Positions 1 to 46,962 of a DNA stretch of 46,962 bases are shown in pieces. The stretch comes from an uncultured Candidatus Poseidoniales archaeon (GTDB lineage Archaea; Thermoplasmatota; Poseidoniia; Poseidoniales; Thalassarchaeaceae). The position numbers were made by a program, and so were the translations under genes. Numbering within the stretch: the stretch's first letter is position 1; each line of letters opens with the position of its first letter. The notes under the pieces are model-generated. The model made no database searches, was not told where the DNA came from, and worked only from the letters and a program-made list of their open reading frames with translations. The DNA lies in NCBI GenBank assembly GCA_902511005.1, contig CABXDN010000009.1, forward strand, positions 1-46,962, in the 5' to 3' direction.

Positions 1-804
1 AACTATCCTCAGAATAGTTCCTTTGCATGACACGGTCACGCACTCTTCGCCTTCCCGATTAAATGCTTTGAATTTTTGCGCGAAATAACCCAAATCAGAC
101 TCTCCAGATACGCCTCTGAAGTCTGAAATAGTTGAACCGCCTACCATTATTGCTTCTGCTATAACTTGATTTGTATGCTCAAAAATACGCTGCACTTTGA
201 CTCCAACTTTCTTACTTTTACCAGCAATCTCTGCCGCAGTTCTTAGAGGTGATATTTTGCTACGGAAAAGTATCTCACTGGCATATATATTTCCAAGACC
301 AGAGACTACTCTCTGGTCTAATAATGCACTCTTTATTGGAGAGCGTTTACCTTGAAGGTTTGACTTCAAAATTTCAGCAGTAAATTCTTCAGTAAGAGGT
401 TCAGGACCAAGACTAGATAGCCATTTCTGCTCTGACTCTTCGGATGTCAGAAATGTATCCATGAAACCAAAACGTCTATGATCAGTATATACAGCAGTTT
501 TAGCACCATCATCAAATTCAAAATATACATGGTCGTGTTTACCAGAACCATCTGAACCAATGGTCCAAACTCCTGTCATTCCAAGATGGCTCATCCAAGT
601 ATATCCATTAGATAGACGAAATAAGAGATACTTGGAACGCCTATCAATTTTCTGTATTTTAACTCCAGTCAGTGTTTCCTCAAAATCAGAAGGGAATGGA
701 AAACGAAGATTTGGACGCCTTAAGTCTACAAAACTAATCGTAGTATCTACCAAATGTGGGACGAGTCCCCGGCGAACCGTTTCAACCTCTGGCATTTCTG
801 GCAT
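1..804 (-). CDS. mutM: Formamidopyrimidine-DNA glycosylase (Fpg/MutM), C-terminus cut by window edge
   Basis: This is a bifunctional base-excision repair enzyme that removes oxidised purines such as 8-oxoguanine and nicks the abasic site. Translating the minus strand from the ATG at 804 gives MPEMPEVETVRRGL, so the catalytic Pro2 and Glu3 of the family are present once Met is removed. The helix-two-turn-helix block DQRVVSGLGNIYASE is also clear. The C-terminal zinc finger begins at about residue 255, but its first cysteine pair is spaced C255-x4-C260 rather than the usual C-x2-C. The second pair lies beyond base 1, so the gene is incomplete here (268 codons seen, family about 270-290). An ATG just upstream at 817 is in another frame. 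It is divergent from the next gene. Confidence 0.93.
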   Translation of the reverse strand, partial: MPEMPEVETVRRGLVPHLVDTTISFVDLRRPNLRFPFPSDFEETLTGVKIQKIDRRSKYLLFRLSNGYTWMSHLGMTGVWTIGSDGSGKHDHVYFEFDDGAKTAVYTDHRRFGFMDTFLTSEESEQKWLSSLGPEPLTEEFTAEILKSNLQGKRSPIKSALLDQRVVSGLGNIYASEILFRSKISPLRTAAEIAGKSKKVGVKVQRIFEHTNQVIAEAIMVGGSTISDFRGVSGESDLGYFAQKFKAFNREGEECVTVSCKGTILRIV

Positions 805-904
805 GATTGAACCATAGAAGGTAATCACATTATATTGACTATACGAATATGTCTTATCTGATAAACATAGAATACTTGAATAATGCCCCACATCTAGGGT
901 TAAC

Positions 905-1255
905 ATGGATAATAGAGATGAGATACCTTGGGCAAACCCTTCAAAGAATCCAAATAGCGTAGTTCAAGTTCAAGGCGCCTCTATGGGCCAATATACTCAA
1001 ACTAACGCAACTTTAGCATTAATTTTAGCTGCTGTTTCATATTTCATGTGTGGGATTTGTACCGCGGTTCCTGCTGTTATTTTAGCCAATGGTGCATTGG
1101 CGATTACAACTAGTCAACCGGGACATCCTGACCAAGGACTGGCCAAAGCAGCACAAATTCTTGGATGGATTATGGTTGTTTTGACTATTATAGGAATCTT
1201 AGTATGGTTATTATTCGCTGGACTTATTGGCGGAGCTGTTTTGTTAGAAAGTTAA
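905..1255 (+). CDS. Small DUF4190-like membrane protein
   Basis: This 116-residue protein has a polar N-terminus of about 30 residues followed by two hydrophobic segments (about residues 34-60 and 86-112). They are separated by a short loop with a GHPDQGLAKAAQILGW stretch. That arrangement (TM, Gly/Ala-rich turn, 'A..LGW' before the second TM) is typical of DUF4190-type small membrane proteins, whose function is unknown. The stop codon overlaps the stop of the convergent flpA gene by three bases. No signal peptide or catalytic residues are visible. Confidence 0.75.
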   Translation: MDNRDEIPWANPSKNPNSVVQVQGASMGQYTQTNATLALILAAVSYFMCGICTAVPAVILANGALAITTSQPGHPDQGLAKAAQILGWIMVVLTIIGILVWLLFAGLIGGAVLLES

Positions 1256-1965
1256 CTACTTTCTTTCCGAATAACAAAAACTCGATGCTGAGATTCAAAG
1301 TGAGAGATATCAATATTCTCTAATAAAGAAATTTTTTCATCGGATTCGATTAATTCCTTGGCCTGTTCAAATCTGGAATCATCGCCGCCTTCAATCCATC
1401 TTTCACTAGCAGCTTTGAGCGATAATAGTCCAATCCCTCCAACTTTGAGAAATGTCTCTGAAATATGTAAAAATGATTTCGTTTGATCTGCTATGCTAAT
1501 ATCTTGATGAATCCAATCTACTTTTCCTCTAAGATAAGGAGCAATTGATAATGGATTTCTGGCATCCCCCAAAACTGGAATCAAGCCGGGCCTATTTTCC
1601 GATAATTTGCTCAAATCTCTCATCATTCTTGGGGCTATTTCTACTGCTATAATTTGACCATTATGATGATTTCCTGAGCCACAGACATGGTCATGGATAT
1701 GACTAACTGTGGTTCCTGAAGACGCACCCAAGTACAGACAAGTTGAACCTACTTCTGGAATCATAAGGCTAGTCTCTTTCTTACTTTTTAGTAGACTAGC
1801 AGCCACTTTGGATTTACTAGGGTCCCAGTGACGCCATTCAATGCGACTGTCCTTTTTCCTTTTCTCGCCTCTAACTGAAACACCCCTTACTGCATTTCGG
1901 GTCCACAATGAACGACCCTCTTTACGAATCCCCCATGCTAATTTCTGAGGTTTCCTTCGAGCCAT
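1252..1965 (-). CDS. flpA: Fibrillarin-like rRNA/tRNA 2'-O-methyltransferase
   Basis: This is the SAM-dependent methyltransferase of the box C/D small ribonucleoprotein, which 2'-O-methylates rRNA and tRNA at sites chosen by guide RNAs. The SAM-binding motif YLGASSGTTVSH lies at about residues 78-89. It is followed by IIAVEIAPRMMRDL, the acidic DWIHQDIS motif, and LLSLKAASERW containing the catalytic Lys. At 237 residues it is close to the family norm of 225-235, with a basic N-terminal extension. It starts four bases after the end of nop5 on the same strand, so the two are almost certainly co-transcribed, as in most archaea. Confidence 0.95.
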   Translation of the reverse strand: MARRKPQKLAWGIRKEGRSLWTRNAVRGVSVRGEKRKKDSRIEWRHWDPSKSKVAASLLKSKKETSLMIPEVGSTCLYLGASSGTTVSHIHDHVCGSGNHHNGQIIAVEIAPRMMRDLSKLSENRPGLIPVLGDARNPLSIAPYLRGKVDWIHQDISIADQTKSFLHISETFLKVGGIGLLSLKAASERWIEGGDDSRFEQAKELIESDEKISLLENIDISHFESQHRVFVIRKESS

Positions 1966-1969
1966 AAAT

Positions 1970-3025
1970 TCACTTCCTCTTAGGAGGTTTTGGGAATCTA
2001 TCTTTTATCGACTCTGCTTCTTTATGTATTTTCGAAACTTCTTCCTTAGTCCACGGTTCACCATTAAAATGATCTATTCTTACAGCTATACTTGCTTTAC
2101 CTGCCAAATATCTTGCTACTTTACCTCGAACCCAGCGAGGGCTACGACTGACTGCTGGCATCGAAAACAGAATTGCCCCATGCTTGGGTGGAGGTGCACC
2201 TCGTCGATGTGCAGACATAGCAGCATTCGCCCCTAATACCTGTAGACTGCCTGACGGCATACGGGCTAATCGTTCTCTTCCACCCGCTAAAACTACTAAT
2301 TTCGCAGCGCCAATAGGACCAATTAATGCTGATAAACTGGGCAAGTAATCATTCGCTAAAACTCTAATTGCATTTTCATGATTTGATAACCTATCTGCAA
2401 TATCAACTACTGATTGTGCTTGAGATTTTACAACCCCCCACTCGTCTTCGGAGGGTTGGTGAAGAGTTTCGGGGACTTCAAATCGTTCAGAAACCTCATT
2501 AATTGATGAAGAGGAGGAAACTACCTCAGGTATTTCTCTTCTCATTTTATCAAGATCAAGTTCAGATAAAAAAAGACCAATCCACTCAATACACCTAGCT
2601 TCAAGAGTAGTCCAAGATGCTCTGAGTTCATTATTTGCTCCAACCATCATATCCAGACGTCTATCGATATCTCCTGAAGAATCTGCAACTCCTCGCTTAG
2701 CTAAACGAGTTGATGCCTCGGTGAACTTCAGAACTTCTTCTTCTGACAATTCAGGCCAATCAGAACATGATAATACTCCTAAAGAATCAGGAATAGCGTC
2801 AGGAAACCTTTCTTTCAAGGAACGTGCTTCAGAAGTCATTCGACCTGATTGTAAATCTGAAAGGCGATTTACGAGAGACTTGGTTGAGATTCTGTTCCAA
2901 TATAATTCATCAATAATCTCTTCGTTATCATCTATAACGCGGGCCAATCTCCAATCATAGATGATACGCACGGACTCTTCGACATCGACTTCAGGCTTCA
3001 ATCTCGCGATTCCGAGCGAAGGCAT
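1970..3025 (-). CDS. nop5: Nop5 (Nop56/58 family) box C/D sRNP core protein
   Basis: This is the scaffold protein that bridges fibrillarin and the L7Ae-bound guide RNA in the archaeal box C/D sRNP. The C-terminal Nop domain (about residues 215-335) is easily recognised by LPSLSALIGPIGAAKLV, MPSGSLQVLGANAAM and the PPPKHGAILFSMP stretch. The N-terminal half, which binds fibrillarin, is divergent. A central coiled-coil of about 100 residues is plausible from the Leu/Glu-rich sequence. The very C-terminus is basic (PKPPKRK). At 351 residues it is slightly shorter than typical archaeal Nop5. It lies upstream of flpA in a two-gene operon, divergent from the fluoride channel gene. Confidence 0.93.
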   Translation of the reverse strand: MPSLGIARLKPEVDVEESVRIIYDWRLARVIDDNEEIIDELYWNRISTKSLVNRLSDLQSGRMTSEARSLKERFPDAIPDSLGVLSCSDWPELSEEEVLKFTEASTRLAKRGVADSSGDIDRRLDMMVGANNELRASWTTLEARCIEWIGLFLSELDLDKMRREIPEVVSSSSSINEVSERFEVPETLHQPSEDEWGVVKSQAQSVVDIADRLSNHENAIRVLANDYLPSLSALIGPIGAAKLVVLAGGRERLARMPSGSLQVLGANAAMSAHRRGAPPPKHGAILFSMPAVSRSPRWVRGKVARYLAGKASIAVRIDHFNGEPWTKEEVSKIHKEAESIKDRFPKPPKRK

Positions 3026-3051
3026 GAAAACTAGTATCTATTGGCAGGGTT

Positions 3052-3426
3052 ATGGACGGTAGGCTGATGCTATTGGTAGGCATTGGTGGTGCTATAGGGG
3101 CCATTTTAAGATATATTATTTCAGATATTATGCCATCAGAAGGACTTCCTTATGGCACCATAACGGTGAATCTAATAGGATCACTGTTACTTGGAATTAT
3201 GTTTGGTGCTATCGCTGCTGATGCATTAATTAGTCAAGATAATCTATTACTATTTGGAACTGGTATTCTTGGGGCATTTACCACTATGTCTGCTTTCGCA
3301 ATGGACACCGTTAATCTATCTGAAAATGAATTTTCTACTGCGATGATTTATGTTACTCTGACTATTATGGGAAGTATTGGTTTGGCATGGTCAGGATATA
3401 GGATTGGAATTGGATTGTTTTCATAA
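3052..3426 (+). CDS. crcB: Fluoride ion channel (Fluc/CrcB)
   Basis: This is a dual-topology membrane channel that exports toxic fluoride. The 124-residue sequence has four hydrophobic segments and the family signatures GGAIGAILRY (residues 13-22), TVNLIGSLLLG, and GILGAFTTMSAF, which includes the Phe/Thr/Ser pore track and the central Na+ site region. Single-gene homodimeric Fluc is expected because no second crcB copy is seen beside it. Only 26 bases separate it from the divergent nop5 start. That leaves no room for a fluoride riboswitch, and none is seen. Confidence 0.93.
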   Translation: MDGRLMLLVGIGGAIGAILRYIISDIMPSEGLPYGTITVNLIGSLLLGIMFGAIAADALISQDNLLLFGTGILGAFTTMSAFAMDTVNLSENEFSTAMIYVTLTIMGSIGLAWSGYRIGIGLFS

Positions 3427-3524
3427 TTTAGAAGATATTTCTGGTCTTGGATGAGTAATGTTCAATAAGACATTGATTTACCACTATTCGGTTGAAGATA
3501 GAAATCAACTGGTTGTGAGAAGTT

Positions 3525-3899
3525 ATGTTTTGTCCAGAATGCGGTACGTTAGGTTTTATGGAAGCAAATGGGAATATTAGATGCACTAATTATACGTGTG
3601 GCTATGAAGGCCCTCTAGCAGGAAAAGATGGGAAAGGAGCAGAATTTACTGACCCAATGACAGGAGAAACAATTGATCTCGGAGCAGCAAGAACATCAGT
3701 AGAAGTTAAGGAAAGAGATGATAGAACTCGCGGCGAAGATAAAGCTAGAGGGATTTTATACGAGGACAGCTACATATGCCCTAAATGTGATTGCAAGAAG
3801 ATATTTGTTTGGATGCAACAAACTAGATCTTCTGATGAACCAGAAACAAAAATGTGTACTTGTTCTGAATGTGGACATAAGTTTAGAGAATACCAATAA
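3525..3899 (+). CDS. tfs: Transcription factor S (TFS, TFIIS-like RNA cleavage factor)
   Basis: TFS inserts its C-terminal zinc ribbon into the secondary channel of archaeal RNA polymerase and stimulates cleavage of backtracked transcripts. The N-terminal ribbon has C3, C6, C20 and C25. The C-terminal ribbon has C85-C88 and C113-C116, with the QTRSSDEPET loop carrying the catalytic Asp104-Glu105 pair. The length of 124 residues is slightly above the usual 105-115 because of a longer acidic linker. It precedes PCNA on the same strand by about 100 bases. The acidic DE pair argues for TFS rather than a pure Rpb9-type subunit. Confidence 0.95.
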   Translation: MFCPECGTLGFMEANGNIRCTNYTCGYEGPLAGKDGKGAEFTDPMTGETIDLGAARTSVEVKERDDRTRGEDKARGILYEDSYICPKCDCKKIFVWMQQTRSSDEPETKMCTCSECGHKFREYQ

Positions 3900-3916
3900 A
3901 TTAGCGAAAAAAGAAT

Positions 3917-3926
3917 AAAATATATT
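3917..3926 (+). promoter_or_regulatory. Candidate TATA box for the PCNA gene
   Basis: A run AAAATATATT preceded by an A-rich stretch (a possible BRE) lies about 75 bases upstream of the PCNA start. It fits the archaeal TATA/BRE pattern. A GGGG-rich Shine-Dalgarno-like stretch sits just before the ATG at 4001. Seen by eye only; the transcription start is not known. Confidence 0.35.
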
Positions 3927-4000
3927 GTTAAATGACTAATTGCTCAAACAGAAGCATGAATAACCAGCAGTTAAGGGTAAGTTAAGAAAGGGGCGGCATT

Positions 4001-4750
4001 ATGTTGAGAGTCACAGCAAACACGCAATTAATGAAAGAAATAGTAGACTTGCTTTCTGTGTTAACAGAAGAAGCAAAATTAGTATGGGGTGAGAATGGAC
4101 TTCACATCAATGTAGTTGATGGTTCGCATGTAGCATTATTATCTGCTACAATAGGAGATGCTTGCTTTGAAACATATGAAGTCGAACCGGTAGAAATAGG
4201 CCTAGAACTAGCTAAATTAAGAGACTTATTGAGTTTAGCAGGGCCCTCTGATTTAGTTGAATTAGATTATGATGAAGCAATAGGTGCAATTAATGTGAGA
4301 GTAGGCGCAGTACATCGAATTTTGAGAGGATTAGATACAGGTTCTATGAATGAACCTAAGATGCCTCAACTAACTTTCGATAGCAAAGCAACTATTGATC
4401 CTACTAAATTATCTAACGCATTAAGAGCTGCAAAATTTGTAGGAGAATTAGTAGATTTAAGCCTAGATACGAATCAAATGAGTGTATCCGTCACGGTAGA
4501 AGCGGGTGAATCTGTTAATGTTAGATTTGATGCGGGAGAACTAAGTGAATTGGTAGCCCCGAACCCTACTCATTCAACTTATTCTTTACAATTTTTAGAC
4601 CCTCTAACAAGAAAACTTGCTGGTGGTCTAACTGATGCTGTAACTTTAGAATTCCAAGATAAATATCCTTTACGACTTACATGGAATAGTAATGACGGAG
4701 GAGCTAGTTGGGTTTACTTCCTAGCCCCAAGAGTTACAAATGATCCTTGA
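4001..4750 (+). CDS. pcn: DNA polymerase sliding clamp (PCNA)
   Basis: This is the homotrimeric ring that tethers replicative polymerases, FEN1, ligase and other PIP-box proteins to DNA. The 249-residue length is standard. Two-domain clamp features are clear: the N-terminal domain with LHINVVDGSHVALLSATI, the inter-domain connector region around residues 115-130, and the second domain ending in YPLRLTWNSNDGGASWVYFLAPRV, the usual C-terminal pocket for client peptides. It is preceded by TFS and followed by a glycosyltransferase. A GGGGCGG stretch a few bases upstream supports the chosen ATG. Confidence 0.96.
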   Translation: MLRVTANTQLMKEIVDLLSVLTEEAKLVWGENGLHINVVDGSHVALLSATIGDACFETYEVEPVEIGLELAKLRDLLSLAGPSDLVELDYDEAIGAINVRVGAVHRILRGLDTGSMNEPKMPQLTFDSKATIDPTKLSNALRAAKFVGELVDLSLDTNQMSVSVTVEAGESVNVRFDAGELSELVAPNPTHSTYSLQFLDPLTRKLAGGLTDAVTLEFQDKYPLRLTWNSNDGGASWVYFLAPRVTNDP

Positions 4751-4794
4751 TTGTTCATCGATGTTATTGAAAGCATTGATGCTTACGCGCGGTC

Positions 4795-5883
4795 ATGAGT
4801 AATCTCTCAGTCACTGTAATCATTCCTAGTGTTAGGAATCATGAAGAACTAGATATTGCTCTAAAAGGATTAAGCAATCAAACCTACCTAGGCCCTTGTG
4901 AAATAGTCGTAGTTGGACCTATAAATGATCCAGCAAAAAAAGTTTGTGAAAAAAATAATATTCGATTCATAGATGATGATGGCTCTAGAACTAGAGCGGA
5001 TGCTTGTAACATTGCAATCAATGCTACTGAATCAGAAGTTATACTATTCACAGATGATGACGTAATTGTACCCAAGGATTGGGTTGAAAAGTTAGTGTCA
5101 TGGTTTTCTAGAGAAGAGGTAAGTGGAGTAGGTGGACCAAATTTTGCACCTGTAGAAGAATCTACAATTTGGCAACAAGTTATTGATGTTGCATTTTGTA
5201 GCACAATATTTACTGCTGGAACTAATTATGGTAAAGTTGGAACGAAGGAACTTGATGAAGTAAAACAATTACCAGGTGTTAATTGCGCTTACAGACGCTC
5301 TGTTATCGAAGAAATTGGTGGATTTGATGAAGGTGCAATAGGAGCAGAAGATGTCATGCTTGATCATAGAATAAGAATGACTGGAAAGAAATTATGGACA
5401 GATAGAACTGCGATTATGTGGCATAGAAGGAGAGATTTGTCTAGGGTCAAGAAACAAATTAGAAACTATGGGCTTGTGAGGACTTTAGCAAGTCATCAAT
5501 ATCCTGAATTGAGAGCACCCACACATACAGCAGTAGCATTATTTCCTCCAATAGTAATTGCAGCATTTACATTCTTTTTTTGGGGTTTAGCGAATGGAGG
5601 TTTAGCTTGGCCTGATTTCTGGGACATTAGTTTATCTACAGTTCCAATGGGGCTTCCAAGATTAGGAGTTCACACATTACCAACTCTTATTTTGATATAC
5701 AATTTAATTGCTTGGTATGGCTCATGGAAAGGAAACTCACCAAGTAAAACAAAGAAAACTATCTTCTTGTCTTCAATAGCAACTTACACATTACACTGGA
5801 ACTATGGTATGGGAGTTCTAACTGGATGGATGAGAATTATAACAGGGGATTCAGGCTTACAAATAGACGATAGAGAACGTTAA
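4795..5883 (+). CDS. Membrane-anchored family 2 glycosyltransferase
   Basis: A GT-A fold glycosyltransferase occupies about residues 1-235. It has the opening VTVIIPSVRN, the metal/nucleotide-sugar motif FTDDDV (Asp87-89) and the acceptor-side acidic pair in IGAEDVMLDHRI (Glu185-Asp186). Three hydrophobic segments follow (about residues 243-265, 285-307 and 325-345), so the catalytic domain is anchored in the membrane on the cytoplasmic side. Such enzymes usually transfer sugars onto polyprenyl carriers or cell-surface glycans, but the donor and acceptor cannot be read from the sequence. It is convergent with the next gene, only two bases away. Confidence 0.85.
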   Translation: MSNLSVTVIIPSVRNHEELDIALKGLSNQTYLGPCEIVVVGPINDPAKKVCEKNNIRFIDDDGSRTRADACNIAINATESEVILFTDDDVIVPKDWVEKLVSWFSREEVSGVGGPNFAPVEESTIWQQVIDVAFCSTIFTAGTNYGKVGTKELDEVKQLPGVNCAYRRSVIEEIGGFDEGAIGAEDVMLDHRIRMTGKKLWTDRTAIMWHRRRDLSRVKKQIRNYGLVRTLASHQYPELRAPTHTAVALFPPIVIAAFTFFFWGLANGGLAWPDFWDISLSTVPMGLPRLGVHTLPTLILIYNLIAWYGSWKGNSPSKTKKTIFLSSIATYTLHWNYGMGVLTGWMRIITGDSGLQIDDRER

Positions 5884-5885
5884 AT

Positions 5886-6581
5886 TTATTTCATTCTTCC
5901 ACAATTATTTCCAATTCGCCAAGATTTTGTTTTAGGCCTCCAAAAAATAACTGTGAATACTCCAATAAAAATACCACCAAAAACAAGATTTAACCAGCCT
6001 TCTAAAATATATCCTTCACTCGCATTGAAGTGAGCCCATAGAAAAGAAGGAATTATGCCAAAAATCAGCGAGATAGCGGATTCTTCAAGAATTAATCGGG
6101 ACTTATTCGAAGATTCGGGCAATTGTGGGGATTCGTTTGTAAACATGTCATTACTAGGTCTCTTAACTAACCTCATGTAATCTGAATTAGTATCTTTAGT
6201 AATCGGACTATTAGAAGCACTTCCTGAATCCCAAGTACGTGCGATTTTCATTATCCAATCTTCTTCTATGAATGGTCTACCATCGCAATGTTTAGACCAA
6301 TATGAACCTCTTATACGATCAGATAGTTCTTCTAATTCATTATTTCCAGAAATTAAATTTTGTCGGAATGCTAACTCCCACTCAGCTTCTGAAGCAATAT
6401 AACAGTCAGTTGATTCTAATATCTTAGAAGCATTTTCTCGGGAAATAGGCAAGAATGAAATCTCGTATTCATAATCAATTTTTACTTCATGACGAGGACC
6501 AATCCCTCCAAAAATAATTGAACGATTATCAGAGCCAACGTATACTTTCCCCGGATTTACAGTTATCCATTGTATCTCCAA
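5886..6581 (-). CDS. Divergent FGE-sulfatase (SUMF1)-like domain with two C-terminal TM segments
   Basis: The N-terminal region has the outline of the formylglycine-generating-enzyme fold: an opening W-x-V-x-P-G-K-V-x-V-G-S strand, a PRHEVKIDYEYEIS strand, and YIASEAEWELAFR, matching the 'P.EAEWE.A.R' block. The later RGGS-type core and catalytic cysteines are not evident, so enzymatic function is doubtful. Two hydrophobic stretches near the C-terminus (about residues 170-190 and 195-215) suggest membrane attachment. I chose the TTG at 6581 (231 residues) because GAGGTG lies six bases upstream and it starts 11 bases after the ABC gene. An earlier ATG at 6653 would overlap that gene by 62 bases. 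It is probably co-transcribed with the exporter. Confidence 0.6.
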   Translation of the reverse strand: MEIQWITVNPGKVYVGSDNRSIIFGGIGPRHEVKIDYEYEISFLPISRENASKILESTDCYIASEAEWELAFRQNLISGNNELEELSDRIRGSYWSKHCDGRPFIEEDWIMKIARTWDSGSASNSPITKDTNSDYMRLVKRPSNDMFTNESPQLPESSNKSRLILEESAISLIFGIIPSFLWAHFNASEGYILEGWLNLVFGGIFIGVFTVIFWRPKTKSWRIGNNCGRMK

Positions 6582-6591
6582 AAAAACACCT

Positions 6592-8478
6592 CTAAGAATC
6601 AATTTCTCCCGTTTGAATTGACCATTGAGATGCATAAACATTGTTATTTTCAATTAATTGATTATGTATTCCACGTTCTACAATAACCCCATCAACTAAT
6701 GCAATTATTTCATCCGAATTTCTTATTGTCGCCAACCTATGGGCGACGGCAATAGTAATTCTCTTTTTACCACCATTAGATCCCCCGAAAAGAGATTGTT
6801 GAATTCTCTTTTCAGTTTCAGCATCTAAGGCAGCACTCGCTTCATCGAGAATTAATAAATCAGGATTATTAAGAAGTGCTCGTGCTAGACTTATGCGTGC
6901 TCTTTGGCCTCCTGAAAGCATCACGCCACGATCACCTACCATGGTATCAATTCCTTCGGGTAATTTAGAGGTGAATTCCAATGCACCCGCTGTTTCCAAA
7001 GCAGACTTAATTTCATCATCTGTGGCATCACGCGCATAAGCTATATTTTCACGTAAGGTACCGAAAAAGAGGAATGGTTCTTGAGACACGAAACCAATCC
7101 TATTCCTTACAGATTTAATAGAATATTCATTTATACTTATACCATTAATTAGGATTTCACCACTCTGAGGCTCGTAAAACCTTTCTACTAATTTTAGAAT
7201 TGTACTTTTCCCTGCACCGGTATGTCCCATGACGCCTAGTGAATCACCAGAAGATGCAGTAAAAGAAATACCATTGAGGACATTTCCTTCAGACGAGGGA
7301 TAGGAGAAAGATACATCCTCGAAAGAAATAGAGGTTATTGGTCCATCTAATTCAATGGCGCCTTCTTTATCGTAAATTGATGGCTCTAAATCAATTATCG
7401 CAAATACTCTCTTAGAAGAAGCCTCACCTTTCTGTAACTGATTAAGAAGCATACCTAATATGAACATAGGCATAGTCATTCTAGTTGAAATCAAAAGAAA
7501 TGTAACGAACTGCCCCACTGTAATCTCACCTGAGGCCATAACCCATCCTCCTGCAGAAACGAGAAGACCGAATGATATACCAGCAACTACATAGATTCCA
7601 GGGATGAAACGGTTTCTAACAAATGCCGCGGAAATAGATTGATCGCGATAATCTCCACTTTGCCGCCCTATCCTAGAACTTTCAAAGCTAGTAGCATTGT
7701 AAGCTTGTACAACGGTTATTCCTGACAATACATTTTCTAGTATGGCTACTATTCCTCCTGTGCTCTCCCTTGTCTTTCTATATTTACGCTGAACTCTAGT
7801 AGAAAACCATACTACCATAGGGACAATTAGGGCTAAAGGAGCGAATAAAATTACAGCGAGAGTAGGGGACATCCAGAACATAATACCGAATGCAGTCGCG
7901 AATGTCATGACTAAACGTATCATACTGGTGCTAGCGTCAGAAATTATGTCCTCTAATTGGGCAACATCAGCTGATAAAACAGACATCAAATTACCTGTCT
8001 GTCTTGTTTCGAAATATGATGCTTCCATGGCCATCAATGAATCTGTGGCATCCATTCGAATATCATGTTGAGCCATGTAAGCAGTTGATTGCCAAAGTTG
8101 GTTACTAAGTCCCTGGAAAATAGCAAGACAAGTAAAGCACATTAGAATCAAGAAACCAAAACCAAACTCTACTGAATTCATTGGACCCAAAGAAGGAAGA
8201 ATATCTGAGGTGACAAAATCTCCAATAATTGAATCTGGGATTAGTTCGTCTCTGTAATAGTCTGCAGCCATTCCAATAGCAACAAATGGTATCAAGTCGA
8301 AAGCTCGAGCTATACCATTAGTAACCACTCCACCTAGTGCCCTTCGCCAGTATCTCTTCAGATATGGTACTATTCTCCAGATTTTTCGGCCAACAATTTG
8401 CTTATCATCTACGATATCTGAACTATCTTTACTCAGTCCTATTTCATTAGACATCGGAGTGACTTCATTGTCGGACAT
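6592..8478 (-). CDS. ABC transporter, fused permease and ATPase (MsbA/LmrA-type exporter half)
   Basis: This 628-residue half-transporter should work as a homodimer. Six transmembrane helices span roughly residues 40-345, including the EASYFETRQTGNL coupling segment and the VQAYNATSFE segment. The nucleotide-binding domain has Walker A GHTGAGKST (418-426), a Q-loop in IGFVSQEPFLF, the LSGGQ signature (521-525), Walker B LLILDEAS with Asp545-Glu546, and the H-loop His580. Exporters of this type move lipids, drugs or peptides, and the substrate cannot be assigned. The next gene downstream on the same strand is the SUMF1-like membrane protein. Confidence 0.93.
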   Translation of the reverse strand: MSDNEVTPMSNEIGLSKDSSDIVDDKQIVGRKIWRIVPYLKRYWRRALGGVVTNGIARAFDLIPFVAIGMAADYYRDELIPDSIIGDFVTSDILPSLGPMNSVEFGFGFLILMCFTCLAIFQGLSNQLWQSTAYMAQHDIRMDATDSLMAMEASYFETRQTGNLMSVLSADVAQLEDIISDASTSMIRLVMTFATAFGIMFWMSPTLAVILFAPLALIVPMVVWFSTRVQRKYRKTRESTGGIVAILENVLSGITVVQAYNATSFESSRIGRQSGDYRDQSISAAFVRNRFIPGIYVVAGISFGLLVSAGGWVMASGEITVGQFVTFLLISTRMTMPMFILGMLLNQLQKGEASSKRVFAIIDLEPSIYDKEGAIELDGPITSISFEDVSFSYPSSEGNVLNGISFTASSGDSLGVMGHTGAGKSTILKLVERFYEPQSGEILINGISINEYSIKSVRNRIGFVSQEPFLFFGTLRENIAYARDATDDEIKSALETAGALEFTSKLPEGIDTMVGDRGVMLSGGQRARISLARALLNNPDLLILDEASAALDAETEKRIQQSLFGGSNGGKKRITIAVAHRLATIRNSDEIIALVDGVIVERGIHNQLIENNNVYASQWSIQTGEIDS

Positions 8479-8536
8479 AGACTGACGGAGGGGGAAAGGT
8501 GTTTCAATATGATAGATTGAAAGTTTGTGATTATTT

Positions 8537-8611
8537 TGGTGCGCCCGCCGGGATTTGAACCCGGGACATGAGGTTGGAAACCTCAGGTGATAACCCCTTC
8601 ACTACAGGCGC
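8537..8611 (-). tRNA. tRNA-Gly(UCC), CCA encoded
   Basis: Folding the minus strand gives acceptor GCGCCTG paired with CGGGCGC (one G-U pair), a four-base D stem GTGA/TCAC, anticodon stem TGAGG/CCTCA around loop TTTCCAA (anticodon UCC), and T arm CCGGG-TTCAAAT-CCCGG. The discriminator is A, and the CCA tail is present in the DNA at 8537-8539. No intron is seen. It lies between the divergent ABC gene and a small membrane ORF. Confidence 0.95.
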
Positions 8612-8665
8612 GCTGACCGTCCGAGCATAGGGTCTTTCTAAACTAGTTCGGTTACATCTGTTCAA

Positions 8666-8902
8666 ATGTTAGTAGCATCTCGGAGTATTATGCTTGTGCG
8701 TCAAAGAATTGGAATTCTATTCATGATACTCTTCTTACCGATAAATGGGCCAATATTAAGATTGGTTATACAAGAACTGATTAATCGACCTTTGCCAATA
8801 GGAGAATTTGATTTCTTTGTTATCTGTGTCTTTCTTTTCTTAGGAGGAGGGATAATGACATTCACTCCAAAACTTAAGTTCGCGTTTCATTTGATTGAGT
8901 AA
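8666..8902 (+). CDS. Small two-TM membrane protein, hypothetical
   Basis: A 78-residue ORF with two strongly hydrophobic stretches (about residues 15-37 and 48-66) and basic flanks. I recognise no family. It fills the gap between tRNA-Gly and the convergent TatD-type gene and overlaps the 3' end of the latter by 16 bases. A second in-frame ATG eight codons in (8690) may be the true start. Support is only the open frame and the membrane-like composition, so it could be spurious. Confidence 0.4.
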   Translation: MLVASRSIMLVRQRIGILFMILFLPINGPILRLVIQELINRPLPIGEFDFFVICVFLFLGGGIMTFTPKLKFAFHLIE

Positions 8903-9780
8903 AGAATCTGAGGCCAATTAAAATGAATATTATTTAAAATCTCGGAAACTTGACCTTCTGAATATCCATTTTTAATTAACAAACTAGATAATTGCTGTGT
9001 TCTTTTAGGTATTGTCTTAGGACCTAGCACTGCTCCAGGTCTTTTTTCATCATCTAGGAAATCTGTCTCCATTCCCCAATATGAATTAGACATTGGTAGT
9101 GTTTCAACAATCTTTGATATACTGTCCTTCCCTACACTTACTGTTACGCTTAAACCATGAGTAAATTCTTCACTTATATTTGCAGGAGCATAGTGCCTTA
9201 TTGCAAGATGCCTAGATAATTTAGCTTTGTCACAAAGTATTGCAAGATCTGAATATGTTTTTTCACCATTATCTTCCACGTGTAATTGTATACTTGTTTT
9301 TGCTTCTGCTGCTAATTTCATTATTTTTAGTAATAAATCATTAGATGCATCCCATATTTCATCACTTACTGGATAATGAGGGCGGCCAACTTCTCCCAAA
9401 CACATCGCATGCCCGGATGAAATATATTCTAATGCAATCTTAACTGCCTGGAGATGAAGAGAACTAGATTTTTCTAAACCCATAGTATGGATTTGATGCT
9501 CCCATGCCACTGGATGAGGGCCAAGTATCACAGAGACAGTGATTCCAAATTTATTACGCACTTCTGTAGCCATTTCTAAGGTGTTTTGATATGCTTTTCT
9601 ATAATCAGAGGGGGTCTTAGGGAGATTAGAGAAATCAGGTTTGTGTACCAGATTAATGGCGGTGCCACCTGAAATAATAAATTCATTAACTGCTTCAAAA
9701 AAACGATTTTTACGATCAAGATGCATGTGTTGGTCTAATATCGGGCCTATCCATCGACCATTCTGAAACATATTCCTCAC
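8887..9780 (-). CDS. TatD-family metal-dependent hydrolase
   Basis: This is a TIM-barrel amidohydrolase-superfamily protein of the TatD nuclease type. The metal ligands are visible: H18-x-H20 in DQHMHLD, Glu130 in CLGEVGRPHYPV, His167 in IQLHVED, His196 in IRHYAP and Asp240 in MGMETDF-like context (WGMETDF). The length of 297 residues is a little above the family average. TatD members are 3'-5' exonucleases or related phosphoesterases, so a DNA or RNA end-processing role is plausible but the substrate is not shown. Its start overlaps the stop of the upstream TBP-like gene by four bases (ATGA type), indicating translational coupling. Confidence 0.8.
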   Translation of the reverse strand: MRNMFQNGRWIGPILDQHMHLDRKNRFFEAVNEFIISGGTAINLVHKPDFSNLPKTPSDYRKAYQNTLEMATEVRNKFGITVSVILGPHPVAWEHQIHTMGLEKSSSLHLQAVKIALEYISSGHAMCLGEVGRPHYPVSDEIWDASNDLLLKIMKLAAEAKTSIQLHVEDNGEKTYSDLAILCDKAKLSRHLAIRHYAPANISEEFTHGLSVTVSVGKDSISKIVETLPMSNSYWGMETDFLDDEKRPGAVLGPKTIPKRTQQLSSLLIKNGYSEGQVSEILNNIHFNWPQILYSIK

Positions 9781-10304
9781 GCCAATGCGCCTTCATCATC
9801 TAATTGTGATGACCAATGTCTTATCGCCATTTCAGCAATTCTCTTGGAAGTTTGTTTGAGAATTACACCATGGCCGTTATTGAATAATAAAATTGTACAC
9901 TTATGCCTTTCTGCATTTATTCTTAAGGCTCCCATTCGATCATCATAATTAATTTCAGAGAATCTGTCCGCTGCTAAATCCATCAATACTGCTCTACCTA
10001 TTGAAAAACGGATAATCATTTCTCCTGAATCCACAATTAACCATTCATCGGACATTCCTAATGTCAATAATAATTCTTGAACCGCGAGGCGGGCAACTTC
10101 ACTTCTTGATATTCCATGAACTAAAACGGATCCTTCAGGCTCAATTACTAATGTCGCATGAGGATTTTCATGAATTATAACTACATATTCACCTGATAAC
10201 ACACCATTCGCTAAACGAACTGCTTCATCTTGATTTATTGGTTCTGATGAAGTAAAACGAAAAGTCTGTGTTTCAATATCTAAATTTATTTTTGTTGTAT
10301 CCAT
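9777..10304 (-). CDS. TATA-binding-protein-like two-repeat protein (proposed)
   Basis: This 175-residue protein has two internally similar halves. The core TLVIEPEGSVLVHG (51-64) followed by a helix to residue 83 is repeated as TILLFNNGHGVILK (137-150) followed by a helix to 169, a spacing of 86 residues. This is the pattern and spacing of the TBP saddle repeats ('P.ttliF.sGkiv.tGaks..ea..A...i...L'). In repeat 1 the position of a DNA-intercalating Phe appears to be Glu; in repeat 2 a Phe is kept (Phe141). The basic DNA-facing residues of classical TBP are not obvious. It may be a diverged TBP paralogue or a protein that reuses the fold. It is two bases after the upstream gene and coupled to the TatD gene. 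Confidence 0.5.
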   Translation of the reverse strand: MDTTKINLDIETQTFRFTSSEPINQDEAVRLANGVLSGEYVVIIHENPHATLVIEPEGSVLVHGISRSEVARLAVQELLLTLGMSDEWLIVDSGEMIIRFSIGRAVLMDLAADRFSEINYDDRMGALRINAERHKCTILLFNNGHGVILKQTSKRIAEMAIRHWSSQLDDEGALA

Positions 10305-10306
10305 AT

Positions 10307-11104
10307 TTATTCCTCCGAATTTATTAATTCAATATCCAAACAAGAACCAATTGCCTTCTTTATCGAGGACAACCAAGCTTGATGGATAGGTACCAACAAA
10401 GTAGTCTCCTGAGCTTCAGTATCATCAACCCTACTATTGTGTAGGTCTCTTAATGCACCTCTTATTCGAGAAACAAATCTATTATCTCTCAAAGCAATTA
10501 ATTCTTCAGAAATACCTCGCTGCTCTTCTATCCACCATGTCGCCGCTGATGCGGATGCTGCACCTAGGTCTGCATTAACAAATTTAGAAACTGAAATTGA
10601 ACCGATTGCATTTGTTCTTATTTTTTTCCAACGCCGACCTGTTGTTAAAGTCAAGATTAAATTAGAATAAGTCACTTGTTGATCTGCACTATCTATCTGC
10701 CATTCAACCCATTTTTCATCATCAAGACTCGGTTCAATAGCATAAACTGGAATTCCCCCTCTTGAGTTCTGAGCATGTAAAAGTAAACGTATCTGTTCGG
10801 GATCAGGAATCATCGGCCCATCTACATCTAATTCATTCAAATCACTCATTAATCTTCCAAGTACAGTTCCTGATGCAATCGCAGAATCACGATGAACTCC
10901 TGGGCTTTCCTTTTCTTGTTCTGCTTCAACTATCCACGACTTCAGATCTATTGATGAGGTCATAAATGCAATTCCATGAAAACTAGAATGTGATCTTAAT
11001 TTAGAAGGCATGCGTAAACATGGAATATGCGGCCAAAAGATGATTTTACCACCCTCTGGGTCTTTGAAATGATATTCATCCCATACTAACTCCGGCATCT
11101 CCAT
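10307..11104 (-). CDS. Conserved-looking protein of unknown function, first gene of the TBP-like/TatD operon
   Basis: I do not recognise a family for this 265-residue soluble protein. It is acidic overall, has no signal peptide or membrane segment, and contains an Ala-rich helix (ADLGAASASAATWW) and a probable C-terminal helical region. The start codon sits in CCATGG-like context shortly after an AT-rich upstream region. Two bases separate its stop from the TBP-like gene, so the three genes on this strand look like one transcript. The context suggests a nucleic-acid-related role, but that is inference only. Confidence 0.65.
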   Translation of the reverse strand: MEMPELVWDEYHFKDPEGGKIIFWPHIPCLRMPSKLRSHSSFHGIAFMTSSIDLKSWIVEAEQEKESPGVHRDSAIASGTVLGRLMSDLNELDVDGPMIPDPEQIRLLLHAQNSRGGIPVYAIEPSLDDEKWVEWQIDSADQQVTYSNLILTLTTGRRWKKIRTNAIGSISVSKFVNADLGAASASAATWWIEEQRGISEELIALRDNRFVSRIRGALRDLHNSRVDDTEAQETTLLVPIHQAWLSSIKKAIGSCLDIELINSEE

Positions 11105-11217
11105 GGCTACCCGAAACAGTACTCAGGATTGAATACAACGGTTCGAAAATGAGTTATTTTCGTAAAAACAATATGATGGTTTCAAGTTTGATGAGTGTTT
11201 GAGAGGACTTGATAGAC

Positions 11218-11667
11218 ATGAATGAGGCCTACTCTACAGACCCAGTAATACAACTAAATGAGGTGTTCCCCGGAGACACCAATGCTCTAGATACATTATT
11301 TGGAGGGAAACTAATGGCGATAATGGATACCGCTGCTGGAATGGCAGCTTCTAAGTTTGCTCATAGGAATTTTGTCACCGTATCAGTAGATGCACTAAAA
11401 TTTAGAAGACCTGCATATCAGGGAGATGTAATTCGCACCACTGCAAAAGTTGTTTGGACCTCGCCAAGGACTGCTGGTATACACGTCATATCTTGTAGAT
11501 TATCAAGGTCAGAATGGATTGGGGAAGAAATTTGCTCTGGTTTCTTTTTTATGGTTGCAATAGATAGAGATATGAAAGCAATTAATATACCTCAATTCAA
11601 ACCAAAAACTGATGAAGAAAATGATTTGTGGAATGCTGCTCAAAGAGCTAGAGAAGCTATGAGTTGA
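11218..11667 (+). CDS. Acyl-CoA thioesterase, hotdog fold (YciA/BFIT type)
   Basis: This enzyme should hydrolyse acyl-CoA thioesters to free acid and CoA. The hotdog signature is clear: the LFGGKLMAIMDTAAGMAA helix, with the Asp that activates water, then the strands VTVSVDALKFRRPAYQGDVI and GIHVISCRLSR. The 149-residue length fits a single hotdog domain working as a dimer or hexamer. I prefer the ATG at 11218 over the TTG at 11209 because GAGAGG lies 11 bases before it but only two bases before the TTG. It is divergent from the TBP-like operon and followed by the SelB-like gene. Confidence 0.87.
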   Translation: MNEAYSTDPVIQLNEVFPGDTNALDTLFGGKLMAIMDTAAGMAASKFAHRNFVTVSVDALKFRRPAYQGDVIRTTAKVVWTSPRTAGIHVISCRLSRSEWIGEEICSGFFFMVAIDRDMKAINIPQFKPKTDEENDLWNAAQRAREAMS

Positions 11668-11706
11668 ATATAACGATAACTTTGTCACCGTTCCTTTCAA
11701 CAAGGG

Positions 11707-12699
11707 ATGGCTATTCGGATATTTGTGCCTGTACTCAATATTGCCTTTGTTGGTTCGGAAAATCTTGCAAGAAATATCGCTAAAAAAGGAGATGTTAGAG
11801 ATATTGAATCTTATGTATTCAAAGAAGAAAGAGATGGCGTCACACAAATAATTTCATTACTAAGGCCACTTAAACATCCTGAGAAAATAAGACCTTTACT
11901 CTCAGTACTAAATGTAGCTAAAGTTGGAATTATTGAGGTTTCTAAAGTAGATGCATCGTTGGGAGAGATCTGTGTATCCTTTGGCTGCGCAGGGATAAAA
12001 AAAGGATTGATAATAATAAATCCTGAATCAGGAGGATGGGTTGATCCAGACCAAGTGAAAATGATTATCCAACAATCAGGGCTAAAAGATTGGGAACTGT
12101 TTGAAAAGGTACCGGATGAACATAAAATTCGTGAAAAGCTATTTTCTTTAATTGAATATAAAAAAGAAAATGAAGGAAGTTTAATTGTACCTGTCGATCA
12201 ACATTTCAATGTTAAAGGAGTTGGTTTAGTAGCAATTGGATACGTACAATCTGGTTCAGTATCTAAACATGATACAATACAGGTTTTACCAGCGGGGGAA
12301 AATGGGATTGTTCGGAGCCTACAAGTAATGGATGATGATGTAGAAATCGCTGTATCAGGAGATAGAGTAGGTTTAGCATTAAGAAACCTCAGAGAAGAAG
12401 CTTTACACAGAGGTTGTATGGTAACACATTTAGATTCAGGTGCATTGATTAAGAATACTGAATCTACTTTTGAAATCAAGAAAGCACCATTCCAAAAGCG
12501 AGAGTTAGAGATTGGTGACGTTATACATGCAGCGGTAGATATGCAATTTGTAGTTGGAAGGATTACCGATAAAGAGAAATCAATTGTAACTGTTGATTGG
12601 GAGGTACCTCTATGGACAAGGCAAGAACAAAGTCCCCCGATAATTATCTGTCAATTAGATGCCATGCCGATGCGTATCATTGGCACCACTATTTTTTAA
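11707..12699 (+). CDS. SelB-like protein (aSelBL type) with a degenerate G domain
   Basis: Domain II of the EF-Tu/SelB fold is clear from about residue 158: LIVPVDQHFNVKGVG, then VRSLQVMDDDVEIAVSGDRVGLAL, and a domain-III-like C-terminus. The N-terminal 150 residues occupy the place of the GTPase domain, but the P-loop GHVDHGKT is replaced by FVGSENLARNIAKKG and the G3 motif is missing. Only a VSKVDA remnant recalls NKxD, so GTP binding is unlikely. This matches the archaeal SelB-like family known to have lost GTPase motifs. Members occur in archaea that lack selenocysteine, and their function is unsettled. No Sec machinery is seen nearby. Confidence 0.82.
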   Translation: MAIRIFVPVLNIAFVGSENLARNIAKKGDVRDIESYVFKEERDGVTQIISLLRPLKHPEKIRPLLSVLNVAKVGIIEVSKVDASLGEICVSFGCAGIKKGLIIINPESGGWVDPDQVKMIIQQSGLKDWELFEKVPDEHKIREKLFSLIEYKKENEGSLIVPVDQHFNVKGVGLVAIGYVQSGSVSKHDTIQVLPAGENGIVRSLQVMDDDVEIAVSGDRVGLALRNLREEALHRGCMVTHLDSGALIKNTESTFEIKKAPFQKRELEIGDVIHAAVDMQFVVGRITDKEKSIVTVDWEVPLWTRQEQSPPIIICQLDAMPMRIIGTTIF

Positions 12700-12792
12700 A
12701 AAACGGCGAGATACAAAACATACGCGAAGAGACTAGTTTGTCGGGTCAACGAACCGAGTTATTATATCGTCAAAGAGTCGCTCGCGTGCTGG

Positions 12793-14514
12793 ATGCACAC
12801 GTTCGGGCTTAATGCCCGACCGGATGAGGGAGAGTCGGCACTGTTCGGCAACCTCTCTTTGGTTGGGATAGGGGGTAAATTCAGAATCACCATTACTCAG
12901 CGTCAGCTGGTTTTATCAAATAGCCTAAAAAAGGGTATAAGACTTGATTTAGCTTCTATTTCTAGAACTAGAAGTATAGATATTCCAAAAGTCCCTGGGG
13001 GAGTTGCATTATGGGGGGGAGCCGCCTGTTACTTAGGTGCTACAGCATTAATTCCGCCTCTTGGATATGCTGTCTCAATTCTAGGTGCCAGTGCAGTAAT
13101 CTCATACTTTAGATTCAAAAATCCTGCACTAGTAATTGAAACTAATATTGGAGACCGGCACATAATACAATCGAAGTTAAATGATCAAGAAACTCTATTG
13201 AAAATAGAAATGATGATTCAAAAAGTGAGTAATGGGCAATCGGTTGCAGAAGCAAAAGCATCTTTGGAAAGAGAATTTAGAAGTATAAACTCGATAATAG
13301 AACCGAAAGGGCTCCTTAGTGCACCAAAGATAGAAGAAATAAATATAAATATTGAGAGTCAGATTAAGCCTATACAAGATTATATTGAACCTCAAGTCGC
13401 GGTAAATAGAGTACAGCCTGAGGTAAATATTCCGCTTTTTGGAATTCAAGAACCGACTATAGACACAGATTTTAATACATATATGGATTTTAATGATAAT
13501 AGGCAAGATATTTCTGAAAAAACTTCGGCATATCAACAAACATGGGGTAGAAATGAACCATCATGGTATAATGAGAAAAAAACAGAAAGTCATACTGAAT
13601 TCGATACAGAGAATGTGAATTCTGATATGTTTGGTTTTGAATCCGGAGGTATGTTTGATGCAGATCCTGCCCCCTCTTCATCAACAGAACCTGTGAATTA
13701 TTCTCCACCACCTACGCAACAATCACCATATTCTGTACCTGAACAATACATTGACCAACAGAATAAAAATAATGATTCTGAAGTCTCAATCTTTGGATTA
13801 TACAGTACGGAAACAGAGATACGCGAAAGATCAATGTCGAGTGCAGAAATGATAAAGTCAGCTAACGGATTAAAACGTAGTCCAATGAATAATTATCAGA
13901 ATGGTCTATTGCCAGCACCAACCGATGAAGCTGTTAGAATCGAATGTAAACCAGGATTGGTAAAAAAGGCTAGAGCTCAACAATCATTACGAAGAGAAGC
14001 ACAAATTAATGCTGCATTACCTGAGCCCACTGACTTAGGGGAATTCCCTGGATTATTGAAAATTGCTCATTCACTCGGAGATGGGCGACTAGTACTAAGA
14101 AAACCACCAGTTAAAAAGAGAAGATTAACCATACTTGAGAGAATTTTAGTACCTCGATCTCGCAATTACATGGATGAAAAACCAAGTTATTCCTCTGAAT
14201 ATGGTGACCCCGATGGAATCGAAATAAATGAAAAATCGAGATTTCAGACTCAACAGCACCTAAGACTTAGAAGTGATCAGGAACATCAAGCAGATAGTGC
14301 GAATAATAGAATTTTAAATAAAAATAATACTAAGCCATCTCTATCTGGAAGAGATGCTATGGAACAAGTAGTAAATCGTGTTTCAAGAGGCGAAGAACAT
14401 AGCCCTACTGTATTGATTGCTGAAGAACAACCCATGTTGAAATTCAATCAAATGCGTAGAACTTCGAATAAAGATGACTCAGGACATGTAAGAGGTATCA
14501 GAAGATTAGAATAA
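12793..14514 (+). CDS. Membrane protein with PH-like N-terminus and long low-complexity tail, unknown function
   Basis: A 573-residue protein. Residues 20-70 form beta-strand-like sequence (GKFRITITQRQLVLSNSL) resembling a bacterial PH domain. Two adjacent hydrophobic segments follow at about 70-105, then a short strand/helix unit to about residue 150. The remaining 420 residues are rich in Glu, Asn, Pro, Ser and Gln and look disordered, with a basic patch near residues 430-460 (KPPVKKRRLTILERILVPRSR). The start is uncertain: no Shine-Dalgarno sequence is seen, and a small hairpin overlaps codons 4-9. I know of no named family for the whole. Confidence 0.72.
   Translation: MHTFGLNARPDEGESALFGNLSLVGIGGKFRITITQRQLVLSNSLKKGIRLDLASISRTRSIDIPKVPGGVALWGGAACYLGATALIPPLGYAVSILGASAVISYFRFKNPALVIETNIGDRHIIQSKLNDQETLLKIEMMIQKVSNGQSVAEAKASLEREFRSINSIIEPKGLLSAPKIEEININIESQIKPIQDYIEPQVAVNRVQPEVNIPLFGIQEPTIDTDFNTYMDFNDNRQDISEKTSAYQQTWGRNEPSWYNEKKTESHTEFDTENVNSDMFGFESGGMFDADPAPSSSTEPVNYSPPPTQQSPYSVPEQYIDQQNKNNDSEVSIFGLYSTETEIRERSMSSAEMIKSANGLKRSPMNNYQNGLLPAPTDEAVRIECKPGLVKKARAQQSLRREAQINAALPEPTDLGEFPGLLKIAHSLGDGRLVLRKPPVKKRRLTILERILVPRSRNYMDEKPSYSSEYGDPDGIEINEKSRFQTQQHLRLRSDQEHQADSANNRILNKNNTKPSLSGRDAMEQVVNRVSRGEEHSPTVLIAEEQPMLKFNQMRRTSNKDDSGHVRGIRRLE
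12803..12819 (+). other. Perfect 6-bp hairpin at the start of the PH-like membrane protein gene
   Basis: TCGGGC and GCCCGA flank a five-base loop TTAAT. It lies within the first ten codons of the gene in a locally GC-richer stretch (about 12700-12850), which differs from the AT-rich surroundings. It may affect translation start, or it may mean that the real 5' end of the gene lies elsewhere. Confidence 0.4.
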
Positions 14515-14515
14515 A

Positions 14516-15478
14516 TTACAGGCCGACAATTCTTCTAAATCTATCTAATCTTGCATGATATAATCCGCGCTGAATTTTAGAGATACTAGAAGTACCTAAG
14601 CCACCTATAGTGAAAGATGCTGTAACTGTCGCGTGAACTAAAGCATTCCGAATAGTATCAATATCATTCAGTGCCCCTACCCTCCCTGATATGTTTGCTA
14701 AAAATGCACCAGCAAATGAATCGCCGCATCCTGTTGGGTCGGCAACATTAGCTATCGGATAAGCAGGTAGGGCAATAAATCCAAATGGGAACTTAGCAAG
14801 TACTCCACTACTTCCTCTCTTAACAATTATACAACGCGGACCAGACCCTGCCGACTCTCCGCCGTACAAAGCTGAACCCGACTGAAGAGAACTAATAGCA
14901 CGTGGAAGAACATCATCACTTGCGATAGCACAGACTTCTTCTTCATTCAGAATTGCAATATCGACTTTACGAAGGGCTTCTGAAAGTGTTTTTTTCTCTT
15001 CCTCTATCCATAACATAAACGAATCAAGGGCTGTAATTACTGCGCTCGGGCATTGATCTAATACCGAAACTTGAGTTGCAGGATGAGTATTAGCACAGAA
15101 TAAGACTTCAGGGGTTCGCCACGATTCTGGTATTTCGGGATTGAAGTTTTCTAATACGTTGACATCTGTAGAAATTGTTTCAGCATTTTCCATAGAACCT
15201 TGATATTTACCAGACCAACGAAATGTATCACCATTTCGCATTACTACTCCTGCAAGATTTAATCCTGAAGATTCTAGTTTTAATTGATCAGAAGTAGAAA
15301 AATCCTGTCCAACAGCACTTACAATGCCTATTTTAGGGATTTTTTGAGTATCGTCTATGCTATGGAAAGCTGCTGATAACCCAGCATATGTGGCTGCGCC
15401 CCCTAATAGGTCCGAACCCTCTGCTTCGGGAGTTGATATGTCGTCATAACCAATACTTCCAACAATCACTATTTCCAA
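14516..15478 (-). CDS. PfkB-family carbohydrate/nucleoside kinase
   Basis: A ribokinase-fold kinase of 320 residues. The N-terminal GG motif of the substrate lid appears in DLLGGAATYAGL. The C-terminal PfkB signature ADPTGCGDSFAGAFLAN carries the anion hole and the catalytic Asp. Known archaeal relatives phosphorylate sugars or nucleosides (ribose, adenosine, cytidine, guanosine), and the substrate cannot be told from these motifs. It starts 12 bases after the biotin carboxylase stop on the same strand, so co-transcription is likely, but no shared pathway is evident. Its stop is one base from the stop of the convergent membrane gene. Confidence 0.87.
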   Translation of the reverse strand: MEIVIVGSIGYDDISTPEAEGSDLLGGAATYAGLSAAFHSIDDTQKIPKIGIVSAVGQDFSTSDQLKLESSGLNLAGVVMRNGDTFRWSGKYQGSMENAETISTDVNVLENFNPEIPESWRTPEVLFCANTHPATQVSVLDQCPSAVITALDSFMLWIEEEKKTLSEALRKVDIAILNEEEVCAIASDDVLPRAISSLQSGSALYGGESAGSGPRCIIVKRGSSGVLAKFPFGFIALPAYPIANVADPTGCGDSFAGAFLANISGRVGALNDIDTIRNALVHATVTASFTIGGLGTSSISKIQRGLYHARLDRFRRIVGL

Positions 15479-15490
15479 AATACTCCCCCT

Positions 15491-16828
15491 TCATAACAAG
15501 TTTTTATGTTCTTCGAGATAGTGTATAGTAATATTTCTTTTACGGAAGTCGTCTTCTGATAAAATCGCTTGATGTAGTGGAATCAAAGTATCTACGCCCA
15601 ATAGCTTTGTCTCAGATAAAGCAGCTTTCAATTTTGCAATAGATTCATCCCTAGAAGGTGCCCAAACAATTAATTTCGCTAACAGACTATCAAATGAAGA
15701 AGGCATGTCGTAACCAGTATAAGCGTGAGTATCAATTCTCACCCCAGGGCCGCCTGGCCAATGGCATTCCCATAATTTGCCAGGAGATGGGGCTAAAGTA
15801 ACAGGGTTTTCTGCATTTAACCTAACTTGTATGGCATGACCATTGATACTAATATCATCCTGCTTCAACCTTATTTCTTCGCCTGATGCAACCCTTATAC
15901 CCAGAGATACTAAATCTGTCCCAGTAATCATTTCTGTAACTGTATGCTCGACTTGTACTCTGGGGTTGACTTCTAAAAAATAAAATTCCCCGTTAGAATC
16001 CCTGAGAAACTCGAAAGTAGCTAATCCACAGTATCCCACTGCCTTAGCGCCTTCAACTACTTTATTGCCGATTTCTTCTCTTACTTCTTCAGACAACCAA
16101 GGGCCTTCTTCGAGTATTTTCTGATGCCTTCTTTGGATTGAACAAAATCTTTCACCAAAATGAATCGCATCTTTACCATCACCCAAAACTTGGAATTCAA
16201 TATGCTGTGCACCTTCGATAAACTTCTCTAAAAAAACTCTATCATCGCCGAAAGCAGAGAGTGCACGACCTTGACAAAGTTGCATCGCAGACTCAAACTC
16301 GTTAGAAGATTCAACCACTTGCATACCTATGCCACCTCCTCCTGCTGCCGCTTTTATGATTACAGGAAAACCAATTTCTTCAGCGATTATTGATGCTTCT
16401 TCTGGATTTGATATTGGACCGGGTGAACCCCTAGCAATAGGGAGACCCGCTTTTGACATTGCCTCCCTAGCAGTGATTTTATCACCTAATAATTGAAGAA
16501 CTTCTGGACTAGGACCAATGAAAGTTATTCCCTCTTCAGAAAGTCTCCTCGCAAAGGTAGGATTTTCGGCAAGAAAACCATAACCTGGATGGACTGCATC
16601 GGCTCCTACCTCTTTGGCGGCCGCAACAATTGCTTCGATATCTAAGTAAGATGCTAGAGGGTCATCACGAGGGATATATACGGATTCATCAGCCAACCTT
16701 ACTGGAGTCGAAATCCTATCCTCTCGACCATGTATCATTACTGCCTCTATACCTAAAGAATGTAGCGAGCGAAGAATTCGTAGAGCGATTTCTCCACGAT
16801 TTGCAATGAGGACTCTTCTGAACATCAT
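15491..16828 (-). CDS. accC: Biotin carboxylase subunit of an acyl-CoA carboxylase
   Basis: This subunit carboxylates biotin on its carrier protein using ATP and bicarbonate, the first half-reaction of acetyl/propionyl-CoA carboxylase. The sequence opens with RRVLIANRGEIALRILR, followed by HPGYGFLAENP, the glycine-rich ATP-grasp loop KAAAGGGGIGMQ, and the EVNPRVQVEHTVTE active-site block. The C-terminal biotin-carboxylase domain ends at residue 445. There is no fused biotin-carrier domain, and no carboxyltransferase or BCCP gene is present in the window. The partner subunits must be elsewhere. Confidence 0.94.
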   Translation of the reverse strand: MMFRRVLIANRGEIALRILRSLHSLGIEAVMIHGREDRISTPVRLADESVYIPRDDPLASYLDIEAIVAAAKEVGADAVHPGYGFLAENPTFARRLSEEGITFIGPSPEVLQLLGDKITAREAMSKAGLPIARGSPGPISNPEEASIIAEEIGFPVIIKAAAGGGGIGMQVVESSNEFESAMQLCQGRALSAFGDDRVFLEKFIEGAQHIEFQVLGDGKDAIHFGERFCSIQRRHQKILEEGPWLSEEVREEIGNKVVEGAKAVGYCGLATFEFLRDSNGEFYFLEVNPRVQVEHTVTEMITGTDLVSLGIRVASGEEIRLKQDDISINGHAIQVRLNAENPVTLAPSPGKLWECHWPGGPGVRIDTHAYTGYDMPSSFDSLLAKLIVWAPSRDESIAKLKAALSETKLLGVDTLIPLHQAILSEDDFRKRNITIHYLEEHKNLL

Positions 16829-16887
16829 TCTTTGGCAACGAAAGGCACACTATGATTGCATCGGAAAAAAAAACCTAAATTTAACAA

Positions 16888-18168
16888 TCAATAGACGTCT
16901 CGTAAGTAACGCTTTTCCTTTTTCATCATACTTTCTTCAACGAAAGATTTGGCATCTTCTTGACTCATCTCACCATGCTCAGAGCAAATATCAATCAATG
17001 TTTGGTGTACATCTTTAGCCATTCGAGATTTATCACCACACACATAGAAATATCCACCGGCATGAATCCAATCCCATATCTCTGAACCATTTTTCCTCAT
17101 TAAATGCTGGACATACACTTTCTCAGAACCATCTCGCGACCAAGCGAGATCATGTTTATCCAGTATCCCTCGATCTTTCCAATCGTCCATTTCTTCCTTG
17201 TAGTAATACTCGCCTTCCTCAGTCCAGTCTCCGAAGAATAACCAATTTCGTCCGCTGTCACCATTCAAATCTCTTTGCTGTAAAAAAGCCCTAAATGGGG
17301 CTATTCCAGTACCAGGCCCCACCATAATACAATCGACATCGCCATTTTCGGGTAAGATAAATGACCTAGTGGGAGACATAAATACGCCAATTGGAGTTTC
17401 TTCAACTATACACCTATCTGATAGATAGCCCGTAGTTAATCCTGCTTTATTTCTTTCATGGTAGCTATAACGTACAATCCCTACAGTTAAATGAACTGTT
17501 CCAGGTTCAAACTCAGGGCTGCTGGCTATAGAATAAAGTCTAGGCTTTAATCGATCCATACCATCAATAAATTCTTGAGGAGTGAATGAAACATTACTGA
17601 AATCTCTAAGAGTGTCAATATAATCTCTAGTCCACATATAATCTTCCATTGATTTCGGATCAGAAGTTAATTTATTCCAAAGTTCTTCTGCAGGATCATT
17701 TGGAGAAATAATCTCAGAATAACCCGATGGCAAATCATCTTCGTTCCCTGAGCCATTCCAACTCATAACAGTCGAACCATCTGATGTTGAAACTCTATCT
17801 CGACTAACTATTCTGATTTCAATAGGTCCATCACCTGAAACTACCCTCGAACCAAGACCTTCAATCCATTTTTTTGAAACTCTATGCACCTCATATCTCG
17901 TAGATAATGCTTCATGTAGACTACAAACACCTAGATTAGTCTCTACTTGCTCATCTCCAGTGAAACCTCCCAAAGAGAGAAGATCAGCCACTATTTCAGG
18001 GGGACAAATGGGTATTACGCCCAGCGCATCACCTGCCTTGTATTCCAAGCCTGAATCGCCTAGATCGAATACTATGTGGCGAGTTTCTTTACCTGAACCT
18101 TCTCCATTAAGAATGTAGTTCTCAGTTAATTTAGATGTATAGGGGTTTTTTGCGTTCCAGTCAGTCAT
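16888..18168 (-). CDS. NADPH flavoprotein reductase, CysJ/CPR-type FAD and NAD domains without flavodoxin
   Basis: This 426-residue protein matches the FAD-binding, connecting and NADP-binding parts of diflavin reductases (sulfite reductase flavoprotein, cytochrome P450 reductase). Visible blocks are YKAGDALGVIP, PRLYSIASSPE for FAD, GLTTGYLSDR, GPGTGIAPFRAFLQQRD for the pyridine nucleotide, and YFYVCGDKSRMAKDV, with a C-terminal aromatic Tyr426 that could stack on FAD. The N-terminal FMN/flavodoxin domain is missing, so electrons must pass to a separate carrier such as a flavodoxin or ferredoxin. No sulfite reductase hemoprotein gene is nearby. Confidence 0.88.
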   Translation of the reverse strand: MTDWNAKNPYTSKLTENYILNGEGSGKETRHIVFDLGDSGLEYKAGDALGVIPICPPEIVADLLSLGGFTGDEQVETNLGVCSLHEALSTRYEVHRVSKKWIEGLGSRVVSGDGPIEIRIVSRDRVSTSDGSTVMSWNGSGNEDDLPSGYSEIISPNDPAEELWNKLTSDPKSMEDYMWTRDYIDTLRDFSNVSFTPQEFIDGMDRLKPRLYSIASSPEFEPGTVHLTVGIVRYSYHERNKAGLTTGYLSDRCIVEETPIGVFMSPTRSFILPENGDVDCIMVGPGTGIAPFRAFLQQRDLNGDSGRNWLFFGDWTEEGEYYYKEEMDDWKDRGILDKHDLAWSRDGSEKVYVQHLMRKNGSEIWDWIHAGGYFYVCGDKSRMAKDVHQTLIDICSEHGEMSQEDAKSFVEESMMKKEKRYLRDVY

Positions 18169-18291
18169 TATAACACCTCAACTATTATACTGTCCGAGTT
18201 GAAACCTGTTTATGAATAGATGCTGAAGAAGAGTAGTGTTAGGTCACCTTCAGAGCGATTAAGTCAAGTCTGAGATACCTAGTCGACAACT

Positions 18292-19095
18292 ATGGGTCGC
18301 ATCGACTTCCTAGGCACTGGCAATGCCTTTACGCCTTTCGGGAGATTGCATGCATTAGCATTGATAGATCAAAAAATTATGATTGATACGCCTCCATCAC
18401 TCATACCTCAACTTCGAAAATATGGGATTAGTACTTCTAAAATTAGTCATTTATTATTTACACATTGGCACGCAGATCATACATTTGGATTCCCATTCTT
18501 CTTACTGGAAAGAAAATATATTTCTGATACTAAGAATGAACAAGAACTGAATATTTATCTGAGGCCCGGAGGTAAAGAATTCCTGACTAATCTATGCAAT
18601 ATGGGGTTTCCAGGAAGTTTAGAAAATGATATTGATAAAATAGCTAATTGGAATGAAATTGAGGAAACTAAACTTGCAGGAACTGACTGGGAATTCGAAA
18701 GATTTCCTGTCTGTCATACTCCTGAAACTGATCCACACGGCTATGAATTAAAACATAAAAGTAAGTTTACAGTACTACATTGTGGAGATTCAGGACCTTG
18801 TGAAGAAATTGAAAAAAGAACAGGAAATGCTAATGTCATCATCTTAGAAATGGGGATGCCGGACATAGGAGATTTCCCTTATCATTACACACCCAAAGAC
18901 GTGAAAGACTTCTCTCAAAGAAATCCTGATAAAATGATTCTAGTCACTCATAATTATGCAAGCTCGAAAAATAATCTCGAAGGTTTTCCAATACCTGATT
19001 TACCAGAAAATACTCATCAACTAGAAGATGGTGATGCAATAACATTTGATGAAAATGGGTCGGTCAGATTGTTAAAAAATAGCGAAAGAAAATAA
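18292..19095 (+). CDS. MBL-fold metallo-hydrolase (RNase Z-like)
   Basis: The di-metal motif THWHADH (His58, His60, Asp62, His63) is intact. It is followed by FPVCHTPETDPHGYELKH, LHCGDSGP and LVTHNYAS, giving all the ligands expected of an RNase Z-type beta-lactamase fold. The length of 267 residues and lack of the long exosite arm of true tRNase Z leave the substrate open. RNA 3' processing, phosphodiesters or small esters are all possible. It is divergent from the flavoprotein reductase and is the last gene before the AT-rich gap upstream of orc1. Confidence 0.8.
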   Translation: MGRIDFLGTGNAFTPFGRLHALALIDQKIMIDTPPSLIPQLRKYGISTSKISHLLFTHWHADHTFGFPFFLLERKYISDTKNEQELNIYLRPGGKEFLTNLCNMGFPGSLENDIDKIANWNEIEETKLAGTDWEFERFPVCHTPETDPHGYELKHKSKFTVLHCGDSGPCEEIEKRTGNANVIILEMGMPDIGDFPYHYTPKDVKDFSQRNPDKMILVTHNYASSKNNLEGFPIPDLPENTHQLEDGDAITFDENGSVRLLKNSERK

Positions 19096-19484
19096 CTTCA
19101 GTTATATACAATAAAAAAAATATCGTTTGAAATCGATAGAAGATTATCTAAAAAATTAAATTCAAGAAGCCCATAGAAGGAATTTGTTTTTCTAGAAAAA
19201 AATGATTATGGAATCAAACATTTATTACATATGCCATAATCGTTTAAGGTGTTGAAAAAAGATATAAAACAAGGCACTGAATAAGTGTTAATAGCAAAAA
19301 ATTAACAATAAATACACTTTACTATTAACCCTACAGGAGGAATAAAATCTAGGCCTAACCTCACCTTAGTTTGGAATCACTTATTACCTCGGAGCGTCTC
19401 GTCAAGAATCCCCGTTGTTCTAGCGACCTTCTCTGAGTATGGTAAAAGAACACGAGAGATAACATAATACATTGGTGATAAAAA
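19096..19484. other. AT-rich intergenic region upstream of orc1/cdc6, candidate replication origin
   Basis: This 389-base gap has no convincing gene. It contains a 14-base palindrome TTTTTCTAGAAAAA (19187-19200), a TATA-like GATATAAAAC (19261-19270), and an 8-bp inverted repeat GTTAATAG/CTATTAAC (19287-19294 and 19322-19329). A strong AGGAGG at 19336-19341 has no start codon after it. A partly repeated GGAATCA...TTATTAC phrase appears near 19210 and 19372. Archaeal origins commonly lie just upstream of orc1/cdc6 in AT-rich DNA. No canonical ORB element with its G-string was recognised, so this is a positional proposal. Confidence 0.4.
19261..19270 (+). promoter_or_regulatory. Candidate TATA box in the orc1 upstream region
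   Basis: GATATAAAAC preceded by GAAAAAA resembles an archaeal BRE-TATA pair. A start about 25 bases downstream would give a leader of roughly 190 bases before the Orc1 ATG, or a separate small transcript. Judged by eye only. Confidence 0.3.
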
Positions 19485-20723
19485 ATGAAGGGAAATATTT
19501 TCGAGAAAATTCTCGGACAAGATTCTCTTTTCATAGATCGTAAAGCATTTGATCACGCTTTCGAACCTAATAATCTGCCTCACAGAGAACAAGAAGTTGA
19601 TTCGTTAGTAAGGAATCTGGTTGACGCATTAAATGGCCATATTCCCTCTAATATGATACTTTATGGCGTTCCGGGTTCTGGTAAAACGGTGGTGACAAGA
19701 TTTGTTCTAGGTCAATTACTTGAGAAAGGAAGACAGATGGGGCAACCAGTCCAAACCTACGAAGTAAACTGTAGAAATGTTGACACTAAGTATAGAGTGG
19801 TTCAGACTCTTGCCAGTCAACTTAAGCAACGTGGAGATCAACTTATCCCATTCACAGGTTGGCCAACAGATAGGGTTCTGGAGACGCTCATAGAAAGAAT
19901 GGATAGAGTGGGAGGAGTACACATCTTAGTTTTAGATGAGATTGATAATCTAGTCGCTAAGGCTGGTTCAGGTTTACTTTATAGTTTGACTAACTTAAAT
20001 ACGATATTAAAAAATGCTCGTTGTTGTATTATTGGCATTAGTAATGATTTGAATTTCACACAAGAATTAGATCCGCGTGTTAGTTCAAGATTAAGTCAAG
20101 AAGATATTGTTTTCCATCCATATGGAGCTCAAGAAATTCAGGACATATTACAAGAAAGAGCTCGTATGGGACTGAAGATTGATTCTTTAGAAGGGGGGGT
20201 GATTCCATTATGTTCTGCTCTAGCAGCACAAGAACACGGAGATGCGAGAAGAGCTTTGGATTTATTGAGAATTTCAGTACAGAAAGCCGAACAAAGATCT
20301 CAAACTAAAGTTGATCCAAAGCATGTTCGTTTAGCTCAATCTCAACTTGAACATGACCAAGTAACACCTGTTCTGAGAACTCTACCTCTACATCAAAAGT
20401 TAGTATTGTTTTGTATAATAATAAATGAAGAAAATGGAACCAGAAATATATCTACGGGAGAAATTGTCAGAACATATTCTCAAGCATGCATGAAAATAAG
20501 TATTGAACCTCTAACACCAAGAAGAATTTCGACTCTAATCAATGAATTGGATACTCTTGGATTGATTATGGCCAGAAATGTCAGTAAGGGCCGAGGTGGG
20601 CGTAGTAAAGAAGTAAACTCTGCTATACCTAAAACTATAGATTCAATTAAAATTTTAAGTCTTAATGACCCTCAAATAGAAGATGCTGCTCAAGGAAAAT
20701 ATATGCTACAAAGTAGACTTTAA
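19485..20723 (+). CDS. orc1: Orc1/Cdc6 replication initiator
   Basis: This is an AAA+ ATPase that binds the archaeal origin and loads MCM helicase. The N-terminus has PNNLPHREQEVDSL, typical of the family. Walker A is GVPGSGKT (61-68) and Walker B is LVLDEID (Asp151-Glu152). Sensor 1 lies in IIGISNDLNF and sensor 2 in HGDARRALDLLR. Residues from about 305 form the C-terminal winged helix that contacts DNA. The length of 412 residues is normal. A long AT-rich gap lies directly upstream, and a small membrane protein follows 14 bases downstream. Confidence 0.95.
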   Translation: MKGNIFEKILGQDSLFIDRKAFDHAFEPNNLPHREQEVDSLVRNLVDALNGHIPSNMILYGVPGSGKTVVTRFVLGQLLEKGRQMGQPVQTYEVNCRNVDTKYRVVQTLASQLKQRGDQLIPFTGWPTDRVLETLIERMDRVGGVHILVLDEIDNLVAKAGSGLLYSLTNLNTILKNARCCIIGISNDLNFTQELDPRVSSRLSQEDIVFHPYGAQEIQDILQERARMGLKIDSLEGGVIPLCSALAAQEHGDARRALDLLRISVQKAEQRSQTKVDPKHVRLAQSQLEHDQVTPVLRTLPLHQKLVLFCIIINEENGTRNISTGEIVRTYSQACMKISIEPLTPRRISTLINELDTLGLIMARNVSKGRGGRSKEVNSAIPKTIDSIKILSLNDPQIEDAAQGKYMLQSRL

Positions 20724-20737
20724 GTTTCATACCATCG

Positions 20738-21328
20738 ATGAAAGCGTTAAACCAAAAGGGCAGGTCGCCGATTGTGATAAACATGACTCAGACAGACTGG
20801 AATGAGACACTGACAAAACCAAGTAACATGGTTTCAACTGCTGCAGTGATGGTAGGTATTTGGGTGATAATACTATCAATTGTGAATATATTTGAGGGTG
20901 CCTATTCGCCCGGTTACAAGGTCACTTGGCTGGGTTTCCTAGGATTATCCGGAGATGCCTTTGTTGCAAATGATACTGGTTTTGTTATTGATGATGCGAT
21001 ATTTGCAATATTTGGAATTGCCTTAATTGGAGTTGGCGATTATGGCATGAAGAAAGCAAATACTGAGGTAGATGAGGGAGGGAATGTCTCTTCAAAAGGC
21101 GCTATATCTTGGATTTTAGATTTACCAAAAAGTGATTTTGTAAAAAATATTATCAAAGCAGAGAATGTCAAAGGAGCTGTTTCAAGTTGGCTTGTGATTA
21201 TAGGAATATTATTTTACATTGTTTGGAGTATAAAAAATACCACATGGGTCGACCCTGGTGTTTATTCTGTAATGATTTCATTTGTAGCATTCGGATTAGC
21301 TTTGAATATAAATTCAAAAGTCGAATGA
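20738..21328 (+). CDS. Multi-pass membrane protein, unknown function
   Basis: A 196-residue protein with about four hydrophobic segments (roughly residues 33-52, 82-103, 148-166 and 172-190) and an acidic central loop (NTEVDEGGNVSSKG). I recognise no family. A second in-frame ATG at 20783 would remove a basic 15-residue leader and may be the true start, since no Shine-Dalgarno sequence supports either. It follows orc1 by 14 bases on the same strand, so it may share its transcript. Confidence 0.65.
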   Translation: MKALNQKGRSPIVINMTQTDWNETLTKPSNMVSTAAVMVGIWVIILSIVNIFEGAYSPGYKVTWLGFLGLSGDAFVANDTGFVIDDAIFAIFGIALIGVGDYGMKKANTEVDEGGNVSSKGAISWILDLPKSDFVKNIIKAENVKGAVSSWLVIIGILFYIVWSIKNTTWVDPGVYSVMISFVAFGLALNINSKVE

Positions 21329-21335
21329 CGAAACT

Positions 21336-22352
21336 TTATCTTTTCTCAAAAAGATTAATCAAACTCTGACAACGAGATTTGGAATCTAAGCCAGTAATCC
21401 TTAGGACAACTCCTTGATCAGGTTGACCGTATAGTATGGCTGTATTCATTGGAGCCAGTAAATGTAATAAAAGAGGCGATAAATCTTCTTCACCATCAAC
21501 TATGATTAGAGTCTTGAGGCGATTGATAGTCCAATTATCAATAGCGATTTTACAAGATTCGAATAATGAACTAGTTAGCATACCAGGAGGGTTCTGGCAT
21601 TCAATTACACAATCATATAATGATTGATCTATTTCACTAAATCCTTCCCATACCACACGCTTTGTTTTTTCATCTATTAGAGCAATATTAGCAATATTAT
21701 CTACATCCTGTAATGATTTTACGGTTACGTCACCGACTCCAATTATTGGAGAATTATTTTCTACGATTGAATCTAATGCTTTTTTTATAGCAATAGAATG
21801 ATCAGATTCAGGGCCCTTGAATAAAGTACCAAAAGGTTCTTTCAATAGAATTTCAGCATCTTTAGTTATATGAATATCAGATGAGAATAGGTTTTCATCA
21901 AACCAGTTATTACCAAAAATATCGATGACCCCTTTTCTTATCCTAGTACTAGAAATTATTTTCCCATCTCTAGAAAAAACATGTGGCACCTCAATAATCT
22001 CTAATTCATCTAAATTCCCCATAACTCTAATTTCATTAATTTTGAGGCAATTATGCATAGTTTCACTTGTGCAAAAAATTGTTGATGCATCAACATGGTA
22101 ACTTGCAGCACCGAATTCATCTACTAATTCGTGAAATGTGACTCTAGAATTATCATTATCGGAAAGATTTGATTTGATATTATCGCATCTTTTTTCCCAA
22201 GATTGAACTCGTAAATCTTTCTTCTTGGCAATATTGTCTGAAACAATCCATATCTCTAAATTATTACAATGGGAAAGACCCGTTTCAATCAATTTTCGAT
22301 GACCTATGTGGAAGAATTCGAATGTCCCTCCCACGAGTCCGAGGCTCTCCAT
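21336..22352 (-). CDS. coaD: Fusion of phosphopantetheine adenylyltransferase and GTP-dependent dephospho-CoA kinase
   Basis: Residues 1-155 are an archaeal PPAT: LGLVGGTFEFFHIGHRKL with the H15-x-G-H18 nucleotidyl-transferase motif and a ISSTRIRKG block at 133-141. Residues 171-330 match the DUF359 dephospho-CoA kinase: GVGDVTVKSL, IALIDEKTKR, IIVDGEEDL and ILYGQPDQGVV. One polypeptide would thus turn 4'-phosphopantetheine into dephospho-CoA with ATP and then into CoA with GTP, the last two steps of CoA synthesis. I chose the ATG at 22352, preceded by GGAGAG, over the one seven codons upstream at 22373. It is convergent with the Orc1-linked membrane gene, seven bases away. Confidence 0.88.
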   Translation of the reverse strand: MESLGLVGGTFEFFHIGHRKLIETGLSHCNNLEIWIVSDNIAKKKDLRVQSWEKRCDNIKSNLSDNDNSRVTFHELVDEFGAASYHVDASTIFCTSETMHNCLKINEIRVMGNLDELEIIEVPHVFSRDGKIISSTRIRKGVIDIFGNNWFDENLFSSDIHITKDAEILLKEPFGTLFKGPESDHSIAIKKALDSIVENNSPIIGVGDVTVKSLQDVDNIANIALIDEKTKRVVWEGFSEIDQSLYDCVIECQNPPGMLTSSLFESCKIAIDNWTINRLKTLIIVDGEEDLSPLLLHLLAPMNTAILYGQPDQGVVLRITGLDSKSRCQSLINLFEKR

Positions 22353-22384
22353 TGACTCTCCAACTATACACATATGACTTGAGA

Positions 22385-22740
22385 ACTACGGAAGTAAAGT
22401 GTGCCCCGGAGTGTAACGGAGCCTTTCACTGCACTTTCATGCTCTGACTCCTGACCCCACCCCAGGACGTATGTTGGATTGTGGGGTAGTCCCTAGAATC
22501 ATCCCTTTCGGTCAACAGGGGACCTTACACAATCCATACCGTCTGTATTGCGCCAGAGGTCATCCTGAAAGGAATAATCTCTTCAATTATTACACAATAA
22601 GTCACTCTGGTCTTCGACAGACGGAGACCCATATCTGTGGTACCGAGTTTCATCCTATTACCTCCGGCTGGGGGTTTTGTCAACTCGGTGTTGCCAGTTG
22701 GGCAGGTTTATGTGACCAACTCCCATTGAATAACTCATCG
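22385..22740. ncRNA. Candidate structured non-coding RNA of unknown class (strand not settled)
   Basis: This gap of about 400 bases is far GC-richer than its surroundings and carries several perfect nested or adjacent helices. They are GGATTGTG (22476-22483) with CACAATCC (22528-22535), CCGTCTGT (22539-22546) with ACAGACGG (22617-22624), inner CCAGAG/CTCTGG (22553-22558 and 22605-22610), ACCGAGTT (22642-22649) with AACTCGGT (22682-22689), and AGTTGG/CCAACT (22696-22701 and 22716-22721). An AT-rich stretch with a TATA-like palindrome AATAATATTATT (22758-22769) flanks the right side, which favours minus-strand transcription towards coaD. I found no SRP (GGAAGG..GCAGC), RNase P (GAGGAAAGTCC) or 5S signatures on either strand. 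Confidence 0.5.
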
Positions 22741-22778
22741 TTTCATTAAAAATCAAAAATAATATTATTAAATTCTAA

Positions 22779-25409
22779 TTATAGATTTATTGAAGCCATA
22801 TTTTCTGAGAAACCAGTCTTCCTAGAAAGTAATCTTTCGCCAATCTCTGCATTCCCATCAAAGGCCGCCTTTGGAGATATATCTGGCCATTTATTTAGAG
22901 GTTGAGCAAGCCAACCAGAAAGAAGATGTGTTCTACCAGGATTTGGAGGAACATTTCGAATTGAAGATTCAATTGCATCCAAAAGATCTAACAGAGAATT
23001 TGCTGATTCAGGTAGCCCCTTTCTTTCTTGCCGCCTTCTGAGTTTACGAATTAATAGAGAATGAATTTCTGGATTAAATCCGGGGTGTGAAAAATCTCCA
23101 AGACCAGGTGCATTGCCTAATTCACCAGACGGTCTCAATACAAGTGCAATCCAGGGTTTAGGATTTGTTAACAACCATTCAGTTAGAGAATCATCATTTA
23201 GGAATCTTAAAAGTATTTCAGAGGATAAATGTGCCCACCAATCATAAGGTAACCTCTCGATTATTAGATTGATTTCTTCATAATTCAATTCTTTATTCTC
23301 AATTGTATGGCTAACTAATGTCGACCAAATCTTAAGATCATGATTACTGGACAAATGTTGACCTTTGAGTAAAATTCTTTTTATTACTTCAGGAAATTCA
23401 TCATTTTGGCCTCTTTGAGTAGAATATAACCAAGAAACTCCCTTAAGTGCATTAAGAGAATTTTTAGGTGGAGATGCTAACCAAGCTTGTAATGACCATT
23501 CGGTTAAATCATCATGTAAATAGTCAGGAATCCAAGCAGCATTTGCTAGGAATTGTGCAGCTACCCAAGCAGTGCCACTAGAGGCATCGATGGAATCCAC
23601 TGCAGGTCTAGTCCGAATTATCGTCTCTCGCTCTTCTCTTATTTTTCTCTCTAATTTTTCTGCAAAATAATCAAGTATTTCTTCGGTGGCCTCATCAGCA
23701 AGTTCAGCTAGTTTATCAAGAGGGATATGGTCGATATCGAATAAAATTAACCATTCTACTGAGATTCTATTTTTCAGACGTTGCCATCTAGGCCATCTGG
23801 TATGCTTGGGAGATGCTATCCATGCGGCAATTGGATATCGGGATTCCATTTGATTAGCCCATTCTTCATTACCACTGGGGAATTGCGAAATAGCAGAGTG
23901 GACCATAGAAAGATATCCTGACTCTAGTTCTTCAGATTCATATTCATGAAAACTACTAATTCCAAGTATTCCCCAAGGAGTTATTTCTTTAGGAATTAAA
24001 CTATCACTAATTGGTAAGTTATTAGGTATATTATTTACCAACTTTAATGGAATTATCTCTCCGGAAGATGTTTGAAGTCTTAACCACGGCAAAGGTCTTA
24101 GATAGTCAGGGTAAAGAAGATTCAAAGAATTTGTTGATGATGAGATATTATCTTTGATAAGTACTCTCAGCTTTGGATGTATAATTGCTAATGATTGTAT
24201 CTCACTAGATATATCATCATCAAGCTCTAAGACCAATGGTGGCCTCTCATCTGAAGATATAACCCAACTAACTAACGATTCTACCGCATATTTACCTAAA
24301 CCTCTGATATCAAGCTTCCTTATTGATTCTTCATCGGTTGTGAATATTGTATTACTCCAGTCTCTTCTAAACTTACGCCAAGTAGAATCATCCGTTCGAA
24401 CTTTCCTTGTGGACATTATTCGATCGCTTAATGATTGTACTCTTTTCTTTAATTCAGATTTAGGTAACCTAGGGTGAGCTTTCATTATCCAAAACTTAAG
24501 AGCAGATAGAGGATAATGGTCACTTTCAAGATTTAATCCGCCTAAATCTGCAATAATTAGGGAATTAATCCGAGCAGTCCTTAGAAGCATTGTTTTTGAT
24601 AGGCTATCTGGTAGAATGGCAATTAAAGGTACTTTCGGCCTTATTTCTTGACTGAGTTCATGGCATTCCCCCAATGTCCATTCTCCTCGATGAAATGTAT
24701 TTTCGTTCAATGGTGGATTTTGTCTAACCTTAGGCAAGTCAAACCAGGTCCCTATGGTCATCGCAATCGGATTCTTTACATCTATCAAACTAGCTCTAAT
24801 TATCCCAATAATTGACCTTTGAGAAGAATATGTTTCAATTTTTTCTGGATCATTTGAAAGAGAAGGAGGAGATGTAGGAGTCATTGATTGCAAGTCGAAC
24901 CATCGGGGATTCCTTTCTTTGAAAATAGCCCAGTTCCACCTTACCCCTTCATTTCCAATGGAATCAGGATTGATAATATCAAGTTGAGGTGGCCTATCAG
25001 GAATTAATATCATAGGGGACTTTGGAATTGAAGATAATCCAATCAATATGTTACTTCCATCTTTGTCTAAGATACAGAACTTATCTATTTCAGAAGGCAA
25101 AGGTAGGGCCTCAATTGCTCGAGATCTCTCATCAGAACGAATTCTATCCCAACCTAAATCTGTCAAATGTAAATATGCGCCACGGCTCCCTGCAGTTAAG
25201 TCACTAGAGACTAGTCCATCGTTTCTGAGTCTTCTTAATTCAGCTGATGCATGAGGGATTTGGAGTCCTATATCTCTAGCTAAAGAACTGACGGTCTCTC
25301 CACCTTCAGATAGTCTATTCAAAAGTCTTCTACGATATCGACTACGTATCTTAGTAGGTGTGGAAATAAAACTGGGAACTGTATCAAAACTGCTACCTTC
25401 TGACACCAA
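22779..25409 (-). CDS. Large protein with N-terminal winged-helix domain, unknown function
   Basis: An 876-residue soluble protein. Residues 20-85 form a clear ArsR/MarR-like winged helix: YRRRLLNRLSEGGETVSSLA, HASAELRRLRNDGLV, and a wing followed by YLHLTDLGWDRI. The remainder, about 790 residues, has no motif I recognise. It is Trp- and Leu-rich with repeated 'W..W' and 'P...W' phrases towards the C-terminus, and one helical segment (residues about 570-610, rich in Glu/Arg) could be coiled-coil. No membrane segments or ATPase motifs were seen. The start at 25409 faces a 250-base regulatory-looking gap. Confidence 0.78.
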   Translation of the reverse strand: MVSEGSSFDTVPSFISTPTKIRSRYRRRLLNRLSEGGETVSSLARDIGLQIPHASAELRRLRNDGLVSSDLTAGSRGAYLHLTDLGWDRIRSDERSRAIEALPLPSEIDKFCILDKDGSNILIGLSSIPKSPMILIPDRPPQLDIINPDSIGNEGVRWNWAIFKERNPRWFDLQSMTPTSPPSLSNDPEKIETYSSQRSIIGIIRASLIDVKNPIAMTIGTWFDLPKVRQNPPLNENTFHRGEWTLGECHELSQEIRPKVPLIAILPDSLSKTMLLRTARINSLIIADLGGLNLESDHYPLSALKFWIMKAHPRLPKSELKKRVQSLSDRIMSTRKVRTDDSTWRKFRRDWSNTIFTTDEESIRKLDIRGLGKYAVESLVSWVISSDERPPLVLELDDDISSEIQSLAIIHPKLRVLIKDNISSSTNSLNLLYPDYLRPLPWLRLQTSSGEIIPLKLVNNIPNNLPISDSLIPKEITPWGILGISSFHEYESEELESGYLSMVHSAISQFPSGNEEWANQMESRYPIAAWIASPKHTRWPRWQRLKNRISVEWLILFDIDHIPLDKLAELADEATEEILDYFAEKLERKIREERETIIRTRPAVDSIDASSGTAWVAAQFLANAAWIPDYLHDDLTEWSLQAWLASPPKNSLNALKGVSWLYSTQRGQNDEFPEVIKRILLKGQHLSSNHDLKIWSTLVSHTIENKELNYEEINLIIERLPYDWWAHLSSEILLRFLNDDSLTEWLLTNPKPWIALVLRPSGELGNAPGLGDFSHPGFNPEIHSLLIRKLRRRQERKGLPESANSLLDLLDAIESSIRNVPPNPGRTHLLSGWLAQPLNKWPDISPKAAFDGNAEIGERLLSRKTGFSENMASINL

Positions 25410-25462
25410 TGACCCTCTCCGTAATCAACCACTACAGAACTATGTATTAAATTATGCATTAT

Positions 25463-25564
25463 AGTTACATTAAGTTACATATTTCTAGTGGAAAGATAAT
25501 CACTTTCATTTTAACACCAAAAAATAACATGGAAATTCAATTAATAGTGCAACGATATGTAACT
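25463..25564. promoter_or_regulatory. Repeated AGTTACAT boxes between divergent winged-helix genes
   Basis: AGTTACAT occurs twice in direct orientation at 25463-25470 and 25473-25480, exactly ten bases apart, and once inverted as ATGTAACT at 25557-25564. Helical-turn spacing plus an inverted copy is the usual layout of an operator. The boxes lie between the divergent 876-residue winged-helix gene and the tandem small winged-helix genes, so autoregulation by one of these products is plausible. Confidence 0.4.
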
Positions 25565-25662
25565 AAAATGAACAATAAGTTGCAGAAGCATTATATTACC
25601 CCCCGCCACCCTACCTTTATCGAACAGGTAGCCGTGCCCGATTGAATGAAGGAAAGATGACT

Positions 25663-25935
25663 ATGGATACGAATATAATTCGAGAGTTGGTCAAAAAATA
25701 TCTTTCAGAGAAACCAAGGAACACTACAGAAATTAGTGAGTTGATATCACAGCAAAAAGATATTAATTCATCATTCGATCTAGCTGCAATACTAGAATCT
25801 GACCCGACCATAGTGAGAATTGGAAGAGTAAGGAGGAGCGGATTAGTAGGTGAAAAATCACCCTTGTCGGAATGGGCTACCGAAGAGTGGGTGAATCATC
25901 ATGAAAGAGAACAGCCTGGAAAAAAGGAGAGGTGA
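25663..25935 (+). CDS. Small winged-helix DNA-binding protein
   Basis: A 90-residue protein with helix-turn-helix character: NIIRELVKKYLSEKPRNTTE begins helix 1 and the turn, followed by a probable recognition helix (SSFDLAAILESD) and a basic wing (VRIGRVRRSG). It is clearly related to the next gene: both share KK-[YF]-L..K...NTTEI and L..D..I-[VM]-[RK]-I. I chose the ATG at 25663 because GAAGGA lies nine bases upstream. In-frame TTG (25642) and ATG (25657) alternatives exist. Its stop overlaps the region just before the second gene, so the two are coupled. Confidence 0.65.
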   Translation: MDTNIIRELVKKYLSEKPRNTTEISELISQQKDINSSFDLAAILESDPTIVRIGRVRRSGLVGEKSPLSEWATEEWVNHHEREQPGKKER

Positions 25936-25937
25936 AT

Positions 25938-26192
25938 ATGAGAACAACTAGACTAAGACAGAAAATTAAAAAATTCCTAGATACTAAAGGTGAAGCGAAT
26001 ACTACTGAAATTCTAGAACATGTGAATTCAACCATGAGGCATGGAACAACTCCTCAGCAGTTGGGAAATGTTTTATCTAAAGACAAGGATATTATGAAGA
26101 TTGCAACGACAAAACGCGGAGGAGCGCTCTCCGGTAGATACGAGATATGTGTTTGGCAACTAAGACCTGGTGCCCAAGACAATCAAAAATAA
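25938..26192 (+). CDS. Small winged-helix DNA-binding protein, paralogue of the gene before it
   Basis: An 84-residue basic protein: KIKKFLDTKGEANTTEILEH, then TTPQQLGNVLSKDKDIMKIA and a Gly-rich wing (KRGGALSGRYEICVWQL). The similarity to the preceding product points to a local duplication. The ATG at 25938 is preceded by GGAGAGG and lies two bases past the upstream stop. A GTG at 25932 is the alternative start. Its stop lies seven bases from the stop of the convergent aldolase gene. No specific target can be assigned. Confidence 0.65.
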   Translation: MRTTRLRQKIKKFLDTKGEANTTEILEHVNSTMRHGTTPQQLGNVLSKDKDIMKIATTKRGGALSGRYEICVWQLRPGAQDNQK

Positions 26193-26199
26193 GTCGAAA

Positions 26200-27213
26200 T
26201 TAGACTATTTCCAGATCAGTATTCCAATCTCCTGTTCGAGCCAGACTATTCATATTCGCACGATGTAAAAATACTGATTGACTTTTTTCATGGTCCCCTT
26301 CAGCCCAAGTTTTCAACGCATTCGCAAGCAGAGCTCGCCCGTAAGAATAAGATAATTGCCACGGATGCTGAACATTCATTGAGTTCATTATATTCAAATG
26401 CGCTGTAGCATCTTCATCCGATTGGCCACCAGAGAGGAATACAATGCCTGTTAATTCATGAGGAACGTGACTAGTAAGGCAATCAACTGTCAAGTTAGCA
26501 ACTTCTTCACGCGTTATTTGATTCGGACAAGAAGTACCCGCCATTATCATATTAGGCTTCAATAAAGCCCCTGGCAAATAGACCCCTTGGATACGGCACG
26601 CATCAAATGTAGCATCGAGAATCTCGGCAGTTACATCATAACAGGTTTGAGCACTGTGATTACCCGCCATTAGAACCTCGGGTTCAATAATTGGGACTAG
26701 CCCTTGTTCCTGACAGATTGATGCGTATCTTGCTAGAGAATGAGCATTTGTAGATATACAGGCCTTACTTGGCATACCATCATCGATTTTTATTACTGCT
26801 CGCCACTTAGCAAATCTAGCACCCATGGAAAAATATTCTTTACAACGAACCCTTAAACCATCGAGACCTTCAGTAATTTTTTCGCCATTATTATTTGCTA
26901 AATCTTTCGCACCAGTATCTACCTTAATTCCAGGATGCACCCCTATGGAGGATAGTGCCTCAGGGATTGAGCGCCCATCTGTCATTTTCTGCCTAATTGT
27001 CTCATCAAAAAGAATCACGCCACTGATCGAATCCTCATATCCCTTAGTTGCAAAAAGATTGGTCCGATATGACCTTCTGGTTTCTGAAGATGCAATTACA
27101 CCTACTGCTTCAAGTCGACTAGACATCGTGCCGTTACTTTCATCCGCTGCAAGAATTCCTTTGCCAGCAGCAACTAAATCATGTGCTGTTTTCTCAAGTA
27201 GTCGAGTATCCAT
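26200..27213 (-). CDS. Class I fructose-bisphosphate aldolase, animal/bacterial type
   Basis: This enzyme cleaves or forms fructose-1,6-bisphosphate through a Schiff base. The 337-residue sequence belongs to the family of vertebrate muscle aldolase rather than the archaeal DhnA type. It has GKGILAADESNGTM, GVILFDETI, GIKVDTGAK, FAKWRAVIKI with Lys136, IIEPEVL with Glu177 and Glu179, and GALLKPNM carrying the Schiff-base Lys219. The C-terminus ends in a short tail without the terminal Tyr of vertebrate enzymes. It lies downstream of the GlpX-type FBPase on the same strand, making a gluconeogenic pair. A hairpin occupies the space just before its start codon. Confidence 0.95.
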   Translation of the reverse strand: MDTRLLEKTAHDLVAAGKGILAADESNGTMSSRLEAVGVIASSETRRSYRTNLFATKGYEDSISGVILFDETIRQKMTDGRSIPEALSSIGVHPGIKVDTGAKDLANNNGEKITEGLDGLRVRCKEYFSMGARFAKWRAVIKIDDGMPSKACISTNAHSLARYASICQEQGLVPIIEPEVLMAGNHSAQTCYDVTAEILDATFDACRIQGVYLPGALLKPNMIMAGTSCPNQITREEVANLTVDCLTSHVPHELTGIVFLSGGQSDEDATAHLNIMNSMNVQHPWQLSYSYGRALLANALKTWAEGDHEKSQSVFLHRANMNSLARTGDWNTDLEIV

Positions 27214-27216
27214 ATA

Positions 27217-27243
27217 ATAGCCTCACGCTTACGTGAAGGCTAT
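27217..27243 (-). promoter_or_regulatory. Strong hairpin immediately upstream of the aldolase start codon
   Basis: ATAGCCT (27217-27223) pairs perfectly with AGGCTAT (27237-27243). Inside them CACG pairs with CGTG around loop CTTA, with one unpaired A, giving an 11-bp stem. It ends three bases before the aldolase ATG, in the 63-base gap after the FBPase gene. No Shine-Dalgarno sequence is seen there. It could end the upstream transcript, protect a processed 5' end, or control translation of the aldolase. Confidence 0.5.
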
Positions 27244-27276
27244 AGAAAATGAAGGCATCGCTTTAACAATCCGAAA

Positions 27277-28227
27277 TTAGGCAGAGTGAGTCCCACTTAC
27301 AAACTTATGAATACCATTAGCAACATCAATTATTTCAGATTCAACCGAATACGTATTTCCATCATGAATAACGCCTTTAGTTCGACCTTGACAAACTCCG
27401 GTCCCAATAAATAATGAGTCTTCTGACGAACACAAATCATCTCTTTGCCATAACCTTTCTATGTCGCCATCAATCATTTCTTCAGCCCTACTTCTATGAC
27501 CTTCGTTCTTGAAAACTAAGCGCCCTTCAAATGGAGCATTCAGACCCCTTAATGCAGTGGCAGTAATAACTCCCTCTGGGGCTGCACCTATACCCATCAA
27601 CAGATCAATATCAGAATTAGGATCTGCTGCATTTAGAGCTGCAGCGATGTCTCCATCACCTATCAAAACTACATTTACAGATAAATCTCTTAATTCTTTA
27701 ATTAAAATTTCGTGCCTTGGACGATCCATAACTACTACATTCAGACTATTGATCGATTTCCCTAAAGCATTAGAGGTTGCTTCAATATTATAAGCAGTGG
27801 AAGCATCCAAAGATATCTCCCCTATCAATTTAGGAGAACCTGCGATTTTATTCATGTAACAGTCTGGAGCGTGTAAAAGTGCACCTCTGGGTGCCGCTGC
27901 AAGTACCGCCATAGCATTAGGCATGTCATAAGCAACATGATTAGTACACTCTAAAGGATCAACTGCAATATCAATAGCAGGTGAAAGTGGATCGCCTTGT
28001 AATGAACCAAGTGGCTCGCCTATCCATAGCATTGGTGCATCGTCTCTCTCACCTTCCCCTATCGCTACACGGCCATTGAAAGGAACTTTGTCAAAAACCG
28101 ATCTCATGGCTTCAACAGCGGCTCCATCCGCTGCTTTACCATCGCCTTTACCTATCCATCTAGAGGCTGCAATCGCAGCAGATTCAGTTGCTTGAAGGAA
28201 GTACTTCTCAAAATCTACAGTTGCCAT
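27277..28227 (-). CDS. glpX: Fructose-1,6-bisphosphatase class II (GlpX type)
   Basis: This enzyme dephosphorylates fructose-1,6-bisphosphate in gluconeogenesis. Class II hallmarks are present: GKGDGKAADGAAVEAMR near the N-terminus, RVAIGEGERDDAPML (residues 53-67), the metal site IAVDPLECTN with Asp90 and Glu93, and the MGIGAAPEGVITATALR substrate loop. The 316-residue length is typical. This bacterial class is unusual beside the archaeal bifunctional aldolase/phosphatase and is consistent with the bacterial-type aldolase encoded next to it. Confidence 0.94.
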   Translation of the reverse strand: MATVDFEKYFLQATESAAIAASRWIGKGDGKAADGAAVEAMRSVFDKVPFNGRVAIGEGERDDAPMLWIGEPLGSLQGDPLSPAIDIAVDPLECTNHVAYDMPNAMAVLAAAPRGALLHAPDCYMNKIAGSPKLIGEISLDASTAYNIEATSNALGKSINSLNVVVMDRPRHEILIKELRDLSVNVVLIGDGDIAAALNAADPNSDIDLLMGIGAAPEGVITATALRGLNAPFEGRLVFKNEGHRSRAEEMIDGDIERLWQRDDLCSSEDSLFIGTGVCQGRTKGVIHDGNTYSVESEIIDVANGIHKFVSGTHSA

Positions 28228-28252
28228 GTAGCCTCCGAAAGTGAATCAGCAT

Positions 28253-28723
28253 TCAATGATGTTGGTCACCCTTGCTCTTTCTGACTACACGGACACCATC
28301 TATTTGAGAATTAGGATATTGTCCATTATCATCTTTTTCGATTGATTTGAGCATATCCCAAGCACATAATAATCCAGCATTAACTCCACACAATGCTTCC
28401 ATTTCTACACCGGTTCGCCAATGTGTCCTTACCGTGACTGTACACCGTAGTTTTTTGCCCTCAATATTCCAAATTACCGAGCAACCTTCTATGGGTATTA
28501 GATGGCAATGAGGTAACATCCTAGGCGTATCTTTCACGGCTTGTATCGATGCAATTGTGGAAATCTCTCTGACATCTCCTTTGGGAGATTTACCCCCAAC
28601 TGCAACAATTCCTTCATTAGATAAATGAAGAGTTCCGGTCGCAACTGCCTCTCGAAAAACTGCTTCTTTACTACCAACATCTACAATTCCAGTCCATGAA
28701 TTGGTTAGTTCCTCGTGATTCAT
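28253..28723 (-). CDS. moaC: Cyclic pyranopterin monophosphate synthase (MoaC)
   Basis: MoaC, acting after MoaA, converts the GTP-derived 3',8-cyclo intermediate into cPMP, the first stable intermediate of molybdopterin. The family blocks are visible: GIVDVGSKEAVFREAVA, AVGGKSPKGDV, IASIQAVKDTPRMLPHCHL containing the active-site histidines, and the signature RTGVEMEALCGVNAGLL. The length of 156 residues is standard for this hexameric enzyme. It lies 25 bases upstream of glpX and downstream of moaE on the same strand. MoaA and MoaD are not in the window. Confidence 0.93.
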   Translation of the reverse strand: MNHEELTNSWTGIVDVGSKEAVFREAVATGTLHLSNEGIVAVGGKSPKGDVREISTIASIQAVKDTPRMLPHCHLIPIEGCSVIWNIEGKKLRCTVTVRTHWRTGVEMEALCGVNAGLLCAWDMLKSIEKDDNGQYPNSQIDGVRVVRKSKGDQHH

Positions 28724-28799
28724 ACATTCTCTCGGAAGAAGTACTCGTTATTCAGGCAAGCGGAGAAATATATACAAATCAAATATCATTATTTAATTT

Positions 28800-29228
28800 C
28801 TAGCCTAATCCTTGCTTCCAGATATCACCGTCTGATCTGACTTCTTTCTTCCATAAAGGAGCCTGGGATTTTAACTCAGTAATTAGCCAAGAGCAGGCTT
28901 CGAAGCCCGAATCACGGTGTTTAGAACCTACATGAATACAGACGATTGGTTCGGAGGGTTTCACGGCACCTATTCTATGAGCAATTACGACAGAGTGGAT
29001 ATCAAATTTTTCAATCGAAGATTCCGATATTTCTTGGAGTACAAGAGATAATTTTTCTTCCCAAGAATCGAATTCAAGTCTCTTCACTAAGACATCATTA
29101 TCCTTACCACGAGTTAATCCTACAAAAGAAACCACACTTCCACAATTCTCAACATTAAGTAGAGAACTAAGTGCTTGAGGATCAAGTTTTTTTGGCTCCA
29201 CACGAACAATAATTCGGTTACTAGACAT
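28800..29228 (-). CDS. moaE: Molybdopterin synthase catalytic subunit (MoaE)
   Basis: MoaE transfers sulfur from the MoaD thiocarboxylate to cPMP to make molybdopterin. Recognisable parts are SVVSFVGLTRG, the LEFDSWEEKL strand/helix, VVIAHRIGAVKPSEPIVCIH, the HRDSGFEACSWLITELK helix and APLWKKEVRSDGDIW with the conserved catalytic lysine pair. At 142 residues it has the usual size. It is separated from moaC by about 75 bases and may share a transcript. A MoaD partner must be encoded elsewhere. Confidence 0.94.
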   Translation of the reverse strand: MSSNRIIVRVEPKKLDPQALSSLLNVENCGSVVSFVGLTRGKDNDVLVKRLEFDSWEEKLSLVLQEISESSIEKFDIHSVVIAHRIGAVKPSEPIVCIHVGSKHRDSGFEACSWLITELKSQAPLWKKEVRSDGDIWKQGLG

Positions 29229-29332
29229 GCCTCATAACTCCAGACTTAATGTGTTCGAAAGTAAATTCTCGAATGAACTCTTTGATTGCGAATAACCAAA
29301 CCTTTCAAACATTAGACCTCATACGGAAATGC

Positions 29333-30562
29333 ATGGACGGGAGGATTGACATTCTTGGAGCGGGGCTATCAGGCCTTGCTGCAGCAACAATCCTCGCCAA
29401 AGCCGGAAAAGAAGTTCATGTTCATGAAATCCGTAAAGATAGTGGAGCCAGATTCGACGGAGATTTCCAAGGAATCGAAAATTGGACTAGTGATATTGAT
29501 TTTTTTGAGGAGATGAGAGAATGGGGTTTGGATCCTGATGAATTCAAATCTAATGCCTTTGATATAATAGATTTAATACATCCGGATGATGTAATTACAA
29601 ATCCAAGAACTAAAGATGCGGCTTTCAGAGTTGTAGAAAGAGGAACGGATGAACATTGTATTGATCAAGGATTCAAACGAATGGCTATTGCTGCCGGTGC
29701 AGAAATACACTATGAGTCTAAAGTTGAGCCTAATACTTGTGACATTATTGCAGCCGGACCAAAGGATTCTAGTGCTATAGCGTTTGGAGAAATTTTTCAT
29801 ACCGAACACCCCAATCATGTCGCATTTCAGCTAAATGATAAACTCGCACCTGGGGCTTATTCATACCTAATAATAATAGATGGAGTAGGGCTGATTTGTA
29901 CCTGTCTTTGGAGACAACAAAGAAAATCAGGAAGATATCTGAATGAAACTATCGCCTGGTATGATGAGCATTATGAATTGAATAGAAAGCCAATAAAAAG
30001 AGTTGGAGGGAAAGGAGACTTTAGTTTACCTACGAAATATATTCATGAGAAGAAGATCTATGTGGGCGAAGCAGGAGGATTACAAGACTTCATGTGGGGT
30101 TTTGGAATGAGATATGCCATCACAAGTGGTGTTTTGGCGGCTCAATCAATTCTAGAAGAATGTGACTATGAAAAAGAAGTTAAAAAGAGACTGGTGCCTT
30201 TGATAAAAATTAGTGCAATAAATAGATTTCTAATGAATAGAGTCGGAGATAGAGGATTCAAAATGGTTGCTAAATATTGGATGAGGGATCAGAAAAAGAA
30301 AGGTGATGGATTACAATTTATGAAATGGGTATACCAACCAGGAATCATAAGAAAAGCCCTTTGGCCCATAGTCAAAATATCTATGCTCAGGAAAAAGAAG
30401 TTAGACGATGGGAGATTAGTTCATCGTATGCCATTTAGAAAATCATTGAAGCGTGATATTTGGGAACCAAGTAGTAAAGCAATAGAAGTTGGTGAGCAAT
30501 GGAATATGATAAGAAAGGGAGGAGGGAAACTCTCTTTTACTGAATCAGATGTTCAAAATTAA
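29333..30562 (+). CDS. FAD-dependent geranylgeranyl-reductase-family oxidoreductase
   Basis: The N-terminus has the dinucleotide-binding GAGLSGLAAA with the following acidic strand end (VHVHEI). The later block VGEAGGLQDFMWGFGMRYA matches the second FAD motif of the GGR family. These enzymes saturate the isoprenoid chains of archaeal membrane lipids or related polyprenols, which suits the host, though the substrate here is not certain. I chose the ATG at 29333 (409 residues) because the FAD strand begins directly after it. Longer starts at 29249 or 29273 would add an unsupported polar extension. The C-terminal 110 residues are very basic and may associate with the membrane surface. Confidence 0.85.
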   Translation: MDGRIDILGAGLSGLAAATILAKAGKEVHVHEIRKDSGARFDGDFQGIENWTSDIDFFEEMREWGLDPDEFKSNAFDIIDLIHPDDVITNPRTKDAAFRVVERGTDEHCIDQGFKRMAIAAGAEIHYESKVEPNTCDIIAAGPKDSSAIAFGEIFHTEHPNHVAFQLNDKLAPGAYSYLIIIDGVGLICTCLWRQQRKSGRYLNETIAWYDEHYELNRKPIKRVGGKGDFSLPTKYIHEKKIYVGEAGGLQDFMWGFGMRYAITSGVLAAQSILEECDYEKEVKKRLVPLIKISAINRFLMNRVGDRGFKMVAKYWMRDQKKKGDGLQFMKWVYQPGIIRKALWPIVKISMLRKKKLDDGRLVHRMPFRKSLKRDIWEPSSKAIEVGEQWNMIRKGGGKLSFTESDVQN

Positions 30563-30612
30563 CATTAGAGTTATTCCGTTTCTTTCATTAATAGATTGTT
30601 AGTGCGAGTCAC

Positions 30613-31473
30613 ATGACTTCATGGCCAGACCTTGAGCCTATGCCCAACAATCTAGTGAATTATGGCGTTACCGAAAACGGTATTGCCATCATCGAGCTTA
30701 TCTCCGATACAGACGGAAAACCTCTAGAAGAAGGAAGAACCTCAGTAAATACCTATACACGTGAAATGTGGCAAGACATTGATCATGCAATACTCAATGC
30801 GAGATTTGATGGAAATGTTTCAGTGATTTTACTAACTGGACATGGTGGAAAATTCTTTTCGGCTGGAGCTAGTATAAATTATCTAAATACACTCTCTCCA
30901 AGATACAAATACTTCTTTTGCTTACACGCAAACGAAACTCTGTCTCGTCTTGAACAAACCCCTAAATTGGTAATTGCTGCTCTAAATGGACATACAGTAG
31001 GTGGAGGACTTGAAATTGCTATGGCAGCTGATATCAGGATTGCACATAAGGGCAACTTCCAAATTGGGTTACCTGAAGTATCTTTAGGCGTATTGGCAGG
31101 TACTGGAGGGACTGCTCGCTTAGCTCGACTCGTTGGGAAAGCAAGGGCTATGGAAATCATGGTTACTGGCCGAAAATTTTCATTCGAAGAAGCTAGAGAG
31201 ATGGATCTTATTCATGATATTTATGACAGTGTAAGTTTAGATGAATTCAGAATGGATGTTATTGATTATGCAGGACAGTTTACTCTTCCACTTGCAGCTG
31301 CTAAAGCGATTGGAAATATCAAACGCAGTGTACAAAGTGGTATCGAAATACCATTAGAATACCATCTGGCTCTAGAACGAGAGTTACAATCAGATTTATT
31401 TCAATCTGAGGATGCTAAAGAGGGAATTGCATCTTACGTTGAACGCCGTACACCAAGATTCACGGGCAAATAA
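30613..31473 (+). CDS. Enoyl-CoA hydratase/isomerase family protein (crotonase 1)
   Basis: A 286-residue crotonase. The oxyanion-hole segments are KFFSAGASINYL and GHTVGGGLEIAMAADIRI. Both catalytic glutamates of hydratases appear to be kept, in GGGLEIA and in LPEVSLGVLAGTGGTARL. An N-terminal extension of about 25 residues precedes the first strand. It is the first gene of a plus-strand series and directly precedes the BoxB-like oxygenase, so it may act on the oxygenated ring-CoA or its ring-opened product. A role in ordinary fatty-acid beta-oxidation is the alternative. Confidence 0.88.
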   Translation: MTSWPDLEPMPNNLVNYGVTENGIAIIELISDTDGKPLEEGRTSVNTYTREMWQDIDHAILNARFDGNVSVILLTGHGGKFFSAGASINYLNTLSPRYKYFFCLHANETLSRLEQTPKLVIAALNGHTVGGGLEIAMAADIRIAHKGNFQIGLPEVSLGVLAGTGGTARLARLVGKARAMEIMVTGRKFSFEEAREMDLIHDIYDSVSLDEFRMDVIDYAGQFTLPLAAAKAIGNIKRSVQSGIEIPLEYHLALERELQSDLFQSEDAKEGIASYVERRTPRFTGK

Positions 31474-31527
31474 TGCTCTATGCTAATTGTACATTTATTC
31501 ATATACTAATATCGATTCCGCAATTAC

Positions 31528-32670
31528 ATGTCAGGTACCGAAATAGTAGAAGGATATACACCAAACTTTGAGGCTTGGATAAAAGACTTCAATGAATGGC
31601 AAACCAGAATTGGATTTGATCCATCTTGGTTAGGTGATTATAGATTTGATATAAAGTTCGATTGGGACACAGCAGGAAGTCAAATAGAATTTGGAGATTT
31701 CAAAGGAATGCCGAAATGGGAAAGAAGAATGCAAATACCTCAACAAAATATTAGAGATGCGATTATCAGTATGGTTAGTGTACAAGGAGACACGGAATTC
31801 GCTAGTGTTGAACAGCAAAATCATTTGTTAGCAACCGCTCCTACCGAATATGACAAGAAGTCTGCAATGAGAATAATGTGTGAAGAACAACGACATGGTT
31901 GGCAAATGGCATATCTTCTCTGCACATATTTTGGAGAACAGGGTGTAAGAGAGGCGGCTAAATTACTAGAAAGAAATGCACAAGATGGTACTCGAATTTT
32001 AGGCTCATTTAACGCACCAATTGATCACTGGCTAGATTTCTTTTGTTTTACACATTTCATTGACCGAGATGGAAAATATCAATTGAAGATGCTCAGTACT
32101 TCGTCATTCAAACCTTTAGCTGCTTCTATGGGGCCGATGTTAAAAGAAGAGTCATTCCATCTTGGAACAGGAGCAAATGGTCTAAGAAGAATCGTTAAGC
32201 AAGGAGTAATACCCTGTGAATTACTTCAAAAATATCTAAATAAATGGATTAGTACAGGATTAGATTTGTTTGGAACCGATGATTCTACAAGTGCACAATG
32301 GGCTTATGTTTACGGAGTGAAAGGTAGGTATGACGAGAGAGAAAGTGATGTCGAGGCAGATAGAGGTCATCTTAACGAAGCCAGTAGAGATTTATATTTC
32401 CAAGAACTCCGTGAAGAAATGAGAAGAATTAGTAGTGCTAGAAAGGAAGGCGAACCTGAATTGTTTATACCGTCGGATAAATTCAATAGAGGTATTGGCA
32501 ATTATGCAGGGAAAAATTATACCATAAGAGGCGATAATTTTGAGGGTACCGACCAAGAATATCAAGATTATTTGGTAAGTGTATTGCCTACTGAAGAGGA
32601 TGAAGAGAAACTGATGAATGATTATATGAAACAAGATTGGATTCAGTACCGTGAATGGAAAGGAAACTGA
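31528..32670 (+). CDS. Diiron oxygenase related to benzoyl-CoA epoxidase BoxB / phenylacetyl-CoA epoxidase PaaA
   Basis: The ferritin-like four-helix diiron core is well kept: Glu95 in ASVEQQNHLL, E120-x2-H123 in CEEQRHGWQMAYLL, Asp179 in FTHFIDRDGKYQL and E208-x2-H211 in LKEESFHLGTGANGL. The FTHFIDRDGKYQL and EESFHLGTGANGLRRI blocks are characteristic of BoxB, which epoxidises benzoyl-CoA at C2-C3. At 380 residues it is longer than PaaA (about 310) and shorter than BoxB (about 470). Neighbouring crotonases, a hydroxyacyl-CoA dehydrogenase and an aldehyde dehydrogenase support an aryl-CoA or related substrate. A reductase (BoxA or PaaE) is not adjacent. Confidence 0.82.
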   Translation: MSGTEIVEGYTPNFEAWIKDFNEWQTRIGFDPSWLGDYRFDIKFDWDTAGSQIEFGDFKGMPKWERRMQIPQQNIRDAIISMVSVQGDTEFASVEQQNHLLATAPTEYDKKSAMRIMCEEQRHGWQMAYLLCTYFGEQGVREAAKLLERNAQDGTRILGSFNAPIDHWLDFFCFTHFIDRDGKYQLKMLSTSSFKPLAASMGPMLKEESFHLGTGANGLRRIVKQGVIPCELLQKYLNKWISTGLDLFGTDDSTSAQWAYVYGVKGRYDERESDVEADRGHLNEASRDLYFQELREEMRRISSARKEGEPELFIPSDKFNRGIGNYAGKNYTIRGDNFEGTDQEYQDYLVSVLPTEEDEEKLMNDYMKQDWIQYREWKGN

Positions 32671-32686
32671 AAATAAAGGTGATTAT

Positions 32687-33250
32687 ATGCAACATGTCGC
32701 ACTACTAGCTTTTGACAAAGAAAGATGTAAACCCTTCTTTGACAGACTAACTGAACTATTTTACAAACATCATCATTCAGAGCAGCAAAAACCAGAAGAA
32801 TATGAAAAGTTACTGTACATGGTGAGAAGACCCTATGACAATGATATGCTAGATATGATTGATGAATGGATGGAATCTGGCCCGAGAGAGTGGAGAGAAG
32901 AAACTACTAGAGAAGTAAAATTGGCATTGTATGCGATAAGATATCCAGATACACTATTGTTAGATAGTTTTACTGAAAAACCTCGATCTGATATTAAGAG
33001 GCTATCATCATATCTTCATTTCACACATCACACCTATGCGATATGGGATGAAGACACACGTAAAGGTCTAGAAAAACTGGGTATTAATATTCCATCTACG
33101 AAATCTGCAGATCCTTTTATCTATGGGGCATATGTAAGTGCAATTGAGTTATTGAAGGACGTTGCACCATTTACTTGTTTCTTAGAACATGATGTTCCAA
33201 GGCAGCGACTATTTCAGTCCGCACTTGCAGCTTATGGAAGAGAGGAATGA
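32687..33250 (+). CDS. Unknown companion of the BoxB-like oxygenase
   Basis: A 187-residue soluble, mostly helical protein with many His, Tyr, Trp and acidic residues (HHHSEQQKPEEYEK, WMESGPREWREE, LHFTHHTYAIWDED). I recognise no family. I chose the ATG at 32687 because AAAGGTGA precedes it and it starts 16 bases after the oxygenase stop; an ATG at 32651 would overlap that gene. Tight linkage to the oxygenase suggests a small subunit, an assembly factor or a dedicated processing enzyme, in the way PaaB or PaaC accompanies PaaA. This is inference from position only. Confidence 0.7.
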   Translation: MQHVALLAFDKERCKPFFDRLTELFYKHHHSEQQKPEEYEKLLYMVRRPYDNDMLDMIDEWMESGPREWREETTREVKLALYAIRYPDTLLLDSFTEKPRSDIKRLSSYLHFTHHTYAIWDEDTRKGLEKLGINIPSTKSADPFIYGAYVSAIELLKDVAPFTCFLEHDVPRQRLFQSALAAYGREE

Positions 33251-33285
33251 GCAAGGCCTATTGCCTAAAGCCATAACGACTAGCC

Positions 33286-34176
33286 ATGCAAGTACGTACG
33301 GTTGCGGTCATTGGTGCGGGAACAATGGGGTCAGGAATCGCCCAAATTTGTGCCCAGAGTGGTTGGGATACAAGATTGTTTGATGTATTTCCCGAAAGTT
33401 TAGAAAAAGGAATGAATAATATTAATTCATTTTGGAACAAGGGAATTGAAAAAGGAAAAACAAGTATAGAAGATAAAGAGTTGTGGAGTAAAAATTTGAA
33501 CGATTATAACGATTTATCAGAAGCTGTGAAAGGAGTGGATTTAGTTATTGAAGCGATTCCTGAAATTTTGGAATTAAAAAAAGAACTTTTTATTCAATTA
33601 GAAAAAATCGCTCCTAAACATGCAATACTTGCCACAAATACCTCCAGCATACCAGTATCAATTATCGCAAATGTCACAAAATGCCCAGATAGAGTAATAG
33701 GAATGCATTTTTTTAATCCGGTTCCTATTATGAAACTTCTTGAACTAGTTAAACATGAGAAATGTTCAGAAGAAACAATCGAAAACGCTCAATCAATAGG
33801 AGAAATTATGGGGAAAGAAACAATTCTAGTAAAAGATGTACCGGGGTTTGCAACAAGTAGATTGGGAGTAGTCCTTGGAAATGAAGCGATAAGAATGCTA
33901 GCAGAAGGAGTAGCCACCGCAAGCGATATTGATAAGGCTATGAAATTAGGATACAAACATCCAATGGGGCCTTTGGAACTTTCTGATTTAGTGGGATTAG
34001 ATGTGAGAAGAGATATTCTTAACGGGCTCGCTGATTCTTTCGAAGACAATTCATATCGTCCCCATAGATTATTAGATTCTCTAGTAGCAGAAGGTAGTTT
34101 AGGGAAAAAAACCAATAAAGGAATATATGATTGGACTGAAAATGGAAAGAAAGAAAGAAATGATTTACCCGAATGA
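33286..34176 (+). CDS. 3-hydroxyacyl-CoA dehydrogenase (3-hydroxybutyryl-CoA dehydrogenase / PaaH type)
   Basis: This enzyme oxidises 3-hydroxyacyl-CoA with NAD(P)+ in beta-oxidation-type pathways. The Rossmann motif VAVIGAGTMGSGIAQICAQ starts at residue 6. It is followed by ADLVIEAIPE-like sequence (VDLVIEAIPE), LATNTSSIPVS, the catalytic-His block GMHFFNPVPIMKLLELV, VKDVPGFATSRL and the C-terminal dimer domain with HPMGPLELSDLVGLD. The length of 296 residues matches the single-domain bacterial enzyme. Its position after the oxygenase pair fits a PaaH-like step on a ring-opened dicarboxyl-CoA. Confidence 0.94.
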   Translation: MQVRTVAVIGAGTMGSGIAQICAQSGWDTRLFDVFPESLEKGMNNINSFWNKGIEKGKTSIEDKELWSKNLNDYNDLSEAVKGVDLVIEAIPEILELKKELFIQLEKIAPKHAILATNTSSIPVSIIANVTKCPDRVIGMHFFNPVPIMKLLELVKHEKCSEETIENAQSIGEIMGKETILVKDVPGFATSRLGVVLGNEAIRMLAEGVATASDIDKAMKLGYKHPMGPLELSDLVGLDVRRDILNGLADSFEDNSYRPHRLLDSLVAEGSLGKKTNKGIYDWTENGKKERNDLPE

Positions 34177-34185
34177 GGTTTCGAC

Positions 34186-34470
34186 ATGGTTGGCTTATTC
34201 ATCGAATCAATTGGAATTATTGCAGGGACTCTTGGAGTATTAGCTTGGATACCTCAATTAAAAGAAGTATGGATAATGGAGAAACATGAAGGAATTTCAC
34301 TATCAACATTACACTTAATATCTACCGCATTATTACTCTGGCTAATTTATGGTTTAATGATTATGTCCATAGCAATAATTATATCGAATCTAGCTGCATT
34401 GGCATGTATATTATCTGTAATAATAGGTGTAATTAGACTGAGAGAGGTAGAAAAAGATTCACAATTGTAA
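34186..34470 (+). CDS. SemiSWEET (PQ-loop/MtN3) transporter
   Basis: A 94-residue protein with three transmembrane helices and the conserved PQ motif in helix 1 (LAWIPQLKEVW), followed by EGISLSTLHLIST. It has a single triple-helix bundle, so it should dimerise to form a facilitative transporter, classically for sugars. It begins nine bases after the dehydrogenase stop and is probably in the same operon. Whether it imports the substrate of the neighbouring pathway is unknown. Confidence 0.88.
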   Translation: MVGLFIESIGIIAGTLGVLAWIPQLKEVWIMEKHEGISLSTLHLISTALLLWLIYGLMIMSIAIIISNLAALACILSVIIGVIRLREVEKDSQL

Positions 34471-34471
34471 T

Positions 34472-35260
34472 CTATTCTTCGCCAAACTTTGGATCTCTCT
34501 TCTCAAGAAATGCTGAAACGCCCTCTGCAAAATCTGAAGTTAGTGAAGAATTAGTAACAAGTAATTTCTCAAATTCAAGTTGAGTTTCCATGAAAGTTGA
34601 AGTTGAGGCATCTATCAGTTGCTTTGTTGAACGACGACTGGATTCAGACCATCTACCCCAACTTTCAGCGATACTGATGGCTCTTTCAAGAAGATTTTCT
34701 TGTTCGACTGACTCATCCACGGCACCATATTCTAATGCTTTTTCGCCACTCCAAGTTTCATTGTTGAAAAAGAAACATTTGGCTCTCTGAACTCCTACGA
34801 GCCTAGGCAGTAACCAAGTAGTCCCACCATCAGGGGATAATCCTAATGAGAAAAAAGCCGCAGCTAACTTTGCCTCAGGGACACATATGCGATAATCCGC
34901 ACACAGTGCTAATCCTAATCCGCCACCTGCTGCTGATCCGTTTATTGCAGCTACAAATACTTTTTCAGAGGAACGAATTTTCAATTGCATGGGATGTAAT
35001 ATTGAAGTCAAACCACTAACCATCTCTCCAATGGTCCCGTCATCTATTGCAGATGCGAAGGATTCAATATCTGCTCCAGAACAGAAGAAACGGCCAGTCC
35101 CAGTCATTACTATCGATCTAATAGAAGAATCTTCTAATAAATCATCAAATATTTCCGACATTGATTTCATTAAATCAAGAGACAATGCATTTCTTGATGC
35201 TTCGGCTGATAAAGTGACTAAAGCAACGCTATTTGGTAAATGTTCGACAGTAATAGCCAT
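34472..35260 (-). CDS. Enoyl-CoA hydratase/isomerase family protein, PaaG-like (crotonase 2)
   Basis: A 262-residue crotonase. The oxyanion hole is GRFFCSGADIESF and NGSAAGGGLGLALCADYRI. The first hydratase glutamate is replaced by Gly in GGGLGLAL, while Asp is present in LGLSPDGGTTWLLPRLVG. This is the pattern seen in PaaG, the 1,2-epoxyphenylacetyl-CoA isomerase that makes the ring-oxepin, and in Delta3-Delta2 enoyl-CoA isomerases. An isomerase acting on an epoxide from the BoxB-like enzyme is therefore reasonable. It is on the opposite strand, one base from the SemiSWEET stop. Confidence 0.87.
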   Translation of the reverse strand: MAITVEHLPNSVALVTLSAEASRNALSLDLMKSMSEIFDDLLEDSSIRSIVMTGTGRFFCSGADIESFASAIDDGTIGEMVSGLTSILHPMQLKIRSSEKVFVAAINGSAAGGGLGLALCADYRICVPEAKLAAAFFSLGLSPDGGTTWLLPRLVGVQRAKCFFFNNETWSGEKALEYGAVDESVEQENLLERAISIAESWGRWSESSRRSTKQLIDASTSTFMETQLEFEKLLVTNSSLTSDFAEGVSAFLEKRDPKFGEE

Positions 35261-35328
35261 GATTATCGGAGTGGGGACTTACTATTATACTGCGTGAATG
35301 TCTAAAGTAGATACTCCTCGCCAAGCAC

Positions 35329-36747
35329 ATGCACGTACGAGACCAGTTGTATATCGATGGAAAATGGATAGATGCTACAGGGAAGGGGAGTATAGATGTA
35401 ATCAATCCCGCTACTGAAGAAATAATCGGGAAAGTACCTATCGGTTCTTCTGAGGATGTAGACAAAGCGGTGGCTGCTGCAAAGTCTGCATTTGAAATGT
35501 GGTCAAAAAGTGACATTAATCATCGTATAGAGGTGCTAAATGCACTTTCTAATGCTTTCAAAGAAAGAGGAGAAGAATTAGCACAGACTATTACTGCGGA
35601 AGTTGGTACTCCAATTGGATACTCAAGAGTAGCTATGGTAGGAACTCCAAGGGTGGTTTCAAGAAGTTATGCAAAAATTCTTGAAGACTTTTCATGGGAA
35701 GAAGTAGTAAGAAACTCACTAATTTGTAAAGAACCTGTGGGCGTATGTGCTTTTATTACTCCTTGGAACTTCCCTTTACACCAAATAATAGGAAAAGTTG
35801 CTCCGGCTATAGCGGCAGGATGTACAATGATACTAAAACCTTCAAAAGAGGCACCTCTTAGTGCATTTATATTAGCAGATATTCTTGACGACATAGGTTT
35901 ACCTTCAGGAGTATTTAATTTAGTATCTGGGCATGGTTCAGAAATTGGCAATTACATGTCAAGTCATCCTGATGTAGACATGGTTTCATTCACCGGATCT
36001 ACAGGAGCAGGGGTATCTGTAAGTCAATCAGCAGCACCTACAATAAAGAGAGTGACATTAGAGTTAGGCGGAAAAAGTGCGAATGTTGCATTAGATGACG
36101 CAGACCCTATATTAGTGGCTAAGAAGGCAATAGGAGCATGCCATCAAAATAGTGGGCAGACATGTTCCGCGCTAACGAGATTAATAATTCCTGAAGAAAT
36201 GAGTGAACAAATTTGCGAAATTATTGCTGCAAAAAATAATTCATACTTAGTAGGGAACCCTTTAGATGAGAATACAAGATGTGGACCGATGGTTAGTTCA
36301 AGACAACAGTCTAGCGTCACAGAGTATATACAGTCAGGAATTAATGAAGGAGCCACCTTAATTTCAGGAGGATTGGGGATGCCAGATGGGGTCGCCAAAG
36401 GATTCTATGTAAAACCAACTATTTTTGCGAATGTGACGTCGGAAATGAAAATATGGAAAGAAGAGATTTTTGGTCCTGTTCTAGTCATTACAACTTACAA
36501 AAATGAAAGTGAAGCACTATCTTTGGCTAATGATTCAATATATGGATTATCAGGGGGGGTATGGTCCGCGAGTAATGAAAGAGCAATCGAGTTTGCGAAA
36601 AAAATGAGAACTGGGCAGGTTAGTATAAATGGAGGGGCATTTAATGTAAGTGCTCCATTTGGAGGATACAAATTATCCGGTAATGGAAGAGAACTAGGGA
36701 CGCATGGACTTGATGAATTCCTAGAAATCAAGTCAATTCAAATGTAA
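35329..36747 (+). CDS. Aldehyde dehydrogenase (NAD(P)+)
   Basis: A 472-residue ALDH with the complete catalytic set: Asn147 in FITPWNFPL, the cofactor loop FTGSTGAGVSV, Glu245 in LELGGKSANVALDDAD and the nucleophile Cys279 in GQTCSALTRL. The C-terminal block FGGYKLSGNGRELG is typical. Such enzymes oxidise an aldehyde to the acid. In Box and Paa pathways an ALDH (BoxD, or the PaaZ aldehyde dehydrogenase domain) oxidises the ring-opened semialdehyde-CoA, and this gene could fill that role. It is divergent from the PaaG-like gene. Confidence 0.95.
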   Translation: MHVRDQLYIDGKWIDATGKGSIDVINPATEEIIGKVPIGSSEDVDKAVAAAKSAFEMWSKSDINHRIEVLNALSNAFKERGEELAQTITAEVGTPIGYSRVAMVGTPRVVSRSYAKILEDFSWEEVVRNSLICKEPVGVCAFITPWNFPLHQIIGKVAPAIAAGCTMILKPSKEAPLSAFILADILDDIGLPSGVFNLVSGHGSEIGNYMSSHPDVDMVSFTGSTGAGVSVSQSAAPTIKRVTLELGGKSANVALDDADPILVAKKAIGACHQNSGQTCSALTRLIIPEEMSEQICEIIAAKNNSYLVGNPLDENTRCGPMVSSRQQSSVTEYIQSGINEGATLISGGLGMPDGVAKGFYVKPTIFANVTSEMKIWKEEIFGPVLVITTYKNESEALSLANDSIYGLSGGVWSASNERAIEFAKKMRTGQVSINGGAFNVSAPFGGYKLSGNGRELGTHGLDEFLEIKSIQM

Positions 36748-36770
36748 TATCTTGGAGAGAATACAATTAA

Positions 36771-37607
36771 TCAACGGCCAACCCATTTCGGTTCATTTCG
36801 TTCAAGAAATGCTCGAACACCAATTTCTTTGTCTTCAGTATCAAACAAAGCCACGAATTCTGATCTTTCTGCTAGCACTCCGTCTGTAAAAGATAAATCA
36901 AGGGATGCGCGTACTGCACGTTTGGCTACCCTAGTTGTATATGGTGACTTTTTTGCAATATTTTCTGCTAACGACATAGCGACATTTTCGAGTTCACTAG
37001 GAGTTGTGACTGCATTAACTAATCCACATGATAATGCTGTTTCTGAATTAATCATCTCACCGGTTAAAACCATCTCTAATGCCTTACCATAACCAAGAAG
37101 TCGCGACAGCCTTTGTGTCCCACCGCCTCCAGGGATTAAACCTAAATTAATTTCAGGCGTACCAAATTTCGCTCTATCTGAAGCCACCCTTAAGTCACAG
37201 GAAAGTGCTAACTCGGTTCCACCACCTAGGGCAAAACCATCAACCATTGCAATAGTTGGTTTGGTAAGATTCCAAACTCGCTCCCAGGCATTATCTTCAA
37301 AAAAGTCCCTTACATCATCGGAATTTTTACCTAAAAATTCAGAAATATCCGCTCCAGCAGCGAAGGATGCCGGTTTAGGCCTCTTTCCTTCAGCAGGAGA
37401 TTTCGGGGGCGCACCACGAATTACAATAACTCTGATTAAATCATTTGATTCGGCCATACTACAAGCCTCTTTAAGAGCATTATGAGATTCTGAATTCAAT
37501 GAATTAAGTTTATCTGGACGATTTAAAGTCCAAACTGAAATCAAACCACCTTGTGGATAAGTGCCCTCGACTTCTATGTTTTCAATTAACAATACATCCT
37601 CATTCAT
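36771..37607 (-). CDS. Enoyl-CoA hydratase (crotonase 3)
   Basis: A 278-residue crotonase with both hydratase glutamates: one in DGFALGGGTELALSCDLRVA and one in TPEINLGLIPGGGGTQRL. The first oxyanion segment is FAAGADISEFLG, preceded by a proline- and lysine-rich insert (RGAPPKSPAEGKRPKPAS) longer than usual for this loop. It should add water across a 2-enoyl-CoA double bond, as PaaF or a beta-oxidation hydratase would. It is convergent with the ALDH gene 23 bases away. Confidence 0.92.
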   Translation of the reverse strand: MNEDVLLIENIEVEGTYPQGGLISVWTLNRPDKLNSLNSESHNALKEACSMAESNDLIRVIVIRGAPPKSPAEGKRPKPASFAAGADISEFLGKNSDDVRDFFEDNAWERVWNLTKPTIAMVDGFALGGGTELALSCDLRVASDRAKFGTPEINLGLIPGGGGTQRLSRLLGYGKALEMVLTGEMINSETALSCGLVNAVTTPSELENVAMSLAENIAKKSPYTTRVAKRAVRASLDLSFTDGVLAERSEFVALFDTEDKEIGVRAFLERNEPKWVGR

Positions 37608-37648
37608 ATGTCTTCGAAAGATGTTTGATGTTTGAACATACGGTAATG

Positions 37649-38575
37649 TTACTCAGGATTCTTGTCCATTTGTGAGGGCATTGGTGGCATTCCAGGAGGC
37701 GGAGGCATGGGCGGCATCCCTGGAGGCGGGGGCATAGGGGGTATTCCAAGAGGTGGTGGCACATCTAGAGGTACTGAAATCACATCTAAATTATTTCTTT
37801 GTTTATCTTTCTTCTCTACTTCTAAAGGTATTTTGATTTTTAGTATTCTCATATTATCAATTCTAATGTATGATACACCGAGTGGTTTACTCCCATCAGA
37901 ATTTTCAGGTTCCTCAATAATCGTTAAACCATGATTTGGATCATTTAAAAGAGTAGCTAAATCCTCGCCATCTTCTACCTCAGTCCATAAACGAGCCTTT
38001 GCGGCTCTCCTTTCTGCCAGTGCCATTCTTCGCTTTCTCTCTAAACTAGAGCGAATTTCAGCCTGTCTAGATCTACGTTGATCGACAAATGCCTCTATTT
38101 CTGATTCCATTTCTGATTGAGCATCAGATGTAATAACTAATTTTTCTGCTAATTTTGTACCGGCTACTGCTTGGGCACCCATACTTGGCAAAGGAGGCTT
38201 TTCCATCGAAGAAAGTAAATCATTAACAGGTAATGGAGGGATTTCAGGGGGTGGCATCGGTGAATCTTTCGCTCTTCGACGACTTCTTCTGAGTTTTTCA
38301 TCTCTTTTTTCACTAATATTTTCTAACTCATTAATTGGTTGAGATATTTCCGGAGTATGCACTACTTGAGTAGTCTCTTTCGGAGATAATTCTTCCGAGA
38401 TACTAGGAGGCACCAACTTTTGATTACCTGTGAACATCAAAACAGTGAGAATCGATAAAAGAACTATACCAATAGCGACCGAAGATACTAATTCTAACTG
38501 CCCCTGAACTATAAAGAAAAATATAAGTCCTAAAATTAGGGAAAACCAGCCAGTTATTCTAATCATAGATGGCAT
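37649..38575 (-). CDS. Membrane protein with charged middle region and proline-rich repeat tail
   Basis: A 308-residue protein. Two N-terminal transmembrane segments (about residues 8-25 and 30-50) are followed by a long Lys/Arg/Glu-rich segment, likely helical or coiled-coil (residues 145-200: QRRSRQAEIRSSLERKRR). A short strand-rich region follows, then a C-terminal tail of nearly identical units PPPPGMPPM. The tail is expected to be disordered and may bind partner domains. No family is recognised. The proline repeat makes the local DNA GC-rich. It is 30 bases from rdgB on the same strand. Confidence 0.75.
   Translation of the reverse strand: MPSMIRITGWFSLILGLIFFFIVQGQLELVSSVAIGIVLLSILTVLMFTGNQKLVPPSISEELSPKETTQVVHTPEISQPINELENISEKRDEKLRRSRRRAKDSPMPPPEIPPLPVNDLLSSMEKPPLPSMGAQAVAGTKLAEKLVITSDAQSEMESEIEAFVDQRRSRQAEIRSSLERKRRMALAERRAAKARLWTEVEDGEDLATLLNDPNHGLTIIEEPENSDGSKPLGVSYIRIDNMRILKIKIPLEVEKKDKQRNNLDVISVPLDVPPPLGIPPMPPPPGMPPMPPPPGMPPMPSQMDKNPE
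37676..37760 (-). repeat. Short tandem repeat encoding PPPPGMPPM units
   Basis: Imperfect 27-base units rich in GGAGGCGG(A/G)GGCAT on the plus strand encode the proline-rich tail of the membrane protein. The identical units may vary in copy number between strains through slippage. Confidence 0.7.
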
Positions 38576-38606
38576 ACTATCGTACCTTCGAACCGGTCAC
38601 CTATCT

Positions 38607-39212
38607 TCACTCTGACGGCCCTCTAAGTTCGTCATAAAGAATTCTCAAAGATTTTCCACGATGCGATTTAGAATCTTTTTCTAACTGTGACATTTCTCCA
38701 AATGTCCTACCATCTCCTGAATCTGGAATAAAAATTGGATCGAATCCAAATCCATGGGAACCTCGGATTTCAGTAGAAATCTCACCTGAACAAATCCCTA
38801 AGGAATTAAAGTATTTGCCATCTTGATAAAGTATAGAGTATGCACGATATTCTGCTTGTCGATTATTATTACCTTCTAAAATTTTAGTAATACCATGATT
38901 GCCTATAGTTTTCTGTACATATGAAGAATAAACACCAGGAAAACCACCTAGATCATTGATAAATAATCCAGAATCTTCAACTAAAATTGAAAAATCAGAG
39001 AATTCCGTTCCAGAAATCATTTCTAGAGACTGGTCTACTTTAGATTTTGAAATTCGTTCAATATCTTCAGTTTGTGGCTCGATGAAATCTGGAGGTGAAC
39101 CTTGAATCAATAATTGCTGAATTGAGTAGCCCAATGGCTCTAATACAGCCCTAGCTTCTTTAATCTTATTTTGATTGCTTGTTGCAAAAAGAATTTTAAA
39201 TTTCTTAGGCAT
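38607..39212 (-). CDS. rdgB: Non-canonical purine NTP pyrophosphatase (RdgB/HAM1)
   Basis: This housecleaning enzyme hydrolyses dITP and XTP to monophosphates, keeping them out of DNA and RNA. The N-terminal KILFATSNQNKIKEAR is diagnostic. It is followed by VEDSGLFINDLGGFPGVYSS, GSHGFGFDPIFIPD and the C-terminal KSHRGKSLRIL with the conserved Ser-His-Arg. The length of 201 residues is usual. It overlaps the end of the Bud32 gene by eight bases, an arrangement common in archaea. Confidence 0.94.
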   Translation of the reverse strand: MPKKFKILFATSNQNKIKEARAVLEPLGYSIQQLLIQGSPPDFIEPQTEDIERISKSKVDQSLEMISGTEFSDFSILVEDSGLFINDLGGFPGVYSSYVQKTIGNHGITKILEGNNNRQAEYRAYSILYQDGKYFNSLGICSGEISTEIRGSHGFGFDPIFIPDSGDGRTFGEMSQLEKDSKSHRGKSLRILYDELRGPSE

Positions 39213-39882
39213 GATATCTCACCCGTCCTCTAATAGAATTAAATCTTTCAATAACTTCCTTACCAGATGGCAAAAATGTATCTGTAGATGAAAGATAACC
39301 GTCGACCAATACATCAATTGCACCTTCAAACTCATGATGACTAGCATTAAGACATTCATTTAATACTTGTAAATCAAGTCCTAACTGCTCTATTTCTGGT
39401 GCTATTTTAGAAAGACCAAAATCAATAAGAAAAAGAGATTTAAAATCATTAATCATAATATTATGAGTTGTCAAATCACCGTGAGATAGCCCTAAGTTAT
39501 GCATTTCACGTATTAATTTGCCTAATTCTCTAATCTCTCCAAACCCTGACCTACCTGATAGCAAGGATTCATACAAGGTTTCTCCTTCAACATGACTTAA
39601 CATAATCCAACCTTTATCTAAATCCGCATCCAATAGAGAAGGACAAGACAATTCTGAAGAGTGGAGTTTATTCAATGCTCGGACTTCTACTGATAGTCGC
39701 TGACGAGTTAATCTACGATCTAAATCGGGATGACGATAGGAACGAGGATTACGTATTTTTAATACTGCCTTGGCGCCCATCCAATATCCTGAAATTACTA
39801 TCGCCTCAGCACCTTGGTGAAGAATTTCAGACTGTTTCCACATTGGTACCAACTCTTCTCCCATGTGTATCGGAGGTGACAT
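39205..39882 (-). CDS. bud32: Bud32 (PRPK-type) atypical protein kinase of the KEOPS complex
   Basis: Bud32 is the small kinase/ATPase of KEOPS, which makes t6A37 in ANN-decoding tRNAs. The truncated kinase fold shows HQGAEAIVISG in place of the P-loop, KAVLKIRNPRSYRHPDLDRR with the catalytic lysine and the SYRHP signature, LSHGDLTTHNIM (catalytic loop) and LIDFGLS (DFG). In many archaea it is fused to Kae1, but here it is free-standing and Kae1 is not in the window. The start is uncertain: ATG codons at 39909, 39882 and 39864 are possible, and the first would overlap the divergent nadA start. I chose the middle one. Confidence 0.9.
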   Translation of the reverse strand: MSPPIHMGEELVPMWKQSEILHQGAEAIVISGYWMGAKAVLKIRNPRSYRHPDLDRRLTRQRLSVEVRALNKLHSSELSCPSLLDADLDKGWIMLSHVEGETLYESLLSGRSGFGEIRELGKLIREMHNLGLSHGDLTTHNIMINDFKSLFLIDFGLSKIAPEIEQLGLDLQVLNECLNASHHEFEGAIDVLVDGYLSSTDTFLPSGKEVIERFNSIRGRVRYHA

Positions 39883-39901
39883 ACCTTGAAAGAGGTTAAA
39901 C

Positions 39902-41011
39902 ATGACCAATGACTGTATTAGTATGTCTATGGACCTACCGTTAGCACCTAATCCGCGTGGAAAAGTAGTGCCTAAAGTATTTTCACAACAACAAATCGAA
40001 GAAGAGGCAGTTAGACTAAGTGAAGTGATTAGACAGCCTAAAAGATGGACTGTAGAACATTGTAAAACAATAGCATCTTATACATTAGAGATTAATCAAT
40101 TAAAGAAGGAAAAAGATGTTTACTTGATAGCTCACTCATATCAAACACCCGACATAGTATATGGTGTGGCTGATGAGGTATCTGATAGTTACTCATTATC
40201 TAAATCTGCTAGAGATGCAGAACAACAAATAATCTTATTTTCAAGTGTGAGATTTATGGCGGAAACTGCTAAAATATTAAGCCCCGATAAGCTAGTTTTA
40301 CACCCGTCTCCAGAAGCAGGATGCTCTTTATCAGAAAGTATTACTGCTCAAGATGTAAGAGATCTAAAAGAAAAATATCCAGGAGTTCCAGTAGCTTGTT
40401 ATATCAACACTACAGCAGAAGTAAAGGCAGAAGTTGATGTTTGTGTAACCAGTAGTAACTATCTGAAAATATGTGAAAACTTACCCGGTAATAAATTAAT
40501 TTTCGTACCTGATAAATTCATGGGTGAGCATTTACAAAATTCTCTTAGAGGTAAGAAAGAAGTTATCATCTACGATGGAGTATGTGAAGTTCATGCATTA
40601 TTCACTGGAGAAAAGGTATTATCATGGAAGCAAAGAGCTAGAAATTTAGGAATTGATTTACAGGTATTAAGTCATCCAGAATGTGCGGCAGATGTTTTGG
40701 AAGAAAGTGATATAATTGGGAGTAGTGAAGTATTGATTAAAGAATCAATAAGGTTAGGCCAAGAAGGAATGACCGACATTATGTTAATCACGGAATGCGG
40801 AACTGCAGACAGAGTCATGGCAGAAACAAAACAAGAAATGAATATAGTGGGTACTTGTGTCATGTGTAGACATATGAAAGCAACATTACTGGAAGATATT
40901 TTACAAGCTCTAAGAGAACCACGTACTGAACAAATTATTAAATTAGACCAAGAAATTATAGAAAAAGCCAAGTTTTCTTTAGATGAAATGTTCAGATATG
41001 CCGAACTTTAA
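39902..41011 (+). CDS. nadA: Quinolinate synthase (NadA)
   Basis: NadA is a [4Fe-4S] enzyme that condenses iminoaspartate with dihydroxyacetone phosphate to give quinolinate for NAD synthesis. Visible blocks are VYLIAHSYQTPDIV, FSSVRFMAETAKILSPDKLV, PSPEAGCSLSESI with a cluster cysteine, VTSSNYLKI, FVPDKFMGEHL, SHPECAADVLEESDIIGS and the C-terminal CVMCRHMK cysteines. The 369-residue length fits the family. GAGGT lies five bases before the ATG. It is divergent from bud32, and its stop overlaps the next gene's stop by four bases. NadB and NadC are not in the window. Confidence 0.95.
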   Translation: MTNDCISMSMDLPLAPNPRGKVVPKVFSQQQIEEEAVRLSEVIRQPKRWTVEHCKTIASYTLEINQLKKEKDVYLIAHSYQTPDIVYGVADEVSDSYSLSKSARDAEQQIILFSSVRFMAETAKILSPDKLVLHPSPEAGCSLSESITAQDVRDLKEKYPGVPVACYINTTAEVKAEVDVCVTSSNYLKICENLPGNKLIFVPDKFMGEHLQNSLRGKKEVIIYDGVCEVHALFTGEKVLSWKQRARNLGIDLQVLSHPECAADVLEESDIIGSSEVLIKESIRLGQEGMTDIMLITECGTADRVMAETKQEMNIVGTCVMCRHMKATLLEDILQALREPRTEQIIKLDQEIIEKAKFSLDEMFRYAEL

Positions 41012-43104
41012 TATTTTGACCTTTTTTCTATTGCTAATTGATGTGACCAAACTAATAACAAGGGTATGAGCATTACAACTGCCAATTGTAAAACAACTGA
41101 AGAGTACTCCTCAAACGTATTTTCTAACGAATAAATTACTAACTCAGAGTTTCCATCTTCATCGATTGTTATCCAAGTAATACCATCACTTAGCATATAT
41201 GGATTGTATTGATTATTACCGTCATGAGTAATTTGAACCCATTCATTATTACCCAAAATATCCCATAGAAATACTTCTCGATTATATTCAAGAGGATCAA
41301 AATTAGGTGTATTTCCAGGAATTGGTCTTTGTAAAAATGCTATGTTATTGCCATCAATACTAGGTGATTCAGCAGGCCATAGTGGATTTGAAATTATTTC
41401 CTGCTTCCCGCTTAATAAATCTATTAAGATAAGACGATTTAATGGCCCTATGTCAACTAAAGCAACAAGAAAATTACCATCCATTTCTATATCTAAGATT
41501 GTAGAATTATTATAGTCTACAGGTATTCCAAATAAACTTTCTAAATATTCATCATTCAAATCGTTAGAAAATGTTTCAATAATTATATCAGATCTAAAAC
41601 CACTTGGATTGAATAATGTCGAGACATTAATGATGGGGCCATTTACAGTATTAGATGCAGATGCGATGAAGGAATCAGATGCCTCAACTGTCGTTAAATT
41701 ATTAATTTCATTTGTAATCAATATTTGACCTGTAAAAACATCTATTATTTCGATTGTACCATTTTTAACTAAAACTAAAAATGGGTCTCCATTATTATTT
41801 TGGCCAATTGATACCTGTTGTAAGTTCATCCCTTCATTAATACTAAATATTGGCTCTATTATTTCTGAAGAGACATTTTCTAAATTAAAGTAATCTAAAT
41901 GTGAATTATCAAATAAGACCAGACTATTATTAGATAATTCAATACTAGGGGGGTTATTCCAATTCATACCTGAAATTAGTTTCTCGTCCTGAGTACTAAC
42001 ATTCCAAAGCTTGATTTTAATATCTTCATTAATTTCTTCGACCCCTACAACCCAACCTTCAGAACCTGCTGATTTGGTCGGATTCACGCCTTCAATAGGG
42101 AAATCTTGGTGAGTAGCATCCCATAATAATACACTACTAGTCAATATTAATAGAACCGCAATAAATGCCTTAGTTTGGCTAGAACTAGGTTCTTGAAGGG
42201 GTTTAAATATACTTTTAACTAGAATCCAACTGTCAGAAAACCACTTTTTGGGGTTATCAATCGCGCGTGCTAATCTTCTAGAAAATAGACGTTCATCTGC
42301 AAACTGCCAAATAGGCTTATGTGTCTTTGAAGTGATTTCAACAGCAATTACTGCTACTATAATACCACCTATAATATCTGAAATCCAATGTATTCCAAGG
42401 TATAAAATTGTGAACGCTGTGATTGTGATAAATAGTAATAATAATCTTCGATAACGTAACCATCTTTCATCTGAATCCCATCTTTCCATAGTCAACCATA
42501 TTGCAAAAGGGAGTCCAATGTGTAAACTAGGCATACCATTAGTAAATGGATCGATTTGGATAAACCAATTATGAATTTCTGGAGTTAAGTCATATGCTAT
42601 TGTTTCCATCCCAGGGATATAATTACCAGTCACCCTTACATTGAAAAAAAGGTAAAATGGTATAGCTAAGATATACACCCAAAACATAGATAATGACACT
42701 CGATCAGCCATATATCGGTCATCAAAAAATATAGGATAAATAAAAGAAGAGAACGTTACTGCCATGAATCCCATAACATAAAAATGTGTCAGACCTACCG
42801 ATAATATAGAATTAGTTAATGATTGTTGAATCCATAAAACTATGTCACCCTCAATTGCATAGACATATGGAGTCATATCGAGTTGAGTATTTGCCATAAG
42901 AATTCTATCTAATTGATCGAGTATATCTTTCCATAAATAGACTGAAAATACTACTATCATATGTGCCCAATATCTCCTGAACATATCAACAAAACCAGAT
43001 ATACGTATTTTAGCGTAATCTGGTTTGAAAAAAGGCATTAAGGCTATACTAATTACTATAGCTCCGGTAATCCAAGTTAGATAGATGCTAGTTCCTACAG
43101 CCAT
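41008..43104 (-). CDS. PAP2-family membrane phosphatase fused to a TolB-like beta-propeller region
   Basis: Residues 1-280 contain about seven hydrophobic segments and PAP2 motifs GMPSLHIGLPFAIW (PSxH) and YLGIHWISDIIGG (H-x3-D), similar to AUR1/inositolphosphotransferase-like enzymes acting on lipid phosphates. A further transmembrane helix (about residues 315-330) leads to about 340 residues that face outside. These have repeated strand units typical of TolB/WD-like propellers, such as NREVFLWDILGNNEWVQITHD, and end in a last membrane helix before a basic tail. The catalytic part probably handles polyprenyl or archaetidyl phosphates; the substrate and the role of the propeller are unknown. 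Confidence 0.75.
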   Translation of the reverse strand: MAVGTSIYLTWITGAIVISIALMPFFKPDYAKIRISGFVDMFRRYWAHMIVVFSVYLWKDILDQLDRILMANTQLDMTPYVYAIEGDIVLWIQQSLTNSILSVGLTHFYVMGFMAVTFSSFIYPIFFDDRYMADRVSLSMFWVYILAIPFYLFFNVRVTGNYIPGMETIAYDLTPEIHNWFIQIDPFTNGMPSLHIGLPFAIWLTMERWDSDERWLRYRRLLLLFITITAFTILYLGIHWISDIIGGIIVAVIAVEITSKTHKPIWQFADERLFSRRLARAIDNPKKWFSDSWILVKSIFKPLQEPSSSQTKAFIAVLLILTSSVLLWDATHQDFPIEGVNPTKSAGSEGWVVGVEEINEDIKIKLWNVSTQDEKLISGMNWNNPPSIELSNNSLVLFDNSHLDYFNLENVSSEIIEPIFSINEGMNLQQVSIGQNNNGDPFLVLVKNGTIEIIDVFTGQILITNEINNLTTVEASDSFIASASNTVNGPIINVSTLFNPSGFRSDIIIETFSNDLNDEYLESLFGIPVDYNNSTILDIEMDGNFLVALVDIGPLNRLILIDLLSGKQEIISNPLWPAESPSIDGNNIAFLQRPIPGNTPNFDPLEYNREVFLWDILGNNEWVQITHDGNNQYNPYMLSDGITWITIDEDGNSELVIYSLENTFEEYSSVVLQLAVVMLIPLLLVWSHQLAIEKRSKY

Positions 43105-43165
43105 ACTATCAATCTATCCGAGATGGAACACCATCATCAAACTGACCCTTCGGTGAGGTAAGGAT

Positions 43166-44179
43166 CTAAGATATACGAACTGTTGGACTGCTAGGCTTTT
43201 CTAATGTTTCAATAACCTTTTCTACTATTTTATCAAAGGCTTGAGCTGTAGCACCAGTGGGTTCAGCAACAATTCGATGTACTCCATCGTCTCCACCACG
43301 GACAATTCCAGGGTCAAAAGGCAAAGATCCCAGGAATGGCACGGATAAATTGCCTGCCGCATCTTCTCCACCACCACTCTTGAATACATCAAGAGTAATT
43401 GACCAATTACCCTCATTATCGGAAGTAGTCTCAATCAAGCTGCCGCTAGGCCCATGAATTGCAATTTTTGTATTTGGTTCTGTTTCTCCATTAATTGTAT
43501 AGCCACTCATATTTTCTACTACACCAATTACAGGAATTGAAATTGTTTTAGCGAAGTTTATTGATTTGCGGCTATCTAAGAGTGCAACTTCTTGAGGAGT
43601 AGTTACAATTACTACCCCATCGATTGTTGGGAGACTTTGAGATACTGTCAAAGGCTCATCGCTAGTACCTGGTGGGAAATCTATGATTAGTGCGTCTAAT
43701 TCACCCCATTCAACATCACCAATGAATTGGTTTATTGCCCCTAGTTTTATTGGACCACGCCAAATAACAGGTTTATCAGGATCTTCAATTAGGAAAGCCA
43801 TAGAAATAACTTTTATTCCATGAGCACCGATTGCCGGATGTATTCTTCCATTCTCAACATGTAAATCGGTTCCTTCTAGACCAAGCATTTTAGGAACGTT
43901 TGGACCAGTTATATCAATATCCATAATTCCTACCTTTTTACCCATACGGGCTAAAGAAAGTGCAAGACCTGTAGCAACGGTGGATTTACCAACTCCTCCT
44001 TTACCTGATAAGACCATGATTTTATGCTTAATATCTTCGTCAATTTTGTTAATTCTAAGCTTCCTCTGCATTTGTTGATATGCCTGTTCCATCTGAACTT
44101 TCTGTTCAGATGAAACCTCTGGTTTGTCTTCTTTTTGTTCAGAACTACCTTGATGATGACTAATTGGGGCATCGGACAT
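43166..44179 (-). CDS. Mrp/NBP35-family P-loop ATPase, lacking cysteines and carrying an Ig-like insert
   Basis: The MinD/Mrp ATPase fold is clear: deviant Walker A VLSGKGGVGKST (56-67), GIMDIDITGPNVPKMLG, VIWRGPIKLGAINQF, LDALIIDFPPGTSDEPLTV and IVTTPQEVALLDSRKS. In normal Fe-S carriers the segment after VENMSG holds a CPxC pair that binds the bridging cluster. Here residues 228-265 are a replacement whose pattern (GETEPNTKIAIHGPSG, then TSDNEGNWSITL) looks like part of a bacterial Ig-like domain. The familiar text resumes at SGGGEDAAGNLSVPFLG. There is no cysteine anywhere in the 337 residues, so classical Fe-S scaffolding is unlikely. Confidence 0.88.
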   Translation of the reverse strand: MSDAPISHHQGSSEQKEDKPEVSSEQKVQMEQAYQQMQRKLRINKIDEDIKHKIMVLSGKGGVGKSTVATGLALSLARMGKKVGIMDIDITGPNVPKMLGLEGTDLHVENGRIHPAIGAHGIKVISMAFLIEDPDKPVIWRGPIKLGAINQFIGDVEWGELDALIIDFPPGTSDEPLTVSQSLPTIDGVVIVTTPQEVALLDSRKSINFAKTISIPVIGVVENMSGYTINGETEPNTKIAIHGPSGSLIETTSDNEGNWSITLDVFKSGGGEDAAGNLSVPFLGSLPFDPGIVRGGDDGVHRIVAEPTGATAQAFDKIVEKVIETLEKPSSPTVRIS

Positions 44180-44290
44180 TAATTAATGGGCAGACTAAAT
44201 GATACTTCAACCCTAGTTAACATTACTTCTACATTTTTACAAGAAACTATTGTAGTTTATTTAATTAAGCGAAACAATTCGTATATTATT

Positions 44291-44668
44291 ATGAAACTTT
44301 TATTCGTATGTGTAGGAAACACTTGTAGGAGTCAAATGGCTGAAGCTTTAGCGAAAGATATGGGGTTTAAGGTACAATCTGCAGGGACACATCCTGGTAA
44401 AAATATAGCTGCAAATGCAATATTGGTTATAGAAGAATTAGGTATTGAAATTAATAATCAATATCCAAAATCTATAGATCATATCCACACTGAATCATTT
44501 GATAAAATAATTAGCATGGGCTGTGGCGTTAGATGCCCGAATTTAGTGATTTCAGAAGATTGGGGATTAGAAGATCCTATTGGAAAATCACTCGATTTTT
44601 ATAGAAAAACTAGAGAAAAAATACAATCATTATTACAAAAATTGTCTCAAACTCAGACCGACGCGTAG
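44291..44668 (+). CDS. arsC: Arsenate reductase ArsC, low-molecular-weight phosphatase fold
   Basis: The sequence opens KLLFVCVGNTCRSQMAEALA, the CX5R phosphate loop, then VQSAGTHPGKNI and YPKSIDHI. The two further cysteines in ISMGCGVRCPN match the redox relay of thioredoxin-coupled ArsC, and EDWGLEDPIGKSLDFY carries the catalytic Asp loop. These cysteines and the DWxLEDP context favour arsenate reduction to arsenite over a plain tyrosine phosphatase. I chose the ATG at 44291 (125 residues) because homology begins there. An upstream ATG at 44186 would add 35 unrelated residues. It is divergent from the Mrp-like gene. Confidence 0.88.
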   Translation: MKLLFVCVGNTCRSQMAEALAKDMGFKVQSAGTHPGKNIAANAILVIEELGIEINNQYPKSIDHIHTESFDKIISMGCGVRCPNLVISEDWGLEDPIGKSLDFYRKTREKIQSLLQKLSQTQTDA

Positions 44669-44697
44669 AAAAGTGACTCAGGTTTCCCAATATACAT

Positions 44698-44772
44698 ACG
44701 AGTGTAGTGTAGTGGTTATCACCGGGCGTTGCCAACGCCTGAACCCGGGTTCAAATCCCGGCACTCGTACCA
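44698..44772 (+). tRNA. tRNA-Gly(GCC), CCA encoded
   Basis: Acceptor ACGAGTG pairs with CACTCGT. The D arm is GTGT-AGTGGTTA-TCAC, the anticodon stem GGGCG/CGCCT encloses loop TTGCCAA (anticodon GCC), and the T arm is CCGGG-TTCAAAT-CCCGG. The discriminator A is followed by an encoded CCA at 44770-44772. No intron is seen. It lies between arsC and the convergent surface-protein gene, only two bases from the latter's stop. With the UCC tRNA at 8537-8611 it is the second glycine tRNA here. Confidence 0.96.
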
Positions 44773-44774
44773 AT

Positions 44775-46886
44775 TCAGTCAAACTCTGAATCTCGGAAAA
44801 CTAACAATATACCGGCTGCAGATAAGATTAATGTGAATACTAGTCCTAAAATTATTAGAACAGATGTGTTTTCTAAAATCCAATTTTCTGATACTGGATT
44901 AGTATTCATTTTCTCTAAATCAAGTATTACTCTTTGATCATCTGGTTGAGTAGTAGATAGATAAATATCAGTACCCCTAATTAGGATTTCAAGTTCACCA
45001 TTAGGTAAACTAGAGCGTGCAAAAACTTCTACTGAATAGACACCATCTCCTGAAATTCTATCACCACTCAAACCATCATCATTCATCAAAATCCAATCAT
45101 TAGATTGACCAATTGGCGCCAAGCGCCCCATCTTAACTTGGACCGAAGAAATACCATCGGGGTCATAAATAGTTACTTCTAGAACTTGAGAAATCGGCTC
45201 ACCACTCGTTGGAACTTGGACAACACTGGAAAATTCACCATCTTTAGAAATGTTATAATCAACTATCATTGGTGCCTCATTCTTTATCGTTAGTAGAGAA
45301 TCAAATATTTCTCCATTCAATGAATATTCAGTTATTATTCTCGATGAACCATAATTATCAGTCATTCGAATTGGGATTAGCCTCTCTCCGGGAGCCATTT
45401 GATCAGGTACCTTAAACTGACCTAACCACTGTGAATCTGTGAAAACCATATCGATAGATTCGCCTCCTGAACTCATCAACTCTAAAGAAATTGAGGCGAT
45501 CCCATGAGCATCTTCTGCAACTATAGATACACTAACTGTATCTCCACGATAAACAATATTTGGTGTGAAAATTATTGATGATGTAGTAGGGGCGGGATTT
45601 AGTATTTCTATACTATCAGTTATGGTAATAGTTTCCCAGATATCTATCATTTCTATGTCTATCGACTTGTTACCAAATTCAAGACCTTCTGCATTTACCA
45701 ATGCGGTCCAAATATTGTCATGAATTACTTCATCTCCTGAAAATCCTCTATCCGAAAGTTCAATGATTCCTAAACCAAAATTAGACAAATCTACATTAAC
45801 TGAAAGAATATCATTATCAATATCTAGGACAGTTATCTCCAAGTGTGCCATTCCTCCCTCAGCATATAAGGAACCTTCTCTAAATTGAATTGACTCTAAA
45901 GAAGGAGGAGAATTCTCAGCGGCTGTAATTACAGATGGATATCGTATTTTATCAAGATTCTGAGTTTCATAAAAATCTATCTTAACATCTAATCCCATAT
46001 CTACAGTAACAGATCTATTCACATAGTTAAAAAGTCCAGATAAAAGTCCTTCATTTATTATACTGCCATATGCATGACTGTCATTCCCATAATCGCCAAC
46101 CCAGTCAATAACTTTCACGACATGACCGTCTATAATTTCCTCTCTTGAATCTTTAACAAGTACTGATAGTATGAAGTCTAAATTTTTAGAAATCTTAAGT
46201 TCATCTCCAGGAAATAATACTTCGGGTACTACACCGGTTTCCTTAGTTATTGGTGTCGTATCAATTGAATTAGCAGGAGGCCTTTCTACATCTATTGGAA
46301 TGGGTGAAACTTCGGGGTACTCATCATAAGTTGTACCATTATCTTCAATGTACAAATATCTTATAGTTGGATTATCCCAACTCGACTGAGGGACTGTATA
46401 TTCATATGTCAGGTTATGCTCAGCAGTGAGATCTTGATTGATTGGGAAATTAGAGAATGATGAAACATTAAACCAATTCTCATTTTTTATCTTATTAACT
46501 TCAAAATTAGCTCCCGAAGCATTAACCTGAGATGTTGCTTCTTCAATATACCGAATTATACCAAAGGAACCAGATGCATCGCCGCTGTAGGTTCCGTCTA
46601 CTCTAAGAGTATCCACAATAATCAAACCATTTCGTTCTTCAAAATGGAAATTATCAACAGTCCCGTTAGAGAAGATATATGGCTCTGATTCTGAAACTAT
46701 GAAATTAAAATCTCCGTTACCTGTATACTTGAATAATTGTTCTTCTTGGACTCCATATACCCATAAGTCATTAAATCTAAATTCCTCTAACTCAAGCGCT
46801 ATATTTCCATCCGCAAATTCAATAAAACTTGTAGCAGATGGCCTATTTGTTTCTGTTAATATAACCAATGCCCAATACAATCGCAC
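44775..46886 (-). CDS. Large membrane-anchored surface protein with Ig-like/FN3-like repeats
   Basis: A 703-residue protein dominated by beta-rich extracellular modules. Repeated phrases such as LSDRGFSGDEVIHDNIW and MNDDGLSGDRISGDGVYS follow the 'D.G..GD...GDG.Y' pattern seen in Ig-like surface modules, each preceded by 'P....V.......G....V.I...D.DGI..V'. A single C-terminal transmembrane helix (about residues 675-697) with a short acidic tail anchors it. The start is a GTG just after an in-frame TGA with AAGG before it, and the N-terminus lacks a convincing signal peptide. The true start may have been altered by a frameshift or sequence error. The function is probably adhesion or cell-envelope structure. 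Confidence 0.7.
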   Translation of the reverse strand: MRLYWALVILTETNRPSATSFIEFADGNIALELEEFRFNDLWVYGVQEEQLFKYTGNGDFNFIVSESEPYIFSNGTVDNFHFEERNGLIIVDTLRVDGTYSGDASGSFGIIRYIEEATSQVNASGANFEVNKIKNENWFNVSSFSNFPINQDLTAEHNLTYEYTVPQSSWDNPTIRYLYIEDNGTTYDEYPEVSPIPIDVERPPANSIDTTPITKETGVVPEVLFPGDELKISKNLDFILSVLVKDSREEIIDGHVVKVIDWVGDYGNDSHAYGSIINEGLLSGLFNYVNRSVTVDMGLDVKIDFYETQNLDKIRYPSVITAAENSPPSLESIQFREGSLYAEGGMAHLEITVLDIDNDILSVNVDLSNFGLGIIELSDRGFSGDEVIHDNIWTALVNAEGLEFGNKSIDIEMIDIWETITITDSIEILNPAPTTSSIIFTPNIVYRGDTVSVSIVAEDAHGIASISLELMSSGGESIDMVFTDSQWLGQFKVPDQMAPGERLIPIRMTDNYGSSRIITEYSLNGEIFDSLLTIKNEAPMIVDYNISKDGEFSSVVQVPTSGEPISQVLEVTIYDPDGISSVQVKMGRLAPIGQSNDWILMNDDGLSGDRISGDGVYSVEVFARSSLPNGELEILIRGTDIYLSTTQPDDQRVILDLEKMNTNPVSENWILENTSVLIILGLVFTLILSAAGILLVFRDSEFD

Positions 46887-46887
46887 C

Positions 46888-46962
46888 TTATCTCAGGAAG
46901 ACTTTACTGAACATTTGATAATTAATGGTAATGGGGTTGTCGAGATGTTTGCTAATTCTGAT
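46888..46962 (-). CDS. C-terminal fragment of a gene cut by the window edge
   Basis: A minus-strand frame is open from the right edge to a TAA at 46890-46888, giving 24 residues ending NYQMFSKVFLR. It ends two bases before the GTG start of the surface protein and lies in a different frame from it. It may be the tail of an upstream co-transcribed gene, or the displaced beginning of the surface protein. The sequence is too short to identify. Confidence 0.3.
   Translation of the reverse strand: MRISKHLDNPITINYQMFSKVFLR

Follow-up and report, generated by a model that had tools for sequence, protein, structure and literature searches.

The locus and its neighbors

The window analyzed here is a stretch of 46,962 nucleotides from an uncultured Candidatus Poseidoniales archaeon. 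At 22385-22740 it contains a gap between a winged-helix gene and a coaD-like gene, both on the minus strand, with a G+C content of approximately 0.48 to 0.50 versus 0.30 to 0.42 in the surroundings, in agreement with the GC-rich gap in AT-rich DNA described in an earlier note on this sequence. The features of the locus, in the direction of the minus strand, are as follows.

22779-25409, minus strand: winged-helix (WH) gene, Pfam HTH_5
22722-22740, minus strand: conserved element CGATGAGTTATTCAATGGG, probable promoter, about 20 to 40 nt upstream of hairpin 1 and conserved in relatives
22397-22703, minus strand: H/ACA guide RNA gene with four tandem hairpins, the reading favored here
22471-22749, plus strand: open reading frame of 92 amino acids, overlapping the gap
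21336-22373, minus strand: coaD-like gene, Pfam CTP_transf_like and DUF359

The coaD-like gene encodes a protein in which a cytidylyltransferase-like domain (PF01467) is fused to DUF359 (PF04019), and we take the latter to be a family of archaeal GTP-dependent dephospho-CoA kinases. The fusion probably carries out two consecutive steps of CoA biosynthesis within a single chain. The plus-strand open reading frame is not needed to account for the conservation of the gap, which tracks RNA pairing.

Comparative evidence for a conserved structured RNA

When the gap was folded as a single sequence, its energy was no better than that of shuffled sequences on the plus strand (z = -0.74) and no more than marginally better on the minus strand (z = -1.97); the structure rests on comparative evidence. 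The earlier note had proposed a search for compensating base changes in homologous gaps. Among 29 aligned family-level homologs (29 distinct minus-strand sequences), standard pairs accounted for 90.3% of the pair cells, and 31 of 66 pairs changed on both sides, compared to 7 to 15 in slid controls, these pair counts including some advantage for a structure drawn on the window sequence itself. The covariation score was 0.325 versus 0.155 in shuffles. The minus strand also holds the perfect helices that had been noticed in the gap, with lengths of 8, 8, 8, 6, 5, and 4 bp, the shortest being GGAG/CUCC. Comparative pairing and perfect helices together bear out the proposal of a highly structured RNA.

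By DNA search, 30 of 60 genomes were found to contain the element, and all of these belong to the family of the window. Of 98 genomes from the order, 94, representing 19 of 19 genera, were matched by a covariance model built from hairpins 3 and 4 (R1); throughout the order the gene is present once, flanked by the winged-helix gene on one side and coaD on the other. In a sample of the phylum, R1 matched 93 of 243 genomes, 31 of them outside the order. Across 236 genomes from the phylum, a model of hairpin 1 (R2) matched 62, of which 61 lie within the order; the sole exception was marginal (25.7 bits). Hairpin 1 was not seen in the loci read outside the order, several of which have three hairpins (2-3-4), and at several of these three-hairpin loci hairpin 2 is followed by ACA. 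The RNA is found beside the same WH and coaD genes wherever the contig permits, and it is conserved in this fixed synteny although the flanking proteins diverge. In one relative (genome G080, locus L146), a stretch of N, flanked on both sides by a short repeat, interrupts the RNA gene and resembles a scaffolding gap.

Four kink-turn hairpins, two with ACA boxes

Kink-turns, ACA boxes, and complementarity to rRNA assign the RNA to the minus strand, directly upstream of coaD, as the earlier note had suggested. Its 5' end would lie near 22703-22709 and its 3' end about 3 nt past the last ACA. The hairpins are listed from 5' to 3', with predicted target uridines in 23S rRNA in Escherichia coli numbering.

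22628-22702, minus strand: hairpin 1, short lower stem CCCA/UGGG, upper stem ACCGAGUU/AACUCGGU (8 bp), kink-turn at 22647-22684, no ACA
22690-22695 (GGCAAC) and 22639-22641 (ACC), minus strand: pocket of hairpin 1, predicted target U2606
22539-22624, minus strand: hairpin 2, lower stem CCGUCUGU/ACAGACGG (8 bp), upper stem CCAGAG/CUCUGG (6 bp), kink-turn, no ACA in the window
22612-22617 (UCGAAG) and 22548-22551 (GCAA), minus strand: pocket of hairpin 2, predicted target U2496
22472-22535, minus strand: hairpin 3, lower stem GGAUUGUG/CACAAUCC (8 bp), kink-turn, ACA box at 22472-22474
22522-22527 (UAAGGU) and 22485-22490 (ACUACC), minus strand: pocket of hairpin 3, predicted target U2555
22400-22468, minus strand: hairpin 4, lower stem of 9 bp with 5' strand UCCUGGGGU and 3' strand ACUCCGGGG, kink-turn, ACA box at 22400-22402
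22452-22457 (GGGUCA) and 22413-22417 (GUUAC), minus strand: pocket of hairpin 4, predicted target U1915 (U1922 in the organism's own rRNA)

All four hairpins share one plan: a lower stem, an internal-loop pocket, an upper stem of 7 to 8 nt with a terminal GA, a closing pair, and a 3-nt bulge with GA after it, i.e., a kink-turn. The GA, 3-nt bulge, and GA with their closing pair are conserved in each of the four, as in H/ACA hairpins. In productive archaeal H/ACA RNAs, pocket and kink-turn are separated by a GA stem of approximately 10 bp (PMC4652768). On visual inspection of the alignments, the upper stem of each hairpin together with its two G-A pairs comes close to this length, with one bulge in hairpin 4 and mismatches in hairpin 3 as irregularities. 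ACA is invariant at 15 nt in hairpin 4 and at 16 nt in hairpin 3, within the published range of 14 to 16 nt from the GA stem; these spacings were read from the alignment, and an automatic count over all loci, which used loose patterns, was set aside.

The upper stem of hairpin 3, GUCCC/GGGAC (5 bp), is invariant within the family of the window. In a second family it varies with compensation, as judged by eye, e.g., to CUCGUG/CACGAG and CUUGCC/GGUGAG.

Relation to the HgcG/Pab40 family

An Rfam covariance-model scan of 22330-22800, extended to E values of 10, returned no family at threshold and no match to SRP or RNase P RNA, and its best listed hit was a chance match (E = 6.3). The window RNA itself falls below the gathering cut-off of RF00064 (HgcG/Pab40; 77 bits) and is not reported. 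Relatives with three hairpins, found outside the order with the window RNA's own model, scored 92.7 (L147), 57.2 (L153), and 45.4 (L150) bits against RF00064, and a four-hairpin relative, L127, scored 20.2 bits. The search of relatives with RF00064 gave mostly noise, with one real weak match at the right place (genome G051, E = 8e-5). Since L147, from the same phylum, exceeds the cut-off while the window RNA does not, sequence comparison makes the window RNA a homolog of HgcG through a chain of relatives and not a member by cut-off. The possibility of a new class of noncoding RNA, raised in the earlier note, gives way to a homolog of HgcG/Pab40 within the well-known H/ACA class.

Predicted rRNA targets and co-change with the guides

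In a first scan, both pocket arms were compared with all uridines in the 16S and 23S rRNAs of ten relatives, allowing several pocket boundaries; a second scan with fixed boundaries compared the guides with permuted guides in six species. The rRNA set of genome G011 was excluded, as it looked like bacterial contamination: its rRNA genes at L053 and L082 look bacterial and probably reflect contamination of the bin. One best 23S site emerged for each hairpin. The best observed score was reached by 0 of 2,000 permuted guides for hairpins 4, 2, and 3 each and by 10 of 2,000 for hairpin 1, figures that are somewhat generous, given that pocket boundaries had been settled on once the alignment and the results of the first scan were known. 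Each pocket is complementary to a target of the form (5' arm)-U-N-(3' arm), most weakly in hairpin 1, whose 3'-guide duplex has just 3 bp, and in hairpin 3 of the window's genus. The numbering of the sites is anchored at A2503 and A2602, which we take to be the appropriate landmarks.

U1915 is situated in helix 69, U2496 at the peptidyl-transferase center, and U2555 in the A-loop. U1915 is a known archaeal site, occupied by pseudouridine in Haloarcula (PMC2584109). Yeast has pseudouridines at 2865, guided by snR46, and at 2975, guided by snR42 (PMC8307265), which would be equivalent to U2496 and U2606 if the correspondence of Um2921 with U2552 sets the offset (PMC8307265, PMC2584109); with the same offset, U2555 adjoins the equivalent of yeast 2923.

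For hairpin 3, taking GUCCC/GGGAC as the fixed stem above the pocket gave no convincing rRNA target, and the 8-nt stem boundary used for the other hairpins led to U2555. In several genera, the guide of this hairpin (ACAACCCC and AUGGGU) pairs with the site free of mismatches, and in the second family it is almost free of them. In the genus of the window, one arm has a U.U mismatch and the other just 3 bp, one of them G.U. Both arms are altered in the window and in L001-L019, L023, and L024, with AUGGGU replaced by forms ending in AGGU and ACAACC by ACUACC, while the rRNA site is unchanged. Considering the mismatch and the shortened arm, the hairpin 3 guide of this genus may be decaying or may have been retargeted. 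An equation of U2555 with Psi2672 of Pyrococcus abyssi, by way of the published correspondence of Pab U2669 with U2552, was dropped, as its offset is at odds with where Pa40.1-L2588 is placed.

The consensus guides of HgcG stems I and III pair with Thermococcus rRNA at the same uridines as hairpins 2 and 4. For stem I and hairpin 2, the Thermococcus rRNA reads CCUCGC with the guide GCGAGG, and the rRNA of the window's organism CUUCGA with UCGAAG. For stem III and hairpin 4, the respective sequences are UAACCC with GGGUUA and UGACCC with GGGUCA. When partners were swapped, the stem I guide lost pairs on the window's rRNA, and the window's guides lost pairs on Thermococcus rRNA. This co-change is direct comparative evidence that hairpins 2 and 4 act as guides, as predicted. 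L2588 was reported as a true, productive target of Pa40.1, and Pa40.3 targets L2016 (PMC4652768). The latter is the same position as U1915 (PMC2584109), and L2588 would be the same position as U2496.

Probable promoter and partner proteins

The conserved element CGATGAGTTATTCAATGGG is probably the promoter. A similar element, of the ACCGTTGGGTTCAT type, was recognized by eye before the RNase P RNA genes of relatives, at a comparable distance. In L031, L033, and L034, a motif of the form ACCG..GGGTTC(A/T)T precedes RNase P RNA by approximately 25 to 40 nt, and in L014-L017, L020, and L021 it precedes the window-type RNA. The motif does not have the form of a typical TATA box and may serve as a promoter specific to this lineage. 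The TATA-like palindrome put forward earlier as a minus-strand promoter does exist, at about 22754-22773, but is not conserved in relatives, and the minus-strand element at 22722-22740 is the better candidate.

Genes for Cbf5 were found in 25 of 25 genomes and for Nop10 in 23 of 25, the genome of the window included. To our knowledge, Gar1 and L7Ae are near-universal in archaea.

Discussion

We propose that 22397-22703 on the minus strand is the gene of an archaeal box H/ACA pseudouridylation guide RNA with four tandem hairpins, homologous to HgcG/Pab40 with an added fourth hairpin, and put the probability of this reading at about 94%. This conserved noncoding RNA very probably directs the formation of pseudouridine at bases in the catalytic center of the ribosome. 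It would be transcribed as a guide from the minus strand; L7Ae would bind the kink-turn of each hairpin, and Cbf5, Nop10, and Gar1 would assemble on each. Both sides of the internal loop are predicted to pair with 23S rRNA such that a single uridine stays unpaired at the foot of the upper stem; this uridine would be isomerized to pseudouridine. Predicted guidance of hairpin 3 to U2555 appears strong in relatives and weakened in the window's genus.

A narrower reading would have hairpins 3 and 4 alone form active RNPs, with hairpins 1 and 2 serving in assembly or stability. The invariance of ACA boxes in hairpins 3 and 4 only and the short 3'-guide duplex of hairpin 1 point in this direction. 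It nonetheless appears unlikely, given that hairpins 1 and 2, which have no ACA box in the window species, combine covarying stems with pockets that are kept in two families, and that the guide of hairpin 2 has changed together with its target. In the RNA as a whole, too, the stems covary and the guide pockets hardly change.

The earlier note had also considered a long structured leader, i.e., a riboswitch or regulatory element acting in cis in the 5' region of the coaD mRNA. The gene is on the same strand, its start is only about 25 nt from the end of the RNA, and the synteny is retained in the whole order. However, the last ACA box, in which the RNA terminates, precedes the coaD start, the pockets fit rRNA and not CoA metabolism, and outside the order the RNA was found with neither coaD nor a winged-helix gene detected in the short flanks. 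Together with the homology to HgcG and the similar element upstream of RNase P RNA genes, this makes a coaD leader very improbable. A divergent SRP, RNase P, or other housekeeping RNA, to which size and single-copy conservation might point, is refuted by the presence of RNase P RNA in 55 of 60 and SRP RNA in 51 of 60 relatives at other loci, by the Rfam scan of the gap, and by the match to HgcG, and the early exclusion of SRP and RNase P RNA was correct.

The H/ACA class is already known; what is new is four guide units in place of the usual one to three. According to a review, archaeal H/ACA RNAs mostly have one hairpin and rarely two or three (PMC7991803), and four are unusual by this measure. 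The four-hairpin guide RNA raises the question of how ACA-less hairpins function inside an array. It is conceivable, at somewhat less than even odds, that the four-module transcript, two of whose modules lack ACA, forms a single multi-enzyme particle that modifies helix 69, the A-loop, and the peptidyl-transferase region together, and that ACA-less modules are tethered by their neighbors, so that ACA would be dispensable in tandem arrays. The open-access literature searched did not yield any account of pseudouridine guides from this abundant marine lineage. Our results extend the HgcG family across the phylum, with an RNA that Rfam overlooks, and provide a case in which guide and rRNA have changed in concert over long evolutionary times.

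The closest known system is HgcG (Pab40, Pf7; RF00064), a three-hairpin H/ACA RNA of Thermococcales, whose stems I, II, and III correspond in order to hairpins 2, 3, and 4. Stem I shares the predicted target of hairpin 2 (the U2496 equivalent) and stem III that of hairpin 4 (the U1915 equivalent), and in both RNAs the last hairpin is terminated by ACA. The window RNA differs in its extra 5' hairpin, in having four hairpins with two ACA boxes instead of three hairpins each with ACA, in the loss of ACA from hairpin 2, and in the pocket of hairpin 3 (U2555). The H/ACA RNAs Afu-4 of Archaeoglobus and HP1/HP2 of Haloferax, likened here by description, likewise devote one hairpin to the equivalent of U1915 (PMC2584109, PMC4652768) but differ in hairpin number and partner targets. 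In yeast, the H/ACA snoRNAs snR46 and snR42 would guide the equivalents of the predicted targets U2496 and U2606; unlike the window RNA, they are eukaryotic two-hairpin RNAs without kink-turns, and the parallel is functional only.
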